Source of the DNA: Thermoanaerobaculum sp.
GTDB taxonomy: Bacteria; Acidobacteriota; Thermoanaerobaculia; Multivoradales; UBA5704
Length of the DNA: 64,000 bases
Assembly: GCA_021154885.1 (NCBI GenBank)
Contig: JAJKHS010000013.1
Coordinates: 62,001 to 126,000, forward strand
Direction: 5' to 3'
Made by a program: the position numbers and the translations under genes. The notes beneath the pieces are model-generated. The model was not told the origin of the DNA. It made no database searches and worked only from the letters and a program-made list of their open reading frames with translations. This document shows, piece by piece, positions 1 through 64,000 of this stretch. Every line of letters starts with the position of its first letter. Position 1 is the stretch's first letter.

Positions 1-643
1 GGCGCATGACGAGCTGCATGCACATGTTGTCGACGATCTTGTCGTCCGACTGGATCTCCGGATACTCCTGGGCCACGCGGCGGACGCAGTCGAGGAACAG
101 GCCGTCCGACAGCTTCATGATGTTGGCCTTGTGCACGGCCGTCACCCGCTTGCGGCCGTGGCGGCTGGCGTAGTCGTAGGCGAAGCGGGAGATGCGCAGC
201 GAGGCTTTCTCGGTGATGATCTTGAGGCTCTCCACCACCCCGGGGACCACGATGTGCTCCAAGCCGCTGTAGAGGTCCTCGGTGTTCTCCCGCACCACGA
301 TGATGTCGACCCCTTCGAAGCGGCTGGGGATGCTGGGCAGCGAACGCGAGGGGCGCAGGTTGGCGTAGAGCTCCAGCTCCTGGCGGAGCTGCACGTTGAT
401 CGACTTGAAGCCGCCGCCCACCTGGGTGGTGATGGGCCCCTTCAAGGCCACGCGGTTGCGCTTGATCGACTCCAGGACCTCGGGCGGCAGGGGGTTGCCG
501 TACTTCTCCAGGGCCTCCCGGCCGGCGATGTGGCGCTCCCACTCCAGCTCGGCGCCGGCGGCGTCCAGGACCCGCACGGCGGCGGCGCTGACCTCGGGAC
601 CGATGCCGTCGCCCGGGAGCAAGGTGATGGTGGTTTTGCTCAT
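1..643 (-). CDS. NAD-dependent isocitrate/isopropylmalate dehydrogenase family protein (3' end outside window)
   Basis: The reading frame starts at an ATG at 643 and runs off the left edge, giving about 214 N-terminal residues. The protein opens with a nucleotide-binding strand and LLPGDGIGPEV, then GPITTQVGGG, NLRPSRSLPS and VVRENTEDLYSG, which are landmarks of the beta-decarboxylating dehydrogenase family; the NTEDLY form with an early GGG substrate loop fits NAD-type isocitrate dehydrogenase better than LeuB. It would oxidise isocitrate to 2-oxoglutarate in the cytoplasm. It lies 4 bases after the stop of the upstream deoxyhypusine-synthase-like gene, so the two are probably cotranscribed. 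The C-terminal dimer half is not visible, so isopropylmalate or homoisocitrate dehydrogenase cannot be excluded. Confidence 0.85.
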   Translation of the reverse strand, partial: MSKTTITLLPGDGIGPEVSAAAVRVLDAAGAELEWERHIAGREALEKYGNPLPPEVLESIKRNRVALKGPITTQVGGGFKSINVQLRQELELYANLRPSRSLPSIPSRFEGVDIIVVRENTEDLYSGLEHIVVPGVVESLKIITEKASLRISRFAYDYASRHGRKRVTAVHKANIMKLSDGLFLDCVRRVAQEYPEIQSDDKIVDNMCMQLVMR

Positions 644-647
644 GGCT

Positions 648-1955
648 TCACACTTTCTCTCTCAATCGCTCTTCAACCGCCAGGGGATAGCGCAGGGTCT
701 TCCGCAGCCACTCGCCGTTCTCCTTCACCTGCCGTGCCAGCTCCGCCACCAGGCGCTCCCGGGAGTCGTAGAGACGGTACCCGTCGCGGGGTCGGAGATA
801 GCCGCGGGCCTTGGGCTCCTCGGCGAACAGCGCCTCCTCTCCCACCTCCACCGCCCGCCGGGCATAGCGCTCGCGGTTGTCGAGCAGCGCCTTGACCAGG
901 AACGGCATGAGCATGGAGTAGTCGGCCTGCACGCTCTCGGTGGTCTGCTGGTAGGTCTCGCGGTCCACCTTGCCCCAGGTCACGGCCTCGGCCGGCGGAC
1001 AGGAGGAGAGCGACCCTTCGGTGATGGGCGCGGTGACGATCTGGACGTCGAAAGCGTAGCCGCTGACGTTCTCCAGCCCCAGGATCTGTCCCAGGGCCGG
1101 CTCCGGCTGCAGGTTGAAGTTCTTGGGCACGCCGCCACCCAGGATGAAGGTGGCGAGGGTGCGCGCCGGGCTCTCGAAGAGGCCCCAGTAATGGTAGGCG
1201 CAGGACTCGAAGACCTCGGCGTGGAGGTCGAGGGAAAACGCGTAGTTTTCGAGCAGGCCGGCCTGCTTCATGGCCCACAGCTTCATCGAGTTGAGGAACA
1301 GGCTGCCGTCCCCGGGCGCCCCCACCAGGATGGGGATGGCCAGCCGCTGGCAGGTCGCGAGCAGCCCCGGAGCCACGCCGTTGCGCTCCTCCTGGGCGGC
1401 GTAGATCCGCCCCAGCAGATGGCGCAGCTCGGTGCCGGCCATGGTCTTCTGGAACTCGGGCCGTAGCAGACAGGCGGTCATGAAGCGGTCCTGCTGGAAG
1501 AGGACGTCCTCGTCGAAAGCCATGTCGGTGACGCGGATCGTGTGCTCGTCGCGCAGCGCACCGTCGTCGCCGAAGATGGGGACCTCGAAGATGGGTCCCT
1601 CGCGGTGCTCGTCCAGGCTGCGGTGGCCGTCGTGATAGCAGACGGCGTCCGTGGTGCTGAGATACGCGATCCACCCCGTCTCCAGCAGGGGGATGAGCCA
1701 CGCCTGGTGCTGCCCCGAGACCGTTACCGGACCGGCGATGGCGAGCGTCAGCGGGCACCCCGCGCCGATGGCGGCGTCGAGGATGGTGTAGAGGCGCCGC
1801 AGGTAGGCGCCGCCAAAAGCCGGCAGGCAGTGATTGAACAGCTCGTCGAGCGTCCCGCACTCGTCGACCCGGCGCACCTCGACCGGCCGCCGGGCCTTGA
1901 GGTCGAGGCCTACAGGATCGCGAGGATGGGAGTGCTGATGGTGCCCGTCGCTCAT
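648..1955 (-). CDS. deoxyhypusine synthase family protein
   Basis: 435 residues, typical length for bacterial deoxyhypusine synthase (DHS) homologs. The family transfers the aminobutyl group of spermidine, using NAD, to a lysine (eIF5A in eukaryotes) or to another polyamine (homospermidine synthase activity in bacteria). The segment EAVTWGKV near residue 329 matches the DHS active-site stretch that carries the catalytic lysine, and TLAIAGPVTVSG and GGGVPKNFNLQ match the NAD-binding loops. Bacteria lack eIF5A, so the substrate is more likely a polyamine, but this is inference. The gene starts at an ATG at 1955 and its stop lies 4 bases before the dehydrogenase start, so it leads a two-gene operon. 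Confidence 0.88.
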   Translation of the reverse strand: MSDGHHQHSHPRDPVGLDLKARRPVEVRRVDECGTLDELFNHCLPAFGGAYLRRLYTILDAAIGAGCPLTLAIAGPVTVSGQHQAWLIPLLETGWIAYLSTTDAVCYHDGHRSLDEHREGPIFEVPIFGDDGALRDEHTIRVTDMAFDEDVLFQQDRFMTACLLRPEFQKTMAGTELRHLLGRIYAAQEERNGVAPGLLATCQRLAIPILVGAPGDGSLFLNSMKLWAMKQAGLLENYAFSLDLHAEVFESCAYHYWGLFESPARTLATFILGGGVPKNFNLQPEPALGQILGLENVSGYAFDVQIVTAPITEGSLSSCPPAEAVTWGKVDRETYQQTTESVQADYSMLMPFLVKALLDNRERYARRAVEVGEEALFAEEPKARGYLRPRDGYRLYDSRERLVAELARQVKENGEWLRKTLRYPLAVEERLREKV

Positions 1956-2044
1956 GGGGCGGTACGGTATAAGGTCCGGCGGGGGGACGCAACCGGGGCC
2001 GAGTCGAAACGCCGGAATCGCGTCGGCAGTGATGAAGCCTTGGG

Positions 2045-2113
2045 CTAAAGCCCATGCCGGTGTGCAATCCGTGCGTGCACTTCGGATCGAGCGTTCTCTG
2101 CCAGGTCACTGTC
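2045..2113 (-). pseudogene. C-terminal remnant of a ribbon-helix-helix antitoxin gene
   Basis: Read on the minus strand this 69-base stretch encodes DSDLAENARSEVHARIAHRH followed by GL and a TAG stop. It is closely similar to the last part of the antitoxin-like gene at 3747-4106 (DLAENARSEVRARIARRH). Coding similarity ends at 2113, where AT-rich sequence begins, so it is a detached 3' end rather than a gene. It shows where the native stop of that family lies. Confidence 0.7.
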
Positions 2114-2167
2114 ACCTTTATAATTTATACGTCAAGGCGCCTCCTCTTCTTTGCGGACAGAGAATTC

Positions 2168-2234
2168 AGCCATCCGCCCCGAAGGGGCTCAGGCATGTAG
2201 CCGGGGGCAGAGCGAAGCGGCGCCCCCGGATGGC
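2168..2234. repeat. imperfect palindrome with GC-rich stem
   Basis: The arms CCGGGGGC (2201-2208) and GCCCCCGG (2222-2229) close a 13-base loop, and outer arms CCATCCG/CGGATGG near 2170 and 2227 extend the pairing. It lies in the 490-base gap between the deoxyhypusine-synthase-like gene and the S74 protein gene. It looks like a dispersed palindromic repeat. The rest of that gap (1956-2044 and 2235-2374) shows no gene. Confidence 0.5.
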
Positions 2235-2374
2235 AACCCCCACCTCGTTCTAATTAGGTTCCGCAGGGAGCTCTTTGAGAGCTACAGGCACTTCCTGGCG
2301 GCCTTTCGAGAGGCCACTCCGTCTTCCCTTCGGCCACAAGCGTGGCACCCATTGGCCCCGGCGGTGCGCGAAAA

Positions 2375-2405
2375 CCCCATGGGCGCTCTCGCCGCGCCCA
2401 TGGGG
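2375..2405 (-). terminator. strong hairpin after the S74 protein gene
   Basis: CCCCATGGGCG (2375-2385) pairs perfectly with CGCCCATGGGG (2395-2405) over a 9-base loop. On the minus strand it follows the stop of the S74-type gene and is followed by TTTTCGCG, so it can act as an intrinsic terminator. Confidence 0.6.
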
Positions 2406-2443
2406 CTCGGTCATCCCGAGAGGACGACACGAAGGCTGGATTC

Positions 2444-3343
2444 TTACTGCTGCTGCGACGCGAACAGGGCCTGGACCTGCTGCTCCAGCTTCTCGATTTT
2501 CGCCTGTTGGTCGGCGAGCTGGCGGTGCTGCTCCTGGACTTCGTTCAACAGCATCGCATTGACGAATTGGTAGCGGACCGAGAGCGGCCGGCCCTGATCG
2601 TCATACTGCACGAGCCCCGGATAGACCTTGGCGACCTCCTCGGCGATCAACCCGTACTGCAGGAGATGGGAACCGTCATCAAATTGCGGCTTGTAGTAAA
2701 AGGTGACCGGGCGGAGCTGCATCAGGCTGCGGCTGGCGTTGCCCATCGTCCGCACCTCCTCTTTGAAGCGCTGGGACGAGGTCGTCGTGCCCAAGTGACC
2801 ACTGGTATCGACGTAGACGGCGAGGCCGCTCGCGCTCGTGGCGCCGCTGATCCCCGCAATGTAGGTGGCCGTCTGCGAGCTGCTACCGATGCGGATGACC
2901 CCGTTCTCACCTCGCATTCCGTTGTTGCCGATGACGATATCGTTGCTCTCGCTAGTGGAGTAATTGTTGCCGGCGTTCACCCCGACCGCAATGTCGCTGC
3001 TCCCGGTCTTGAGGATAGAGAGTGAGCTGGCTCCGAGGGCGGTGTTGCCGTTGCCGGTGGTCGAGCCCAGGGCGAAGGAGCCGATAGCGACGTTCGACTG
3101 TCCGCTCGTATTGTCCCCCATGGCCTGGTAGCCGAAAGCGGAGTTGTAGTAGCCGGTGGAGTTCCAGTAGAGAGAGTATTGGCCGAAAGTGGAATCCTGG
3201 GAGCCTGTCGTGTTGTGGAGGAAGGCATTCGTTCCGGCCACCGTGTTGCCGGTCTGGGCGACCGCCGCTCCGGATAACAACAGGAGAGAGGCGAGAACCA
3301 CAAGCGTCGGCTGCCAGCGATGACTGACCTGGTGAAGCATCAT
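2444..3343 (-). CDS. secreted repeat protein with C-terminal peptidase S74 (intramolecular chaperone) domain
   Basis: About 299 residues. The start chosen is the ATG at 3343, preceded at 4 bases by GAGGAG; the frame also opens upstream at a TTG. A signal peptide (hydrophobic stretch ending near VAQ) is followed by Gly/Asn/Ser-rich repeats resembling the head of trimeric autotransporters and phage tail needles (FGYQAMGDNTSG, VAIGSFALGS, TALGASSL). The C-terminus holds SSQRFKEEV and RPVTFYYKP, typical of the S74 domain, a Ser/Lys self-cleaving chaperone that assembles trimeric fibres, and ends in a coiled coil. In bacteria such proteins are exported fibre or surface proteins. Its partner and exact role cannot be told from sequence. 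It is monocistronic. Confidence 0.8.
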   Translation of the reverse strand: MMLHQVSHRWQPTLVVLASLLLLSGAAVAQTGNTVAGTNAFLHNTTGSQDSTFGQYSLYWNSTGYYNSAFGYQAMGDNTSGQSNVAIGSFALGSTTGNGNTALGASSLSILKTGSSDIAVGVNAGNNYSTSESNDIVIGNNGMRGENGVIRIGSSSQTATYIAGISGATSASGLAVYVDTSGHLGTTTSSQRFKEEVRTMGNASRSLMQLRPVTFYYKPQFDDGSHLLQYGLIAEEVAKVYPGLVQYDDQGRPLSVRYQFVNAMLLNEVQEQHRQLADQQAKIEKLEQQVQALFASQQQ

Positions 3344-3540
3344 AATTCTCCTCAAGTAGTTCCACCCCGAACCGGGCGACGTCAGGTCGGCCAGCCCGCA
3401 GCGGAGATCTGTGCGAGCAGGCCTGAGCTCTGAGCTCGCGATTTTAAAGTGACGAAGAGACCGAAAGTATTTCAGCGTTCTCGCTCACCACAACTGGCGG
3501 CCGACCCCAAGAAGCGTTTCAGTTGGCCCCCCGGTCGTGA

Positions 3541-3822
3541 CGGAGCCTGAAGAAGCGGCCCGCCGGCCCGAGCTCGGGGCTCTCTGCGATTGCGCACGGC
3601 GAGACCGAGCAGGGAGAGACGATCGCCGCCGCGTTGCTGCCCGAGATCCGAGGGCTCGACGACGACAGGGTCGTTCTCTACTACGACCTCGTGTACAATT
3701 CTTTGAATGAGGCGGCTCGCCGCGCACTGGAGACGATGATGAAAGGCTACGAATACCAAAGCCCTTTCGCGAAGAAGTACGTCGCGCAGGGACGTGCCGA
3801 GGGACTCACCGAGGGGCTATGC
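3541..3822 (+). pseudogene. C-terminal fragment of an Rpn/PD-(D/E)XK transposase-family protein
   Basis: An open frame without a proper start contains GETEQGETIAAALLPEIRG, VVLYYDLVYNSLNEAAR and FAKKYVAQGRAEGLTEG. The last segment (hydrophilic QGRAEG repeats after a conserved FAKKY) is characteristic of the C-terminal tail of Rpn-type/DUF4351-like recombination-promoting nucleases. The nuclease core is missing and the frame runs straight into antisense sequence of an antitoxin gene at about 3823. It is a decayed fragment and not expected to be functional. Confidence 0.55.
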
Positions 3823-4106
3823 CGGCGTGCAATCCGTGCGCGCACTTCGGACCGGGCATTCTCTGCCAGGTCCGGACTACCCTCGATAGTCCCGGCACAT
3901 TTCAGGGCCGCTTCACGCACGCGTTGCTGCCGCTCCTCCTCAGAATCAGACTGGCCGCGGGCGTGTAGAAGCCAACTTTTAACGATCTCCTCAAGGAGCT
4001 CCGAAACGCTCTTCTGCTCAGCCCGGGCAGCTTCCTGCAACTGACTCTTGAGGTGGGCGGAGAGACGCCAGCTATAGACCTCGGTCTGCACCACAGTGTA
4101 GTGCAA
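3747..4106 (-). CDS. ribbon-helix-helix antitoxin-like protein with a replaced C-terminal tail
   Basis: The N-terminal part (YSWRLSAHLKSQLQEAA, then an SVSELLEEIV helix) reads as a ribbon-helix-helix DNA-binding domain, and DLAENARSEVRARIARRH is the usual end of a family of orphan CopG/VapB-like antitoxins. The related remnant at 2045-2113 stops two codons after RHRH-GL, whereas this gene loses the stop and reads 23 more residues that are merely antisense of the transposase-type fragment. The longest frame starts with TTG at 4106; GTG codons at 4094 and 4091 are equally plausible starts. No toxin partner is adjacent. Whether the hybrid tail leaves it functional is unknown. Confidence 0.6.
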   Translation of the reverse strand: MHYTVVQTEVYSWRLSAHLKSQLQEAARAEQKSVSELLEEIVKSWLLHARGQSDSEEERQQRVREAALKCAGTIEGSPDLAENARSEVRARIARRHSPSVSPSARPCATYFFAKGLWYS

Positions 4107-4149
4107 GCGGGGGCTCTGTCATCCTCAGAATGGTGAGGGTGTCGGGTAC

Positions 4150-4178
4150 TTGCTCCCACACATTCCCATGTGTAGACT
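4150..4178 (+). promoter_or_regulatory. putative vapBC promoter with overlapping palindrome
   Basis: TTGCTC (4150-4155) and TAGACT (4173-4178) are separated by 17 bases. The inverted repeat ACACA/TGTGT (4158-4162 and 4169-4173) lies between and touches the -10 box, the expected place for autoregulation by a VapB-VapC complex. The strong Shine-Dalgarno GGAGGAGGAAG follows. Confidence 0.45.
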
Positions 4179-4198
4179 ATGGGGAGGAGGAAGATGAG

Positions 4199-4405
4199 AT
4201 GCCGACGAATCTCGCTCTCGACGACTCTCTCATTGCAGAGGCTGTGAAAGTCGGGAATCACAGGACGAAGAAGGAAGCGGTCACTGCCGCCCTCCATGAG
4301 TACGTGCAGGCCCGCAAACGGCGGGAGATCCTCGATTGGGTCGGCAAGGTCGACTACGACGACGACGACGACCCCAAGCGGCTCCGCGGCCGCAAGCCCC
4401 AGTGA
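4199..4405 (+). CDS. vapB: VapB-type antitoxin
   Basis: 68 residues starting at an ATG at 4199, right after GGAGGAGGAAG; an in-frame ATG upstream has no such site. MPTNLALDDSLIAEAV and the KTKKEAVTAALHEYV-like helix match VapB antitoxins of the type that begin with a beta strand and ribbon-helix-helix. The acidic tail (DYDDDDDPKRLRGRK) is the part that would wrap the toxin active site. The stop overlaps the vapC start by one base, so the pair is translationally coupled. It should neutralise the downstream PIN-domain RNase and repress the shared promoter. Confidence 0.88.
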   Translation: MPTNLALDDSLIAEAVKVGNHRTKKEAVTAALHEYVQARKRREILDWVGKVDYDDDDDPKRLRGRKPQ

Positions 4406-4818
4406 TGGTCCTGGTCGACACCACCCTCTGGTCGCTCGCATTGCGGCGCCGAGCCCACCAGCTCTCTCCCCTGGAGAAGAAACTCGTTGAAGAGTGGGCT
4501 GCCCTCGTCACCTCCGGGCGAGCCGTTCTGACCGGTCCCGTGCACCAGGAGGTTCTGTCGGGCATCCGCAGCCAGGAGGTCTTCGAGGCACTCCACGAAA
4601 AGCTCTCAGCGTTCCGCTACCTCGAAAACCAACCGGGCGATCACGTCCAAGCAGCTCGTTTCTTCAATCTCTGCCGATCCCACGGCGTCACGGGTTCCCA
4701 TATCGACATGCTGATTTGCGCGATAGCTTACCGCCATAAAACGCCAATCTTCACCACGGATCCAGACTTTTCGGGGTACGCCGAGCACCTGCCCATCCGA
4801 CTGCACGAACCTGAATAG
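4405..4818 (+). CDS. vapC: VapC-type PIN-domain ribonuclease toxin
   Basis: 137 residues, normal VapC length. The acidic residues expected for Mg-dependent PIN nucleases are visible: Asp in VLVDTTLW near the start, Glu in HQEVLSGI, Asp in HIDMLICAIA and Asp in TTDPDFSGY. VapC enzymes cleave tRNA or rRNA and stop growth when free of VapB. The ATG at 4405 uses the last base of the vapB stop. Nothing in the sequence suggests it is broken, in contrast to the vapC copy at 44596-44972. Confidence 0.9.
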   Translation: MVLVDTTLWSLALRRRAHQLSPLEKKLVEEWAALVTSGRAVLTGPVHQEVLSGIRSQEVFEALHEKLSAFRYLENQPGDHVQAARFFNLCRSHGVTGSHIDMLICAIAYRHKTPIFTTDPDFSGYAEHLPIRLHEPE

Positions 4819-4957
4819 CCTCTCCGCAGGGGTTTTCCTCCCGGAGTTCCAGACAGCGGCGGAGAAGCTCAAGGCGGGAGATCCCTCCCCACACTACCCG
4901 AAGGAAGCTGCTTCCCGCTCTCTTGCGGCGTCCGTCCATTTGCCGTACACTTCCAAC

Positions 4958-5260
4958 ATGGCGGGTCGCACACAGTCGAAGAGAGCCCCGGCAAGGCCGC
5001 GCAGCGAACGGCTGGAGGCGCGTATCTCCAGCGAGCAGAAGGCGCTTTTCCAGCGTGCGGCCGAGTTGCAGGGCCGGACGCTCACGGACTTCGTGATCGC
5101 GAGCGTGCATGAGTCGGCGGTCAAGACCATTGCCGAGTTGGGGGCGATCCGGTTGACTACGGCGGACAGCCGCGCGTTTGCCGAAGCGTTGCTCCATCCG
5201 CGCGAGCCGGTCCCGGAGCTGCGGGCCGCCGCCGAGCGGTACAGGAAGATGGTCGGGTAG
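4958..5260 (+). CDS. TacA-like (DUF1778) ribbon-helix-helix antitoxin
   Basis: 100 residues from the ATG at 4958. SERLEARISSEQKALFQRAAELQGRT and the DFVIASVHESA helix are typical of DUF1778 antitoxins, which pair with GNAT acetyltransferase toxins. The tail ending in RREPVPELRAAAERY-like sequence is the toxin-binding arm of this family. The GTG start of the acetyltransferase gene follows after 3 bases, so the two form an operon. It would bind its promoter and block the toxin's active site. Confidence 0.85.
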   Translation: MAGRTQSKRAPARPRSERLEARISSEQKALFQRAAELQGRTLTDFVIASVHESAVKTIAELGAIRLTTADSRAFAEALLHPREPVPELRAAAERYRKMVG

Positions 5261-5263
5261 GGA

Positions 5264-5785
5264 GTGACCGCGAACGAGAGCCCGCCCTATCGGATCGATC
5301 CACTGAGCGCTCACCACGACCGGGCGGCCTTCGCCTCGGGAGTGGAGCCGCTCGACCGCTATTTGAGGACGCAGGCCGGCCAGGACAGCCGGCGGCGGGT
5401 GGCATCGTGCTTCGTCCTGACGCGGGCCGACGAGCCGACCCAAGTCCTTGGCTACTACACGCTCTCGGCCCTGAGCATCGCTCTCACCGACCTGCCGTCG
5501 TCCATCGCCAAGCGCTTGCCTCGCTATCCGATCGTGCCAGCCACGCTCATGGGCCGTTTGGCGACCGACTCCCGGCACCGTGGGAAACGCCTGGGCGAGC
5601 TGCTCCTCTTCGATGCCTGCGCGCGAGTGCTCAAGAGCGAGATCGCGACGTTCGCTCTGGTAGTGGATGCCAAGGACGACGACGACGAGCTGTTCTATAC
5701 ACGCTACCGCTTTCTCAAGCTCTCGGCCGGCAGCCGCCGGATGTTCCTGCCAATCACGGAGATCGCAGCTCTCTTCGCCTGCTAG
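5264..5785 (+). CDS. TacT-like GNAT N-acetyltransferase toxin
   Basis: 173 residues with a GTG start at 5264. The fold signature of TacT/AtaT toxins is visible: the N-terminal FASGVEPLDRYLR segment, GRLATDSRHRGKRLGELLL as the acetyl-CoA binding loop, and FALVVDAKDD then YTRYRFLKL near the end with the usual Tyr. These enzymes acetylate the amino group of charged tRNAs and stop translation. It is coupled to the DUF1778 antitoxin upstream. Length and motifs look complete. Confidence 0.87.
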   Translation: MTANESPPYRIDPLSAHHDRAAFASGVEPLDRYLRTQAGQDSRRRVASCFVLTRADEPTQVLGYYTLSALSIALTDLPSSIAKRLPRYPIVPATLMGRLATDSRHRGKRLGELLLFDACARVLKSEIATFALVVDAKDDDDELFYTRYRFLKLSAGSRRMFLPITEIAALFAC

Positions 5786-5820
5786 ACACTGCTTGAAGTG
5801 CCACTCAAAGGTGCATCAAA

Positions 5821-6165
5821 GGGTAGAGTCGGCGGCGGGCGCGGTGGCTGTAGGCCGAGGGAGTCGCTGTTGCCAGCGGCTTTCGCCTGATTGCCGGTGC
5901 CTCAGTCTCGACCTTGGCTCCGTTTCCCGCCGCCGCTCATCGAACCGGACTTGCGGCTCTCCCGCATCCGGCTCTCGGACGGGCTTCACGAGAGGGCATG
6001 CGCGGGCCTTCGGCGCAGGCGCATCTGTTGGATGTCGACCACCCCCACTTCCCCATAAACCTCGGCGTACCCGAAGCGGCTCGTTCCGCTGACGCGCAGC
6101 TTGTGCCGTCGGCAGAGGAACCGTCGGACTCGTTCCGTCACGTGCCCGCGGATAGCATCATCTGT
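5821..6165 (-). mobile_element. 3' remnant of a group II intron
   Basis: On the minus strand, sequence between about 6160 and 5986 encodes GHVTERVRRFLCRRHKLR and then a short tail to a stop, which matches the extreme C-terminus of group II intron reverse transcriptases (conserved RRxLxRRHK then a G-x-L/V tail). It is followed by a well-formed domain V at 5942-5974 and by sequence ending in CGACTCTACC near 5821, as often seen at 3' ends of bacterial group II introns. Everything upstream (domains I-III and most of the reverse transcriptase) is missing, so the intron is dead. The exact boundaries are estimates. Confidence 0.7.
5942..5974 (-). ncRNA. group II intron domain V
   Basis: Minus-strand GAGCCGGA pairs with TCCGGTTC (one G-U pair), a two-base AG bulge follows, and TGCGG pairs with CCGCA under a short GAGAG loop. 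The AGC catalytic triad sits at bases 2-4. This is the 33-34 base hairpin that defines domain V. Confidence 0.8.
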
Positions 6166-6320
6166 ATCGACGCGGCAAGGTTGAACTTTTTCTCGCCTGA
6201 CATGGCATCTCGAAAGAGATGTGCCACAGTATGGCCGGCCTCGTTCAACTCTCGCCATTCCCGCTCCAAGGCTTCGAGCTTCCGGGCCAACTCCTCGGGC
6301 AACCTCGCATTGAGTCGCAT
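6138..6320 (-). CDS. small ribbon-helix-helix-like protein (orphan antitoxin candidate)
   Basis: 60 residues from the ATG at 6320, which is preceded by GGAGG at 6 bases. MRLNARLPEELARKLEALE resembles the strand-helix start of ribbon-helix-helix antitoxins, and a helical C-terminus (GHTVAHLFRDAM) follows. The gene ends where the group II intron remnant begins on the same strand, so any toxin gene that once followed it has probably been lost or displaced. Codon usage is ordinary for the region. Confidence 0.55.
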   Translation of the reverse strand: MRLNARLPEELARKLEALEREWRELNEAGHTVAHLFRDAMSGEKKFNLAASIQMMLSAGT

Positions 6321-6463
6321 CAAGGACCTCCGTGTCATACGGATGACCGCCGCAATGCAGTGTCAAGGAAAATTACGGCGACAAACATGACACGCTCGCG
6401 CGGCCCGGCGACCTGTCCCGGCCCTTGCCCGTGCCCCGGCGCTTGTGATGCAATCCTCCCGCC

Positions 6464-6943
6464 ATGACACACGACGAATACGAACACCGCAAGCGGCGCT
6501 TGGAGGAGGAGCTGCGCGCCGGAATCGCCCTCCTGGAGACGGCCTTCCGCCACCAGCTCCGGGCCCTGGAGCTCGTCTGGGCTGCTACCGGTGGCGACGA
6601 AGTGGAGATCCCGCCGCCGGTGGTGGCGCTGCCTGTGGCGAGGAAACCCCTGCCGGCCGCGCCCTCCCTCCCCGCGCCGCCGGTGACGCCTCCCCAACCC
6701 GCCCGGCGAGGCGCCTGGGAGCTGTTCGACGACGTCGTGACCGCCTTGCCAGAGATTCCCGACGTCTTCGACCGCAACGATGTCTGTCGGGCGATCGGCT
6801 ACGAGCCGGATCGCGGCTCCCTGTACCGCACCTTCCAGGAGCTGATCGGGGAAGGCGCCATCGCCGTCGAGCGGCGAGGCACCGGCAAGCTGCCGACGCG
6901 CTACAAGAAGACGGGAGCGAGCACGACCCCGGCCGCCGTGTGA
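6464..6943 (+). CDS. conserved hypothetical protein with C-terminal winged-helix-like domain
   Basis: 159 residues. The N-terminus is a charged helix (MTHDEYEHRKRRLEEELRAG), the middle is a proline/alanine linker at residues 50-85, and the C-terminal 70 residues (DVFDRNDVCRAIGY, GSLYRTFQELIGEGAI, RGTGKLPTRYKK) look like a small winged-helix domain. No function is known to me. The stop at 6941-6943 is followed without a break and in the same frame by a 21-bp minisatellite that stays open for long stretches, so the protein may once have had a repetitive tail. Confidence 0.7.
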   Translation: MTHDEYEHRKRRLEEELRAGIALLETAFRHQLRALELVWAATGGDEVEIPPPVVALPVARKPLPAAPSLPAPPVTPPQPARRGAWELFDDVVTALPEIPDVFDRNDVCRAIGYEPDRGSLYRTFQELIGEGAIAVERRGTGKLPTRYKKTGASTTPAAV

Positions 6944-7453
6944 GACGCGGCGGCCTTGGTGAGACACGCCGGCCGTTCGTGAGTCACGACGGAAGGCTCA
7001 GGAGCCACAGCCGTCTCGTCAGGAGTCACGCCGAATCCGGAGTGCGTCGCTCACAGCGGGACGGCGGTGACGCCTTTCGCGGTCTGCATGACGCCTTCCC
7101 CGGCAGTAGTGACGCAGACCACTCCCGTAGCGACGCCTTCCGGGATAGCGGTGACGCAATTCCCTCCAGGAGTGACGCAATTCGCGAAAGGCGTAGCGCA
7201 CGCCGGTATAGCGGTGACGCAGACCGCGGCAGCAGCAGCTCCGGCCGGGCCGGCCGTGGCGCAGACCGGGACGGCGGTGAGGCACGGCAAGAGCGCAACG
7301 ATGCCCGCCGCGGCGGCAGCGACTCCGACGGAGACGGCGGCGGCGCAGAACGTGCCGGCGGCGATGCCGGCCGAAGCCGCAGGGCCGCGGACCAGCATAG
7401 CTGCGGCACCGGCTAAGATGGCGGTGATGTCCGAAGACGTTCCAGTTCCTTGA
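6944..7453. repeat. 21-bp minisatellite, about 25 degenerate units
   Basis: Units begin with GTGACGC or close variants and recur every 21 bases from the stop of the preceding gene to about 7453 (examples start at 7068, 7110, 7152, 7173, 7215). The first few units differ by 1-4 bases in length; later ones are regular. Because 21 is a multiple of 3, several frames stay open on both strands and would encode heptads such as IAVTQFP, PGVTQFA, IAVTQTA. I annotate it as a repeat and not as a gene. Confidence 0.85.
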
Positions 7454-7530
7454 GCGAGCCGGGCCACCGGGGCTTCCGGCGGAACCGAAGCAGCAGGTTC
7501 TCGGCGTCTGGGAGGACCGGGAGGTCTGAG

Positions 7531-9423
7531 TCATTCCTCCGGGACAATCGGCTGCCGGCTCGCGCCTCCCGCCATCTCACCCGCCGGCTCCAGACCCCGC
7601 GCCAGCACCCCATACCCCGACGTCCCCAGCAGCAGCCGGCCGCCGACCACTCGCGCGGCGGCGATGTCGCGGGCGGGGATGGGGACTTCGAGCGCCTGGA
7701 ACTTGCGGGCTTCGCGGTCGAAGAGGCGGACGGTGTCGCCGCTGATCATCAGCGCGGGGAAGCGCTCGTCCCCGGTGGCGAGGAGACGGGAGCTCTCGTG
7801 GGTGAGTTCGGTCCAGTCGCCGTCGGCACTGGCCTTGGTGAAGGTGCCGCCGGGGCCCCAGAGCAGGAGCTGCCCTTCGAGGCTCTGCAGCCGGCCGCCG
7901 GAGAAGGGCGCCGGGATGGTGTGGTTGGAGTCGGCGGTCAGGCGGTAGAGCCCCTGGGCGTCGGTCACCCACAGGGCGTCGGCGTAGAAGGCGGCCGACC
8001 TGGGGGTACCGTGTTTGAACGGGCGGCGGGTGAAGAGTTTCCCGTTGAGCTCGAAGATCGCGTCCGGCGTGCGGGCCAGAAGGCGTGGCCCATCGGTGAT
8101 GAACTGCTCGACCGTGCCCACGCCGAGGTCCCGCACCCAGTGCCAGCCGCGGCCGCGGCGCTCGAACAGCCCCTTCTCCGTGGCGGCGAAGACGCGCCCC
8201 TTGTAGACGGCGAGGTCGAGCACCGTGGGGAGGAAGGCGAAGTCGTCGAAAGTCCGGCCGCCGTCGCGAGAGGAGTAGACGCCGGAGAACGGCCCGGCGT
8301 GGTTGACGCCCACCAGCAGCTCCTTGCCGGCCATGGCGAAGGCGCCGACACGGGTGTTGATCATGCCGCCGCTGCCCGGGCGCAGGGTGGTGCCGCCGTC
8401 GTCGGAGGTCCAGACGCCGGTCCCCTCGGTGGCGAGGACGATGCGCTGCGGCTTCGCCGGATGGTAGGCGATGTTCAGGATGGAGATGCCGGGGTCGCCC
8501 ACCCGGTGCCAGGTCTTGCCGCCGTCGTCCGAGACGTGGAGGCCGGCCACGGTGCCGGCCAGGAGGCGGCCGTTGGGGAGGGCGGCGAAGGCCGTGGTGC
8601 GGCGCTCTTCGAACCCCTCCTTGAAGCGCTCCCATTTGCCGCCGCGGTCGTGAGTGACATAGACCCAGCCGCAGGTGCTGGCCCAGATCTCGCCGGGCTT
8701 GCCCGATACGGGCGTCAGGCTGAAGATCTCGGAGTCGAGGACCATGCCCTCGAAGACCCCGCTCCAGCTCTTGCCGGCGTCGTCGCTGCGGTAGGCCCGG
8801 CGCCAGGTGCCGGCGATCACCGTGTCAGGCTGGTCGGGGTCGACCAGCAGGCTGGTGACCTTCTGCACCTCCTGCAATTCGGGGGCGGCCGTCAGATGCC
8901 GCCAGGTCTTGCCGCCGTCCTCGGTGCCATAGACGCCGGAGGCGGTGCCGGCGTAGATCCGCCCCTCGTGCCCGGGGACCAGGGCCAGGGTGTAGACGGG
9001 CTCGTTGGGCAGGCCCTCCGCGGCGCGGGAGGCCCAGGTGCGCCCCAGGTCGTCCGACGAGGTCACATGGCCGCCGCCCCAGATGCCGCGCAGCGACGCC
9101 CAGAGCCGCGACGGCTGGTTGGGGTCGAAGCGCAGGCTCGACACCACCCAGCCGGGGAACGGCAGGGTGGGGCCGGCGTCGACCCAGGTCCGCCCGCCGT
9201 CGCGGGAGAGGTAGACCTGGCCGGCGGAGGTGCCGGCGAGGACCACGTCGGGGTCCTGAGGGTGGATGGCCAGGCTCCAGACGTCGCCGCCCCAGATGGG
9301 GAGCGAGCTCCACGCCGGGCCGGCGAGGGTGCCGGCGCCGGCGAACGCCGCCGGAGCCGCCAGGAGGAAGGTACCGAGCAGCAGGATCAGGATCCGATCA
9401 CGCTTCGACTGCAGACTTCTCAT
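7531..9423 (-). CDS. secreted BNR/YCF48-like beta-propeller protein
   Basis: About 630 residues from the ATG at 9423; the frame opens further upstream, but this start places a clear signal peptide (ILILLLGTFLLAAPAAFA) at the N-terminus. The rest consists of repeated Asp-box motifs: SRDGGRTWVD, SSDDLGRTWA, TEDGGKTWRH, SDDAGKSWSG, SDDGGKTWHR, SDDGGTTLRP, SRDGGRTFDD. Such proteins form sialidase/photosystem-assembly-type beta propellers outside the cytoplasm and usually bind proteins or glycans. Sialidase catalytic residues are not evident, so enzymatic function is unlikely. The start overlaps the end of xdhC by 26 bases. It closes a four-gene minus-strand operon. Confidence 0.8.
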   Translation of the reverse strand: MRSLQSKRDRILILLLGTFLLAAPAAFAGAGTLAGPAWSSLPIWGGDVWSLAIHPQDPDVVLAGTSAGQVYLSRDGGRTWVDAGPTLPFPGWVVSSLRFDPNQPSRLWASLRGIWGGGHVTSSDDLGRTWASRAAEGLPNEPVYTLALVPGHEGRIYAGTASGVYGTEDGGKTWRHLTAAPELQEVQKVTSLLVDPDQPDTVIAGTWRRAYRSDDAGKSWSGVFEGMVLDSEIFSLTPVSGKPGEIWASTCGWVYVTHDRGGKWERFKEGFEERRTTAFAALPNGRLLAGTVAGLHVSDDGGKTWHRVGDPGISILNIAYHPAKPQRIVLATEGTGVWTSDDGGTTLRPGSGGMINTRVGAFAMAGKELLVGVNHAGPFSGVYSSRDGGRTFDDFAFLPTVLDLAVYKGRVFAATEKGLFERRGRGWHWVRDLGVGTVEQFITDGPRLLARTPDAIFELNGKLFTRRPFKHGTPRSAAFYADALWVTDAQGLYRLTADSNHTIPAPFSGGRLQSLEGQLLLWGPGGTFTKASADGDWTELTHESSRLLATGDERFPALMISGDTVRLFDREARKFQALEVPIPARDIAAARVVGGRLLLGTSGYGVLARGLEPAGEMAGGASRQPIVPEE

Positions 9424-10270
9424 ACCGTGTTCCAATGACCTCCGCCAGGATAGAAATAGCGATCTCGCCCGGGCTGTCACCGCCGATGGGCAGTCCGATG
9501 GGTGCGTGCAGCTCGATGCCCGCGAGGGTCGCGAGAGCCGCGAGATCGCAGCCCTGCGCCGCCAGCTCTTCCCGCACCCGTGCGACCTTGCGCCGGCTGC
9601 CCATGAGCCCCAGGTAGCGCAGCGACTCCGGTGCCTGCCGCAGCACCGCGGCCAGGGCGGCCGTGTCGGTCTCCCAGCAGCGGCTGACGACGGCCACGTA
9701 GAGGTCGCGATGACGCAGGGGCGCGAGGAAGTCCTGCTGGTAATCCCGATCCACCGCCGCGAAGCGGACGCCGGCGGGGAACAGCTCCGGGTTGCGGAAC
9801 TCCGGCCGGTCGTCCACCACCAGGACCTCGAAGCCGGCGAGGAGGGCCGCCCGCGCCAAGGCCTGTCCCACCGGGCCGCCGCCGCAGACCGCCAGCACGG
9901 GGGCCGCGATCATCACCTCCAGGAACACCTCGGCCATGCCGCCGCAGACCATCCCCGTGGGCTCGCCGCGGGTCGCCTCTTCGGTGAGGTAATAGCGCTT
10001 GATCTCGGACCCGCTTACACCGAGCCTCGTACGGAGCTTCTCCAGGGCGTCGGTCTTCACCAGAGCCTCGAAGGCGCCACCCCCGAGATTGCCCACGAAG
10101 GAGCCGTCCGGGCGGGCGAGGAGCTTCCACCCCACCTTGCCGGGCGTCGAGCCCTCGGCGCGAACGATCTGACACAACACCACGCGGCCGAACGTCTGCA
10201 AGGAGCGTTCCGTCTCGCTGAGCACCTCGGGTGGGACGGCCGTGACCATGACGAGAGCAGGATACTCCAC
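9398..10270 (-). CDS. XdhC/CoxI family molybdenum-enzyme maturation protein
   Basis: 290 residues with a GTG start at 10270, chosen because GGAG lies 7 bases upstream. The N-terminal CoxI half carries IVRAEGSTPGKVG, GNLGGGAFE and TGMVCGGMAEVF; the C-terminal half is a Rossmann domain (VLAVCGGGPVGQALA, VVDDRPE). XdhC proteins bind molybdenum cofactor, assist its sulfuration and insert it into xanthine dehydrogenase-type hydroxylases. No such hydroxylase lies in the window, but moeA is 9 kb away. The start abuts the stop of the membrane protein gene upstream. Confidence 0.88.
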   Translation of the reverse strand: MEYPALVMVTAVPPEVLSETERSLQTFGRVVLCQIVRAEGSTPGKVGWKLLARPDGSFVGNLGGGAFEALVKTDALEKLRTRLGVSGSEIKRYYLTEEATRGEPTGMVCGGMAEVFLEVMIAAPVLAVCGGGPVGQALARAALLAGFEVLVVDDRPEFRNPELFPAGVRFAAVDRDYQQDFLAPLRHRDLYVAVVSRCWETDTAALAAVLRQAPESLRYLGLMGSRRKVARVREELAAQGCDLAALATLAGIELHAPIGLPIGGDSPGEIAISILAEVIGTRYEKSAVEA

Positions 10271-12718
10271 TCAAAGTCTCCGCGGCGGCTGCGGGCGCGG
10301 CATCGGCACCCACCAGACCGCGGCGGCGGCCAGGGCCAGGGCCGCGAAGGCGCACCCCGCCACGAAGAGCTCCGGCCGGTAGACCAGGTCGACCCGCTGC
10401 TCGCCCGCCGGCAGCCAGGCGGCGACGAAGGGGCCATCGGCGAGCATGGCGCGCCGCCGCTTCCCCGCGGCGAGGACGTGCCAGTGACCGTCCTGGAAGA
10501 TGCTGGAGGCGAGGAGCCGGGGCTCGGCGAGGCGCGCCCGGGCGTGCACGTGCTCCGGCTCGAGGAGGGAGAGAGCGAGGCCCGACTCCCGCGGCCAGCG
10601 CGCCCGCCAGTCGTCGCCGTGGCCCGGGATGAATTCCACCAGGGAGCGCTTGGCGAAGTCGCGGTTCCTCTCCAGCCAGTCCCACCAGACGTCGCCGCGC
10701 CAGGCGACGGCCCGCTCCGGCAGGAAGAGCCGCGGCAGGCACCAGGGGCGTTCATAGATCCATCCCTCGGGGTCCTGGAGGACCAGCTTGAAAGGGAGGA
10801 TGACGTCCGGCTCCGTCATCACATAGCGCACCCCCAGCAGGTCGTACATCGGGTGGCGGGGGCGGCTGAAGTGGTGCCCCGGCTCGTCGTCGCGCCGCAG
10901 CGGCCAGGTCGTCGCCGAGTAGGCCATGGGAGTGGAGGGGTTATCGATGCGGACGTCGTTCAACCCATACATCAGGTGGAAGTTGGGCGGCAGGGTCCAC
11001 GCCCCGAGCCCCAGCATGCGCGAATCTCCAAGGTGCTCCTGTAGAAAGCGCAGGGGTGGCGTCACCGGCCAGGCGAGGCGCCGGGGGGCCGGCGGGACGA
11101 ACGGCAGGTGCACCAGCAGCAGCTCCCCCGCCACCAGGGCGCAGAAGAGCCAGGGGACGGCGCGTCCCCAGCGGCCCCTGGGCCGCGTCCCGAGCAGGAT
11201 GGTGGCGAGGGCGAGCGTCACCAGGTGAGCCACGAGCAGACGGTTGCGCAGGGGGGCGAGCAGGGCCGGGTCCCGCGGATTGGGATGGGCCAGGTAGCCC
11301 CAGGCCACGAGAGCCGCCAGCACCGCCGCCCAGGCGAAAACCGGCCAGCGGGAGCCCTCGCCCCGCGTCCGGCGGTCGACCTCGCAGGCGGCGAGGCCGG
11401 CGAGGCAGAGGGAGATGAGGAGCAGGATGCGGTGGCACTGGTGGACGAAGGTCGCGCCGGCCACCGGCAGCCGCACCATCAGGCGATCGAATCCCGGCGG
11501 CTGGGCCACGAGCAGGAGGGCGACGATCATCACGGCGAGGGCCAGCCGCTCCTGCGGGAACCGGCGCCGGCCGGCCAGGGGGAACAGGGCGACCCCGGCC
11601 GCCAGCAGGGCGGCGCTGCCCACGTAGCCGGCGCCGTTGTCGATGACGTTGCCATCCCCCCAGTAGTAGTTGAAGTCGCCGTAGGCCCGCGGCGCGACGA
11701 TCGGCACCAGCCGCTCGACGGCCCGCTGGCGCCAGCGCTCCAGGGTCCTGGGGTCCCTCAGCTCCTGCCACAGCTCGCGCAGGGAGGGCTGCGGCATGGT
11801 GGCCAGCACCACGGCGGCGCGCTCGGTCGCCGGCAGGTATTCCATGGCGGGCAGCAGCACGGGAGAGGCCACACCGCCGGCGAGGGCCATGGCCAGCCCG
11901 CAGCGGACGAGCAGCCGCCCGCCCCCGGAGCGCCGCCGCCGGCGGGCGCGGTCGAGCAGGAAGACGCCCGCGAAGGCGAGCGAATAGACCATCACCTCCG
12001 GGTGCCCCGCCAGCAGCAGGGCCGTCGTGGCTCCAAAGAGCAGAACGAGGTCGCGGCGGCTCTCCTCGCCCGCGCGGTCGCACCGGACGATCCCATACAG
12101 CACCGCGGGCAGCAGCGGCGCGCAATTCCCCATGGGCCAGCCCAGCCAGAGCAGCGTGAAGCCGCCGAGGCCGAAGGCGAGACTGCCGCCGAGGGCCGCC
12201 GGCTCGCTCAGGCTCAAGCGGCGCAGGAGCAGGAAGGAGAAGACCAGGGCGACGAGCACACGCAGGGCGGCCGTAATCCCCACCGCCGCGGCGATGGGAA
12301 AGGGGTAGGCGGCAACCACCAGCGGCTGGAGCACCTGCGACTGGGGATCGGCCAGCAGCGGCATGCCCGCTCCGCCGTGGGCATTCCAGAGCGGCCAGTG
12401 CCCGGCCCGGAACGCCTGCCGCACCTCCACGATCCACGGCGTGATCTGGTGGACGAGGTCCCCCTGGAGGACTACGGTGGGGGGATCGGGCGGCGGCAGG
12501 TGGCGGAACGGGTGGAAGCCGACCAGGTTGCCGAGCGGCAGGAGGACGCCGCCGCCGAAGAGGACTTTGCCGAAGAGGACCACCAGGAGCAGGCCGAAGA
12601 CGGCCAGGACGCGCCAGGGCACCGGGTCGTACCACCACCGCAGGAGCACGGCGAGCCCGGCGCCGAGAAGGAGGACGTAGAGGCCGGGGAGGAGGTCGCA
12701 GAGGATCGTGCAGTTCAT
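10271..12718 (-). CDS. large multi-spanning membrane protein, YfhO/GT-C glycosyltransferase-like
   Basis: 815 residues from the ATG at 12718, which overlaps the methyltransferase stop as ATGA. The N-terminal 480 residues contain about 12 hydrophobic spans separated by a periplasmic loop with GDLVHQITPW and WNAHGGAGMPLLADPQSQ, a layout seen in YfhO-type and other GT-C lipid-linked-sugar transferases. A soluble C-terminal domain (AFGDSRMLGLGAWTLPPNF-like region onward) and a final span near LFVAGCAFAALALAAAAV follow. It probably moves a sugar onto a surface polymer or protein; this is inference from fold and neighbours. Confidence 0.75.
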   Translation of the reverse strand: MNCTILCDLLPGLYVLLLGAGLAVLLRWWYDPVPWRVLAVFGLLLVVLFGKVLFGGGVLLPLGNLVGFHPFRHLPPPDPPTVVLQGDLVHQITPWIVEVRQAFRAGHWPLWNAHGGAGMPLLADPQSQVLQPLVVAAYPFPIAAAVGITAALRVLVALVFSFLLLRRLSLSEPAALGGSLAFGLGGFTLLWLGWPMGNCAPLLPAVLYGIVRCDRAGEESRRDLVLLFGATTALLLAGHPEVMVYSLAFAGVFLLDRARRRRRSGGGRLLVRCGLAMALAGGVASPVLLPAMEYLPATERAAVVLATMPQPSLRELWQELRDPRTLERWRQRAVERLVPIVAPRAYGDFNYYWGDGNVIDNGAGYVGSAALLAAGVALFPLAGRRRFPQERLALAVMIVALLLVAQPPGFDRLMVRLPVAGATFVHQCHRILLLISLCLAGLAACEVDRRTRGEGSRWPVFAWAAVLAALVAWGYLAHPNPRDPALLAPLRNRLLVAHLVTLALATILLGTRPRGRWGRAVPWLFCALVAGELLLVHLPFVPPAPRRLAWPVTPPLRFLQEHLGDSRMLGLGAWTLPPNFHLMYGLNDVRIDNPSTPMAYSATTWPLRRDDEPGHHFSRPRHPMYDLLGVRYVMTEPDVILPFKLVLQDPEGWIYERPWCLPRLFLPERAVAWRGDVWWDWLERNRDFAKRSLVEFIPGHGDDWRARWPRESGLALSLLEPEHVHARARLAEPRLLASSIFQDGHWHVLAAGKRRRAMLADGPFVAAWLPAGEQRVDLVYRPELFVAGCAFAALALAAAAVWWVPMPRPQPPRRL

Positions 12719-14094
12719 GGGTCCGCCTCGCCCGGCTCGGCCCAGCCCAGCCGCACCTTGAGGCGGAACCACGCGTTGCGCAGCTTCCAGAAGCGGCTGG
12801 CCTTCATGGCGGCGATGCGGGCCTCGAAGGCCCGCTTCTCCACCGCCGTCCAGGCCCGCTCGTGGGCGAGCACGGCTTCGAGGTGGCCGCTGAGGCCCCG
12901 GAAGTGCTCGGCTTCGAGGTGGGTGGCGGCGAGGAGCAGCCCCTCGACGGAGCCGGCCCAGAGGACGTGTCCCCGGCCGCGGCCATCCACCGCCCGCAGC
13001 CGCAGCACCGCCGCCGAGCGCGAGGCCCTCTCCGGCAGCCGGCAGCGGCAGACCCACTCCGACCGGCGGTGGCTCTCGCCGAAGACCCCGGCCACGTCGT
13101 CGCGCTCCCCCCCCACCGGCCCGGCGGCGAGCCGTTCGCCGTCGAGCCAGACCTCCACCTCCCGCACCGTGCCGTTGCGCACGGCAGCCCAGCCTGCGAC
13201 CTCCAGGCACCCGTCGGCCGCCAGCTCCGCCCGTTCGACGAAGACCTGGGGCTCGCCCTGGAAGGCGAGGGAGGAGAAGTCCACCCCCGGCTCCGGGGAG
13301 ACGAGGTAGAGGTCCTGGAAATTGCAGAGCGCCCGCTCGACGAGGTGGAAGGAGGCCCCGGGGCTTCCGGGGTCGATCGCCCGCTCCAGGGCCGAGCGCA
13401 CGAACGCCTCCGTCACCCAGGTGGAGCCGTAGTCGCTGGTGTCGAGCGAGCCGCTCTCGCTGGTGGCCACGAAGAGGAAGCCTCCGGCCGGCATCTCGCG
13501 GCCCGCGGGGAGGACCTCGGGGGAGTGGGCGCTGAAGGCCAGCAGGCCGCCGGGGTTGAGGAGACCCAGGAGCACCCGCAGCCAGGCCACGAACCGCTCC
13601 TCGGGCAGGTGGGTGAAAAGGGAGGTGACGAGGATGGCGTCGAAGCGCTCGCCGCACGCGAAGTCCTCGGGCCGGACGGCCGAGACGAGGCCGTGGACGC
13701 CGAAGCGCTCGGTCTGGAACCGCACGCCGGCCGCGTAGACATCCGCCACCCAGACCCGCTCCGGCGGGACCTCCCGCACCAGGAAGCGGGTGACCCGGCC
13801 GTAGCCGCTGGCGAAATCCAGGAGGCTGCGGACGCGCCCAGGATCGCCAGGATCGCCGATATCGCCGAAGCGCCAGCGCAACACCTGGCCGAGGGACTCC
13901 GCAATGCTCGCCCCCGACTGGAAGTACTGGAAGAGAGCGCGGTCGCGGTCGCCGCCGCAGGACTCCACGAGGAAGGCGAGCATCTCGTCGCGGGCGTCGA
14001 CGGCCAGGTCGACCGTCCCCGGGTCGATTCCCAGATCGGCCAGCAGGGCGGCGATCCGGGGGTTGGTCTCGTCGGGGCGGAAGGCGAGTGTCAT
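12715..14094 (-). CDS. class I SAM-dependent methyltransferase
   Basis: 459 residues. Motif I is visible as LLDFASGYGRVTRFL around residue 90, with VWVADVYAAG (acidic strand-2 end) and FDAILVTSLFTHLPE afterwards. The C-terminal 170 residues form a beta-rich domain (RAELAADGCLEVAGWA) and a basic helix ending MKASRFWKLRNAWFR, a tail often seen in surface-glycan glycosyl- and methyltransferases. The nine-base repeat that encodes GDIGDPGDPG at 13838-13870 sits just before motif I. The gene overlaps the next gene by four bases. Role in cell-surface polysaccharide modification is inferred. Confidence 0.8.
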   Translation of the reverse strand: MTLAFRPDETNPRIAALLADLGIDPGTVDLAVDARDEMLAFLVESCGGDRDRALFQYFQSGASIAESLGQVLRWRFGDIGDPGDPGRVRSLLDFASGYGRVTRFLVREVPPERVWVADVYAAGVRFQTERFGVHGLVSAVRPEDFACGERFDAILVTSLFTHLPEERFVAWLRVLLGLLNPGGLLAFSAHSPEVLPAGREMPAGGFLFVATSESGSLDTSDYGSTWVTEAFVRSALERAIDPGSPGASFHLVERALCNFQDLYLVSPEPGVDFSSLAFQGEPQVFVERAELAADGCLEVAGWAAVRNGTVREVEVWLDGERLAAGPVGGERDDVAGVFGESHRRSEWVCRCRLPERASRSAAVLRLRAVDGRGRGHVLWAGSVEGLLLAATHLEAEHFRGLSGHLEAVLAHERAWTAVEKRAFEARIAAMKASRFWKLRNAWFRLKVRLGWAEPGEADP

Positions 14095-14170
14095 GATGAG
14101 GATGATGAGGATCGATCCGGTCCGGGGGCAGTCCGCGGGGGCGAGAGTTTAGCAGGGTAAGATCTGCCCC

Positions 14171-14620
14171 ATGCTCAAGCGGTTCCTCCTGGGGCTGCTC
14201 GTCCTCTGGTCGGGCGTCTCCCTCCTCGCCGAAGCCCGCCGTGCCGTGACCGGTTGGGACGCCCGCGCCGAGTGGCGCTCGGGTCCTGACAACTGGCGCT
14301 TCGGCACTCCCCAGGTGGCCGGCCTGGAGACCTGCTTCGCCGCCGCGCGGCGCCTCGTGCCGCCGGGGAGCCTCGTCGCCTATGCCACGCCGCCCGAGCC
14401 GCCGGAGGCCGCCCTGCTCCCCGTGCGCTGGGCGGCGTATCTGATGCCGGCGCAGGACCTCCTGGCGCGCGACGACGCTGCGGCAGCGGCGGCGCAGTAC
14501 GTCGTCGCCCGGGGCGCTCCGCTCCAGGACCCCGGGATCACGCAGCTTCGGCAGCTCCCGGGGTGCGTCCTCTATCGGGTCAACCGGGCGAATCGGGCGA
14601 ATCGGGTGAGTCGCCCTTGA
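14171..14620 (+). CDS. membrane-anchored hypothetical protein
   Basis: 149 residues. A single N-terminal membrane anchor (RFLLGLLVLWSGVSLLAEA) is followed by a small exported domain (FGTPQVAGLETCFAAARRLV, LVAYATPPEP, WAAYLMPAQDLL). The C-terminus VNRANRANRVSRP is encoded by a nine-base repeat (cgggcgaat). The last bases overlap the TTG start of the following membrane protein (TTGA), so they are coupled. I know of no assigned function; the context is GT-C-type surface assembly. Confidence 0.7.
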   Translation: MLKRFLLGLLVLWSGVSLLAEARRAVTGWDARAEWRSGPDNWRFGTPQVAGLETCFAAARRLVPPGSLVAYATPPEPPEAALLPVRWAAYLMPAQDLLARDDAAAAAAQYVVARGAPLQDPGITQLRQLPGCVLYRVNRANRANRVSRP

Positions 14621-16167
14621 GCCCCTCGGCCCTGGGGGCGGCCGCCACCCTCTTCCTGCTCCTCGGCCTGCTGGGGAGCCGCTTCGCCGGAGTGCTCGCG
14701 TCGCCGGCCGACGGCACCCTCTACCGCGGCGTCGTCTACACGCTGGCCGGCGCGGTCGTCCTCCACTTGGTGCTCACCCTGCTCGACTTCGCCGGCGTGC
14801 GGTGGAGCCTGCCGATTCTCGCCGTGGCCCTGGCGGTGATCGCGGGACTGGGAGCCCTCCCAAGACCCTCATCACCCCGGCCCTCTTCTCCCGATGCCCC
14901 CTCCCCGGGAGGATAGGGAGAACAGCAAGAAAGGACGACAAGGACAGCAAGGACAATAAGGACCAGGGAGACCAGCAAGACGGCTCCAACCGGGTTCCCC
15001 TCTCCCGGGGAGGGGGGTGGCGAGGGGGCGGGAGAGGGGACAGGGGTGAGGGCTCTCGGGCGGGGGCGCGCGACCGCTCCCGGCTGGGGGGACGTCCTGG
15101 CGATTTTCGCCCTGGCGGTCTTCGCTTCGCTCGCCCTCAGCGGCTGGCTCGCCATGCCCGACTTCGTCTACCACTGGGGGCTCAAGGGGCACCGGTTCTA
15201 CCTGGCGCGGGGCGTGGACTACCGGTTCCTGAGCCGGAGCTGGAACTGGGCGATCCACCCCGACTACCCCAATCTCGTCCCTGAGCTGTTCGCCGTGACC
15301 GCCCTGCTGGCCGGCGGCTTCGACGTGCCGGCCATGATGCTAGGCACGGTGGCGCTCTTCGCCCTGCTCCTCGCCGCCGTGCGGGAAGGGCTGCGCCAGG
15401 GGGGGACGGACCGCTTCACCCGGCAGGCCGGGACGGCGCTGGTGGCCCTGAGCAGCGCGGCGTTCGGCATCGGCTACATCATGGCCGGTGCCGCGGACTG
15501 GAACCTGGCCCTGGCGCTCGCCGCCGCCGTGCCGCCCCTGCTGCGGCCGCCGGACCGGACGGGAGACTTCCAGGTCGGGGTGATCGCCGCCTTTGCCGCG
15601 GCCTCCAAGATCGAGGGGGTGCCCCTGGCCGCGTTCCTCGTCGCCGTCCAGGTCGTCCGCCGCATCCGCGGCGCCGGGACCGGGCGCCGGCTGGACTTGG
15701 CGGGCGCGCTCGCCGCCGGGCTGCTCCCGGCATTGGTGATCCTGCCGTGGCTGGGGCGGGCGGCCCATCATCATCTCTTCCAAACGTTCGACTCGGGCTC
15801 GTTCGAGCTCGCCCGCGCCAGGGAGATCTTCGCCGGCGTGCGCCAGGCGCTGCGGATCCCCGCCTGGCACGGCTTCCTCCCCGCCATGTTCCTCCCCCCG
15901 CTGCTGCTGCTCCCCCGGCGGACGCGGGCCTTCGCCGCGGCGGCCACGCTGGAGCTGCTCTTCTACTTCTACGCCTACTTCACCTCGCCGGTGGGGAACT
16001 ACCGCTACTTCGTCCTCTCCAACTTTCCGCGCCTGGGGTTCCAGTTGGTCCCGGCGTGCCTGGTGGCGGCCCTGGTGGCCTTCGCTCCCAAAAGAGAACG
16101 GCCGGCGGGGTCTCCCCCACCGGCCGCTCAAGGCGACGAATCCGCGGGCGTCAGTGCGGCAGGGTGA
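14617..16167 (+). pseudogene. GT-C-like polytopic membrane protein interrupted by a palindromic element
   Basis: The frame starts at TTG 14617 (overlapping the upstream stop), encodes three hydrophobic spans, enters the element at 14862-15054, meets one in-frame TAG at 14914-14916, and then stays open in the same frame to the TGA at 16165. The part after the element (from a GTG at 15046) has about nine spans and MPDFVYHWGLKGHRFYLARG plus WNWAIHPDYPN, as in PMT/GT-C-type transferases. So a single 517-codon gene has been split by the insertion. Restart at the GTG could yield a C-terminal protein of 373 residues. The gene overlaps the convergent protease gene by 17 bases. Confidence 0.65.
14862..15054 (+). 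repeat. palindromic element, copy A (inside a gene)
   Basis: Ends: AAGACCCTCATCACC on the left and GGGGTGAGGGCTCT on the right; inside are CTCTTCTCCC and GGGAGAGGGGACAGG blocks that form nested hairpins. It matches copies at 29354-29491 and 38653-38804 (reverse). This copy has an extra block of nine-base AAGGAC-type repeats at about 14931-14975. Confidence 0.75.
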
Positions 16168-17653
16168 CGTTCACGCTCGCGTAATTGGAGAAGCTGGTGC
16201 CGGCCGCGGCGCGGACCCGGTAGGTGTAGGTCGCTCCCGGTGTCAAACCGTTGATCACGGTCGAAGTCGAGTTGGCGGGCAGTTGCTGGATCTCCTGGAA
16301 TCGGCCCCGCCCCACCTTGACCTCCACCCGGTAGCTGTCCTCGCCTTGGGCCCGGTCCCGCCAGGTCAGGGTGACCGAGGTGTGCGAGGTGGCGCGGGCC
16401 GCGAGCTTCTGGGGTGCCGTCAGGGTGACACCGCCACCGTTGCCGCCGCCGGAGCCGGAGCTGGAGCCGTAGAGCTGATTGATAGCCGCGCGGTCGTCGT
16501 CGGTCAGGTGGGCGCCGCGGCCGTCGTTATGGGCGAAGGCATACATCAGGGCGTCCTTCAGCTTGGAGTGGCCGAGGCCCAGCGTGTGGCCGAGCTCGTG
16601 CGCGAAGACCTCCTGCGCCGCCGACGGATTGCCACCGAAGAAGCAGTCCGTCCCGTCGTTGACCTCGATGTCGGCCTCGGCCGCCTCGTGGTAGGCGGTG
16701 CCCTTGTAATTCCGGGTGCTGTTGAAGAAGAAGGGGCCACCTTGGGCGATGACGCCGCCGGTCGAACAGTCGAAGGTCCCCTCGACCGAGTTGTTGGGAT
16801 CGTTGAAGACGATGGCGTTGATGCCGTCCGAGTGGTCGAGCCCGGCCGCGGCGCTGGTGGTGCCCGTGTAGACGTAGTTGATGTTGGTGTCAGGGTCGTT
16901 GGTCCAGGCGTTGAGCGCCGTCTGGAAGGCCTGGATGGTGGTGTCGAGGCTGAGGCCGGGCTGGCCCGCCGAGTTGACCTTCCAGGCCACGCTCTGGCCG
17001 TTGTCGAAGCGGAACCAGCGGATGGGGGTGCCGTCGCCGGTAGTCAGCAGGACGAATTTCGGATCGACGACGCCGAGCGCCTTGGCCGCGCTCAGGACGT
17101 AGCCGCCCTCGTGCCGGACTCCCGCGGCGCGATCGGCGATCCAGTCGGAGAAGCGGTTGAAGTCGCGGACCACATCGCTCTTGTTGGCGATCTCATGCGC
17201 CTCCGACAGATCGCGCAGAGCCACGGCCTGGCCGTCGACCGTCCGCTGGTGAAAGGCGCCGAGCATCAGGTGGAGGATGCGGTAGGTGCCATCCTTGGCG
17301 GGAGCCACGAAGAGGAGGGCGTTCTCCCCGGGCGTGAACTGGGGGGCGCCCCAGATCTTGAGGCCGAGCCCCTCGGGGTTGATGCCGCCCGGCACGCGCA
17401 CCACCAGGGTGCTGCCCGAGATGTCGCCCTTGAGCACCCGGTTCACCTCGACCAGGTAGTCGGTCGACGGCGGTCCGTCGACCACGGGGGCCGCGTCGAC
17501 TCCGAGAACCTTGACGTCGAGCACGGCCTTCGCCTGATCGGCCAGCGCGCTGTCGGGCATCATCATGTAGGTGGTGGCCCGGACTGGACCCGCGGAGAGC
17601 ACGAGCGAGAACGCAAGGAGCGACAGGACGAGGGGGCGGACGGCTGACTTCAT
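16151..17653 (-). CDS. secreted matrixin-type zinc metalloprotease with C-terminal fibronectin III domain
   Basis: 500 residues from the ATG at 17653, with AGGAGG four bases upstream. A signal peptide (LSLLAFSLVLSAGPVRA) is followed by a domain of about 200 residues, then the catalytic domain with HELGHTLGLGH at residues 352-362 and a downstream ALMYAF Met-turn, which define the metzincin fold of matrixins. A short Ser/Gly linker leads to a fibronectin type III domain (QKLAARATSHTSVTLTW, TYTYRVRAAAG). It should be an exported protease with a binding module. The N-terminal domain may be an inhibitory propeptide, which is inference. Confidence 0.88.
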   Translation of the reverse strand: MKSAVRPLVLSLLAFSLVLSAGPVRATTYMMMPDSALADQAKAVLDVKVLGVDAAPVVDGPPSTDYLVEVNRVLKGDISGSTLVVRVPGGINPEGLGLKIWGAPQFTPGENALLFVAPAKDGTYRILHLMLGAFHQRTVDGQAVALRDLSEAHEIANKSDVVRDFNRFSDWIADRAAGVRHEGGYVLSAAKALGVVDPKFVLLTTGDGTPIRWFRFDNGQSVAWKVNSAGQPGLSLDTTIQAFQTALNAWTNDPDTNINYVYTGTTSAAAGLDHSDGINAIVFNDPNNSVEGTFDCSTGGVIAQGGPFFFNSTRNYKGTAYHEAAEADIEVNDGTDCFFGGNPSAAQEVFAHELGHTLGLGHSKLKDALMYAFAHNDGRGAHLTDDDRAAINQLYGSSSGSGGGNGGGVTLTAPQKLAARATSHTSVTLTWRDRAQGEDSYRVEVKVGRGRFQEIQQLPANSTSTVINGLTPGATYTYRVRAAAGTSFSNYASVNVTLPH

Positions 17654-17771
17654 GAGGCCTCCTGAGACTTGTACGACCCGGTGGACGGCGGAGCCTTGAA
17701 CTCCAGGATGCCATTGTAACATGTGCGCGTCCGGCGATATTTCGGGGTCCTCACCCCTCCCGTTCCGTTCC

Positions 17772-18131
17772 TTATTCGGAGCCGCCGGAGCTCCCCGAGC
17801 TCTTCGTCTCCGCCTTCTCCGCCTTGTCGGTTTTTTCCGCCTTCTCGGTCTTCTCGGATTTCTCGGCCTTCTCCGCCTTGTCGCCACCGCCTTCGCTGGA
17901 GCCGTCCTTACCTTCCGATTTCGACTTCGACGACTCCGGGCCGCCGCCCTTCTTGCCGGCGTAGTCGGTGACGTACCAGCCGGTCCCCTTGAACTGGAAG
18001 GCCGGCGAGGAGATGAGCTTCTTCACCTCGCCGCCGCAGCTCGGGCAGGCGGCGAGAGGGGGATCATCGAAGCGTTGGAGGACCTCGGTCCTCTTCCCGC
18101 AATTCAGGCATTGGTACTCGTAAAGCGGCAT
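17772..18131 (-). CDS. FmdB-family zinc ribbon protein with charged repeat tail
   Basis: 119 residues from the ATG at 18131. [16 protein letters not shown] and [13 protein letters not shown] supply two CxxC pairs for one zinc, the mark of the FmdB/regulatory-protein zinc ribbon. Residues 85-112 are a low-complexity tail of [14 protein letters not shown] triplets encoded by nine-base repeats. FmdB-like proteins are often encoded near metabolic operons, with unclear function. It lies 14 bases downstream of the DUF4388 gene and shares its transcript. Confidence 0.85.
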
Positions 18132-18145
18132 TCCTCTCCACTCCT

Positions 18146-18961
18146 TCAGGCGCTGAACTTGTCGCCGTGCGTCTTGAAACGGATCTTGATCGCCTTGGTC
18201 CCCGTGGCCTCCTCGCGCCGCGGCTCCGGACCGGGGCTCGCCGCGGGCGTCAGGCAGCGGACGAGCTGGAGAACCTGGAAAGCGTACAGCACCTTGCCGT
18301 TCTCGGCCGCGCTGTGGGGACCCTGGGTGCAGATGTCGTAGAGGGTCCGCCGGCCGTCCACCAGGCTCAGCAGCTTGTACTCGTCCCCGTCGAGGGCGAG
18401 CTCGATCAACTGCTCTGTCTTGTAACAAGGCTCGAAGACCGTCTCTTTCCGCCCCAGCCGCGCCACCAGGGTCTTGGCGTCGGGGGCGCGCTTGATGCCC
18501 TGCAGGATGACCTGGCGCATGGGAATCTGGATGCGCACCGAGTCCGGCTCGCGGAACTCGCCGATGCTGAAGATGACGCTCCCGTCACGCCAGTAGAAGA
18601 GGCTCCAGACGATGGCCTCGATCTGCTTGCGGATGGTCTTGTAGACCTCGGCCGGGGAGAGAAGCCCGGCCTCGATGAGCAGCACGCCGTAGCGCTTGTG
18701 GGTCCGCTCGCGCTCGCGCATCGTCGCGAGATAGTCCTCCGGCGTGATCACCCCGCTACGCTGGAGGTAGGAGCCCAGGCTGTCGTTGCGGTCCGTCGAG
18801 GTGGCGTGGACGACGTTGCCTTCCTTGATGTAGACCTGCTTGACCTCGCCCTCGCGGCTGGCCTCGATGACCCCCGGGACCTGGAACCGGTCGATCGTGT
18901 ACAGGATCTCCGGCAGGGCGGTCTCCGCGAGATCGCCACGATACTGAAAGCTGTTCTCCAT
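18146..18961 (-). CDS. DUF4388 (PatA-type) regulatory protein
   Basis: 271 residues if the ATG at 18961 is used; GTG codons at 18970 and 18982 are alternatives, and a GGGAGG lies nearest the 18970 start. [39 protein letters not shown] and [16 protein letters not shown] are hallmarks of the DUF4388 domain of PatA-like proteins, which sit in gliding and type IV pilus or gene-regulatory pathways of Cyanobacteria, Myxococcota and Acidobacteriota. The second half is a helical domain without known motif. It is divergent from moeA. Confidence 0.82.
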
Positions 18962-19066
18962 CGATCCCACGGAGAGGACCACCTCCCATCCGCATCAGAG
19001 ACACCAAGCCCGGGAAAAGACGATGGAGTATACCATTCCACTTTCGGCAGGGGACGGAGGGGAGAC

Positions 19067-20266
19067 ATGGCAGCGCTAAAACCCGACGAGGCGTGGAGAC
19101 GGATCGAGGAGCGAGTGGGTCCGCTGCCCGAGGAGACGGTCGGGCGGCGGGCCGCCCTGGGCCGGGTCCTGGCCCGGAGCCTGGCGGCGACGGTGGACGT
19201 GCCCGCCGGGGACGTCTCGGCCATGGACGGCTACGCCCTGACCGGCGAAGCCGGCCCCGGGGAGAGCCGCCCGGTGGCGGGAGTGGTGGCCGCCGGCGCC
19301 GCGCCCGGGTTCGAGCTCGTCCCGCCCGGCGTCGCCCGCATCATGACCGGCGCGCCCGTGCCCGGGAACGCCGACCGCGTGGTCCCGGTCGAGGAGACGG
19401 ACGCCGGCCGGGAGACGGTTATCTTCCTCCGACCGTCGCTGCCGGGCCAGCACATCCGCCGCCGGGGGGAGATCCTACGGGTGGGCGCTCCCCTGCTGCC
19501 CGCGGGCTCCCGCCTCACTCCCGGCGCCCTCTCACTGCTCGCGGCCCATGGCCACGCCGAAGTGCCGGTCCACCGGTCGCCCAGCGTGGCGGTGATCACT
19601 ACCGGCGACGAGGTCGTGCCTCCCGAGGCCGCTCCCGCTCCCGGGCAGCTCCGGGACTCCCACACCGACTTCCTCCTAGCCGCGGGCGCCACCCTCGGCC
19701 TGCGCTTCGAGTCGCTGGGCATCGCGCCCGACCGGGAGGACGCCCTGCGCCCCCTGGCCGAGCGCGGTCTGCGCTCGGACGTGCTCCTCCTCTGCGGCGG
19801 CGTCTCGATGGGGGAGTTCGACTTCGTCGAGGGGGTGCTGAAGGGCCTCGGCTGCGAGACGGTTCTCCACGGCATCAACATCCAGCCCGGCAAGCCGGTG
19901 GTCTTCGCCGTCCATCCTGGAGGCTGGGTCTTCGGCCTGCCGGGCAACCCGGCCTCGGTGATGGTGAGCTTCTGGCTCTTCGTGCGCCCCGCCCTGCGGC
20001 GCCTGCTGGGGATCGCCGACTCCTGGTGGGGAGGGGCCCTGACCGGCATCCTGGCCGCCCCGCTCCCGGGCACCGGCGCCCGCGACCGCTTCGTCCCGGC
20101 GCAGGCGCAAGCCCGGGACGGCGAGCTCTTCGTCACCCCCTTTCCACCCCAGGGCTCCCACGACCTCGCCGCCTTTGGCCAAGGCAACGCGCTGGTGCGG
20201 GTGCGGCCAGGGGCGGGACCTGCAGGGGCGGGGGAGCGATGCGAGGTGCTGGTGGTGGCGCAGTAG
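19067..20266 (+). CDS. moeA: molybdopterin molybdenumtransferase MoeA
   Basis: 399 residues from the ATG at 19067, with GGAGGGGAG just upstream. Domain landmarks are VSAMDGYAL, GAAPG, IMTGAPVPGNADRVVPVE, VAVITTGDEV, the MPT-binding CGGVSMGEFDFV and FGLPGNPASVMVSF, followed by a C-terminal beta domain. MoeA inserts molybdate into adenylylated molybdopterin to finish the molybdenum cofactor. No other moa/mob genes are in the window, but XdhC upstream suggests molybdenum hydroxylases in the cell. It is transcribed alone, divergent from the DUF4388 gene. Confidence 0.95.
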   Translation: MAALKPDEAWRRIEERVGPLPEETVGRRAALGRVLARSLAATVDVPAGDVSAMDGYALTGEAGPGESRPVAGVVAAGAAPGFELVPPGVARIMTGAPVPGNADRVVPVEETDAGRETVIFLRPSLPGQHIRRRGEILRVGAPLLPAGSRLTPGALSLLAAHGHAEVPVHRSPSVAVITTGDEVVPPEAAPAPGQLRDSHTDFLLAAGATLGLRFESLGIAPDREDALRPLAERGLRSDVLLLCGGVSMGEFDFVEGVLKGLGCETVLHGINIQPGKPVVFAVHPGGWVFGLPGNPASVMVSFWLFVRPALRRLLGIADSWWGGALTGILAAPLPGTGARDRFVPAQAQARDGELFVTPFPPQGSHDLAAFGQGNALVRVRPGAGPAGAGERCEVLVVAQ

Positions 20267-20297
20267 GTCCATGGATTCATCGAAAACTGCTTAACGG

Positions 20298-20339
20298 AGG
20301 CAAATAGATAAAGTATATTTGCCTTGTTAGAGGCAAATA
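20298..20339. promoter_or_regulatory. three AGGCAAATA boxes upstream of a broken ATPase gene
   Basis: AGGCAAATA (20298-20306), its inverse TATTTGCCT (20316-20324) and AGGCAAATA again (20331-20339) lie just before the ATG at 20343 in unusually AT-rich sequence. The first two could form an operator or a hairpin. Function is unproven. Confidence 0.35.
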
Positions 20340-20342
20340 AGC

Positions 20343-21103
20343 ATGATAGCCCCTCAACAGGAGATCTTCTCGGTCCTCCGCCAGTACAACCCCTGGTGGG
20401 ATTCCGGGACCATCCGCGATCTCCCTGGCTGGCGCCGGGCGGCTTTCTCCGAGCTGATCCTCTGGCGCGGAGCCTCCAGCGCCGCGAGCGGTCCTGCTCA
20501 GCGGTGCCCGCCAAGTGGGCAAGACCACCCTGCTGCTGCTAGCGGTTCAGGAGTTGCTGGCCCGCGAGGTCCAGCCGGAACGCATCCTGTACGCGACCTT
20601 CGACCACCCCCTGCTCAAGCTGATCGGGCTTGAGCTACGGCAAGGAGATCCTGCGGGGGAAGTTCAAGGTCTATCTCGCCGACCCGGCCATCGCCGGGAG
20701 CGTCCTGCTCAAGGGCCGGGGTCTCCTGGAAGACGAGAGCCGGCTGGGCGCGGCGGCCGAGACGGCGTTCTTCAAGCATGTCTTCGCCCGCTACTACCAG
20801 ACCGGCGTGAGCTTCTCCTACTGGCGGGGCCGCAAGAACCTGGAGGTCGACATCCTCGCCGAGTCCAACCTCCGGTTGATCCCCTTCGAGGTCAAGTACA
20901 GCCGGAGCCCGGTGCTGGAGAGCGACCTCAAGGGGCTCCGCATCCTGTGCGAGGAGGAGGAGATCCCGCGCGGTTACGTGATCACCCGCGAGATCTCCGA
21001 CTTCGGAGTGGTGACGTTCCCCGGCAAGGTGGAAGCGGCGATCCTCAAAATCCCGGCGCCGCTCGCCTGCTACTGGCTCTCGCGGTCGGAAGGGCGGTCC
21101 TGA
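20343..21103 (+). pseudogene. DUF4143-type AAA ATPase, degraded
   Basis: The original protein is spread over three frames: IAPQQEIFSVLRQYNPWWD from the ATG at 20343; then, after a frameshift near 20475, a Walker A segment LLSGARQVGKTTLLLLA; then, after a jump near 20630 that omits Walker B and most of the ATPase core, the C-terminal DUF4143 and nuclease-like part (SYGKEILRGKFKVYLADPAI, RRLGAAAETAFFKHVF-like, EVDILAE, LIPFEVKYS). The family is common in accessory regions. With at least one frameshift and a deletion of roughly 150 codons it cannot be functional. Confidence 0.75.
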
Positions 21104-21166
21104 TGACCGTTAAAATTACGATTCTTCAATGTCCGTCTCGGCGGACACACTGAAAAGGAGCACAGA

Positions 21167-21387
21167 ATGAAGAGAATGACCGGGTTCCTGTTCGCCCTCG
21201 GCCTCGCTGCCACAGCTTGGCTCAGCTCCCCGGTGAAGGCGGCTACGACTTGCAATCCTCCGGCCTGCCTCCGCACGCCGAGCTGCTGCATCGCTCGCCA
21301 GTGCGGCTCCTGGTGCGAAACCCATGGGGGCGGCCCCCCCTGTGCAGCGGCAACGGCAGCGGCGGCTGCTGCGCGTGCCAACGCTAG
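21167..21387 (+). pseudogene. small cysteine-rich secreted peptide gene with a probable one-base deletion
   Basis: After a good Shine-Dalgarno (AAAAGGAG) the ATG at 21167 opens a signal peptide (MTGFLFALGLAATAWLSS) and a Cys-rich mature part (CNPPACLRTPSCCIARQCGS). The frame then enters a run of seven C at 21334-21340. With one more C the protein would end neatly as LCSGNGSGGCCACQR and a TAG at 21385-21387; as written it reads through into the tRNA-Sec fragment. Either a true frameshift or a homopolymer sequencing error. Function unknown; it resembles the Cys-rich neighbour at 21725. Confidence 0.55.
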
Positions 21388-21394
21388 CTTCACA

Positions 21395-21465
21395 GCGGAA
21401 GCGCATGGGAATCGAACCCACCCCCGACGCCGCAAACCGGCGCCGGACAACGGTTTTGAAGACCG
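21395..21465 (-). tRNA. 3' part of a second tRNA-Sec (fragment)
   Basis: 71 bases identical, apart from one extra base in the variable arm, to the 3' portion of the intact tRNA-Sec at 22796-22895: anticodon stem and loop with TCA, long variable arm, T arm and the 3' acceptor strand GCGCTTCC. The encoded CCA is changed and the 5' half is absent on this strand. Not functional as it stands. Confidence 0.85.
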
Positions 21466-21724
21466 GTTGGTCCTCATGCCTTCCTCCATGTATCTGCTTA
21501 GTTCTTCATGGCTTAGCGGTTTGGCCTGGGAAGGCTCCATGCCCTTGTGTCAATCCCGTGTCACCCCCCGCCTACAGCCCCTCGAAGAATCCCGGGAGCG
21601 GGGGCTCTCTAATCTCCCGGCATCTTCTTTCAGCCTCCTTCGGCCTATCTCGTTGACTAGTCGCTATATACAGTCGTAAACTTAGCTGCGCACATACGCC
21701 GCCCCATCTGGGCAAGGAGGCTCC

Positions 21725-22252
21725 ATGAGAAGACTCTCAGTGGCACTCGTGTTCCTGGCCGGAGCGATGATGTTGCCTGGGCTCCTGGTCGCCGAGGACA
21801 TTCTGACCATTTGCGGCTGTCCCCCGAATGCCTGCCCGGCCGGGTACACTGAGTTCGCTTCGGGAACCACTCCGCTCGCCACCGGTTGCACCGGAGGGTG
21901 CGCCCCCGGTGTCACGCCCTGGTGGCGGCAGTGCACCCGTTGCGGGGATGGCACCTGCCGAGCGGGAGTGGAGAGCAATTCGAACTGCGCCACAGACTGT
22001 TGCGGCTCGAACACCCCCTGCAACCAGATTCGTCCCACCACGGCAAACGAGTACTGCCGCAGGTTCAAGACCGACAACGGGTCCTGGGGCAACTGGCAGT
22101 GGATCACTCCGACAAGCTACAACTCGCTATGGTGTAGCGATGCGGTTCACCATCTCTGCCACAGCCACGCCCAATGCTCGACCACCGAATCGATCTGTGC
22201 CGACGTCGTCAACGAGCCGCACTGGAAGACCTTGCCGGCTTCCTGCCCGTAG
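21725..22252 (+). CDS. secreted cysteine-rich hypothetical protein
   Basis: 175 residues from an ATG preceded by AAGGAGGCTCC. A signal peptide (LSVALVFLAGAMMLPGLLVA) leads into a mature part with about 20 cysteines (CGCPPNACPAG, CTRCGDGTCRAG, CATDCCGS, CRRFKTDNGS), most likely disulfide-bonded outside the cell. I recognise no family. It sits between the two displaced halves of a second tRNA-Sec, together with little else, so it may be cargo of a small mobile or invertible segment. Confidence 0.65.
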   Translation: MRRLSVALVFLAGAMMLPGLLVAEDILTICGCPPNACPAGYTEFASGTTPLATGCTGGCAPGVTPWWRQCTRCGDGTCRAGVESNSNCATDCCGSNTPCNQIRPTTANEYCRRFKTDNGSWGNWQWITPTSYNSLWCSDAVHHLCHSHAQCSTTESICADVVNEPHWKTLPASCP

Positions 22253-22652
22253 GCCGGCCGGTCTCAGGCCTGGGATCAGGATTTCAGATTCCAGGCCTGG
22301 TCCACAGCGAGCAGATCAGATGCCGACGCATTCCAAGAGCCTATTGGCATCCTCCCGTAAGCGGATACCGTCCAGACCGGACCCTGCCTGCTCGGCCCGG
22401 GGACGTCAAGACGGACCGTGACAGGCCGAAGCACCACGCCGCAGGCTAAGCTGTCGCGGATGAGAGCGACGAGCTCCCTACGGCCCGGAATCCACCGCAG
22501 CAGAACCCCATAGGACGAACGTCTAGATGAAAGCGCTCGCCGAGCCTGCTGTGGCTGGTTCCCATCTTCCTGTTCGCACCGCAATCACCCTGCTCATCGC
22601 CCTTGGATGGCTGATCCTCGTCTCCAAATTGCACGGTTAGCCGTAGGCTCCC
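22253..22652. other. gap without recognisable gene
   Basis: About 400 bases between the Cys-rich gene and the tRNA-Sec 5' half. The open frames here are short, lack ribosome binding sites and resemble nothing I know. I see no RNA gene or repeat in it. Confidence 0.5.
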
Positions 22653-22688
22653 GGAAGCGCTCGGGGGCTGGTGCCTTCTGCGGTCTTC
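22653..22688 (+). tRNA. 5' half of a tRNA-Sec on the opposite strand (fragment)
   Basis: 36 bases from GGAAGCGC to GGTCTTC match the 5' part of the intact tRNA-Sec (acceptor strand, D arm, 5' anticodon stem) at 34 of 36 positions, but on the plus strand. The match stops inside the anticodon. The acceptor strand GGAAGCGC pairs perfectly with GCGCTTCC of the 3' fragment at 21395. Next comes a hairpin CTGCGTG/CACGCAG. Confidence 0.8.
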
Positions 22689-22795
22689 TCTGCGTGTCAC
22701 TGCCGTGTCACGCAGGGCGTAGATTGCGGGAGGAAGGTAGTCTGAAGCTGAAGTGAACAGGCGTTGCAGGAGCTGTCGTAAACCCTTGAACCAAA

Positions 22796-22895
22796 TGGCG
22801 GAAGCGCATGGGAATCGAACCCACCCCCGACGCCGCAACCGGCGCCGGACAACGGTTTTGAAGACCGCGGAAGGCACCAGCCCCCGAGCGCTCCC
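22796..22895 (-). tRNA. selC: tRNA-Sec (anticodon TCA)
   Basis: 100 bases including the encoded CCA. The eight-base-pair acceptor stem GGGAGCGC/GCGCTTCC, extended D arm, anticodon loop CTTCAAA with TCA, long variable arm (CGCCG/CGGCG stem) and T arm GGGTTCGATTCCC fit bacterial selenocysteine tRNA. It implies that SelA, SelB and SelD are encoded elsewhere. Its 3' 70 bases are repeated at 21395-21465 and a copy of its 5' 36 bases lies inverted at 22653-22688. Confidence 0.93.
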
Positions 22896-22984
22896 GAGGG
22901 GATTCTAGCCCATGCGGACGGCGTTGCGACGGTGATACGCTCCGCGGTGCGGCTCGCCGCCGCCCAGCCCAACGGAGAACCGAC

Positions 22985-23632
22985 ATGCTTCGCCATACCC
23001 TGACGCTCTCTCTGCTCCTCGCTCTGCTCTGCGCCTGCAACAAGAACGCTCCGGCCACCGAGGCGCCCACGGCCACACCGGCCACCGAGGCGGCGGCTCC
23101 CAGCCAGCCCGCCGGCGACTCCTCGGCTCCGGCCCCCATCTCCGCGCATGGCGGCGCCGTGGCCGATACCCAGCCGGGGCAGCCCGCGGCCGGCGCCATC
23201 GACTTCGACCTGCCGAAAAGCTGGGACAAGCAGAGCCCGTCGTCGAGCATGCGCCTCGCCCAGGCCGTCATCTCCGGCCCCGGAGGCCCCGGCGACTTCG
23301 CCGTCTTCTTCTTCGGCCCCGGCGGCGGCGGCTCGGTGGACGCCAACATCTCGCGCTGGGTCGGACAGATGGAGACCACCGATCACCCGAAGCCCGAAAC
23401 CTTCGAGGCCGGCGGCATGAAGGTGACCTGGGTGGACGTCAAGGGAACGCTGAAGCCCGGCCAGATGGGAATGAGCTCCCCCGCGGCGGTCAGCGACGCG
23501 CGGCTCTACGGGGCCGTGGTCGAGGGACCGGGCGGTCCCTGGTTCTTCAAGGCGACGGGTCCCGACAAGACCCTGGCACCGCAGCGGGATGCGTTCGTGA
23601 CGATGCTGAAGAGCGTGCGGACGAAGGTGTAG
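22985..23632 (+). CDS. predicted lipoprotein
   Basis: 215 residues. The signal peptide ends in a lipobox (LLCAC), so the mature protein is lipid-anchored at Cys18-Cys20. A Thr/Ala/Pro linker (residues 22-60) precedes a globular domain with DFDLPKSWDKQSPSSSMR, AVISGPGGPGDFAVFFFG and GPWFFKATGP, reminiscent of small periplasmic domains that appear with anti-sigma or PsbP-like folds, though I cannot name the family. It is followed by a hairpin at 23651-23690 and appears monocistronic. Confidence 0.7.
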   Translation: MLRHTLTLSLLLALLCACNKNAPATEAPTATPATEAAAPSQPAGDSSAPAPISAHGGAVADTQPGQPAAGAIDFDLPKSWDKQSPSSSMRLAQAVISGPGGPGDFAVFFFGPGGGGSVDANISRWVGQMETTDHPKPETFEAGGMKVTWVDVKGTLKPGQMGMSSPAAVSDARLYGAVVEGPGGPWFFKATGPDKTLAPQRDAFVTMLKSVRTKV

Positions 23633-23650
23633 GACGGCGAAAGACTCAAG

Positions 23651-23690
23651 CCCCTCTCCCCCCGCTGCGTACAGACGGGATGGAGAGGGG
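23651..23690 (+). terminator. hairpin after the lipoprotein gene
   Basis: CCCCTCTCC (23651-23659) pairs with GGAGAGGGG (23682-23690). It lies between the convergent lipoprotein and M56 genes. No T run follows, so it may be a partial palindromic element instead. Confidence 0.4.
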
Positions 23691-23711
23691 TGGTTCCGGG
23701 TGGTGAGGGGG

Positions 23712-25724
23712 TCAGCGCGAGCCGTCCGATTCCTCCTGCACCTTCTTCTCCTGCAATTTTTTCTTCTCCTTCGCCTTCTCACGCATCTTGTCCCGCAGCG
23801 CCTTGTGGCGGATCTCCTGTCGCTCCTCACGATCGAGCTGGTGCCGCTGCTCCAGTACACGGCGCAGCTCCTCACGGGCGCCGCGCATCTCGCGCTCGAT
23901 CTCGCCGTGGGCCTTTTCGATCTCCTCCCGATGGTCGGCCATGAACTGGCGTCCCAAGTCCTCGTGGCGCTTTTGCATCTCGTCGCGCAGGGTCTCCATC
24001 TGCCGGCGCTGCTCCGCGGTGGGCTTCATCGATTCGCCCATGCGGCGCGCTTCGGCCCAGAGCTTCTCCCGCTCCTCCTGAGACAGGGCGCCGTCGCGCG
24101 CCATTTTCCTGGCCTCGGCGTTGATGCGCGCCAGCGCTTCGTCCGAGGGGCGTAGCTGCTTGGCCAGCTCCGCCATCCTCTTCGCCAGCCGCTCCATCTC
24201 GGGATCGAGCGCTTTCAGATGGACCATCTTCTCGCTCATCTCCCGGGAGAGCTGCTCCATGCGGGGCTGGATCCGCTGCTGAAAGTCCCGAGTGGTCCGT
24301 TCGAGCTCCCGCTGGAGCTTCTGTCGCTCCTCCCTGGACAGGCCGGAGTCCTCGAGCGAGGCGAGCTGATCGTTCAGGGCCTCGAGGGGCTCGTCCACAG
24401 AGGCGTTCGCCCTCTCCATGGCGGCGTCCGCGGCAGCCATCGCGTCGTCGCCGAGATCCACGTCCACGTCCACGTCGGCGCTCTCCCGATCCTCCGCCTG
24501 GACTTCGGCCACCTGATGCTCGGCGTGCCGCGCACGATCGTGCTCGGGCCGGGCGTCCAGCCACGACTCGTCCGCCTGCTGGGGCACCGCGGGAGCTGTC
24601 GCGGCCGGTGCGGGCTTCGGCGGCTTGCGAGGCTCGGTCCGTGAGGCGGAAACGGCCGGCGCGGCTGCGGTCACTGCGATCAGCAGGATCACCATGGCGG
24701 CGCCGAGCCACAGCCGGCGTGCCGGGTGCTCGGGGGCCCGGGTCTCGTCGAGGAGGCGGCGGATGCGCCGCGCGAGGTTCGACGGACGGTCCGCCATGCT
24801 CGGCATAGGCAGGGGACGGAGGCCGGCCGACCAGCCGGCGACCTCGGCCAGGCAGCCAGCCAGAGAGAGGGGGCGGCCGGTGAAGGCCACGGCCCACTCG
24901 TCGCTCAGCATCTCGGAGATCTCCCGCAGCCGGCGGCGGGCCACCCAGTTGAGGGGCTGGAAGAAGAAGACCGCGGCCAGCAGATGGCTGACGACTAGCC
25001 ACGCCGGGTCGCGCCGCACCAGGTGGGCCAACTCGTGGGCCAGCATCCCCTGCTGCTGTTCCTCGGTGAGGCCGGCGAGGGCCCGGGGCGGCAGGCAGAT
25101 CTCCGGCTGTCGGACCCCGAGGGCCAGCGGCACCGGCACCCGCGACGAGCACGAGAGGCGGACGGACCGGCCGAGACCCGCTTCGGCCGCCAGGTCGTGG
25201 AGTTGGGTGAGCACGTTGCCTCCCACCACCCGCGGCCGTGTCCGGAGCCGGTGACGGATGCGCGAGTAGGAACGGACGTACCCCCCCATGAGCACGGTCG
25301 CGCCCAGGGCCCACAGGGCGAGAGCCATGGTGGACGGCGAGGGACTGAAAGACCGTTCAGGCGTGCTCGGCGCCGCCACCGCCAAGAGGCCCGTCCGGGC
25401 GAGGCGGACCGGCACGGCCGGCCCAGTCCTGCCAGCCGTTGCCGTCCCTTCCGTCCCTGCGGTCTCTGCGATCCTTTCCGTCGTTGCGGAAACAGCCGGC
25501 GAGGCCTCCGCCAGGCGCCAGCGCCCGGCCACGGGCTCCCAGCCGGCGGCGACTTGGAGCGAGGCCGTGAGGAGCGCGCCCACCAGGGCGAGCTTCCACA
25601 CCGCCTCCTCGGCCGCCACCGACCAGCGGGCGAGGGGTTCCGACGCGAGCCAGGCGAGGCCCAGCAGCAGCGTGCTGTGCAGGAGATAGGTGAGCAACCA
25701 GGCGAGCGCGTACTGGGCGAGCAT
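23712..25724 (-). CDS. BlaR1/MecR1-like M56 metalloprotease sensor with coiled-coil C-terminus
   Basis: 670 residues from the ATG at 25724, directly after the repressor stop. Membrane spans occupy the N-terminal 350 residues; the zinc motif HELAH is at residue 230 with a downstream FFFQPLNWVARRRLREISEM and LSDEWAVA, as in BlaR1. The penicillin-binding sensor domain is absent; in its place residues 370-670 form a long charged helical region (ELAKQLRPSDEALARINAEA, REEIEKAHGEIEREMRGARE) likely to be a periplasmic coiled coil. Activated proteases of this type cleave the partner BlaI. The signal is unknown. A nine-base repeat encodes AETAGTEGTATAG near residue 85. Confidence 0.88.
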   Translation of the reverse strand: MLAQYALAWLLTYLLHSTLLLGLAWLASEPLARWSVAAEEAVWKLALVGALLTASLQVAAGWEPVAGRWRLAEASPAVSATTERIAETAGTEGTATAGRTGPAVPVRLARTGLLAVAAPSTPERSFSPSPSTMALALWALGATVLMGGYVRSYSRIRHRLRTRPRVVGGNVLTQLHDLAAEAGLGRSVRLSCSSRVPVPLALGVRQPEICLPPRALAGLTEEQQQGMLAHELAHLVRRDPAWLVVSHLLAAVFFFQPLNWVARRRLREISEMLSDEWAVAFTGRPLSLAGCLAEVAGWSAGLRPLPMPSMADRPSNLARRIRRLLDETRAPEHPARRLWLGAAMVILLIAVTAAAPAVSASRTEPRKPPKPAPAATAPAVPQQADESWLDARPEHDRARHAEHQVAEVQAEDRESADVDVDVDLGDDAMAAADAAMERANASVDEPLEALNDQLASLEDSGLSREERQKLQRELERTTRDFQQRIQPRMEQLSREMSEKMVHLKALDPEMERLAKRMAELAKQLRPSDEALARINAEARKMARDGALSQEEREKLWAEARRMGESMKPTAEQRRQMETLRDEMQKRHEDLGRQFMADHREEIEKAHGEIEREMRGAREELRRVLEQRHQLDREERQEIRHKALRDKMREKAKEKKKLQEKKVQEESDGSR

Positions 25725-26111
25725 CTAGCGATCCTCCTTCCACTCCCGGGACGCGATCATCTCCCGAAGCTGCGCGAGCTCTTCGGAGTCGATGTCGTGC
25801 TCGGACAACAAATGGTTGACCAGGGCGGTGATGTCCCCGCGGAAGAGCTGCGAGGTGAGGTCCGAGACCATCGAGCGGCGGACCTGCCCCTCGCTCACCA
25901 GGGGACGATAGATGAACCGGCGGCCTTCGGAGCGGTGGTCGACCACGCCCTTCTTCTCCATCTTGGTGAGCATGGTGGCGATGGTGGTGAGGGCGAGCCC
26001 GCGCTCCGGCTCGAGCGTCTCGTGCACGTCCGACACCGTCGCCTCGCCGTGGCTCCAGAGCACCCGCATGATGGCGAGTTGCAGGTCTCCGAGGTGGTGG
26101 GATGTCTCCAT
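25725..26111 (-). CDS. BlaI/MecI-type transcriptional repressor
   Basis: 128 residues from the ATG at 26111. LGDLQLAIMRVLWSHGEATV, LALTTIATMLTKMEKKGVVD and RRFIYRPLVS are the winged helix of BlaI/MecI, and VSDLTSQLFRGDITALVNHL is its dimerisation and cleavage region. It should repress its own operon until the M56 protease cleaves it. The stop codon is immediately followed by the protease ATG. The promoter at 26143-26171 carries AGTA-type boxes suitable as operator. Confidence 0.92.
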   Translation of the reverse strand: METSHHLGDLQLAIMRVLWSHGEATVSDVHETLEPERGLALTTIATMLTKMEKKGVVDHRSEGRRFIYRPLVSEGQVRRSMVSDLTSQLFRGDITALVNHLLSEHDIDSEELAQLREMIASREWKEDR

Positions 26112-26142
26112 GTCCGTGTTCTCCTTCGCATCAACTACCTGG

Positions 26143-26171
26143 ATAATACTACCCGAGTCGTTGACTGTCAA
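26143..26171 (-). promoter_or_regulatory. promoter of the BlaI/M56 operon
   Basis: On the minus strand a perfect -35 TTGACA (26166-26171) is 17 bases from TATTAT (26143-26148), about 32 bases before the repressor ATG. GGTAGT repeats at 26134-26139 and 26148-26153 could be BlaI contact sites. Confidence 0.7.
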
Positions 26172-26300
26172 TGGGGAGATACGGAGAGGGTTGGGGAAGG
26201 TTGCAGGAGGCCGGCATACCGGCCAGCCTCCTCCAGGCGTAGAATCGCCAAGTTCACTCCACGCCGTCAGGCCGGGCAGACCGGCAGAAAGGGGCCCATC

Positions 26301-27428
26301 GTGCGGTTCGACGTGCGGAAGATCGCGATCCTCCTGCTGCTGGCCGCGCCCGCGGTCCAGGCGCAGCCCTGGCATGGACCGGCGGCCGTCGAGGTCCGGG
26401 TCGAGGACCAGAAGGGCCTCCCCGTCGGCGGCGCCCAAGTCCAGCTCCAGTACACGGCCGTCCCTCCTCTGGACGGGCCGGCGCCGGTGCTCACCGACGC
26501 TCGCGGACACGCTACGGTGGGCGGCCTCGCCGAAGGGGCCTGGCGCCTGTCGGTCAGCCACGACGGCTTCATGACTTACCAGGTCGAGGTGAACGTGCGC
26601 GAAGGGGGCCGCCCGGCGCTGACCGGAGCGACGCAGATCAAGGTCTCGGGGTCCCTGCGCACGATGGAGGTCCAGGTCTCCCGCGCCCGCTCCAACCCGT
26701 CACCTTCCCCGGCACCGTCGCGGGTCACCCCGGTTCGTCCGGTCGAGCCCGCTCCCCGGCAGGAGCCCACCCCGCCGACTCCCAGTCCCCAGGCGCCGGC
26801 ACCGACGGTCCAGCCGCAGGAAACTCCGGCCACCCCCCCGCGCCCGACGCCGCCGGCCCCCGCTCCAGCGCCCACCCCGAAGCCCCTGCCCCCGCCGGCC
26901 CCGGCGCCGAGACCGCAGCCTGTACCGCCGCCGGCTCCGGCACCGACGCCAAAGCCTGTGCCGCCGCCGCCCCCCTCGGCGGCAGCTCCCGAAACGTCGG
27001 CCGAGCGCCTGCGGACTTCCAAGGAGCGCAACTGCGTCGAGTGCCAGCCCGGCGAGTCGGCCCTGTCGCTCGAGTGGACGGTCTCCCCGGGTGGCGCACC
27101 GGGCTGTGGCGGGGACATCGCGAAGCGGCTGGCAGGCGGCGACGTGCCGGCCGAGCTGGCCGCGGGCTGCCACGTGCTACGGATCGCCCTGCCGGCGGGC
27201 GTGCGGTACACCGCCTACCGCTACGAGGTCCTGGTCGCGGACGACAGCCTCGACTGCCCCACTGGCAAGGACTGCCCGCGCAACATGGGCCGCTGGCCCA
27301 TGGACCCGGTCCTCGTCCGCGGCTCCCAAGGAACGGTCGTGCTCGCGCCCTTCGAGCCCGGCCCCTCGCAGGCCGAGAGGCGGGCGGTGCTGACCGTGTA
27401 CTTCACGGAAGGGAAGAAGACGCGCTGA
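26301..27428 (+). CDS. secreted proline-rich protein with carboxypeptidase-regulatory-like domain
   Basis: 375 residues with a GTG start at 26301, preceded by AAAGGGG; the signal peptide (IAILLLLAAPAVQA) follows at once, which supports this start. Residues 25-125 form a CNA-B/CarboxypepD-regulatory-like beta sandwich (VEVRVEDQKGLPVGGAQVQL, TDARGHATVGGLAEG). Residues 135-230 are a Pro/Ala/Lys-rich stretch that could span the cell wall. The C-terminal domain (CVECQPGESALSLEW, TAYRYEVLVADDSLDC) has four to six cysteines. Function unknown. It is divergent from the BlaI operon. Confidence 0.7.
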   Translation: MRFDVRKIAILLLLAAPAVQAQPWHGPAAVEVRVEDQKGLPVGGAQVQLQYTAVPPLDGPAPVLTDARGHATVGGLAEGAWRLSVSHDGFMTYQVEVNVREGGRPALTGATQIKVSGSLRTMEVQVSRARSNPSPSPAPSRVTPVRPVEPAPRQEPTPPTPSPQAPAPTVQPQETPATPPRPTPPAPAPAPTPKPLPPPAPAPRPQPVPPPAPAPTPKPVPPPPPSAAAPETSAERLRTSKERNCVECQPGESALSLEWTVSPGGAPGCGGDIAKRLAGGDVPAELAAGCHVLRIALPAGVRYTAYRYEVLVADDSLDCPTGKDCPRNMGRWPMDPVLVRGSQGTVVLAPFEPGPSQAERRAVLTVYFTEGKKTR

Positions 27429-27433
27429 AGCGG

Positions 27434-27730
27434 TCAGTGCGCCGCCGGCAGCGCCGCGTGAGCGAGGTAGCCGAAGACGAGAGGGAACGTGGCGCCGTTG
27501 TAGATCGCCTTCCAGGGCTTCTCGGAGCCCATGGCCATGCTCCAGAGCCCACCGGACATCAGGAACAGCAGCCCCACGACGATGAACGCGGCCCCCAGGT
27601 GCGGAAACTCGGAGTCGGGCTTCACCGTGTCGTAGGCATGGATGAGAGGCGGGAACACGGAGCCGGCCAGTCCCCACAGAAACTGGACTGACCGGCTGAG
27701 ACGATCACCAGCAGCGTCGGCAGCCATCAT
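27434..27730 (-). CDS. small membrane protein
   Basis: 98 residues starting at the first of two ATG codons at 27730, overlapping the stop of the gene upstream. Three hydrophobic segments are visible (SVQFLWGLAGSVFPPLI, LGAAFIVVGLLFLMSGG, FPLVFGYLAHAAL). No family recognised. Coupling to the next small membrane protein suggests that the two work together in the inner membrane. Confidence 0.6.
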   Translation of the reverse strand: MMAADAAGDRLSRSVQFLWGLAGSVFPPLIHAYDTVKPDSEFPHLGAAFIVVGLLFLMSGGLWSMAMGSEKPWKAIYNGATFPLVFGYLAHAALPAAH

Positions 27731-27957
27731 CCGAAGAGCAGCGTGACGACTTGGCGCAGCAGCGCACCGAATTCCGGTACGAGGCGCCCGATGAGGAGGG
27801 TGGCGGCGACGGCCCCGATCAGCTCGATGCGGAGCGCGCGCCGTGACAGGAGGACAGGGGTGGAGACGCCGTTGGAGTGGTCGTGCATCATGACGACACC
27901 GCCTTTCTTCAAAGTTGGCGGTTGTGGGTCCATCGCGAGTTGGACAGCCGTAGGCAT
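27727..27957 (-). CDS. small membrane protein
   Basis: 76 residues from the ATG at 27957. The first 40 residues are hydrophilic (GVVMMHDHSNGVSTPV) and one or two hydrophobic segments follow (IELIGAVAATLLIGRLV, LLRQVVTLLF). A good promoter lies 24 bases upstream. No family recognised; the stop overlaps the start of the second small membrane gene. Confidence 0.55.
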   Translation of the reverse strand: MPTAVQLAMDPQPPTLKKGGVVMMHDHSNGVSTPVLLSRRALRIELIGAVAATLLIGRLVPEFGALLRQVVTLLFG

Positions 27958-27980
27958 GGACGCATTCCCCTTTCACGGTA

Positions 27981-28009
27981 AAACTATCCTGCGGACGCGC
28001 CGCTGTCAA
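27981..28009 (-). promoter_or_regulatory. promoter for the two small membrane genes
   Basis: TTGACA (28004-28009, minus strand) and TAGTTT (27981-27986) are 17 bases apart, 23 bases before the ATG at 27957. Confidence 0.6.
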
Positions 28010-28020
28010 GGGGTAGAGCG

Positions 28021-29286
28021 CTATGTCTTGAGAAGAGGCAGGCGCCTCCCCGTCCAGCCGGGAAAGAGCCTGGCGTCGTCCTTGATCCCCAGGTGCTTGC
28101 CGGCCAGCTCGCAGAAGACGGCGCGGAAGTCCGTGGTCACCGGCAGGTCCCGGCCCTCGTAGAGAGCGGCCGTGGAGAGGCCGGGGAAGTTGCCGTGCAC
28201 CTTGCCGCCGTCCACCTGGTTGCCCAGCACGAAGAGACAGGAGCCGTGGCCGTGGTCGGTGCCGCCGGAGCCGTTCTCGCGCACGGTGCGGCCGAACTCG
28301 GTCATGGTGGTCAGCAGCACCTGGTCCTGGAACGGGCCGAGGTCGGTCCAGAACGCCTGGATGGCCTGCGCCAGGTCGTGGGCCTGACGGTTGAAGGTGC
28401 CCGCCTGCTGGACGTGGGTGTCCCAGCCGCCGGACTCGGCGAAGGCGACCTCCAGCCCGACGTCCGACTTGATGAGGATGGAGATCTGCCGCAGGGCGTT
28501 GCCCAGAGGCGTCTGGGGGTAGTCCGCGCCGGCCGCCGGCTGGTAGCGCTGGATCTCGGCGGCGGAGAGCATGTGGACGGCGCGGAAGGTCTCGCTTCCC
28601 GTATCCCGGAGCAGGCCCTGGGAGGTCTGATGATAGAGGGCCTCGAAGCCCTGGCCGGCGGCGGCGGCCGTGCGGTCGGCGCCCGGCAGCTCGACGCGGA
28701 AGTCGGCGAGGTTGGTCACCGCCAGCGCCGGCTCGTCGCCGTAGAGGGAGCGGGGGAGCGAGGTGGTGAGGGCCACGGCGCGGAACGGCGAGTTGTCGTG
28801 GCCGAGGAGGCCCACGGCGCGGTTGAGCCAGCCGTTGGGCGTCCCCTTGCGCCCCGGAGTGCCCGTCTCCATGAAGTCCTGGGCGTCGAAGTGGGAACGG
28901 GTCGGGTCGGGCGAGCCCACGGCGTGGACGATGGCCAGGCGCCGGTCCTGCCACAGGGGGAGCAGGGGGGCGAAGCCCGGGTGGAGGCCGAAGCCAGTCT
29001 GCAGGTCGAGAAGACCCGGCTCCGTCGCTCCCTGTCCCTGGGCCGCGCTCAGGGCGAGGCGCGGACGCAGGGGCTTGAGGCTGTCGTCGATGGGCGGCAC
29101 GGCGGCGAGGCCATCCATGGCCCCGCGCTGGAAGATGGTCACCAGCACCTTGCGCTTGCGCGACGCGGACGCTCCCGTGCCCGTCGCCGCCTCGGCGGTG
29201 CGGGTGAGGAAGCTCGGATTGCCAGCCACGCCGAGGGCGAAGAAGGCGACGCCGCCACCCTTGAGGAACATTCTGCGAGTCAACAT
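28021..29286 (-). CDS. DUF1501 family secreted protein
   Basis: 421 residues from the ATG at 29286, with AGGAG 7 bases upstream. A twin-arginine-like N-terminus (MLTRRMFLKGGGVAFFALG) begins the protein. VLVTIFQRGAMDGLAAVPP, HPGFAPLLPLW, SHFDAQDFMETGTPG, ESGGWDTHVQQ and TMTEFGRTVRENGSGGTDHG are signatures of DUF1501, an alkaline-phosphatase-like fold exported through Tat. DUF1501 is nearly always paired with DUF1800, as here. Substrate is unknown. Confidence 0.92.
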   Translation of the reverse strand: MLTRRMFLKGGGVAFFALGVAGNPSFLTRTAEAATGTGASASRKRKVLVTIFQRGAMDGLAAVPPIDDSLKPLRPRLALSAAQGQGATEPGLLDLQTGFGLHPGFAPLLPLWQDRRLAIVHAVGSPDPTRSHFDAQDFMETGTPGRKGTPNGWLNRAVGLLGHDNSPFRAVALTTSLPRSLYGDEPALAVTNLADFRVELPGADRTAAAAGQGFEALYHQTSQGLLRDTGSETFRAVHMLSAAEIQRYQPAAGADYPQTPLGNALRQISILIKSDVGLEVAFAESGGWDTHVQQAGTFNRQAHDLAQAIQAFWTDLGPFQDQVLLTTMTEFGRTVRENGSGGTDHGHGSCLFVLGNQVDGGKVHGNFPGLSTAALYEGRDLPVTTDFRAVFCELAGKHLGIKDDARLFPGWTGRRLPLLKT

Positions 29287-29353
29287 GGGGGTACTCCTAT
29301 CTTCTAGTGGCGCTCGTAGTTCATTAAGTTTCGCTTCGTTCCGGACCGTTGGC

Positions 29354-29491
29354 CCCCTCATCACCCCGGCCCTCTTCTCCCACCGCACTCCCCCCAACCG
29401 GGAGAAGAGGGAGAAAGGCAAGAACGCCTCAGCCGGGTCCCCCTCTCCCGGTCGGGGGGAGTGCGGCGGGAGAGGGGACAGGGGTGAGGGT
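29354..29491 (+). repeat. palindromic element, copy B (between genes)
   Basis: Same termini as copy A (CCCTCATCACCCCGG and ACAGGGGTGAGGG). Two inner hairpins are visible, CTCTTCTCCC with GGGAGAAGAG and CCCTCTCCCG with CGGGAGAGGG, and GGGGGGAGTG pairs with CACTCCCCCC across them. It fills the gap between the DUF1800 and DUF1501 genes. Confidence 0.75.
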
Positions 29492-31495
29492 TCATCGTCT
29501 CTGAAACTCCGGCGACCCCAGGATCACGCCCACCACCTGCTCCAGGGGTGTGGGGGGCCGGCGGTCGACGGGCTCCCTGGGCTCGTCGCCCAGGCGCCCC
29601 CGGACCTTGACGGACTTGACGCTTGTCGCGCTCATCTCGGAGCCGCCGGCGAGCACCTCCTCGTCGGCGTCGCCACCCGCGGCGGCGCTGCGTCCGGCAT
29701 CCTTGGGCGAGGCCTTGTCCACCTTCTTCGCCAGGTTGGGGTCGGTCACCATGGGGGTGAGGAGCTTGAGGGTGGCGGTGAGATCCCGCCCGGGCATCAG
29801 CAGGGCGCTGTAGGTCTTGAGCGCCGCCTCCCGCGACTCGGGCTCGTGGCCGCCGTCGAGGGCCGGCAGGTCGAGGTCGACCCCCTTCACCCGGCCGGCG
29901 GCGAGTTGGAGGCCGAAGTTCATGCGGTTGAGCAGCGAGCCGGTGTTCACCCAGGCCTCGGCGCGGTCGGGATAGCCCGTGGGCGCCTGGTAGGCGTAGA
30001 GGGGCTGGCCCATGCGCGCGATCCACTGAAGGGTCGCCTTGGGATCGTCCAGCCGGCTGCCGGTGGCGCGCAGGGCGGAGGCGGCGAGCTCGAAGGGGGA
30101 CTTGACCTTGGCACCCACCGCGTCCTTGCTCCAGAACTCCGGCGACTCGGCGATGGCGATCAGCAGCCGGCGGGAGTCGCCGCCGGTCTTCAGGTAGACG
30201 TCCGTCAACCGGTCCACCAGCCCCTGCGACGGGTGGTCGGAGACGAAGCGCACGGCGAGCTGGCTGGCGATGTGCCGCGCCGTGGCCCGGTGGGCGGAGA
30301 GCAGGTCGAGCACGGCCTCGCCGTCCTCGATCCCCCGGCCGGCGGGGAAACGGGTTCCCAGGATGGTCTTCTCGCCGGCGTCGTGCTGGTCGGCCCGGAA
30401 GAGGAACTCGCCCTGGGAGCGGAAGCCGAGGCCGCCGGCCATCTGGACCTTGGCGAGGCGGTTCTCCGCCTGCTCCCGGGCCTTGCCGGCGGGCAGCACG
30501 GTCCAGCCGGTGAAAGCGCGGGCCACCTCGATCACGTCCTGCTGGGTGTAGCCGCCGTCCACCCCAAGGGTATGGAGCTCCATCAGCTCGCGGGCATAGT
30601 TCTCGTTCAGCCCCTTGGGACTCTTCTTCCCCGCCGCCTGAGCCTGCGGACGCGCCTTGCCGAGACCACCGAAGCCGCCCCGGCCTCCGAAGCCGCCGCG
30701 GGCGCCCATGCGGACCGGCCGGCGCCGCATCTCGTCCTGCATGGTGGTGGTGGCGCCTTCCGGCGCCGCAGACTGGGCGTTGTCGAGGTAGATGAGCATG
30801 GCCGGGCTTTTGGCCGTGGCCTCCAGGAGGTCGCGGAAGCGGGCCAGGGCGTAGGGGCGGATGGCGTCCCGCTCGTAGGGGAGCAGGTAAGGCCGGGCCC
30901 TGCCGTTGGTCAGCGAGATGTTGAAGTGGTTGAACCAGAAGTCGGTCATCACCTCGCCGAGCTGGTTCTCGGACTCCACGGCCCGGGTCAGCTTCTGGAC
31001 CATGAGCTGCCCCGCGAGCTCTTTCTCGGGGTGGTAGCCCTGCTCCTGGGCCCAGGCGAGGACCTTCTGCCGCAGCTCCTTCTTGTCGTCGCCCTTGAGG
31101 TCCTTGGGAGCCACGTCCTGGGGCAGGACGCCGGCCTCCCGCGCTTGGCGCAGGACGAGGCCGGTGGGCGGATAGGTGCGGACGATCTCGGCGGTGGCCA
31201 TGTGCAGGGCGGGCAGGGAGTGGAGGTCCTCCTCCACCTTGCCGTCCGGCAGGTCGCCGCCGAGTTGGCGCTCGAACCAGCGGTCGAGCCCCGTCTTGAC
31301 GACGGCGTCCACTTCTCCGGGACGGGGGCCGAACGCGAAACGATTCAACAGGTGAGCCGCCGCCTGGCGCTCGGTCAGCCCCGCCTCCTTCCACGGCAGG
31401 TGGAGGGTCGAGGGCTTCTCGTCGGCGGCCATTACGCCGCCCCAGACGCACAGGGCGAGGGCGACGGTGGTCAAGGCGGTGAGGACGGTTTTCAT
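29492..31495 (-). CDS. DUF1800 family secreted protein
   Basis: 667 residues from the ATG at 31495 (AGGAG upstream). After a signal peptide (TALTTVALALCVWGGVMA), LTERQAAAHLLNRFAFGPRP, TDFWFNHFNI, ARPYLLPYERDAIRPYAL, LNENYARELMELHTLGVDGG and YTQQDVIEVARAFTGW are characteristic of DUF1800. A Gly/Arg-rich insertion sits near residue 260. The last residues are PLEQVVGVILGSPEFQRR, a typical end. It is upstream of, and probably cotranscribed with, DUF1501 across the palindromic element. Family function is not established. Confidence 0.92.
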   Translation of the reverse strand: MKTVLTALTTVALALCVWGGVMAADEKPSTLHLPWKEAGLTERQAAAHLLNRFAFGPRPGEVDAVVKTGLDRWFERQLGGDLPDGKVEEDLHSLPALHMATAEIVRTYPPTGLVLRQAREAGVLPQDVAPKDLKGDDKKELRQKVLAWAQEQGYHPEKELAGQLMVQKLTRAVESENQLGEVMTDFWFNHFNISLTNGRARPYLLPYERDAIRPYALARFRDLLEATAKSPAMLIYLDNAQSAAPEGATTTMQDEMRRRPVRMGARGGFGGRGGFGGLGKARPQAQAAGKKSPKGLNENYARELMELHTLGVDGGYTQQDVIEVARAFTGWTVLPAGKAREQAENRLAKVQMAGGLGFRSQGEFLFRADQHDAGEKTILGTRFPAGRGIEDGEAVLDLLSAHRATARHIASQLAVRFVSDHPSQGLVDRLTDVYLKTGGDSRRLLIAIAESPEFWSKDAVGAKVKSPFELAASALRATGSRLDDPKATLQWIARMGQPLYAYQAPTGYPDRAEAWVNTGSLLNRMNFGLQLAAGRVKGVDLDLPALDGGHEPESREAALKTYSALLMPGRDLTATLKLLTPMVTDPNLAKKVDKASPKDAGRSAAAGGDADEEVLAGGSEMSATSVKSVKVRGRLGDEPREPVDRRPPTPLEQVVGVILGSPEFQRR

Positions 31496-31708
31496 GGACT
31501 GGGCTCCTGGGTCGGTACGGCGAGTGTCTCCATTCTGAACTTGAAACCCGGGAGGGGGGTATTTCCTGCGGCGATCCCAGGGGACGACGTTTCCCACCCC
31601 CCACTCGTAAACTGTACCGTGGATGTAATACACTGTCCTCCAGAAGATCCGCACGGAGCTTCGGGACAGGGCGGCCGGAGGGCCGCATTTGCGGGAGCTG
31701 TGTCGCCA

Positions 31709-32614
31709 ATGATCGAGCTGGAGGGGATCGCCAAGACTTACGCGGACGGCCTGGAGGCCCTGAAGGGGGTCTCCATCCGGCTGGAGCGCGGGATGTTCGG
31801 CCTGCTGGGACCCAACGGCGCAGGCAAGACGACCTTCCTCTCCATCCTGGTGCTGGCCCTGGAGCCCTCGGCGGGGCGGCGGGTCTATGACGGGCTGGAC
31901 GCGGCGTCGCGCCGGGCGCGCTCGGCGATCCGCCGACGGATCGGCTTCCTGCCCCAGGACTACCACCCCATCGGCCACCTCACCGGCCGCGAGTACCTGG
32001 CCCACTGCGCCCGGCTGCGGGAGGTGCCCCTGGGGCGCGCGGCCCTGCGCCGGCGGATCGGGGAGCTGCTGGAAGGCGTGGGGCTGGAGCGGGCGGCGGA
32101 CCGGCGCAGCGGCGAGTACTCGGGGGGCATGCGACGCCGGCTGGGGATCGCCCAGGCGCTCATTCACTCTCCCCGCCTGCTGGTGGTGGACGAGCCCACG
32201 GCCGGGCTCGATCCCGAGGAGCGGATCCGCTTCCGCATGCTGGTCACCGCCGCGGCAGCGGAGATGACGGTGCTCCTCTCCACTCACATCGTGGAGGACG
32301 TCGAGGCCACCTGCCCCCGCCTGGGGGTGATCGGCCGCGGCCGGCTGCTCTTCGACGGCCCGCCCACCGAGCTGCTGCGGCGGGCCAACGGCCGCCTCTG
32401 GCGAGTGCCGGCGGAGGCGCCGCTGCCGGCGGGTGCGGTCGAGGTCACCCGCCGGACGGACCGCGAGGGGGGAGTCGAGCGGGTGGTGTACCACGATGGC
32501 CCGGTGCCCGGCGCCGTGCCCCGGCCGCCCAACCTGGAGGAGTCCTACGCCGCGTTCCTCGCCCTGCAGGGGATCGAGCGCGCTCCGGACGACCTGGCGG
32601 AGGGGAGCGCATGA
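31709..32614 (+). CDS. ABC transporter ATP-binding protein
   Basis: 301 residues from the ATG at 31709. Walker A GPNGAGKTT starts at residue 34, Q-loop FLPQDYHP, signature YSGGMRRRLG, Walker B LLVVDEPTAGLD and the H-loop in LLSTHIVED are all intact. It is of the ABC-2/CcmA export type. Its last four bases overlap the start of the permease fusion gene, making it the first gene of a six-gene operon. It probably powers the permease domain of the next protein. Confidence 0.92.
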   Translation: MIELEGIAKTYADGLEALKGVSIRLERGMFGLLGPNGAGKTTFLSILVLALEPSAGRRVYDGLDAASRRARSAIRRRIGFLPQDYHPIGHLTGREYLAHCARLREVPLGRAALRRRIGELLEGVGLERAADRRSGEYSGGMRRRLGIAQALIHSPRLLVVDEPTAGLDPEERIRFRMLVTAAAAEMTVLLSTHIVEDVEATCPRLGVIGRGRLLFDGPPTELLRRANGRLWRVPAEAPLPAGAVEVTRRTDREGGVERVVYHDGPVPGAVPRPPNLEESYAAFLALQGIERAPDDLAEGSA

Positions 32615-35400
32615 GACTCGCCGCCGCCTTCGCCGCCCATGAGATCCGTACCCAGGGACGCTCCCTGCGCTTCCGGGTGCTGGCGGTGCTCTATGCCCTC
32701 GCGGGCTCAGGCCCGGCGGCGCTCCTCTATACCCGCCACCAGAGCGTGAAGACGATGGTGGGGAGCGCGACCTACGCCTCGGAGGTGCTGGCGGTCCTGC
32801 CCGCTTTGACCGCCGTGGTGGCTCTCCTGATCTCGCTCGACGCCGTGACCCGCGAGCACGACGAGGGGTCGTGGTCCACGGCCTCGCTCGCCGGCACCTC
32901 CAGCGCCGGCTATCTCCTCCGCCGCTGGCTGGCGCTCCAGGCCGTGCTACTGCCGCTGACCGCGGTGCCGGTAGTGGCCGCCGGAGCCTTCGCCGCGGCG
33001 GCCCTGGGACCGGGGGCGGTCGCCTTGGGGCCGCTCCTCTTCCCGTGGCTGATGCTCGTAGTGCCTCTCGCCCTGGCCCTTTCGGCCTTGGGAATGGGAC
33101 TGGGGACGATCGCCGGCGGCATGGTCAACGCCTGCCTCCTGGGCGGAGTCATCCTCTGGCTCGTGCCGGCACTCCTGGAGATGGGGCTGGCCCGCTTCCA
33201 CATCCGCCTCGGGAGCCCCTTCGCCTGGCCGCAAATCAACTCCTTCCTGAACGCCGTCCAGCGCATCGTCACACCCAACCGCCCGGGGAGCCCCTGGGCC
33301 GCCATGTTCCCGCTCCCGATGAGCGAGTCCCCCTGGGATGGGCGGGTGGCCGGCGAGCAGTACCTGAGCCTCGCGGCGCTCCCCACGGCGCTCGCCGCCG
33401 CGACGCTCGGCATCGCCGTGCGCCACCTGCGCCGCACCCGGCCGGACGTGCGCCCCCTGCGGGTCCGTGCGGACCACCCCCTGCGCACCTTCCTCCTCGC
33501 CGTGGCCCGCCTGCGGGAGCGCTATACGCCCGACCCGCGCCCTTCGCGGGCGGACCTGGCGGCGCTCGCGCTCGCGCTCCTCCTGGCGACGGGCGCCGTC
33601 GCCCTGCTCGTAGGGCGGACCGAGCGCTACCAGCGCCTCGGAGTGGCGCAGTTCGAGGCCGAGCGGGACGGGCTTCCGGATCCCACGCCCGTGGACCTGG
33701 TGCCGGGCCGCTGGCAGATCCGCGGCACGCTTGGGCCCGGCCGGCAGGTGGACCTGGAGGTGTCCGGCGAGATACGCAACCTGGGGAGCGCTCCCCGGCG
33801 TCACCTGGCTTTCAGCTTGAACCCGTTCGTCGAAGTGGTGGCGGTGGAGGCGAGCGGCGGGCGGCTCACCCTCTCCCGCCGCTGGGACCGCGTGGCCGTG
33901 GACCTCGCCACTCCCCTCCCCCCGGGGGGCGGCCGGGAGCTGCGCTTCCGGCTGCGCGGCGAGCCGGCGGCGACCCGGTTCCCCATCAACATAAGCTACG
34001 TCGGTCTCCACAAGCTCTTCGGCGATCACCTGCACGCGAAGTTCGCTCGCGACCTGGTGCCGCTCGGCGCGAGCTACCAGATGCCGGCGCTCTCGCCGCG
34101 GCGGATCGACCTCGAAGCTGCGGACTTGACGCCGGTCCCCCGCTATCAATCGTGGAAGCTGGTGCCTGAGGAAGAGTACAAGGCTGACGAGCGGGTCCCA
34201 CCGGAGGTCTTCTTCCCCGCGGCCGAGGTGTCGCTCGACCTGGTCGCTCCGCCGGGTGCTTTCCTGGCCGACGCCTGTGGCGGCCAGACCTCTCCGGGAA
34301 TTGCCCAGGGGACTGGGGCCGGAAAGCTCGTGAGCCGCTGCCGCCTGCCGATCGCCGAGCTGGCGGTGGCTGGCGGGAGCTATCAGCTCCTTCCCCGCGC
34401 GGCCGGCGGCGCCACGGTGGGCGTCTTCCCTTTCCACGCACCGCTGGGGGACCTCCACCTGGGGTTCCTCGCCCGCGGCACGGCGCGGCTGGACGAGGCC
34501 TGGCCGGGGCTCGGCGACCTGACGCGGACGGTGGTGCTGGAGTGGCCGGGCGAGGAGACGTTCGGCTTGGACGCTCCCTTCGCCTCCCTCTACTACTGGG
34601 AAGACCCCGGGCGCGTACGGGTCTGGGTGCAGGGCGAGCTGGTGCGGATGCGGGAGACGGACCTGGTTCAGGCGAGCGTCCTCAAGCCGGATGCGCTGGT
34701 GGCCGAGATGGTCGCCGGCCGTCTCGCTCGCCGGCGGGCCGTGGTCCCGGAGGACGCCCTCCTCTTCCGCATGCTGCTGCGCAACCTGGTGCTGCAACGG
34801 CTCGGGCTGGGGCCGGACGGGGGCGCCGCCGTGGTGGGGGTCCGCACCGGCATGGAGGCCGTGCTGCGCGTCAAGCCGCCCAGCTACTCCTACAGCATGA
34901 ACTACTGGAACAACCGCTTCCCCGCCCTGGTGACGGCGCTGCGCTACCGCATGGGCGAGGAGGCCCTGCGCGGAGCGATCGACGAGGTCCTGTCGCGGAC
35001 CGACGCGCGGCCGGCCACGCGGGAGGAGCTCTACGCGGCCCTGGAGAGGCGGAGCGAGGCGCCGCTCGCCCGCATGATCCAGGACTACTTCGTCCAGGGG
35101 TATCTGCCCGAGCCGATCCTTGACGGCGTCGAGCTCCGCCACGCCGAGGGCGGCTGGCGGGTGACGGGGCGGCTGCGCAACCGGTCCCAGGGCGAGGCCC
35201 TGTGCAAAGTCGTGCTGACGACCGACCGCGACCGGCTGGAGATCCTGGCGCGGGCGGACGGCGATCAGCCCGGCGATTTCTCCTTCTCGACGCCCCACCG
35301 CCCCCAGGCCGTGCTGCTCGATCCCAACCGGGAGTGCCACCGGCTGATCCCGAACGCCGGGGCGCGGGACCGGGTGTTCTTTACGGGGGGAGGACAGTGA
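32611..35400 (+). CDS. ABC-2 permease fused to M1-aminopeptidase-like ectodomain lacking the zinc motif
   Basis: 929 residues. Residues 1-350 hold the permease with about seven spans (LAVLYALAGSGPAALLY, VLAVLPALTAVVALLISLDAV and the conserved EHDEGSWSTASLAGTSSAG). Residues 360-929 resemble the ectodomain seen in permease/M1 peptidase fusions (LAFSLNPFVEVVAVE, FPINISYVGLHKLFG, MNYWNNRFPALVTALRY, YAALERRSEAPLARMIQDYF). I find no HExxH zinc site, so the peptidase fold is probably a binding or coupling domain. It overlaps both neighbours by four bases. Confidence 0.82.
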   Translation: MRLAAAFAAHEIRTQGRSLRFRVLAVLYALAGSGPAALLYTRHQSVKTMVGSATYASEVLAVLPALTAVVALLISLDAVTREHDEGSWSTASLAGTSSAGYLLRRWLALQAVLLPLTAVPVVAAGAFAAAALGPGAVALGPLLFPWLMLVVPLALALSALGMGLGTIAGGMVNACLLGGVILWLVPALLEMGLARFHIRLGSPFAWPQINSFLNAVQRIVTPNRPGSPWAAMFPLPMSESPWDGRVAGEQYLSLAALPTALAAATLGIAVRHLRRTRPDVRPLRVRADHPLRTFLLAVARLRERYTPDPRPSRADLAALALALLLATGAVALLVGRTERYQRLGVAQFEAERDGLPDPTPVDLVPGRWQIRGTLGPGRQVDLEVSGEIRNLGSAPRRHLAFSLNPFVEVVAVEASGGRLTLSRRWDRVAVDLATPLPPGGGRELRFRLRGEPAATRFPINISYVGLHKLFGDHLHAKFARDLVPLGASYQMPALSPRRIDLEAADLTPVPRYQSWKLVPEEEYKADERVPPEVFFPAAEVSLDLVAPPGAFLADACGGQTSPGIAQGTGAGKLVSRCRLPIAELAVAGGSYQLLPRAAGGATVGVFPFHAPLGDLHLGFLARGTARLDEAWPGLGDLTRTVVLEWPGEETFGLDAPFASLYYWEDPGRVRVWVQGELVRMRETDLVQASVLKPDALVAEMVAGRLARRRAVVPEDALLFRMLLRNLVLQRLGLGPDGGAAVVGVRTGMEAVLRVKPPSYSYSMNYWNNRFPALVTALRYRMGEEALRGAIDEVLSRTDARPATREELYAALERRSEAPLARMIQDYFVQGYLPEPILDGVELRHAEGGWRVTGRLRNRSQGEALCKVVLTTDRDRLEILARADGDQPGDFSFSTPHRPQAVLLDPNRECHRLIPNAGARDRVFFTGGGQ

Positions 35401-36077
35401 GAGACCTCCTGCGCTCCCTCCATCTCTCCCTCGACCTCCTGCTGGGCCGGCGGCTGTTGTTGTTCGCGGCGCTCGACGCCGTGGCGCTGGTGCTCGCGGC
35501 CCTGTCGATGCTCCTCCAGTCCGAAGGGGCCGCGGGGGACCTCTACCTCTCCGTCTTCCTCGTCCCCGCGGTGCTCCTGGGGCTGCCCGCCCTCGCCGGC
35601 ATGGTGGACCTGGAGCGCCGGGCCGGCTGCCTCGACCTCGCCCTCGCGGCGCCTTCGGCCGAGGCCTACTTCGTGCGCCGGGCGGCGGCGGTCTGTCTCG
35701 CGGTAGCCGTTCAGGGGGAGCTGATCATGGGCGCCGCCTGGCTTACCTCCGACCGCTCGTTCCCCCTCCTCGCGCCGGCCCTCCAGATCGTGGCGGCGAG
35801 CGCCTTCCTCGGCGCCGTCTCCCTGTTCTGGGCGGTGCGCCTGCGGACGGCGGGCGGCGTGTGGCTCGCCTCGGCCGTCACCCTCGGCGTGATGGCGCCG
35901 TGGTTCTTCTTCAATCCGATCCCCACGCGCCTGAAGGTGGCCTACGGCGCCTTCCTGCCGGGCGCCGAGGCATCGCTACCCTGGCTGCGCAGCCTCGCCG
36001 TGCTGGCGGCGGGGTCCGTCCTCTTCTTCCTCTACGCCCGCCGCCGGCTGCGGCGGCCGGAGCTGATGATTTCCTGA
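35397..36077 (+). CDS. ABC-2/CcmB-like permease subunit
   Basis: 226 residues with a GTG start at 35397 overlapping the upstream stop. Six hydrophobic spans, with VDLERRAGCLDLALAAPS after the second or third as in export permeases of the ABC-2/CcmB class. No ATPase follows directly, but the last gene of the operon carries a fused ATPase that could energise it. The stop overlaps the next ATG by one base. Confidence 0.72.
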   Translation: MRDLLRSLHLSLDLLLGRRLLLFAALDAVALVLAALSMLLQSEGAAGDLYLSVFLVPAVLLGLPALAGMVDLERRAGCLDLALAAPSAEAYFVRRAAAVCLAVAVQGELIMGAAWLTSDRSFPLLAPALQIVAASAFLGAVSLFWAVRLRTAGGVWLASAVTLGVMAPWFFFNPIPTRLKVAYGAFLPGAEASLPWLRSLAVLAAGSVLFFLYARRRLRRPELMIS

Positions 36078-37195
36078 TGGAGATTCCCATGCGATCCATT
36101 CGGTTCCTCCCCCTCCTGGTCCTCCTCGGGGCCTGCGCCCAGACGCCGCCGGTCCCCGAGGAGGCGGCGCCGCTGCCGGTGAAGATCGAGAAGGCGGCGC
36201 GGGTCTCGTTCCAGCCCACTCTCACGCTGCTCGGGGTGGTGCGCCCGTCCGGCGAGGCGCAGGTGGTGATCCCGGTGGCGGGCCGGCTGCGCTACCCCGA
36301 CCGCTTCCGCGCCGGCCTCTCCTCGGGGGTCCAGGTGCGGGCGGGCGAGGTGCTCGCACGGGTGGAAAACCAGGACGCCGAGCAGACCCTCGCCGAGGAC
36401 CGCCTGCGGCTGGAGACGGCGAGCAAGGAGCTGGCCCGCTACCAGCGGGCGTTCGATAGCGGCGTCGTTGCCGCGGCCGTGCTCGCGCAGTACAAGGCCG
36501 AGGCGGACCTCGCGGCGCAGCGGCTCGCGGCGGCCCACGAAAAGCGGTCGAGCCTGGAGCTGCGCTCGCCGGTCGCCGGCTGGCTGCTGGTCGAGAAGCG
36601 CCTCCCCGCGGAGGGGGAGGTGCAGGCCGGCACCGTGCTCGCCCGCGTCGCCGCCGAGGGCAGGCCGAAGGTGGAGGCGCGGGCTGCGGCGGGTGACCGC
36701 GGGCGGCTGCGCGAGGGGCTGGCCGTGAGCTTCGCCGTCTCCGGAGGGGGCGCCGCCGGCATCGCCAGCATCGCCGGGCGAGGGGTGGTGCGCGAGATCT
36801 CGCCCCTGATCGACGCCGGCGGCACGGTGGCGGTGGTAGCCGAGGTGACGGAAATGACCGAAGGTGGGGCCCTGCCGGCCCCCGGCGAAGGGGTCGAGGT
36901 ACAGGTGGAGCTGGACCGCCGGGAGCAGACGCTGACCGTGCCCGAGGAGGCCCTGGTGCTCTCCGAGACGGGCGCCGCCGTCTACGTGGACCAGGGCGGT
37001 ATCGCCCGGCGACGGCCGGTGACCACCGGCGGCCGGGCGGCCGGGCGGATCGAGGTGCTGAACGGCCTCTCGCCGGGCGACAAGGTAGTGGTGGATGGCG
37101 CCGCCCTGCTCTCGGAGGGCGCCCGCGTCACCCAGATCGCGGAGCCGGCGCCGGCCAATACCACGCCGGGAGAGACGCCGGGAGCCGGCCGGTGA
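36077..37195 (+). CDS. RND/HlyD-type membrane-fusion lipoprotein
   Basis: 372 residues from the ATG at 36077 (TGATG overlap; an ATG four codons on is possible). The lipobox LLGAC anchors it in the inner membrane facing the periplasm. LTLLGVVRPSGEAQVVIPVAG, the helical hairpin RLRLETASKELARYQRAFD, LELRSPVAGWLL (lipoyl domain) and LTVPEEALVLSETGAAVYV are standard for efflux adaptors. It should connect the RND proteins to an outer membrane channel not encoded in the window. Confidence 0.9.
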   Translation: MEIPMRSIRFLPLLVLLGACAQTPPVPEEAAPLPVKIEKAARVSFQPTLTLLGVVRPSGEAQVVIPVAGRLRYPDRFRAGLSSGVQVRAGEVLARVENQDAEQTLAEDRLRLETASKELARYQRAFDSGVVAAAVLAQYKAEADLAAQRLAAAHEKRSSLELRSPVAGWLLVEKRLPAEGEVQAGTVLARVAAEGRPKVEARAAAGDRGRLREGLAVSFAVSGGGAAGIASIAGRGVVREISPLIDAGGTVAVVAEVTEMTEGGALPAPGEGVEVQVELDRREQTLTVPEEALVLSETGAAVYVDQGGIARRRPVTTGGRAAGRIEVLNGLSPGDKVVVDGAALLSEGARVTQIAEPAPANTTPGETPGAGR

Positions 37196-40100
37196 TCCGC
37201 CGCGCCGTCGAGCGGCCCGTCTCGACGCTGCTCGGCGCCCTCACCGTGGTGGTGCTCGGGGTCTTCTCCCTGCTGCGCCTGCCCGTCTCGCTGCTCCCCG
37301 CCCTGGAGCGGCCGAGCCTCATCCTCACCGCCGCCGCCCCGGGGAGCGCCCGCGAGGAGGTCCTGGAGCGCATCACCCGGCCGCTGGAGCAGCGCCTCGG
37401 CGCCCTCGCCGGCGTCACCTCGGTGCGCAGCACCACGGGGGACGGCTGGGCCCGGGTGCGCGTCGAGAGCGAGTGGCAGACCGACGCCGACCGCCTGCGG
37501 ATCGAGGCCGAGCGGCGATTGGCGGGCCTGGAGGTCGCGGGCGCCACGCTCGCCGTGGAGCTGGCGGCGGGCGATCCGGAGCCGATCGTGGAGGTGGCCG
37601 TCTTCGGCGGCTCGGGGACCGCCCGCGCCGCCTTCACTCGCGAGGTGCTGGCGCCGGAGCTGGCCCGCCTGGAGGGAACGGGCCGGCTCGAGACCCTGGG
37701 TCTCGCGCCGCTGCACCCGGTCGTGCGCCCGCACGCCGCCGCCCTCGCCGCCCGCGGGCTCACCGCGGCCGATCTGGTGGCGCGGCTGCGCACCGTGGGT
37801 GCCGCCGTGGCCGCCGGCCGGGCTCGCGCCGGGGCCGTGGCCCGCCCCCTCCTGGTGCGGGAGGACGCGACCTCGCTCGACGCCCTCCGCGCCCTGCGCC
37901 TCGCCGGTCCCCGGGGCGAGAGTGTCCTCGGCGACGTGGCCGAGGTGGGGCTGGAGGAGGTGCGGGACGACTCCTTCTTTCGCCTGAACGGCCGTGAGGG
38001 GACGCTGGTGCGGGTCTTCCGCGCGCCGGAGGCGAACGCCGTGGCCCTCGCCGCCCGGGTGCGCGAGCGGGTGGACGCGCTCTCCCGCCGCTCCGGTCGC
38101 TCCACCTCGGGGCTGAAGGTCGAGGTGGCCGCGGACCGCAGCGCCGAGGTGGTGGCGGCCCTGAAGGAGCTGGGGATCGCGGCCCTCCTCGGTCTCGCCC
38201 TCGGGGTCGCCGTGCTGCGCTTCCTCCTCGGCCGCTGGCGGCCGACCCTCGCCCTCGCGGTGGCCGTGCCCGCCTCGCTGCTCGCCGCCTTCTCCGGCTT
38301 CTACCTCGCGGGGCTGTCGCTGGACGTGGTGTCGCTCGCCGGCCTCGCCCTCGCGGCCGGCCTGCTGGTGGACAGCTCGATCGTGGTGCTGGAATCGATC
38401 GAGACCGCCCGGGCTCGCGGGGAAGAAGATCCGGAGATCGCCGGCGCGCGACAGATCGCCCTGCCGGTGATCGCGGGCTTCCTCGCCACGGCCGTGGTCT
38501 TCCTGCCCTTGATCTATCTCAAAGGATTGGCGCGGGCCTTCTTCGGCGCCCAGGCGTTCGCCATCGTCGCCTCGCTCGCCGCCTCGCTCCTGTTCTCCCT
38601 CACCGTTACCCCGGTGCTCGCCCGCTCCCGGCGCTCAAGGCGCCCCCGTCCGGGGCCCTCACCCCCTACCCCCTCTCCCGCCCCTTCCCACCCCCCTCAC
38701 CGGGAGAGGGGGACCCGGTTGGAGCGGTCTGGCTGGTCTCCCTCTTCTCCCGGTGAGGGGGGTTGGGAGGAGGCGGGAGAAGAGGGCCGGGGTGATGAGG
38801 GTCTTGGGTGGGGGCGAGCGCCGGGAAGAGCAACCTACCTACGCCTCCTCGATTTCGTCCTCGCCCGTCCTTCCGCCGCCGTCCTCGCGGGCGTCGCGGT
38901 TGCGGCCCTGGCCCTCCTCGCCCTTGGCGTCCTCCCCCGCGAGCTGGTGCCCGAGGCCGCGGCCCGCGATCTGGTGGTGCGCTACCGCCTGGACCGCGAC
39001 CTCACGCCCGAAGCCTCCCGCCACCAGGGCGAGGCCGTCGAGGCACGGACGGCGGCGGTTCTGAACGGCGTCCCCGCCTCCCGCCTCGCCGTGCAACTCC
39101 CGGGGACCGGAGACATGGGGGACGTGGATCGCGAGGAGACGGGGCGCATCGAGCTGCGCTTCGCCGACAGCGCCACGGCGGCTCGAGCTCGGAAACGGCT
39201 CCAGGCCGCCCTCGCCCGGCTGCCCGGCGTGGAGGTGTGGGTGGAGCCCCGGGCCAGCGCCTTCGTGGAGTCGATCGAGCGCACCGGCCGCCGGCTGGAG
39301 GTGGTGGCCTCGGCCGCCACCCCCGAGCGCGCGGCGGACCTCGCCCGCCGGACGGCCGAGCGCCTGGCCGCCCGGGCCGGGCTGCGCGAGTCCGGCAGCC
39401 GGCGGGACGGGCCGACGCCGGCCGTCCTCCTCGCCTGGGACGTGCCCCGGCTGGCGGCCCTGGCCGGCGACAGCGGCCAGCGCGACCGTCTGGAGGACCA
39501 GGTGCGCTCGGGGCTGGGGGATCAGACGGCCGGCCGGGTGCGGATCGAGGGCGTGGAGCCCGAAGTCCTGGTGAAGGCCACGGAACCGGTGGACCCGGGG
39601 TTGATCCCGGTCTCGGCCGGGAGCGGCAGCGTCATTCCCTTGGCGGCCGTGGCCCGGCTCACGGCCGGCTCGCGGCCCCCCGCCCTGGAGCGCGAGGAGG
39701 GCATTCCCGCCGTGCGCCGGTCGTTCGAAGGCTCCGCGGACGCCCGCCGGCGCGATCCGGAGGAGCTGCTGGCGGGCCTCGCCCGGGCGGCGGACGAGGA
39801 GGTCTCCCCCGCCGGCCAGGCCCTGGAGCTGCGGCGGGCCTTCGGCCAGCTCCGCCTCGCCCTGGCCCTCTCCCTCGTCCTCGTCTTCCTGACCGTGGCG
39901 GCCCTCTACGAATCGCTCGCCACACCGCTGGTGGTGATGAGCACCGTGCCCGTCGCCCTCGGCGGCGCCCTCGGCCTGCTGGCGGCGGCAGGCCAGACGC
40001 TCAACGTCCTCTCCTTCCTGGGATTGATCCTCCTGGCGGGGATCGTGGTCAACAACGCCATCGTCCTCGTCCATCGCATCGAGGATCATCGGCGCTCCGG

Positions 40101-40329
40101 CCAGGGGATGGACGAGGCCATCCGCCTCGCCGGCGCCGAGCGCTACCGGCCCATCCTGATGACGACCCTCGCCACCGTGGCCGGCATGCTCCCCCTGGCC
40201 CTCCTCGGCGGCCAGGGAGTGGAGCTGCGCCGCGCTCTGGCCCTCGCCGTGATCGGGGGTCTGACGACCGCGGTCTTCGCTTCGCTCCTCCTGGTGCCGG
40301 TGCTTTACAGGTTCGCCCACAGACGATGA
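37192..40329 (+). CDS. RND family efflux transporter (with in-frame palindromic insertion)
   Basis: 1045 residues, GTG start overlapping the adaptor stop. The N-terminus IRRAVERPVSTLLGALTVVV, LPVSLLPALERPSLILTAA and GVTSVRSTTGDGWARVRV are typical RND. Transmembrane segment 4 reads GLLVDSSIVVLESI: one of the two AcrB-type aspartates is kept (D394) and the second is Ser. Segment 10 reads LLAGIVVNNAIVLVHRI. Residues about 488-538, in the loop between segments 6 and 7, are encoded by palindromic element copy C and are Pro/Arg/Glu/Gly-rich. The frame is intact. It overlaps the following RND-ABC fusion gene by four bases. Confidence 0.9.
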   Translation: MIRRAVERPVSTLLGALTVVVLGVFSLLRLPVSLLPALERPSLILTAAAPGSAREEVLERITRPLEQRLGALAGVTSVRSTTGDGWARVRVESEWQTDADRLRIEAERRLAGLEVAGATLAVELAAGDPEPIVEVAVFGGSGTARAAFTREVLAPELARLEGTGRLETLGLAPLHPVVRPHAAALAARGLTAADLVARLRTVGAAVAAGRARAGAVARPLLVREDATSLDALRALRLAGPRGESVLGDVAEVGLEEVRDDSFFRLNGREGTLVRVFRAPEANAVALAARVRERVDALSRRSGRSTSGLKVEVAADRSAEVVAALKELGIAALLGLALGVAVLRFLLGRWRPTLALAVAVPASLLAAFSGFYLAGLSLDVVSLAGLALAAGLLVDSSIVVLESIETARARGEEDPEIAGARQIALPVIAGFLATAVVFLPLIYLKGLARAFFGAQAFAIVASLAASLLFSLTVTPVLARSRRSRRPRPGPSPPTPSPAPSHPPHRERGTRLERSGWSPSSPGEGGWEEAGEEGRGDEGLGWGRAPGRATYLRLLDFVLARPSAAVLAGVAVAALALLALGVLPRELVPEAAARDLVVRYRLDRDLTPEASRHQGEAVEARTAAVLNGVPASRLAVQLPGTGDMGDVDREETGRIELRFADSATAARARKRLQAALARLPGVEVWVEPRASAFVESIERTGRRLEVVASAATPERAADLARRTAERLAARAGLRESGSRRDGPTPAVLLAWDVPRLAALAGDSGQRDRLEDQVRSGLGDQTAGRVRIEGVEPEVLVKATEPVDPGLIPVSAGSGSVIPLAAVARLTAGSRPPALEREEGIPAVRRSFEGSADARRRDPEELLAGLARAADEEVSPAGQALELRRAFGQLRLALALSLVLVFLTVAALYESLATPLVVMSTVPVALGGALGLLAAAGQTLNVLSFLGLILLAGIVVNNAIVLVHRIEDHRRSGQGMDEAIRLAGAERYRPILMTTLATVAGMLPLALLGGQGVELRRALALAVIGGLTTAVFASLLLVPVLYRFAHRR
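38653..38804 (-). repeat. palindromic element, copy C (in frame inside an RND gene)
   Basis: Reverse copy of elements A and B: it begins GGGGCCCTCACC and ends GGTGATGAGGGTCTT, with nested GGGAGAGGG and GGGAGAAGAGGG hairpins. The host frame stays open through it, adding about 50 residues such as SPPTPSPAPSHPPHRERG. Confidence 0.8.
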
Positions 40330-43300
40330 AGAAAAAAGGGACAGCAGGGACTACAGGGACCGTAGGGACGGCAGGGACGGACCGTCCGATGGGCAGGCTG
40401 ATTCTCACCCTGGGTCTGCTGGTGCTGGGGGGTGTGGCCCTGTCGCGCCTGCCCCTGGACTACCTGCCGCGGCAGAGCTTTCCGGAGCTGACCGTGGGCT
40501 TCAGCCTCGGCGAGGAGCGGGACCCGGGCGAGGTGGCCCGCGAGTGGGTGGAGCCCATCGAGAGCGCCGTCCGCTCCCTGGGCGGAGTGCGGGGAATGGC
40601 AGGCGAGGTGCGGACGGACGGCGCCGAGCTGACCGTGCGCTTCGACCCGGGGACCGATCCCGAGCGCAAGGCCGCGCGGCTGGACTCGGAGCTGGTGCGG
40701 CTGAGAACCCGAATGACTGCGGCATCTGCGGGGTCGCAAAGCGCGTCCCTCTGGGTGGAACCCGCCACGGAGCGAAACGGGGACTTCCTGGCACTCGTCT
40801 GGCTGGCTGGCGCCCGCGAGGACGCGGACGCGCGGGCCGCCGCCGAGGTCCTGAAGGCCGTGCCCGGCGTGCGGGAGGTGGAGCTCGTCGGCGTGCGGGA
40901 CGAGGAGGTGAGGATCGAGCTCGCCGCCGGAGCCCTCGATCCCTGGGGTCAGGCCGACGCCGTGCTGGGCGAGGCCCGGCGCTGGCTGCGGGTGCCCTCC
41001 CTGGGCTGGAGCCGCTTCGGAGATCGCGGGGACCACCGCCGGCCCGTGTTGGCAACAGCCCAGGAGCGATTGGCAGCGCTCCCCATCCCCGCCGCCGGAG
41101 GTGCCGTCCCCCTGGACTCCACCGCCACCATCCACGACGGGCGCAAGCCCCCCCGGGACGAGGTGCGCTTCCGCGGCCGGCCGGCCCGGGCCGCCTATAT
41201 CTATAGGACGCACGACGCCGATCCCCTGACGGTGGACCGGGCCCTGCGCCGGCGACTGGGAAACCTGCCGGGCGGCGTGAGAGGCGAGATCGGCTTGAGC
41301 GACGCCGATCCCCTCCGCGACCTGGTCCTGCGCCTGGCCCTGGCCGGGCTCCTGGGGATCGGCCTCGCCGCCGCGGCCGGAGCCTGGCGGGGCGGCCTCT
41401 GGGGAGCCCTCGCCCTGGGACTGGCCATCCCGGCCGTCGTGGCCGCGGCAGCCAATGCCTTCCTGCTGGCCGGCGTGCCGCTCGACGTGACCACCCTGGC
41501 CGCCCTGGCCGTGGCCGCCGCCGGCCTCCTCCCCCTCGCCGCCCTGCGCCTGACCCGGCGCGACGGCTTCTGGACCTGGGGCCTCACCGCCATCGCCTCC
41601 GCCGCCGCGGTGCCCGTGGCCGTGGCCCTGGCGAGCGCCGAATTGGGTCCCCTCCTCGCTGAGCCCGCGCGGGCGTTCCTCCTCGCCGTGGCGGCGGGGG
41701 TGGGGGCGCTGGCGCTGCTGCCGGGTCCACCGCCCGGGATTGAAATCCCGGGCTACCGACGGTATCCCCTCCGGGGCCACAAAAACCGTCTGGCGGTCCC
41801 GCCAGGGACCACCGTTGGTAGCCCGGGATTTCAATCCCGGGCGAGGGGGGCCGCCCTCGTTCGCACCGCCCTGCGCGATCCCGGCACCGTCCTGCTGGCC
41901 GCGGCCACGGCCTCCTTCCTCGCCATCGCCCTCTGCGGCGCTGCGCTCGTCCCCCGTCCCGGGACGCTGCGGCCCGATCAGGCGAACCTCACGCTCCTCC
42001 TGCGCCTGCCGCCGGGCACCACCCTGGAGGAGACCGTCCGCCGGGCGATCAAGGCCGAGGCGCTGCTCGCCAAGGCCGAGGAGGTGGAACGCTTCTGGAG
42101 CTACTCCACCCCCGGCGTGGCGCGCGTCGTGGCCGAGCTGCGATCGAACACCCGCGATCCCGAGCGCCGGGCCCTGCTCGCCACCCGTCTGCGCTACGAG
42201 ATGGGCGGCGCCGGCTCCCTGGAGATCGCCTCCGGCACCCGGCCGTCGTCCGCGGGGACCGGCGCCGGCTTCCTCGCCGACCTCGAAGAGAAGGCGGAGA
42301 CGGACGAGCACGCCGAGACTTGGCGCGTGGTGCTGCGCGGCGCCGATCTCGGGGCCGTGAGGGCGGGCTACGACCGCCTGCTCGAGCGGCTGGACAGCCT
42401 CAAGGTGCGGCGCTTCTGGATCTCAGGCTGGGGGGAGCCGGCGGTCCAGCTCGTCCTGAGGCCCCGGGCCGGCACCACCCCTGCCGAGGCCGCGACCCTG
42501 GCCGGCCGGCTGCGGCGGGAGAGCGCGCCGCCCCCCTTCCTGGGCCTGCCGCCGGCCCATCCCGGAGGCCCGCAGCGCTCCCTCACCGTGGTCCCCGCCG
42601 GCGCGCCCGCGGACGCCGACCGCGCCGTGCCCCAGCTCGCGGCCCTGCTCGGCCGCCCTCTCTCCCTGGACGGCCGGGTGGTGACGCCCGGCGCCCTCCT
42701 CGCGCCCACCGAGGAGGTCCTCTATCCTCGGGTGAAGCGCCAGTCGGGCCGCTTCGTGGTGCCGGTGGATGTCCAGCTCCTGCTCTCCAGCGAGGAGCTG
42801 CGCAAGGAGAAGAGGACGGACCTCGACCGCAGCCTGGCCCGGCTGCCTCTCCCTCCAGGGTGCGACCTCGAACGCCCGAATATCGGCGTCGGCACCGGCG
42901 CCGACTTCTGGCGACGGGATCGCCTGCGGGTGATCGCCCTCGCCCTCTCCATCCCCCTCCTCCTCTTCGCCGTGGCCGCCTGCCGGCTCGGCTCGCTGCT
43001 GCGCGGGGCCACGGCCCTGGTCCCCTTAGGCCTGGGGCTGGTGGCGGCGCTTCCCCTGGTGGCGGCCGGCATCGGCCGGCTGGACGAGCTGACCGTCCTC
43101 ACCCTCGCCGCCAGCCTCGCCCTGGCCCTCCCCACCGCCGCCGAAGTGGCCGCGGCCTCCGCCGACGGCGGCGGGAGGCTCTACGGAGACCTGCGCCGGC
43201 AGGTCCCCTGGCTCGCCGCCGCGGCGCCGGTGCTGGCTCTCACCCTGGCGGCGGCCACCCTGGGAGCGGAGCCCGCCTCCCACCCGTGGTCCGTGCCCCT

Positions 43301-44354
43301 GCGCACGGCGGCTGTGGCGGGGGGAGCCGCCCTCGCCGGCTCGGCCCTGCTGGTGCCGGCTCTCCTCCTCGCCGGCAGCCGCTGGCGCCGGCGCGATCCG
43401 GAAGAGGAGAAGCGGCGGCGCAATCCCCCCGTCTGGAACGAGCCGGGGGAGCCGGTGCTGGAAGTGCGGAGCCTGACCAAAATCTACGGCGGGAAATTCC
43501 GCGCCCTGGCGGCCGTGGACTTCACCCTCACGCCGGGCATCGTCGGCCTGCTGGGACCGAACGGCGCGGGCAAGACCACGTTGCTGCGCATCTTGACCGG
43601 CCTGCTCGAGCCCACCCGCGGCTCCGTGCGCTACCGGGGCGTTCCCATCAACTCCGCAAACCTGGCCGCGTACCGGCGGCGGATCGGCTTCCTCCCCCAG
43701 GAGTTCAACGCCTACCCGGGCTTCACCGCCGAGCAGTTCCTCGATCACTGGGCCCTGGAGAGGGGGATGACCGACCCACAAGCGCGGCGGGCCGAGATCG
43801 AGCATCTCCTCGCCGCCGTGGGTCTCGCCGAGCACGCCAACCGCAAGGTGCGGGACTTCTCGGGAGGCATGCGCCAAAGGGTGGGCATCGCCCGCGCCCT
43901 CCTGGGAGCGCCGCCCATCCTCATCGTGGATGAGCCCACGACGGGCCTCGACGTCGAGTCGCGCAGCCGTTTCCGCCAGATCCTCCTGGAGCAGGCCGGC
44001 GAGCGCATCGTCGTCTTCTCCACCCACATCGCGAGCGACGTCGAAGCCGCGGCCCGCCGCATCATCCTCCTCCACCGCGGCCGGCTGCGCTTCGACGGCA
44101 CCCCCGAGGACCTGGTGGCCCGCGCCCACGGCCGCGTCTTCCGCGCCCTGGTCGCCGACGCCGACCTCCTCGCCTTCAGCCACCGCTACCGCACCACCTC
44201 GCGGGTCCGGGTCCTCGAAGGCATCCAGGTCCGCGCCATCGCCCGCCCGGGCGAAGAGCCGGCCGGGGAGATCGTGGAGCCCAACCTGGAGGAGGCGTAT
44301 CTGGCGGAGGTGGATCGGGCGGATGCGGAGCCTGGGCTTCTGGATCGATCTTGA
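40326..44354 (+). CDS. RND-like permease fused to a C-terminal ABC ATPase
   Basis: 1342 residues from the ATG at 40326 (ATGA overlap). Residues 2-20 come from a nine-base repeat (TAGTTGTVGTAGT). Residues about 21-1030 follow the RND plan: a first span LILTLGLLVLGGVALSRLPL, DYLPRQSFPELTV, two large periplasmic regions and two bundles of spans. The segment equivalent to TM4 (LAALAVAAAGLLPLAALRL) has no aspartates and the TM10 equivalent (LAASLALALPTAAEVAAAS) lacks the NN pair. Residues about 1044-1335 are a complete ABC ATPase: GPNGAGKTT at 1077, FLPQEFNAYP, FSGGMRQRVG, ILIVDEPTTGLD, FSTHIASD. A palindromic element encodes residues about 469-507. Confidence 0.88.
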   Translation: MKKKGTAGTTGTVGTAGTDRPMGRLILTLGLLVLGGVALSRLPLDYLPRQSFPELTVGFSLGEERDPGEVAREWVEPIESAVRSLGGVRGMAGEVRTDGAELTVRFDPGTDPERKAARLDSELVRLRTRMTAASAGSQSASLWVEPATERNGDFLALVWLAGAREDADARAAAEVLKAVPGVREVELVGVRDEEVRIELAAGALDPWGQADAVLGEARRWLRVPSLGWSRFGDRGDHRRPVLATAQERLAALPIPAAGGAVPLDSTATIHDGRKPPRDEVRFRGRPARAAYIYRTHDADPLTVDRALRRRLGNLPGGVRGEIGLSDADPLRDLVLRLALAGLLGIGLAAAAGAWRGGLWGALALGLAIPAVVAAAANAFLLAGVPLDVTTLAALAVAAAGLLPLAALRLTRRDGFWTWGLTAIASAAAVPVAVALASAELGPLLAEPARAFLLAVAAGVGALALLPGPPPGIEIPGYRRYPLRGHKNRLAVPPGTTVGSPGFQSRARGAALVRTALRDPGTVLLAAATASFLAIALCGAALVPRPGTLRPDQANLTLLLRLPPGTTLEETVRRAIKAEALLAKAEEVERFWSYSTPGVARVVAELRSNTRDPERRALLATRLRYEMGGAGSLEIASGTRPSSAGTGAGFLADLEEKAETDEHAETWRVVLRGADLGAVRAGYDRLLERLDSLKVRRFWISGWGEPAVQLVLRPRAGTTPAEAATLAGRLRRESAPPPFLGLPPAHPGGPQRSLTVVPAGAPADADRAVPQLAALLGRPLSLDGRVVTPGALLAPTEEVLYPRVKRQSGRFVVPVDVQLLLSSEELRKEKRTDLDRSLARLPLPPGCDLERPNIGVGTGADFWRRDRLRVIALALSIPLLLFAVAACRLGSLLRGATALVPLGLGLVAALPLVAAGIGRLDELTVLTLAASLALALPTAAEVAAASADGGGRLYGDLRRQVPWLAAAAPVLALTLAAATLGAEPASHPWSVPLRTAAVAGGAALAGSALLVPALLLAGSRWRRRDPEEEKRRRNPPVWNEPGEPVLEVRSLTKIYGGKFRALAAVDFTLTPGIVGLLGPNGAGKTTLLRILTGLLEPTRGSVRYRGVPINSANLAAYRRRIGFLPQEFNAYPGFTAEQFLDHWALERGMTDPQARRAEIEHLLAAVGLAEHANRKVRDFSGGMRQRVGIARALLGAPPILIVDEPTTGLDVESRSRFRQILLEQAGERIVVFSTHIASDVEAAARRIILLHRGRLRFDGTPEDLVARAHGRVFRALVADADLLAFSHRYRTTSRVRVLEGIQVRAIARPGEEPAGEIVEPNLEEAYLAEVDRADAEPGLLDRS
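41731..41843. repeat. 113-bp palindrome inserted in frame in the RND-ABC gene
   Basis: The outer 33 bases are inverted repeats with one mismatch (starting CGCCCGGGATTGAAATCCCG), each itself a small palindrome around ATTGAAAT. The centre is CCGTCTGGCGGTCCC-like. The host frame is open throughout and gains about 38 residues (PGIEIPGYRRYPLRG and onward). Confidence 0.85.
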
Positions 44355-44392
44355 TGACGTATGATGAGAGCGTCATCGATAGGGAGTGCGCT

Positions 44393-44599
44393 ATGCCGAC
44401 CGTCACCGTCTCGCCAAAGTTCCAGGTCGTGATTCCCCAGGAAGTCCGTGAGGCTTTGGCCATCCGTCCTGGAGAAAAGTTGCAGGTCTTCCAGTTCGAC
44501 AACCGGATCGAGCTTGTTCCGGTCCGTCCCATCCGCGAGATGCGTGGCTTCTTGCGTGGAATCGATACCAACCTGGAACGGGATCCCGACCGTCTGTGA
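44393..44599 (+). CDS. AbrB/MazE-type (VapB) antitoxin
   Basis: 68 residues from the ATG at 44393, preceded by AGGGAG. TVTVSPKFQVVIPQEVREAL and IRPGEKLQVFQFDNRIELVP form the swapped-hairpin AbrB fold; RPIREMRGFLRGIDTNLERD is the toxin-binding tail. The stop overlaps a GTG that starts a PIN-domain toxin gene, which is broken. It may still repress transcription alone. Confidence 0.85.
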   Translation: MPTVTVSPKFQVVIPQEVREALAIRPGEKLQVFQFDNRIELVPVRPIREMRGFLRGIDTNLERDPDRL

Positions 44600-44972
44600 A
44601 CGTCGTGGATTCCAGCGGCTGGATCGAATACCTGGCGGACGCGCCAGGGGCAGATTTCTTTGCTCCTGCCCTTGAGAACACAGAGAGCTGGTAGTCCCGA
44701 CGATCTGCCTGCTGGAAGTCGCGCGGCACGTCCATCGAAAGAGCGGTGAAGACCAGGCACTCCAAGCTCTCGCGCTGATGCAGCAAGCACGCGTCGTGGA
44801 CCTGCTACCCGAGGTCATCCATATGGCGGCCCGGGTAGGGAAGGACCATCACCTCCCTTTGGCGGACAGCGTGGTCTACGCGACAGGCCGCCTCTATGGA
44901 GCGATCGTCTGGACTCAGGATTCAGACTTCAAAGGATTGGAGGGAGTCCGGTACACGCCCAAGGTCAAGTAA
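44596..44972 (+). pseudogene. vapC: VapC-type PIN toxin, frameshifted
   Basis: From GTG 44596 the frame encodes MNVVDSSGWIEYLADAPG and stops at TAG 44692 after ENTESW. Two bases less (an extra AG near 44684-44687) would continue into ELVVPTICLLEVARHV and, in the frame ending at 44972, through LADSVVYATGRLYGAIVW and TQDSDFKGLEGV, the conserved acidic PIN motifs. All active-site residues survive, so the inactivation looks recent, or is a sequencing error. Confidence 0.8.
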
Positions 44973-45009
44973 GGGAGCCTGGGGCGGATGCTGGCTGCGG
45001 GCCTGGCGA

Positions 45010-45357
45010 TTACTGGACCTCTCCACTGCGGACTCGCAACACGGCTTCCTCCCACTCGGCAGCCGTGGGTCGATTGGTTTCGTCGACGAAGTCCCTTACC
45101 TGTCGCTCGAACTCTGCGAAGTCCTGAGCTTCGGCGGCGATGTCGAACAAGACGGATCTGTAGCTTTGGCGGAACTCAGCCTGCGCCTCACCGCGATTCG
45201 AGCCGACAGCCGCGATACCCCCCGGATTGGCCCCGTACATTACGAAGCCGTCGCCCTCGTCCGCCAGCAGAGCACGCCCGTTGAGGTTCACCCCTGCTAC
45301 GAAGCCATTCCCGGCCACCAGGTCCCTGAAATCGAAGAGTAACGGGTAGTGAGTCAT
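45010..45357 (-). CDS. conserved hypothetical protein, possible toxin-antitoxin partner
   Basis: 115 residues from the ATG at 45357, with GGAGATG just upstream. FDFRDLVAGNGFVAGVNLNG, DGFVMYGANPGG, EAQAEFRQSYRSVLFDIAAEA and FVDETNRPTAAEWEEAV give a compact alpha/beta protein with regular codon use. The start overlaps the end of an open frame whose last residues (HYSLTKRLEHSVVVGDA) look like a truncated partner gene. That layout suggests an antitoxin-like second gene of a pair whose first gene has been lost; this is inference. Confidence 0.55.
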   Translation of the reverse strand: MTHYPLLFDFRDLVAGNGFVAGVNLNGRALLADEGDGFVMYGANPGGIAAVGSNRGEAQAEFRQSYRSVLFDIAAEAQDFAEFERQVRDFVDETNRPTAAEWEEAVLRVRSGEVQ

Positions 45358-45485
45358 TAGGCATCTCCGACGACGACTGAGTGTTCTAGCCTCTTTGTAA
45401 GACTGTAGTGGGTGACTGCTCGGTGGTCAACAGCCGGCCGGGGAGGGGCCTGCAAGAGGACGTTTCGAGGGTGTTCCCAATGTAG

Positions 45486-45517
45486 AGACGCCCCGCGGGA
45501 AACCCCGTGGGGCGTCT
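45486..45517. repeat. hairpin AGACGCCCC/GGGGCGTCT
   Basis: Nine-base arms AGACGCCCC (45486-45494) and GGGGCGTCT (45509-45517). The left arm with CGCGGGAA recurs at about 45549, showing a partial tandem copy. Confidence 0.6.
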
Positions 45518-45568
45518 CGGGGCGGCAATATCGGCTGCGACCTCCCAGACGCCCCGCGGGAACGCCGT

Positions 45569-45613
45569 GACACGGAACGGGATCCGACCGCCTGTGAACG
45601 TCGTGGATTTCCT
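45569..45613 (+). pseudogene. fragment of a vapB-vapC junction
   Basis: GGAACGGGATCCGACCGCCT followed by GTGAACGTCGTGGATT closely matches 44577-44612, the antitoxin end and toxin start. It is a detached duplicate about 1 kb from the broken locus. Confidence 0.65.
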
Positions 45614-45628
45614 TGGCTTCGTCCCATC

Positions 45629-45865
45629 GAGAGGGTGTCTGAAGCTCGTTCTTCAGGCCCAAAGGGCCGTCCTCCCTCAGCCTGGGGCGCAGCCCCAGGA
45701 ACACGGAATCTAAAACAATTGGAAAGCCCCAACGGGGCGCGATCCGGCCGTTATCTCGCCCTTTCAGGGCTTTGGATTGAGGGGGGCTCCCTTTTTCCTG
45801 GGGCTGCGCCCCAGGCTGAGGGAGGACGGCCCTTCAGGCCTGAATACTTTCCGGACACCCTCTGA
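45629..45865. repeat. long palindromic element
   Basis: The left arm (AGAGGGTGTC, then AAAGGGCCGTCCTCCCTCAG, then CCTGGGGCGCAGCCCCAGG) and the right arm (CCTGGGGCTGCGCCCCAGG, CTGAGGGAGGACGGCCCTT, GGACACCCTCT) are inverted repeats of about 70 bases around a 100-base centre. No gene inside. It is flanked by a truncated copy of the A/B/C element. Confidence 0.8.
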
Positions 45866-45876
45866 GACAAACCACT

Positions 45877-45928
45877 CCCTCTTCTCCCGGGATGAGGCCG
45901 GGAGAAGAGGCCCGGGGTGATGAGGGTC
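45877..45928 (-). repeat. palindromic element, truncated copy D
   Basis: CCCTCTTCTCCCGG and CCGGGAGAAGAGG form a hairpin, followed by CCCGGGGTGATGAGGGT, one terminus of the A/B/C element. The other half is missing. Confidence 0.65.
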
Positions 45929-45979
45929 GCCGGTAGTGGGCAAGACGGCTGGATCAAAGCACGGCTTTCGGAGTAGCAA

Positions 45980-46225
45980 CTATCCGGCCGTCCCGGAACC
46001 CGCGAGCGATTCAAGAAGAAGAGCAAGCTCCACGGCATCGCCGTAGTTGAGCCGGCGAATCTGAGCGCAACAAGTTGACGGCAGAGATCCAGGACCTCCT
46101 CCGGCTCAACCTCCAGCACCCGGGCGAGTGAGACGAAGTGTGCTGCTCCATGGAATACAGCGAGCGCCCGCACTGACGACGCGCCAACTCGGGCAGGCGG
46201 TCCAACGATTCCTGAATTGCGCGCG
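45980..46225 (-). pseudogene. C-terminal remnant of a STAND/NB-ARC-type ATPase
   Basis: Three frames each carry a piece: ESLDRLPELARRQ, then VRALAVFHGAAHFVSLA and VLEVEPEEVLDLCRQLVALR, then LNYGDAVELALLLESL before a TAG at 45980. The second piece resembles the winged-helix segment after the nucleotide-binding domain in STAND ATPases that bacteria fuse to TIR or other effector domains. It is on the same strand as the TIR gene at 46858-47673 and may be its other end. Frameshifts rule out function. Confidence 0.45.
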
Positions 46226-46531
46226 ACTGGGGAAGGACGCGACCGGTAGCACCTATAGCACGAGGGTAGGCAACCGGCGCAAGTCCAGTGCCGGTTGAGG
46301 ACTGGCTTAAGGACTGGAGATACTGCCGGCCGGGCGTGCGGAAGGAGAACTTTCGCTGCTGAACGTCGCTTGGAGCGCCGCGGACGCTACTGGGATCAGA
46401 GCCTCTGGTATTGCCAGCGCGGATACGAGTTGGGGCCGCAGTAGAATCGGCCCCATCACCTCCCCTCAAAGGCCGGGAATAAACCAGCCTCCTAATCTGT
46501 CTGCGGATTCAACCATTCAGGAGGATAAGCT
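46226..46531. other. gap without intact gene
   Basis: A plus-strand stretch ending at a TAG near 46445 reads ERRGRYWDQSLWYCQRGYEL and could be the end of a decayed gene. Nothing else is recognisable. The end of the gap contains the ribosome binding site of the small gene at 46532. Confidence 0.4.
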
Positions 46532-46693
46532 ATGTCCTATAACAAGCCGTCTGTGCCCTCGGGTGTTACCGTCGATGTCAAGAAAAATATTTGGAATGCC
46601 GGTACAACCGAGACACGCCTCTCCAACGGGAGTTACGTGACAGTAGTAAAGGACATGTTTGGCAACGTCAAGGAAGTAAAGAGAGGCTGGTGA
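46532..46693 (+). CDS. 53-residue orphan protein
   Basis: The ATG at 46532 follows AGGAGGATAAGCT, one of the best ribosome binding sites in the window. The peptide begins MSYNKPSVPSGVTVDVKKN, contains ETRLSNGSYVTVVKDMFG and ends VKEVKRGW. It is soluble, rich in Val, Lys and Asn, and its base composition is less GC-rich than its surroundings, which suggests transfer. A hairpin terminator follows at 46737. I recognise no family. Confidence 0.6.
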   Translation: MSYNKPSVPSGVTVDVKKNIWNAGTTETRLSNGSYVTVVKDMFGNVKEVKRGW

Positions 46694-46736
46694 GGATCCG
46701 GCCGCCTGTCGGCCATGCTCGCGAACTACTTCTGAC

Positions 46737-46765
46737 TGGGGCCAGCTCTTCCGGCCCCATTCCTT
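46737..46765 (+). terminator. intrinsic terminator after the 53-residue gene
   Basis: TGGGGCC (46737-46743) pairs with GGCCCCA (46753-46759) over a nine-base loop, followed by TTCCTT. Confidence 0.6.
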
Positions 46766-46857
46766 CTGGTTCTGGCGACGCGCGATCGGCGCCTTTGTCG
46801 TCCCTCGACGCCCCCCTTTGGTCCCCGCCCCGCAGCCCCAGGCCGGAATCCAACTAA

Positions 46858-47673
46858 CTAACTAGCAATGGTGTTCGTGACCGTTGGAACCACGTGGAAG
46901 GGCCGGCCCGCTTTCTCGGCCTTCGTGAGCGCGTCGCGCAGGGCCGGGAAGGTCCCATCTTCGAGCACCTCCAAGTCCGGCAGCTTCGACTCCAAGGCTC
47001 GGGCGCGATCACGGAACGTTCCGAACGGCCAGCCAGGGTAGCGTTCCAGATACCAGCGGATCTCTTCGATCTCGATGGGGCCGAGGGGGCTTTCGAAGTC
47101 GTGCCCGGCGCTGCGGCTCCCGGCGCCCTTCGCCGGGTTGTGGTGAAGCCGGAACCGGGCCGCTGCCCGATGGCACCCGCCGGTCTCGTCGATGCGGCCG
47201 TCGCTGAAGGAGATCACCAGCTCTTCGAGGAGCGGCGCGGGGGCCGGAGCTTCCGCGACGCGGCCCGAGGCGGCGATCTCGCCGAGAGTGCGGAGGATTT
47301 CGGGCACGGCGTCTTCGACCGCACCGTCCACGGGGATGAATACCAGATCTTCGCCCAGGAGACGCTTGGCCGAGACCCGTCCTCCGCCGCGCAGCACGGC
47401 CAGAATCCGATACTCGGGGTTCTCCTCCCGGGCCTGCCGCGCCCATCCCGCTTCGCGCTCGACCCATTCGGATTCGTTCGCCGCCGCGGTCCAGAGCAGG
47501 AGCAGGCCGCGCGCGCTCTTCACCTCCCTTTCGAGGTCGTTCAGTCCGTCCCCGGCGCGGAGCTCGAGCACGTCCTCCCAGACGGCGACGCCGCTGTCCT
47601 CCAACGCCCGCCGCAGCGCCTGGGCCTCGGGCTTGTTCGCTTGGGCGTGGGAGAGGAAGAGCTTGCCGGTCAT
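46858..47673 (-). CDS. TIR-domain protein, probably truncated at its C-terminus
   Basis: 271 residues from the ATG at 47673. The TIR domain is clear: KLFLSHAQANKPEAQALRRA, VAVWEDVLELRAGD, ARGLLLLWTAAANESEWVERE (with the Glu expected for NAD hydrolysis) and RILAVLRGGGR. After residue 145 a second conserved module follows (FRLHHNPAKGAG, IEIEEIRWYLERYPGWPFG), which in relatives leads into a STAND ATPase or CHAT region. Here it ends abruptly. TIR proteins of this type act in phage defence or cell suicide. A C-terminal remnant lies at 45980-46225. Confidence 0.75.
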   Translation of the reverse strand: MTGKLFLSHAQANKPEAQALRRALEDSGVAVWEDVLELRAGDGLNDLEREVKSARGLLLLWTAAANESEWVEREAGWARQAREENPEYRILAVLRGGGRVSAKRLLGEDLVFIPVDGAVEDAVPEILRTLGEIAASGRVAEAPAPAPLLEELVISFSDGRIDETGGCHRAAARFRLHHNPAKGAGSRSAGHDFESPLGPIEIEEIRWYLERYPGWPFGTFRDRARALESKLPDLEVLEDGTFPALRDALTKAEKAGRPFHVVPTVTNTIAS

Positions 47674-47698
47674 CGGTACCAGGATTATCCCTCATCCC

Positions 47699-47965
47699 CC
47701 GAGCCGGTACGGGCCTCGCCCCACTCGTTTGACACAGATTCCCTGCAGGTACGGGCCTCTCCCCAGTCGTTTGGCACAGATCCCGTGCAGGTACGGGCTT
47801 CGCCCCGGTAGGGGCTGCGTCTCTCCCCAGTGGGGAAGGGCCTCTCCCCGCTGGGGACAGCCCTCCCCCCGTTGGGGAGAGCCTTCTCCCTACTCGAGAC
47901 AGCCCTCGCCCCACGGGGGAGAGCCTTCGCCCCGTTGGGGAGAGACGCAGCCCCACTGGGGGCAT
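47699..47965. repeat. second 21-bp minisatellite, upstream of the TIR gene
   Basis: About 12 units. At the right end each unit contains CTCTCCCCAGTGGGGA or a close variant every 21 bases; at the left the array runs as 42-base double units with GGTACGGGCCTC and TTTGACACAGATTCC. Minus-strand heptads read PTGRRLS, PVGRGLS, RVGRRLS. The sequence differs from the array at 6944-7453 but the period is the same. Confidence 0.8.
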
Positions 47966-47967
47966 AG

Positions 47968-48125
47968 GCGCTAACTTTGGCCTTGATGTTTAGGGTAGGG
48001 GCGGGTCTGGACGGCAGGTTGGGGGCTCGACCCGCCCTGGGGAGGGCGATCTCGACGTTGCAGGGCGGGTCGCGCCCCCTCCCGCCCGTCCAGACCCGCC
48101 CCTACCCTAAGCAAAGTGTTAGCGC
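47968..48125. repeat. 158-bp near-perfect palindrome
   Basis: Outer arms GCGCTAACTTTG and CAAAGTGTTAGCGC, then TTAGGGTAGGGGCGGGTCTG and CAGACCCGCCCCTACCCTAA, then GACCCGCCCT and AGGGCGGGTC around a short centre. It resembles a MITE or REP-type element. It lies just upstream of the DUF4442 gene. Confidence 0.85.
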
Positions 48126-48187
48126 GTAGGCCCACGGGGGGAGAGACTTCGTGGGCCATAATCCCCCACCGAAAAGGAGGAGGAAAC

Positions 48188-48658
48188 ATGATGTCGCGGC
48201 GCTGGAGGATCCGTCTGCTGAGCCTGTACGCGCCCTACCTCGGCGCCGGTGTGCGGGTGCGGCCCTCCCCCGACCTGCGCACGTTCGAGGTGCGCATGAA
48301 GCTGCGCTGGTGGAACCAGAACTACGTGGGCACTCACTTCGGCGGCTCGCTGTACTCGATGTGCGATCCGTTCTTCATGCTCATCCTGTTCGAGGCGCTG
48401 GGGCGGAACTACGTGGTGTGGGACAAGGCCGCCACCATCCGCTTCCGCCGCCCGGGTAAGGGCACGGTGAAGGCCACGTTCCACATCCCCCAGGAGAGGA
48501 TCGACGAGATCCGCGCCGCGGCGGACGCGGACCGCAAAGTCGAGCCCGTGTTCACGGTGGAGGTCGTCGACGAGCAGGGCGAGGTGGTGGCCGAGGTCGA
48601 GAAGCTGCTCTACGTCCGCCGCAAGACGTCCTTGTCAACTCCTTCCGCGGACCGCTAA
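48188..48658 (+). CDS. DUF4442 hotdog-fold (thioesterase-like) protein
   Basis: 156 residues from the ATG at 48188, directly after AAGGAGGAGGAAAC. FEVRMKLRWWNQNYVGTHFG and GSLYSMCDPFFMLIL match DUF4442, a hotdog-fold family related to acyl-CoA thioesterases. WDKAATIRFRRPGKGTVKA and VFTVEVVDEQGEVVAEV complete the fold. It probably acts on an acyl thioester in the cytoplasm. It is followed by a DUF4412 gene in the same direction. Confidence 0.85.
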   Translation: MMSRRWRIRLLSLYAPYLGAGVRVRPSPDLRTFEVRMKLRWWNQNYVGTHFGGSLYSMCDPFFMLILFEALGRNYVVWDKAATIRFRRPGKGTVKATFHIPQERIDEIRAAADADRKVEPVFTVEVVDEQGEVVAEVEKLLYVRRKTSLSTPSADR

Positions 48659-48701
48659 GCTACAGCCGCCTTCTCACCCCCGACCCTGAGGAAACGCCGT
48701 C

Positions 48702-49352
48702 ATGCTTCGACGCACCGTCCTGCTCTGCCTGCTGCTCGCCGCCCCGGCCGCCGCCGACACTCTGCTCACCGTCCGCAGCAGCGTCGAGGGGCTGAAGATG
48801 GACCAGCCCACGACGGGCCAGGTCCACCTCTGGATCGCGACCGACAAGCTGCGGCGCGACGAGGGGGAGACCTCCACCATCGTCCGCCTCGACCGCGGCA
48901 AGGTCTACGTCCTCAATCACGCGGACAAGACCTACCTCGAGCTGGCGGCGCCGGACCTTCAGAAGCTCGCCGCGCCGGCGGGAGCGCCGATGAAAGTGCA
49001 GGTCACCGCCACCGGCGAGACGAAGAAGGTCGGCACCTGGAACGCCCGCAAGTACAAGGTCGACATCTCGAACCCGGAGGGCCTGCACCTGGACACCACC
49101 ATCTGGGCGAGCAAGGACGTCGCCTCCTACCAGGCCTACGGCAAGCTCGCCGCCGCCCTCGCCGCCATGCAGCCGAATTCCGGGGAGTGGGCGCGCCAGA
49201 TGCAGCAGATCGAGGGGTTCCCCGTGATCCAGGAAGCCGACGTCACCATGGGCGGCAGCCGCTTCAAGACCCGCGAGGAACTGGTCGCCGTGGAGACGAA
49301 GGACGCGCCGGCCGGGACGTACGACCCGCCGGCGGGGTACAAGGGGCAGTAA
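48702..49352 (+). CDS. secreted DUF4412-like protein
   Basis: 216 residues from the ATG at 48702, with a signal peptide (LRRTVLLCLLLAAPAAA). TLLTVRSSVEGLKMDQPTTG, HLWIATDKLRRDEGETSTIV and DRGKVYVLNHADKTYLEL are typical of the DUF4412 group of periplasmic beta-barrel/lipocalin-like proteins with no known ligand. AMQPNSGEWARQMQQIEGFP follows in the second half. It converges with the DUF4388 gene only 1 base after its stop. Confidence 0.75.
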   Translation: MLRRTVLLCLLLAAPAAADTLLTVRSSVEGLKMDQPTTGQVHLWIATDKLRRDEGETSTIVRLDRGKVYVLNHADKTYLELAAPDLQKLAAPAGAPMKVQVTATGETKKVGTWNARKYKVDISNPEGLHLDTTIWASKDVASYQAYGKLAAALAAMQPNSGEWARQMQQIEGFPVIQEADVTMGGSRFKTREELVAVETKDAPAGTYDPPAGYKGQ

Positions 49353-49353
49353 C

Positions 49354-50928
49354 CTACTTCCCCTGCGAAATCTGCCGCCGCAGCAGCTCGTTCTCGAAGG
49401 CCATGCCCACCTGGGCCGTGGCCAGCTCCAGGATATCGATGTCCTCGATCGGCTTCTCGCTGTCGCCGTTGTCGGTGTAGATCACCGAGATCACCCGCTG
49501 GGCGCCGAGCACGGGAAAGATCACCACCTGGTTGTTCTTCGGGGGTCCGACCATGGTACGGAAAGGCTCGGGCAGGTCGGCGTCCTCGAAGGTGAGGCTC
49601 TGCACTTCGCTGGTGTCGAGGCTGCGGGAAAGCGCGCTGTCGATCTCCAGGTCCACCTTGAGGCCGCGGGTCACCTCGGCGAGGGGCCGGCCCTTGGAGT
49701 CGCTGCCGAAGGCACCCAGGGCCACCAGGTGGTCGCGCTTGACCAGGAAGAGGACGGCCCGCTCCACCGACTCCGAGATGATGTGCATGAGGTTGAGGGC
49801 CACCGTGGCCGAGATCAGCCCCGAGCGCAGGTCGCCGAACACCCGGCGCAGACGGGCGACGCCCGACCGGGAGTCCGGCCGCGGCGCGCCGCGCACCAGG
49901 TCGCGCCGGCTCTCGATGACGTTCTCGACGCAGGCCGACACCGCCTCGACCTCGGCCGGCAGGGCGGCCAGCATCCCCGTCTCGTAGACCCGGGTGAAAG
50001 AGGTGCCGGGCTCGACCAGGGCGATGAACGACGCCCGCGGGCGGGCCCGCCGCAGCGCCGCCGCCTCGTCCAGGGTGACGCCGCCGCGCCGCAGGTCGAC
50101 GAGCACGATCGGTTGCGGCTCGCCACGCGACACGAGGCCCGCCTGGCCCAGCGGCACCAGCTCCACCCCCGCCACCTCGTGCAGCAGGGCCTCGGCCAGC
50201 CCCTCGGCAAACTCCGTATCGGTCGAGACCACGTGCAGGCGCAGCAGCTCGGCGGCGTGCTTCGGCTCGCCGAGGTCATCGAGCTGGATACCGGGCTCGG
50301 CCACCGCCAGGGCGGTGCTCGCCGCCGGTCTCGGATCGAGGAGGGCGGGGTGAGTCGAGTCCCCCGCCTCATAGCCATCGTCGGCAGCGCCCGTGGAGGC
50401 GCCGGGCTGGGTGTCGTCGCGGTTGCGCTCGTCGAAGATCCGCGCCGCTTCGAGCAGCACCATCTGGGTGTTGATGTCCGCGTCCGGCAGCACGTCGCTC
50501 GGATAGAGAGCGATGTCGTCGATGGGCCGCAGGTCGTCGATGGCGAACTCGAACGTCCCGGTCTCCCAGACCATGACCTCCGAGACCGCCTGCTCGATCT
50601 GCTGGGCGATCACCTGGCGCAGCCCCTCGGCGTCGATGGAGCCGGAGGACATGAGGATCTGGCCCAGCGACCGGTGCTCGCGCTCCTCGTTCTGGGAGCG
50701 GATGGCGTGGTCCAGGATGCCCCGGTCGATCATCCCCGAAGACACCAGCAGGTCGCCCAGCTTGGGGGTGCGCGGCGCCTGGGCGGAGACCAGCCGGCCG
50801 CCGTGGAAACCGATCATCGCCCGCTCGCTGGCCCGCGAGAGCAGCAGCGTGCCCGTCCGCCGGCCGAGGTGAATGAACTGCATCACATCGGCGACGGAGA
50901 CGTCTTTGAGGCTGCCGGAGATACCCAT
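49354..50928 (-). CDS. DUF4388 regulator with receiver-like and GAF-like domains
   Basis: 524 residues from the ATG at 50928. Residues 1-160 are a DUF4388 domain (GISGSLKDVSVADVMQFIHL, GRRTGTLLLSR, LGDLLVSSGMI, EQAVSEVMVWETGTFEF). Residues 230-345 look like a degenerate response-regulator receiver (LHVVSTDTEFAEGLAEALL, PIVLVDLRRGGVTL). Residues 365-520 form a GAF-type sensor (LMHIISESVERAVLFLVKR, VVIFPVLGAQRVISVIY). It is the last gene of a three-gene minus-strand signalling cluster with a CheY-like and a GAF protein. Confidence 0.82.
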   Translation of the reverse strand: MGISGSLKDVSVADVMQFIHLGRRTGTLLLSRASERAMIGFHGGRLVSAQAPRTPKLGDLLVSSGMIDRGILDHAIRSQNEEREHRSLGQILMSSGSIDAEGLRQVIAQQIEQAVSEVMVWETGTFEFAIDDLRPIDDIALYPSDVLPDADINTQMVLLEAARIFDERNRDDTQPGASTGAADDGYEAGDSTHPALLDPRPAASTALAVAEPGIQLDDLGEPKHAAELLRLHVVSTDTEFAEGLAEALLHEVAGVELVPLGQAGLVSRGEPQPIVLVDLRRGGVTLDEAAALRRARPRASFIALVEPGTSFTRVYETGMLAALPAEVEAVSACVENVIESRRDLVRGAPRPDSRSGVARLRRVFGDLRSGLISATVALNLMHIISESVERAVLFLVKRDHLVALGAFGSDSKGRPLAEVTRGLKVDLEIDSALSRSLDTSEVQSLTFEDADLPEPFRTMVGPPKNNQVVIFPVLGAQRVISVIYTDNGDSEKPIEDIDILELATAQVGMAFENELLRRQISQGK

Positions 50929-50987
50929 GGCGGTTGACGGTTTGGCGGCCGGATCAGGCCAGTCTTCGCAAGATGGAGTACGGGAAG

Positions 50988-51749
50988 CTACTCCCCGCGC
51001 GCCAGCTTGACCAGGCTCTCCAGCGTGCGCAGCTTGCGATCCTTGGTGGCGAACAGCCGCGCGGCGAAGAGGGCCGACGCGGCATGGGCGGAGAGCAGGT
51101 CGAGCAGGTCGCGGTCCTCGGCCCGCAGAATCGGCTTGTGGTCCAGCAGCTTGAGCAGCACGAGGGCGCCGACGATCTCGTGCTGTACCCGCAGGGGAAC
51201 CGCCGCCAGCGCCTGTGACTCGGCCGTGGGGCCCAGACGCAGCACCCCGTCCTTCAAGGTGGCATCCACCATCGGGTCGCCGCCGGTGTAGTCCTCGCCG
51301 TCATAGAACGTCCTGCCGCCTTCGTACATCCCCTCGATGAGGGCGATCTCGCAACCGTCCCCCTCGTCGCGGCGCAGCAGCAGCACGAACTGCTCGGCGC
51401 CCAGCAGGTTGATGGCGATCTCGGCGATGGTGGCCTGCACCTCCGGCGGGTCGAGGGTGGCGTGGAGCTGGTAGGTGGCGACGTAGAGGTTCATCAGCCG
51501 GCCGCCCTGGTGCTCCGAGTCCACCAGCCGGGAGGCGAGCTCCTTGACGTCCGACTCCGCCGTGGCCAGGCGACGCTCCAACTCGGCCACGCGCTCGGAC
51601 GACGAGGCGCCCTCGATCCCCTCGGACGCCCCCTTGAGGTTCGACTCGACGACGCGGATCAGCTCGCCCGCTCGCTCGAGGGTCGAGCGCAGCTCGGCGA
51701 CGAGGTCCAACCCCACGGCCGGCGACTCCAGACGCGATTTGTTCGCCAT
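50988..51749 (-). CDS. coiled-coil GAF-domain protein
   Basis: 253 residues from the ATG at 51749; a TTG at 51779 overlapping the upstream stop is an alternative start. Residues 10-95 are helical (VAELERRLATAESDVKELAS). The GAF domain follows (YVATYQLHATLDPPEVQATI, EQFVLLLRRDEGDGCEIALI, LAAVPLRVQHEIVGALVLLK). The ligand is unknown. It lies between a CheY-like protein and a DUF4388 regulator. Confidence 0.82.
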   Translation of the reverse strand: MANKSRLESPAVGLDLVAELRSTLERAGELIRVVESNLKGASEGIEGASSSERVAELERRLATAESDVKELASRLVDSEHQGGRLMNLYVATYQLHATLDPPEVQATIAEIAINLLGAEQFVLLLRRDEGDGCEIALIEGMYEGGRTFYDGEDYTGGDPMVDATLKDGVLRLGPTAESQALAAVPLRVQHEIVGALVLLKLLDHKPILRAEDRDLLDLLSAHAASALFAARLFATKDRKLRTLESLVKLARGE

Positions 51750-51775
51750 AGGCGTCCCGGTGGTGCCGCGCTCGC

Positions 51776-52156
51776 TCAAGCGGCGGAACCCTTCGTCTCC
51801 AGGCGCGCGATCATGCCGAGAATCTCCTCGGTATGGAACGGCTTCTTGATGTAGGCGGTGGCCCCCGCCTCCATTCCCCGCACGGTGTCCTCGTCGCGCC
51901 CCTCGGTGCTGATGATGATGACGGGGAGATCGGCCCGCGCGCCGTCGGCGCGAATCTGGGCCAGGAACTCCAGGCCGTTCATGTTCGGCATGTTCACGTC
52001 GAGCAGCACCAGGTCAATGTCAGGGTGCTCTTGCAGGCGGTCGAGGGCCTGGCGGCCGTCGGACGCGTAGACGAGGGCATACTGGCGCAGCATCACCTCG
52101 TACATCTTGTGCATCAGCTTCGAATCGTCGACGACGAGCACTTTCCTTGGCTGCAC
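51776..52156 (-). CDS. CheY-like single-domain response regulator
   Basis: 126 residues, GTG start at 52156. VLVVDDSKLMHKMYE carries the acidic pair, DLVLLDVNMPNMNGLEFL the phosphoacceptor Asp, IIISTEGRDEDT the Thr/Ser switch and AYIKKPFH the Lys. No output domain is present. It heads the cluster, so it may relay phosphorylation to the GAF and DUF4388 proteins, as in gliding or pilus control systems. Confidence 0.93.
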   Translation of the reverse strand: MQPRKVLVVDDSKLMHKMYEVMLRQYALVYASDGRQALDRLQEHPDIDLVLLDVNMPNMNGLEFLAQIRADGARADLPVIIISTEGRDEDTVRGMEAGATAYIKKPFHTEEILGMIARLETKGSAA

Positions 52157-52286
52157 GGCGCTCTCCCGAACCTCACGCGGTTGGAACCCTGGATTCTAGC
52201 GCAACTGGCTCTCGATCCCCCGGGAGTGTAGCCAAAGCGGAGCAGAGGTTTCAAGGAAGGGGCTGCCGGGGTAGTCTTGCCGGGCC

Positions 52287-53330
52287 ATGCGGAGCCCCTT
52301 CCGACCCCGCCTCGAAGGAGGACTCGTCACCGCCGCCGGGCTGGCGCTGCTCCTCTACGCCGTCTGGCCCTGGCTCCCGGTCCCAGGGCGGCCGGCCCGG
52401 CCGCGCACCGTGGTCTTCTACGGTTTCAGCATCCTGGGCGAGGCCCTGAACGAGGACGTGCTGCCCGAGTTCGCCCGCGGCTGGCGGCAGCGCACGGGGG
52501 AGCGGGTGGAGTTCATCACCTCCTTCGCGGGCTCGGGCACGGTGACCAACCAGCTCACCCTCGGCGTGCCGGCCCAGGTCGCCCTCCTCTCCCTGGAGCT
52601 CGACGCCGAGCGGCTCGCCGCCGCCGGGGTGGTCGCTGCCGGTTCCTGGCGCCACCTCCCCCACGGCGGCGTGGTCAACCGCACCCCCTTCGTCCTCGTG
52701 GTGCGCCGGGGGAATCCCAAGGGAATTCACGATTTTTCCGACCTGGCCCGGCCGGGGGTGCGGGTGGTCCACCCCGACCCCATGACCTCGGGCGGCGCCA
52801 ACTGGGCCCTGCTCGCCGAGTACGGCGCGGCCGCCCGGCGGTTCCCGGGGCGGGAGGAGGAGGCCGGCTTCGAGGCCCTGCGCGGCGTCTGGCGCCACGT
52901 CGTCGCCCAGGCCGCCTCGGCCCGCGCCGCCCGCACCCAGTTCGAGAACGGCTTCGGCGACGTGCTCGTCACCTATGAGCAGGACGTCCTGCGCGACGCC
53001 GCCCGGGGCACGCTGCCGGGGGAGATCGTCTATCCTCCCAGCACGGTCCTGTCCGAGCACACGCTGGTGGTGGTCGACCGGAACGTCGCCCCGGCGGACC
53101 GGCCGCTGATCGGCGCCCTGGTGCAGTACCTGTGGAGCGAGACGGCGCAGCGGCTCTTCGTGCGCCGCGGCTTCCGCAGCGTCGACGAGGGGTTGAACGC
53201 GGCCAACCCCGCCTTCGGGAGGATTCAGGACCCCTTCCGGGTGGCCGACTTCGGCGGCTGGGACCGGGTCAAGAAGGAGATCGTGGACGGGATCTGGAAG
53301 GACCGGGTGATGAAGGAGATCGGCAAGTGA
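52287..53330 (+). CDS. sulfate/thiosulfate-type ABC substrate-binding protein
   Basis: 347 residues. An N-terminal hydrophobic segment (LVTAAGLALLLYAVWPWL) acts as export signal or anchor. ITSFAGSGTVTNQLTLGVPA, RTPFVLVVRRGNPKGIHDFS and VVHPDPMTSGGANWALL match the Sbp/CysP family of oxyanion-binding proteins. It would deliver sulfate or a similar oxyanion to the permease that follows, whose GTG start overlaps its stop. CysP-like molybdate or tungstate use cannot be excluded. Confidence 0.88.
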   Translation: MRSPFRPRLEGGLVTAAGLALLLYAVWPWLPVPGRPARPRTVVFYGFSILGEALNEDVLPEFARGWRQRTGERVEFITSFAGSGTVTNQLTLGVPAQVALLSLELDAERLAAAGVVAAGSWRHLPHGGVVNRTPFVLVVRRGNPKGIHDFSDLARPGVRVVHPDPMTSGGANWALLAEYGAAARRFPGREEEAGFEALRGVWRHVVAQAASARAARTQFENGFGDVLVTYEQDVLRDAARGTLPGEIVYPPSTVLSEHTLVVVDRNVAPADRPLIGALVQYLWSETAQRLFVRRGFRSVDEGLNAANPAFGRIQDPFRVADFGGWDRVKKEIVDGIWKDRVMKEIGK

Positions 53331-54139
53331 TCGGCCGCCGGAACGGCGCGGGGATCCCCGTGGGCCTGCTCGTGCTCGTCCTGCTGCCGCTGATCCTCAT
53401 GCCGATCGCGGCGGTGTTCGTCTTCGCCTTCCGCGGCGGTCCCGGGGAGTTCCTGAAGGCTCTGCGCACCGAGGACGCCCAGTTCGCCCTCCGCTTCAGC
53501 CTGCTCATCGCGTTCCTCACGGCGGCCATCAACGCCGTGCTGGGCACCTGGGCCGCCTACGTGCTGGCCAAGCACCGCTTCCGCGGCGAACGGCCGCTGG
53601 CCATCGCCATCAACCTGCCGGTGGCCATCCCCACCGTCGTCGTGGGCACCTCGCTCCTCCTCCTCTGGGGGCCCATCGGCCTGTTCGGCAAGCTCCTGGC
53701 GCCCTTGGGGCTGCAGCCCATGTTCACTCCCGCCGGGGTGCTCCTCGCCCACCTCTTCGTCACCTTCCCCTACATGCTGGGAGCGGTCAAGCCGCTCCTC
53801 GACGAGCTGGAGGTGACCTACGAGGAGGCGGCCTACACGCTGGGGGCGGGGCGCTGGCAGACGTTCCGCTACGTCATCCTGCCGGCCTTGAAGGGGGGTC
53901 TGTTCAGCGGCACGCTGCTGACCTTCGCCCATTCGCTGGGAGAGTTCGGGGCGACGGTGATGGTGTCCGGGAACCTGCGGCTGCGCACCCAGACGGCGCC
54001 ACTCTACATCTTCGCCCAGTTCGAGGCCGGCAAGGTGGCCCAGGCCAACGCCGTGGCCGCGGTGCTGGCGGCTCTCTCCTTCGTCATCTTCTTCTTCCTG
54101 CTCCGCTACTCGGGCACGACGGGGAAAGAGAGGACGTAG
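53327..54139 (+). CDS. sulfate-type ABC permease (CysT-like)
   Basis: 270 residues from the GTG at 53327. Six spans and the EAA loop (YEEAAYTLGAGRWQTFRYV-like with LPALKGG) of binding-protein-dependent permeases; LAHLFVTFPYMLGAVKPLL and HSLGEFGATVMVSGNL are typical of CysT/CysW. Only one permease gene is present, so it may work as a homodimer instead of a CysT-CysW pair. It overlaps the ATPase gene by one base. Confidence 0.88.
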   Translation: MIGRRNGAGIPVGLLVLVLLPLILMPIAAVFVFAFRGGPGEFLKALRTEDAQFALRFSLLIAFLTAAINAVLGTWAAYVLAKHRFRGERPLAIAINLPVAIPTVVVGTSLLLLWGPIGLFGKLLAPLGLQPMFTPAGVLLAHLFVTFPYMLGAVKPLLDELEVTYEEAAYTLGAGRWQTFRYVILPALKGGLFSGTLLTFAHSLGEFGATVMVSGNLRLRTQTAPLYIFAQFEAGKVAQANAVAAVLAALSFVIFFFLLRYSGTTGKERT

Positions 54140-55983
54140 TGTCGATCCGCCTGGAGCAGCTCACCAAGAGCTTCGGCGGCCAGCGGGTGGTCAAGTCCAC
54201 GTCGCTGGAGGTGCGGGACGGCGAGGTGTTCGTCCTGCTGGGGGCGAGCGGCAGCGGCAAGAGCACCATCCTGCGCCTGATCGCCGGCCTCTCGGCGCCG
54301 GACTCGGGGCGCATCCAGCTCCACGGCCGGGACGTGACGGACCTGCCGCCCCAGGAGCGGGGGATCGGCTTCGTCTTCCAGAACTACTCGATCTTCCGTC
54401 ATATGAGCGTGGCCGAGAACATCGAGTTCCCGTTGAAGATCCGCAAGGTGGCGGGACCTGAGCGGACCCGGCGGCGCGAGCAGCTCCTCGACCTCGTGGG
54501 CCTGGGCGGGCTCGGCAACCGCTATGCCCACCAGCTCTCGGGCGGCCAGCAGCAACGGGTGGCCCTGGCCCGGGCCCTGGTCCACGAGCCGTCGGTGCTC
54601 CTCCTGGACGAGCCCTTCGGGGCGCTCGACGTGAAGATCCGTGGCCAGCTCCGGCGCAACCTCAAGGAGATCCAGCGCCAGCTCGGCGTCACCGCCATCC
54701 TGGTCACTCACGACCAGGAGGAGGCCTTCGAGCTGGCCGACCGCGTGGGTCTCATGGAGCGGGGGGAGCTGCTGGAGGTGGGCGAGCCCGAGGCCCTGTA
54801 CGCCCGCCCGCTCACCTTCTTCGGCGCCACCTTCCTGGGGGCCGGCACCGTGCTCGTGGGCCGGGCCCGGGACGGCGCCGCCCAGCTCGGGGCGCTATCC
54901 CTTCCCATCCCGCCCGAGGTGGAGCACGAGGAGGACGCCCGGGTGCGGGTGCTCGTCCGGCCCGAGCAGGTGGCGCTGTCCGCCGAGCCGCCGGAGCGGG
55001 GAGTACGCCTGCTGGGCCGGGGGACGATCGTGGAGCAGAGCTTCCTGGGAGCCCTGCGCCGGCTGCGGGTCCGCCTGCCGGCCATCCCGGGAACCCGGCA
55101 GGCGTCGCCCGCCGTCTACGGCGAGGAGAGTCTGCTGGTCGACGCGGTGCTCCCGGCCGGGGAGGATCTGAGCGGACCCGAGGTGTGGGTGAGCCTCAAG
55201 GGCTGGCACATCCTGGCCCCGCCCCGGCCGCGGATCCTCGCCTGCGACCTGCCGGACGCGGGCAGCCCGGCGCCGTTCGCCCTGCTGCAGGCGCTGGAGG
55301 GTCCCCTCGACGCCCGGATCTCCCTGCTCAGCGTGACGGACGACACGGACCGGGTGGAGGCCCTCCGCGCTTCCCAGACGGAGCGCGCGGCCGCCCACGG
55401 CCTGCCCGACGCGGAGCCGGTGGTCCGGCGGGGTGAACCGGTGGCGGAGATCGCCGCCGAGCAGGTGCAGAGCCTCTACGACTTCCTGGTCCTGAAGACG
55501 CCGGAGAGCGGCCCGTCCGAAGTCCTGGGCGGCATCCTGGCGACGCTCTCCACGCCGCTCCTCGCCGTGCAGGAGGCGCCCGCCTCCTTCGCCCGTATCC
55601 TCATCTGCACGGCCGTGGGCGAGCCCGGCAAGGCGGACGTCCGCGTAGGAGGCTGGCTCGCCCGCCGGTTGGGCGCCGAGGTGACCCTGCTCCACGTGTT
55701 GCTCGACGGGGGCGAGCCCGCGCCCTGGGTGAAGGCCCACCTGGACGCCGGCCTCGCCACCCTGCGGGCCCTGGAGGTGACCAGCCGCACCGCCCTGCGC
55801 CCCGCGCGCACTGCGGTCCAGGGCATCCTCGACGAGGCGAAGGAGGGGGACTACGACCTCATCGTCCTCGGCCGCCACGCCGCCTCACGGCCCGCCGCCG
55901 GAAGGTCGCGCCGCCACGACTTCACCTTCGAGATCCTCTCCGGATCGGGCAAGTCGTTGTTGATCGTGCCGCCGGATCAATAG
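54139..55983 (+). CDS. sulfate-type ABC ATPase fused to tandem universal stress protein domains
   Basis: 614 residues, GTG start. Residues 1-235: ABC ATPase with [46 protein letters not shown] and LVTHDQEEA. Residues 260-360: TOBE-like segment ([16 protein letters not shown]). From residue 365 on, two Usp-type units: a weaker first one ([23 protein letters not shown]) and a clear second one ([48 protein letters not shown]). Such fusions are rare in CysA-like proteins. The Usp part could bind ATP and adjust uptake under stress (inference). Confidence 0.87.
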
Positions 55984-56014
55984 CGCAACAGAGCTGGAGA
56001 AGAAGGAGAGGGAT

Positions 56015-56063
56015 TGGTGGAGCCGATCGGGATCGAACCGACGACCTCTTGAATGCCATTCAA
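56015..56063 (-). tRNA. 3' half of tRNA-Ala(GGC), attachment site of the integrative element
   Basis: Minus-strand sequence from the anticodon loop (TTGAATGGCATTCAA) through GAGGTCGTCGGTTCGATCCC to CGGCTCCACCA matches the 3' half of tRNA-Ala(GGC). The acceptor 5' strand and D arm are missing. The integrase gene begins 155 bases away. This is the pattern of an att site, with the complete tRNA expected at the far end of the element beyond the window. Confidence 0.8.
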
Positions 56064-56217
56064 TTCGGCCCGGATCTACCCGGTTTGACTGATCCTGATA
56101 AGTGGCTTTTTTTCAGTCACTTGCGAGGACATGCCTTGGACCGAGCTTGCCCCGGTTTGCGCCCGGCTGATTGCTATATGATTGCTGGCGGAGCGCTTGA
56201 CTGGAGGACAGAACCCC

Positions 56218-57462
56218 ATGCGCGAGAAGATCACGAAGCGTGCCGTGGATGCCTTGAAGGCCGCGGACCGGGACGCATACCTCTGGGACACCGAAGTCAC
56301 CGGCTTCGGCTGCAAGGTGACGCCGGCCGGGAAAAAGGTCTACGTCTTCCAGTACCGGACGCGCAGCCAGGCGGAGAAGGAGTTCTCTGCGCCGAAGCGC
56401 GTGACCTTGGGCAGGCACGGGCCGCTCACGCCGGAAGCGGCGCGGGCGCTCGCGGCGAAGCTCCTCCTTGAGGTGAAGGCCGGGGGCGATCCCGCCGCTT
56501 CCTTCCGGCCGAGCGAATCGCCGAAGGTCTCCGCCCTCGCCGAGCGCTTCCTCACCGAGCACCTCCCCGGCAAGAAACGCCCGCCCCGCCCCTCGACCGT
56601 CGCCTACTACGAGATCCTCTTCCGCTGCCATGTGCTCCCGGCCCTTGGCGGGAAGCGCGTCGATGCCGTGACCTCCGCCGATCTGGAGCGGCTGCACGCC
56701 GCGATGCGCGAAACTCCCTACATCGCGAACCGCACGCTCTCCCTCCTCCAGCAGGCATTCGACCAGGCGGAGCGCTGGGGCTGGCGTCCGCAGCACTCGA
56801 ACCCCGCGCTCCACATGGAGCGCTACCGCGAGGATCGCCGCGGCGCGCGCAAGGAGGTCATGCTCGCACCGGCGGAGATGGCCCGGCTCCTTACGGCCAT
56901 CGACGAGGAAGAGCCGAGCGTGGGCGCTGTCGCCTGCGCGGTGCTCAGGGTGGTCTTCTGGACCGGGTGGCGGATCGGAGAAGTCCTCGCCCTAGAGTGG
57001 GCGAACGTGGACCTCAAACGCGGCGCGGCGCGGCTCCTCCTTACGAAGACCGCGGCGGAGGAATACCGGCAGCTCCCGACGGAGGCCGTTTCCATCCTCG
57101 AGCGGGTGCCGCGGGTAGCCGGCTGTCCCTATGTCTTCCCCGGCCAGGATCTAGAGGGGCACCTTACGACCGTCCGCAAGCCCTGGGCGCGCATCCGCCG
57201 GCGCGCGGGGCTCGACCGTATTGAGCATCTCGGAGCCTTCCGGATTCACGACCTCCGGCACAACGTCGTGAGCTGGGATGTCTCCCGGGGCGTGCCGCTT
57301 GAGATCGCCGGGAAAAACGTCGGCCACCGCTCCCGCCGCTCGACCGAGGTCTACGCACACTTCGCGCCGGACGCCCTGAAACGCGCCGCCGATGAACGCG
57401 CCGCAGCCATGCGGGCGGCGGTTGAAGGCGAGCATCGCAGCGCGGGACGGGAGGCCGGATGA
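56218..57462 (+). CDS. tyrosine recombinase/integrase (P4-like with DUF4102-type N-terminus)
   Basis: 414 residues from the ATG at 56218 (GGAGG 11 bases upstream). The N-terminal arm domain (LWDTEVTGFGCKVTPAGKKV, RVTLGRHGPLTPEAARALA) and core-binding domain (RPSTVAYYEILFRCHVLPAL) lead to the catalytic domain: Arg in TGWRIGEVLALEW, Lys in LLTKTAAEEYRQLP, HDLRHNVVS and GHRSRRSTEVYAH with the nucleophilic Tyr. This family integrates at tRNA genes. It is next to the tRNA-Ala half, as expected. Confidence 0.95.
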   Translation: MREKITKRAVDALKAADRDAYLWDTEVTGFGCKVTPAGKKVYVFQYRTRSQAEKEFSAPKRVTLGRHGPLTPEAARALAAKLLLEVKAGGDPAASFRPSESPKVSALAERFLTEHLPGKKRPPRPSTVAYYEILFRCHVLPALGGKRVDAVTSADLERLHAAMRETPYIANRTLSLLQQAFDQAERWGWRPQHSNPALHMERYREDRRGARKEVMLAPAEMARLLTAIDEEEPSVGAVACAVLRVVFWTGWRIGEVLALEWANVDLKRGAARLLLTKTAAEEYRQLPTEAVSILERVPRVAGCPYVFPGQDLEGHLTTVRKPWARIRRRAGLDRIEHLGAFRIHDLRHNVVSWDVSRGVPLEIAGKNVGHRSRRSTEVYAHFAPDALKRAADERAAAMRAAVEGEHRSAGREAG

Positions 57463-57514
57463 CGGAAGCACCGGGCGAGGGGTACCGTCCAGAGACCGCA
57501 GGAGTACAAATGTT

Positions 57515-57706
57515 CTAGTCTGGTAATCCGAAGAAGCGGCGGATGGCCTCACGGACGAGCGACGCCTCACTTACCCGCTGGTCGAAGGCCGCCCGACGGA
57601 TGGCCTCGGCCTCATCCTCGTTCAGCCAAATCGTCTTCTTCACCTGCCCGGGCTTCAAGGTCGTTTCGCCGCCGCGAGGTCCAATGCGTTTCTCTGGGTC
57701 CGCCAT
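57515..57706 (-). CDS. ribbon-helix-helix transcriptional regulator
   Basis: 63 residues from the ATG at 57706. KKTIWLNEDEAEAIRRAAFD and RVSEASLVREAIRRFFGL form the strand-helix-helix of a DNA-binding dimer. It is encoded next to, and transcribed away from, the perfect palindrome at 57737-57757, which is probably its operator. A close relative lies at 59769-59954. Confidence 0.8.
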   Translation of the reverse strand: MADPEKRIGPRGGETTLKPGQVKKTIWLNEDEAEAIRRAAFDQRVSEASLVREAIRRFFGLPD

Positions 57707-57736
57707 ACAGGCGAGCATAGAGAGGGCCGGATTCTG

Positions 57737-57757
57737 GAATTACGGATTCCGTAATTC
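57737..57757. promoter_or_regulatory. perfect 21-bp palindrome, probable operator
   Basis: GAATTACGGA and TCCGTAATTC flank a single T. It lies 31 bases before the ribbon-helix-helix gene start and 94 bases before the divergent metalloprotease gene, beside a TAATAT box (57761-57766) that could be the plus-strand -10. A regulator dimer or tetramer bound here could control both genes. Confidence 0.65.
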
Positions 57758-57850
57758 TGGTAATATCGCTTCACCCGAATGCTTGCCGGGTGGTGTCTTA
57801 GAGAACCATGTAGCGCTTACGACCCAAGAAGTCTTCCGGGAGAAGAGCCC

Positions 57851-58693
57851 ATGAGAGCACGGTGGTTTCTCGTCCTCGTCACCCTTACCCTCATCGCAGC
57901 TCCGCTCGCGGCGAGAAAGCCCAAGCCCCCCGCGCCTCCGCCGAAGCCCATGCGGATCGGCGTCTTCTACGACGCGCGAAGCATCGCGGCCTTCGGCGAG
58001 CGGGGCCTAGAGCACGTGGGGCCTCTCCTCGTGGAGCGTCAAAAGGTCCTCTTCGCGAACTCAGGGATAGATCCCGTCCGCTACCGGTTTGAACTCGTCT
58101 ATAGCGGCGGCCTCCCGGCTGACTTCGTGGTCGAAGACCCCTGCGATCTCCACGCGCTCCTTATCCGGGCGGTGCAGGACCGGAGAGTCTTGGGGGTACT
58201 GAAGCGGAACGAGATCGCCATTCCCTTCTTCCTCTTCCAATGTCACGACGTCCAGGGTCGCGCGGGCGTTACCCCGATCTCTCCGAGGAAGGCCAAGGAC
58301 TACACCCAAAATGTCTTGATCGGTTTCGTCGGACTTGAGACGGGTGCGGTCTACAACCCGGAGACGGACACCCTGTGGACGGATGTCGCCGCCCACGAGT
58401 TCGGCCATGCCGCGGGAGGAAACCACCCTGTGGAGCAGAGCGTCACGGACACCCCGCAGGGAGCGGGAGCCTCTGAGTTCCCTTGGGCGAGAGGAATCCT
58501 CATCCCCCAGGGTCCGGAGGAGCCGCCGCGCTGCGACGTGATGGGAGTCCTCACCTGTACCCGCGAACCCTGGTACTCGAATACCGCGTTTCCCGGGCGG
58601 GGCACGCCGCAGGCCGATGTCGCGCGTGCCATCGTCTTGAATTGGGACCGCTTGGCCACGATCCCCAAGGTCCGCGAGAGATTCCTGCACTAA
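57851..58693 (+). CDS. secreted metalloprotease-like protein
   Basis: 280 residues from the ATG at 57851. A signal peptide (WFLVLVTLTLIAAPLAA) precedes MRIGVFYDARSIAAFGERG and FELVYSGGLPADFVV. HEFGHAAGGNH at residues 182-192 fits the extended metzincin zinc motif HExxHxxGxxH, and CDVMGVLTC could hold the Met-turn. So it may be an exported protease carried by the mobile element. I do not recognise the family. Confidence 0.7.
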   Translation: MRARWFLVLVTLTLIAAPLAARKPKPPAPPPKPMRIGVFYDARSIAAFGERGLEHVGPLLVERQKVLFANSGIDPVRYRFELVYSGGLPADFVVEDPCDLHALLIRAVQDRRVLGVLKRNEIAIPFFLFQCHDVQGRAGVTPISPRKAKDYTQNVLIGFVGLETGAVYNPETDTLWTDVAAHEFGHAAGGNHPVEQSVTDTPQGAGASEFPWARGILIPQGPEEPPRCDVMGVLTCTREPWYSNTAFPGRGTPQADVARAIVLNWDRLATIPKVRERFLH

Positions 58694-58810
58694 GCGGGGG
58701 CTTCCCGGAGTCGAAGAGCATTGGGTGAGTGCCCCAGGAGTCCCGCGGGACTTCATGAGGCACTCAACACCCTTCTCACGGTTTCCTTGTCCTTACGCCT
58801 CAGCGCACCT

Positions 58811-59188
58811 TCATTTCTTGTCCTCTCCCTTCCTCCAGTCCCTCGCGATCCAGGAGGTGGGCCTCAGGCGGGCATGGAGGTTCCGCATCTCCTGGAGATC
58901 GGGGCCCACGACCTCCTCCGGGATGCAGGTCCACCAGTTCAGGTCACAGGCGGCGAACTTCTCCGCCGCGTCCTTGCAGCAGTTCTGCATCTCAAGATCG
59001 ATGATCTTCGCTTGGGAGGGCAGGTGGATGAGATGGAACCACCTGCTCCCGGGAAGGCGGTAGATGGCGAAAGGGCCGGAGACGATCCCCGTGACTGCGA
59101 CCGCGTAGAGCCGGTCAGTGAGCCCCCGGGGCTCAAAGACGGCGAAGCTGCGGCGCTTCCAGAGAAGGGGCGTAGGAATTCGCGGCAT
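58811..59188 (-). CDS. hypothetical protein of the mobile element
   Basis: 125 residues from the ATG at 59188, 3 bases after the stop of the preceding gene. RSFAVFEPRGLTDRLYAVAV, SGPFAIYRLPGSRWFHLIHL and NCCKDAAEKFAACDLNWWTC are visible; it is soluble, with several Trp and Cys near the C-terminus. No family recognised. Confidence 0.6.
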   Translation of the reverse strand: MPRIPTPLLWKRRSFAVFEPRGLTDRLYAVAVTGIVSGPFAIYRLPGSRWFHLIHLPSQAKIIDLEMQNCCKDAAEKFAACDLNWWTCIPEEVVGPDLQEMRNLHARLRPTSWIARDWRKGEDKK

Positions 59189-59191
59189 GGC

Positions 59192-59593
59192 TCAGGCCTC
59201 CGCTCCGAGCGCCGCTTCGATCCGGTCGGCGATTGCCCGCAGCTCAAGCACCTCCCGGGCGGCAAATTGCGAGAGGGCGGAGTCCTCGTCATTGAGGGAT
59301 GAGACGAGGTCCTCGCGGCCCACGGCACCGAGGAAGCCTTCGAGGTGCCTGAGGTCGGCCAAGGCGGCCCGGAGCTCGGCCCGCGTCTCGCCCTCGGGGT
59401 GGTGGGGCCAGGACTCTGCGCCGAGAAGGGAGAGATCGAAGAGGAGGTCCCCGAGGCGCCTGAGGGCCTCGTTCGCCTCGGGGTCCGTGAAGTGGAGGAG
59501 GAGCGTTTCGCGCAGTCCCTCTCCCGCCTCCCAGGAGGCGGGATCGATGCGGGGGATGGGGGCGGCTGGGGTAGACTCGTCGCGGTCAGGCAT
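59192..59593 (-). CDS. hypothetical acidic helical protein of the mobile element
   Basis: 133 residues from the ATG at 59593. Almost entirely helical and acidic (LRRLGDLLFDLSLLGAE, RAELRAALADLRHLEGFLG, AAREVLELRAIADRIEAAL). It forms a two-gene operon with the gene at 58811-59188. No family recognised. Confidence 0.6.
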   Translation of the reverse strand: MPDRDESTPAAPIPRIDPASWEAGEGLRETLLLHFTDPEANEALRRLGDLLFDLSLLGAESWPHHPEGETRAELRAALADLRHLEGFLGAVGREDLVSSLNDEDSALSQFAAREVLELRAIADRIEAALGAEA

Positions 59594-59737
59594 GGAGGCT
59601 CTCCTTCATGTCTTGGCTAGGCTCCGGCAGCAGGTGTGCGCCTCTGTCGGGGCCGCTTCCTTGGTATGGGGAGACGCGCGCTCCCCGCTCTCACGCGATC
59701 CTACTTCCTACACCCATGCTGTGTCTAGCCTGGATTC

Positions 59738-59760
59738 AGGGTAGGCGCATGAGGTACCCT
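59738..59760. promoter_or_regulatory. inverted repeat before a ribbon-helix-helix gene
   Basis: AGGGTA (59738-59743) and TACCCT (59755-59760) flank 11 bases, just 8 bases before the start of the small regulator at 59769. Possible autoregulatory site. Confidence 0.4.
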
Positions 59761-59768
59761 CGCGGGCC

Positions 59769-59954
59769 ATGAGCGACGAGAAGAAGACCTCGGGCGAGCG
59801 GAAGCGCTTCGCCGGCACGAACCTGGTCCGCGAGGTGAGCTATCTCCACGAGGACGAGGCAGAGGCGCTCGCCCGGAGGGCGAAGAGGGAGCGCTGCTCC
59901 AAGGCCGAGATCATCCGGCGGGCACTCCGAGCCTATCTCGGAATCGAAGACTAG
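59769..59954 (+). CDS. ribbon-helix-helix regulator
   Basis: 61 residues. LVREVSYLHEDEAEALARRA and RCSKAEIIRRALRAYLGIED form a ribbon-helix-helix dimer similar to the protein at 57515-57706. Short, no toxin partner, so likely a regulator of the element. Confidence 0.75.
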   Translation: MSDEKKTSGERKRFAGTNLVREVSYLHEDEAEALARRAKRERCSKAEIIRRALRAYLGIED

Positions 59955-60120
59955 CGGCCCTATCCCTCCTCTCCCTCGCTGGAAAGAGCTGAGTGGGTCG
60001 ATCGGGGCACCCTCGGCCGCCGGTCCTCGCTTGCCTTCGGGGCGAACACGAACGCCCGATCTGCCCGCCTGAAGTTCTCGCCCGGGAGGGCTGGACTTCG
60101 TGGTCTCCGAAGATCGAATA

Positions 60121-60155
60121 AGAAAAAAGCCCCGGGCGGTCAGGCCGTGGGGCTA
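60121..60155 (-). terminator. intrinsic terminator of the primase operon
   Basis: On the minus strand AGCCCC and GGGGCT close a stem with inner pairs, followed by TTTTTTC, right after the stop of the gene at 60162-60446. Confidence 0.8.
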
Positions 60156-60161
60156 TGAGAA

Positions 60162-60446
60162 TCAATACTCCTCGGGGAGGAGGATGCAGGTGGAGGAGCG
60201 GTCGGCCTCGGTCACGATCCAGATCTTCGTGCCGTTCAGAAGCCGGTAGGCGGAGAGCAGGCGCTCACCGGTCTTACTCGCCTGGTCATTGGCCTCAGCA
60301 TCCTCCGGGCAGACCTCGCCCCAATCTCCGCGTTCGTGGCGCAGGAGGTAAGAGAAATAGTCTTCATTGGAGCGGGCGAAGGCGTGGAGCGCACCGTAGG
60401 TTGCGACCACCAGCCCCAAGGGAAGGGTCTTGCGCTTTCTGCTCAT
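60162..60446 (-). CDS. plasmid-related small protein
   Basis: 94 residues from the ATG at 60446, overlapping the primase-like gene by four bases. LGLVVATYGALHAFARSNED, LLRHERGDWGEVCPEDAEAN, LLSAYRLLNG and IWIVTEADRSSTCILLPEEY match a small conserved family commonly seen on plasmids and integrative elements. The end IWIxTEADRSST is its most conserved part. Function is not established. Confidence 0.75.
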   Translation of the reverse strand: MSRKRKTLPLGLVVATYGALHAFARSNEDYFSYLLRHERGDWGEVCPEDAEANDQASKTGERLLSAYRLLNGTKIWIVTEADRSSTCILLPEEY

Positions 60447-61372
60447 GGCTCCTCCTCAGGAAGAGACTCGCTCCGGGGATGCGAGATCCAGGATACGGCG
60501 ATGTGCCGCGCGAGGTGGGCGACGGTACGCTCCGGAAAGCCCTCGCCCACAAGGACGAGCTTGTCGTAGAGCGACACGGCGCCGGAGATCGCCTCCTCCT
60601 GCTCTGGGGAGAGCGAACCGTCGAAGAGACCGATGACCGGGGCCACTCCCATGTCGGCGAGCCGGAGCACGCCCTCGATCTCGGGAACGAGGTAGAGAGG
60701 GCCGTCCTCGTGGACGAATTCCGCGAGGCGGTCCAAGTTGAAGACTTCGAGGGCCGGGTGGAAGTTCGGCGGGAAGAGATAGCGCGGTGTCTCGCCCTCC
60801 TCGACCGCAAGGCCCGCGTAAGCGACGAGTTCCCCGCGACCGTTATGGATCGGGATCGCGAGCCTGCCTTTCAGGAGTCCTTTCGTGCAGTACCCTGCGC
60901 CGAAGCGCTCGATAGTCGCGGCGCCGAGTCCCAAAGACGCAAGGCTCTCATGGTGGGGGTCCAGGGTTTTGAGGGTGAAGGTGAGAGGCGGGTTCTCGCG
61001 GGGCGCCTCCTCTTCTCTCGCTTGCGGCGGCTCTGCGGGGACGGCGGCCGGCGCAGGGCGCGGCGTCTCCTCCCCAAGCCCGAGTGCGAACCAAGAGTCG
61101 AGCCTTAACGCCGCGGTGCGCACGCTCACGCTCTCCGACTTCGCCACGAAGTCCAGAACGTTCCCGCCGGCCTTGCAGCCGAAGCAATACCAGGCATTCT
61201 TCACGAGGTTCACCTGGAATTGGCGCGGAGACTTCCCCTTGCAGAAGGGGCAAGATCCCACGAGATTTTTTCCCTTCTGCGCGAGGACCGCAAAGAGTCC
61301 GTAGCGCGTGAGCACCGCTTCCATGGTGACCGCCTGCTTCACCTCCGCAAATGACACGAAGCCCCTTGGCAT
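60443..61372 (-). CDS. CHC2 zinc-finger/TOPRIM primase-like protein
   Basis: 309 residues from the ATG at 61372, preceded by GGAGG. The zinc finger is VGSCPFCKGKSPRQFQVN then NAWYCFGCKAGGNVLDFV, as in DnaG-type primases. The catalytic part (YCTKGLLKGRLAIPIHNGRG, LYLVPEIEGVLRLADMGVAP, VIGLFDGSLSPEQEEAI) resembles a shortened TOPRIM region. It lacks the helicase-binding domain of DnaG. It probably primes replication of the mobile element. Confidence 0.85.
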   Translation of the reverse strand: MPRGFVSFAEVKQAVTMEAVLTRYGLFAVLAQKGKNLVGSCPFCKGKSPRQFQVNLVKNAWYCFGCKAGGNVLDFVAKSESVSVRTAALRLDSWFALGLGEETPRPAPAAVPAEPPQAREEEAPRENPPLTFTLKTLDPHHESLASLGLGAATIERFGAGYCTKGLLKGRLAIPIHNGRGELVAYAGLAVEEGETPRYLFPPNFHPALEVFNLDRLAEFVHEDGPLYLVPEIEGVLRLADMGVAPVIGLFDGSLSPEQEEAISGAVSLYDKLVLVGEGFPERTVAHLARHIAVSWISHPRSESLPEEEP

Positions 61373-61436
61373 CGCATCCTCCTTTCTCGTAGTTGTCGAA
61401 GGTCTGGCAGTCAGGATAGCCGCGCGAAGAGAGGCG

Positions 61437-61463
61437 CAAAAGGCGGCCACGGAGGCCGCCTTT
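61437..61463 (-). terminator. intrinsic terminator after the RuvC-like gene
   Basis: AAAGGCGGCC pairs with GGCCGCCTTT over a short loop and is followed by TTGCGC on the minus strand. Confidence 0.7.
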
Positions 61464-61490
61464 GCATGGGGAACGCCTTGCGACAATTGG

Positions 61491-61982
61491 CTACTCGGTA
61501 ACGCTCGTCACGGCGAGCGCCAGGGCGTCAAAGACCGACATGCTCTCGCGCTTGCTCTCCCAGGGCTTGCGGGGTTTCGGGAGCTTGAGGCGCAGTTCCG
61601 GGAAGTGCCGCGCAAGACCTTGCGCGATCGTCTGCTTTGTCGCGCGTGCCTCCCCTCCCGAGAAGCGAGCGACGACTGCCGTCCGGGGGAGAAGGGTGAC
61701 TGCAAGGCCCTTCTCGCGGGCGAGCATGGCGAGAGTTGCATTCAGTTCTCGCACCCGGTGGTGCCGGCGGGAGCCGGGAGCCTCGGCGTCTTCGAGTACT
61801 ACTCTTCCTGGCTGGAAGTCCACGAGGAGCTTTTCAAAATGGACAATGGCGCCCAGGTGCTTGTCGCCCTTCACGCGGGCAAAACCGCACTCCGCGAGGT
61901 AGAAGGGTTCATCGAAGATGACGTAGCCGAAGCCTCTTGTCATAGAATCGACAGCCAAAATACGGGTCGTGTGTGGTGACAT
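61491..61982 (-). CDS. RuvC-like Holliday junction resolvase
   Basis: 163 residues from the ATG at 61982. ILAVDSMTRGFGYVIFDEP carries the first Asp, VVLEDAEAPGSRRHHRVREL the Glu, and MSVFDALALAV the final Asp of the RuvC RNase H fold. TKQTIAQGLARHFPEL corresponds to the RuvC third motif area. It would cut four-way junctions during element recombination or replication. It is followed by a terminator. Confidence 0.8.
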   Translation of the reverse strand: MSPHTTRILAVDSMTRGFGYVIFDEPFYLAECGFARVKGDKHLGAIVHFEKLLVDFQPGRVVLEDAEAPGSRRHHRVRELNATLAMLAREKGLAVTLLPRTAVVARFSGGEARATKQTIAQGLARHFPELRLKLPKPRKPWESKRESMSVFDALALAVTSVTE

Positions 61983-62363
61983 GATTAGAAAGAATGGGTT
62001 TGTGAGCGACGTTCGCTGTTGTGGGAATGCGTCGCTTCACGGCCCGGCGCGGATGTCGGCGAGGGGCAGTGCAATACGCGTGATCGTTGAGGTGCGCGTC
62101 ATGACTGGTTCAGAATACTTACGAGAAAAGACGCGCAAAGGCTGCGGGAGACGCCTTTACAACAGGCGATTCCGCATGAGTCCCGTGAGCGCTTACCTTT
62201 ACCCTTACGCTTACCAAGACGCGGTGAGCGAAAAATAAATGCGCGGTGAAGAAAATCTGAAAACAAAAATCACCCGATCCTTGATGGATTGGGTATTAAA
62301 GAACGAAGCCACGGCGGCAGGAGACGCCTTGTATGCTTCGCACTACAGCGTAGCCTGAGGCGC
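61983..62363. other. 380-bp AT-richer gap
   Basis: Lies between the divergent RuvC-like gene and the recombinase operon. It holds the direct repeats CTTACC/TTACCC/GCTTACC around 62190-62217 and little else. It may contain two promoters or a replication origin, but I see no conserved boxes that settle this. Confidence 0.4.
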
Positions 62364-62615
62364 ATGACGCGCACCGCGCAAACCGATGACCTCGCGAGCT
62401 TGAAGAGGCTACATCCTGGCCTTACCGAGGAGCAGTACGCGAGCTTGGATGCGTGGTATACCCGCTACGTCTCCCTCATCTTCCGTATGTATGAGCGGAT
62501 CGCGACTGATCCCAAGGAATACTCGCAATTCCTCGCGTTGACGAATCACTCCTCGCGGCCTACCATGACGAAAAAAGTCGATCGCCCAAAAAAACCGCAT
62601 CATAATAAGCCATGA
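62364..62615 (+). CDS. small protein preceding the serine recombinase
   Basis: 83 residues from the ATG at 62364. DLASLKRLHPGLTEEQYASL and AWYTRYVSLIFRMYERIA form a short helical domain; the basic tail (KKVDRPKKPHHNKP) ends at a TGA overlapping the recombinase ATG. Small proteins of this shape often precede large serine recombinases; it may be a regulator or accessory factor. Confidence 0.6.
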   Translation: MTRTAQTDDLASLKRLHPGLTEEQYASLDAWYTRYVSLIFRMYERIATDPKEYSQFLALTNHSSRPTMTKKVDRPKKPHHNKP

Positions 62616-64000
62616 AGTTTTATGCCTATATCCGCGTCTCGACGCCCAGGCAGGGCGAGCGCCACGTCTCGCTTCAAGAGCAGAGAGTCGCGATTGAGCG
62701 CTTTGCCGAGCGCAACCGTTTCGAGGTCGCGCGCTGGTTTGAGGAGCGGGAGACTGCCGCGAAGCGGGGCCGGAGAGAGTGGACCGAGATGCTCCGGCTC
62801 CTGCGGCGGGGCAAGGTGCAAGGCGTCCTGATCCACAAAATTGACCGAAGCGCCAGAAACCTTCGAGATTGGGCCGAACTCGGCGAACTTATCGATCGCG
62901 GCATTGCGGTGCATTTCGTAAACGAGACGCTCGACCTCCAGACCCGCGGCGGAAGGCTGTCAGCAGACATCCAAGCCGTCGTGGCCGCCGACTTCATCCG
63001 CAATCTTCGCGAGGAGACCTTGAAGGGCATCGACGGGCGCCTCAGCCAAGGCATCTTACCGATGCAAGCGCCGATCGGCTATCTCGACTGCGGGGCGGGA
63101 AAACCCAAAGCAATCGATCCGATAAATGGTCCCTTGGTACGCCGAGCCTTTGAGCTCTATGCGACCGGCAGGTATAACCTGCATACGCTGAAGGAGGAAA
63201 TGGAGAAGGCGGGACTCCGTAATCGCCGGGGAGGCCGAGTGTCTATAAATGGCCTCTCGACCATGCTCCGCCATCCCTTCTACATCGGCCTCATACGGAT
63301 CAAGCGCCGGAAGAAAATTTATGAGGGCGCTCATGTGCCGCTCGTGCCCAAGTCGCTCTTCGACCGCGTGCAGGCCGTCTTAGACGGCAAGCTCGCCGCG
63401 AGGCCCGAAAAGCACGACTTCGTTTTCCGCCGGACTCTCCATTGCGCATGCTGCGGGTATGCTCTGATCGGCGAGACGCAGAAGGGCTATACCTACTACC
63501 GGTGCCACACGAGAACCTGCCCGATTACCAGTGTGCGGGAGGAAGAACCGGAGAAGAAGTTCAGCCCTTTTCTTCAAGCCGCGCAACTCGATCCGGAGGA
63601 GCGACTCTACATCCGCGAGAAGGTAGCGAGCCTCACGGCCAATTGGAAGGATGACGCGGCGAGAGAGAGAAAGGCGATCGAATTGCAGCTCAGTCAGCTT
63701 GCGGCGCGCCGCGGGCGCCTCGCCGATGCCGTGGTGGATGGACTCCTTGACCGCGATCTCTTCGAGGAACGGAAGGGAGCGCTCTTCGCTGAAAAGCAGG
63801 CGCTCGAAGAGAGGCTTGCCGCGCTCGATGATCCAGAGCGGAGCGGAGCGCAGAAGCTCGCCGAATTCCTCGAACGGCTAGATTCCGCGTATTCCGTGTA
63901 TAAATCAGGGACTAACGATGAAAAACGAGAACTGGTCGGTTTGTTCACCTCGAACTGGCTGGTGAACCAAAAGAATATTGATTTTACAGAACTTCCCGAA
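62612..64000 (+). CDS. large serine recombinase (3' end outside window)
   Basis: 463 residues are visible and the frame is open at the right edge. The N-terminal resolvase domain has YAYIRVSTPRQGERHVSLQE with the nucleophilic Ser, VLIHKIDRSARNLRDW and VHFVNETLDLQTRGG. The recombinase domain follows (APIGYLDC, LYATGRYNLHTLKEE), then a zinc ribbon (LHCACCGYALIGE, YYRCHTRTCP) and a coiled coil. This layout is that of large serine integrases. It is translationally coupled to the upstream small gene. Confidence 0.93.
   Translation, partial: MKFYAYIRVSTPRQGERHVSLQEQRVAIERFAERNRFEVARWFEERETAAKRGRREWTEMLRLLRRGKVQGVLIHKIDRSARNLRDWAELGELIDRGIAVHFVNETLDLQTRGGRLSADIQAVVAADFIRNLREETLKGIDGRLSQGILPMQAPIGYLDCGAGKPKAIDPINGPLVRRAFELYATGRYNLHTLKEEMEKAGLRNRRGGRVSINGLSTMLRHPFYIGLIRIKRRKKIYEGAHVPLVPKSLFDRVQAVLDGKLAARPEKHDFVFRRTLHCACCGYALIGETQKGYTYYRCHTRTCPITSVREEEPEKKFSPFLQAAQLDPEERLYIREKVASLTANWKDDAARERKAIELQLSQLAARRGRLADAVVDGLLDRDLFEERKGALFAEKQALEERLAALDDPERSGAQKLAEFLERLDSAYSVYKSGTNDEKRELVGLFTSNWLVNQKNIDFTELPE

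Follow-up and report, generated by a model that had tools for sequence, protein, structure and literature searches.

A probable integrase-less island relic in the tRNA-Sec gene of a Thermoanaerobaculia genome

Genomic islands that integrate into tRNA genes leave a recognizable signature: the attP of the island brings a 3' part of the tRNA, which makes the gene whole again upon integration, and the fragment that was there before is displaced (PMC4383910). Islander catalogues such tDNA islands by an intact tRNA gene with a fragment that reaches the gene end, a downstream position and the same orientation of this fragment, an integrase in the interval, and a length of 2-200 kb; only 4 tandems of three or more are listed, and each member must have an integrase (PMC4383910). 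Cis-mobilizable elements (CIMEs) have lost their integration genes and have kept attL and attR (PMC5704250). The tandem ssrA islands of Dehalococcoides repeat the 3' ends of an RNA gene, and some members have no integration module; they are the nearest described parallel to the cassette arrays reported below rather than to the window, although they differ in their tmRNA target, T-loop site and serine recombinases (PMC3146451).

The window analyzed here is a stretch of 64,000 nucleotides (G000:C13:62001-126000) from an 8.2-Mb genome of 161 contigs (G000), which is probably a MAG. An intact tRNA-Sec gene with anticodon TCA, the presumed integration target, lies at 22796-22895 on the minus strand (ARAGORN; Rfam RF01852, 67.3 bits). 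An earlier note on this DNA had placed a 3' part and a 5' part of the same gene beside it, and all three were confirmed. The whole-genome search showed that the displaced 3' half (21395-21465, minus strand) matches bases 29-98 of tRNA-Sec with 99% identity (E 3e-28), and that the 5' half (22653-22688, plus strand, 107 nt downstream of the intact gene) matches bases 1-36 with 97% identity (E 2e-10). These matches are not due to chance, since the following genome match reached only E 0.2, and apart from the intact gene the genome holds no piece of tRNA-Sec other than these two, both within the window. The 3' half begins exactly at the anticodon stem (CGGT-CTTCAAA-ACCG), which in the intact gene (22853-22867, minus strand) is the presumed crossover core, and stops two bases before the gene end; it has one additional T in the variable arm, and the terminal CA is absent. 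Because each half stops inside the anticodon stem-loop, the 8-mer that the earlier note had pointed out, CGGTCTTC, was found in both. The note had treated the halves as a displaced pair; both are real, but only the 5' half is inverted, and the 3' half is a direct repeat on the same strand as the intact gene, 1.4 kb apart from it. The outer end of the inverted 5' half lies close to the mature 5' end of the tRNA, a few bases away at most.

Paired arm-type sites were found near both ends of the interval. One pair, GTGACACGGGATTGACAC (21547-21564, minus strand), precedes the core of the 3' half by 85 nt, and the other, GTGACACGGCAGTGACAC (22694-22711, minus strand), follows the tRNA 3' end at a distance of 84 nt. 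The pattern scan showed that GTGACAC-N5-TGACAC occurs twice in the window, both times on the minus strand, against 0.05 occurrences expected, and these were the sole exact matches across the 8.2-Mb genome. The arm pairs would flank the reconstructed attP on both sides, as arm-type integrase sites do, and the 3' half is of the kind that a tyrosine-integrase island classically leaves in a tRNA gene. Neither an integrase nor a remnant of one was detected in the interval with the PF00589 profile or by Pfam and PHROGs analysis of its ORFs. A search for the cognate integrase in G000 by way of the arm motif gave no further exact arm site genome-wide, and a related intact element was not found in this genome.

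Like the Islander tDNA islands, the locus has an intact tRNA gene and a same-orientation 3' fragment downstream, which covers bases 29-98 of 100 and falls short of the gene end by the last CA; the anticodon-centred crossover that we place here is the commoner of the two Islander subsites (PMC4383910). The Islander integrase and 2-kb filters would reject the element, because it has no integrase and only 1.4 kb lies between the copies, and the Islander orientation filter would discard a piece such as the extra inverted 5' half (PMC4383910). The element resembles a CIME (PMC5704250) in that the integration genes are absent and att sites are retained at both ends, each with the core, a 3' half and an arm pair, although its ICE or IME ancestry is only putative. 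We regard it as a candidate relic of CIME type, with putative mobility. The pattern as a whole is a relic of a known process, the integration of islands into tRNA genes.

We consider it very likely that an island inserted in tRNA-Sec and then decayed to a 1.4-kb, integrase-less, CIME-like relic. A genomic island with a tyrosine integrase would have entered tRNA-Sec via recombination in the anticodon stem-loop; its attP would have borne a tRNA-Sec 3' half, by which the gene was rebuilt, and the original 3' half would have moved to the far end, at 21395-21465. The integrase gene and most of the island body would subsequently have been lost, leaving a 1.4-kb remnant with both att ends, both arm pairs for integrase binding and one Cys-rich ORF. 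Several points count against this explanation: no integrase or remnant of one was recognized inside, the element is much shorter than typical islands, this genome gave no related intact element, the tDNA-island model does not predict an inverted 5' half, and the assembly is probably a MAG. The suggestion of the earlier note that the locus could be the scar of an element targeting tRNA-Sec finds support in the direct repeat of the 3' half, the pairs of arm-type sites, the low GC content of the variable region, and many parallel cases in relatives, one of them with an integrase.

The variable region extends, at the genus level, from moeA to tRNA-Sec (20267-22652), and the sequence found there in the sister species is unrelated. 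The relic body (21466-22795) has a GC content of 0.62-0.64 against 0.65-0.75 in the flanks; in the GC profile of the window, the dip to these values runs across 20.25-22.75 kb. The Cys-rich secreted protein gene that had been noticed in the segment is indeed present, as an ORF of 175 aa (21725-22252, plus strand) with a signal-peptide-like start and a good ribosome-binding site, AAGGAGG. This ORF had no Pfam or PHROGs match, and the other tRNA-Sec loci of the order have nothing that corresponds to it. It was rejected as a member of a shared cargo family, as it gave a lone weak match among 72 genomes, elsewhere in the order (G062, E 3e-4), and blank Pfam and PHROGs results. A second ORF, for a small Cys-rich secreted protein (21167-21679, plus strand), runs in a frame that enters the antisense of the 3' half, and two paralogues are present elsewhere in G000. 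Between moeA and tRNA-Sec, an AAA ATPase/DUF4143 gene is split across frames (20343-21103); its DUF4143 C-terminal part (20630-21103, plus strand) is pseudogene-like, with the N-terminal part in other frames. Two inverted Acido-Lenti-1 RNAs (RF01687), about 100 bp apart, lie elsewhere in the window, at 45655-45699 (minus strand) and 45797-45841 (plus strand). The selenocysteine pathway appears to be in use, since a SelB match above the curated cut-off was obtained in the genome.

About 50 tRNA-Sec loci of the order were each searched for pieces of their own tRNA-Sec within 1.5 kb on either side. Such fragments lay downstream at 14-15 loci and upstream at one marginal locus. Within this Thermoanaerobaculia order, the gene is a hotspot of insertion. 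A counterpart that still has its integrase at tRNA-Sec itself, G048:C113, encodes a 402-aa integrase (Int_N and Phage_integrase) 132 nt downstream of tRNA-Sec, with a D5-type primase behind it, and carries the arms GTGGCACACTTGTGGCAC and GTGGCACACTCCTGGCAC near the tRNA-side and 3'-half att sites. The motif GTGRCAC-N5-TGRCAC also lies beside a tRNA-Sec 3' half on C163, a separate contig of G048. The G048 island and the window thus share the tRNA-Sec target and GTGRCAC-N5-TGRCAC arms beside both kinds of att site. In contrast to the window, G048 has the integrase and the primase and no inverted 5' half, and its arm-core distance is 121 nt, compared with 85 nt. The tRNA-Sec integrase has homologues immediately downstream of tRNA-Sec, -Ser and -Leu genes, which all have long variable arms (L099, L150-L156), and also, in the window's own genome, of tRNA-Lys (L157, G000:C86). 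At L099, L150-L154 and L157, two tandem repeats of about 6-7 bp were found 65-95 nt after the tRNA (Sec, Ser, Leu or Lys) that the homologous integrase follows, and in most cases they immediately precede the integrase start; at L155 and L156 the integrase is truncated and no repeat pair was seen. In family f4 (L106, L107, L108, L088), tRNA-Sec has a second copy of its 3' part 10-100 bp after it, and the anticodon arm of this copy is altered or missing.

In another family, f3, arrays of 3' halves were found. On contig G026:C26 (L089/L090, 1-26000), seven direct tRNA-Sec 3' halves, spaced 1.1-5.7 kb apart, occupy 20.5 kb downstream of tRNA-Sec, and no tyrosine integrase was found on this contig; shorter or broken arrays are present in G054, G013 and G046. 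The intervals mostly hold one or few ordinary cargo genes, including those for Ser/Thr kinase-TPR proteins, thioredoxin/DsbA-like proteins, PQQ beta-propellers, an outer-membrane barrel and alcohol dehydrogenase-like proteins. A conserved module of about 150 bp precedes each f3 3' half. Nine tRNA-Sec sites have the strict arm motif TGGTGCA-N4-TGGTGCA, and in every one of them exactly 120 nt separate the end of the arm from the core that follows. The module also precedes tRNA-Lys 3' halves in G054, G020 and G013, and a Lys-like core in G048 (L141, L143, L144, L147); at the Lys sites the arm-core spacing was 120 nt in three, and 124 and 130 nt in two others. At L092:3328-3445, a tRNA-Sec 3' half comes immediately after a tRNA-Lys 3' half, an arrangement that suggests a switch of target. 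A viral origin of the f3 att module was considered and rejected, as no viral contig matched. No description of these Thermoanaerobaculia arrays was found in the literature searched, which is not proof of absence.

These arrays bear on a different reading of the window, namely that its element is a non-autonomous cassette, like the f3 arrays, which an integrase from another place in the genome could still mobilize in trans. Neither of the att ends has been lost, nor either arm pair, and the same order contains integrase-less arrays with a fixed att geometry. However, neither the att module nor the arms have another copy in G000, the 3' half carries an insertion and has no terminal CA, and the window holds no second cassette, which makes this reading rather unlikely. 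Still less probable is the view that both halves are plain tRNA pseudogenes, neutral duplications with no link to integration, although the very short element and the integrase that is no longer present would agree with it. Such pseudogenes predict random boundaries, orientation and side, which is not what the 3' halves of relatives show: their downstream bias fits integration and is unexpected for random pseudogenes. In the window itself, the 3' half is direct, lies downstream and starts at the anticodon stem, and the paired arm sites are unique in the genome.

The inverted 5' half was examined by comparison with G001 (Thermoanaerobaculia MAG JAICSG01), a sister species and the nearest named relative of the window's genome. 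The two loci are syntenic, with the same conserved gene upstream and moeA downstream and an unrelated insert. The alignment showed identity at 98/100 positions of the tRNA, 75/109 columns of the 107-nt spacer and 33/38 columns of the inverted 5' half; homology continues through CGGGAG after this half and then stops abruptly, the DNA beyond being unrelated. An assembly artefact is argued against by the unique flanks and the independent G001 contig. G001 carries the inverted 5' half in the same place and orientation, so this half was present in the common ancestor of G000 and G001. The 3' half and the insert are absent from G001, and the two halves are therefore not paired products of one inversion. 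By this comparison, the inverted 5' half is a separate piece, older than the 3' half. The architecture of a tRNA with an inverted 5' half was found elsewhere only in G001 among the genome contigs of GTDB r220, and in no viral contig. A CRISPR or RNA-derived origin for the 5' half was considered, and evidence for it was absent. The stretch 22653-22688 has exactly the sequence of the functional 5' half in G001, from which the window's own tRNA deviates at two positions; the copy has therefore been preserved well in the window's species.

If the locus is a decayed island, the inverted 5' half would be an older inverted duplication of local origin, placed directly past the tRNA-proximal arm pair and already present in the ancestor of G000 and G001. 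It comes right after the arm site in each of the two genomes, at the point where related islands begin their integrase. The most economical reading is that it probably marks the old rearrangement that removed the integrase, and it may have formed, for example, as an inverted duplication through template switching at the anticodon stem.

Two forms of inversion were also weighed. An inversion switch has inverted copies of a full recombination site and a cognate recombinase nearby; between the two 8-mer sites of this locus 8 bp are shared, the right half-core is missing, and no such recombinase was found nearby. In one form, the 37-bp inverted repeats 22652-22688 and 22860-22896 would recombine and flip the 171 bp between them, so that tRNA-Sec changes strand and leaves its promoter; if true, selenocysteine decoding could be turned on and off reversibly in this way. 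In silico inversion of 22689-22859 leaves a tRNA-Sec on the plus strand that ARAGORN accepts, and the identity of 22653-22688 to the functional 5' half of G001, from which the window tRNA is two bases off, looks as if the displaced copy had been selected more recently. However, repeats of 37 bp seldom recombine without a dedicated enzyme, the recombinase is absent, and the inverted copy has no full core. The inverted 5' half has one and the same orientation in G000 and G001 (two assemblies), and the copy has decayed in G001, with 33/38 columns identical between the two copies. A consensus scan gave no promoter match upstream of either 5' half; G001 conserves the TAGAAT-like box upstream of the intact tRNA-Sec, other relatives have a similar one, and no counterpart lies upstream of the inverted 5' copy. 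We regard this flip as very improbable.

The other form had been proposed in the earlier note as an invertible switch, in which inverting 21466-22680 at the 8-mer rebuilds a second tRNA-Sec. The gene so rebuilt would not be a clean tRNA-Sec, since its 3' half carries the additional T in the variable arm and has no final CA. ARAGORN saw only the original gene in the inverted sequence, because of this T; the 5'-3' join was recognized only once it was deleted. Although the 8-mers stand in inverted orientation and the two halves complement each other within one gene, this flip is extremely unlikely and was rejected, since the common stretch is 8 bp long and the 5'-half site has CTTCTCTGCG instead of CTTCAAAACCG in place of the right half-core, no recombinase lies in or near the segment, ARAGORN refuses the rebuilt gene, and in G001 the inverted 5' half persists with neither the 3' half nor the insert present. 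The closest tyrosine recombinase (426 aa, 56182-57462) is 34 kb away and adjoins no tRNA gene.

For the biology of this order, the data showed that tRNA-Sec is recurrently targeted, and that one family anchors integrase-less cassette arrays there. With the f3 arrays, the serial capture of genes at a tRNA by a recombinase acting in trans becomes open to testing.
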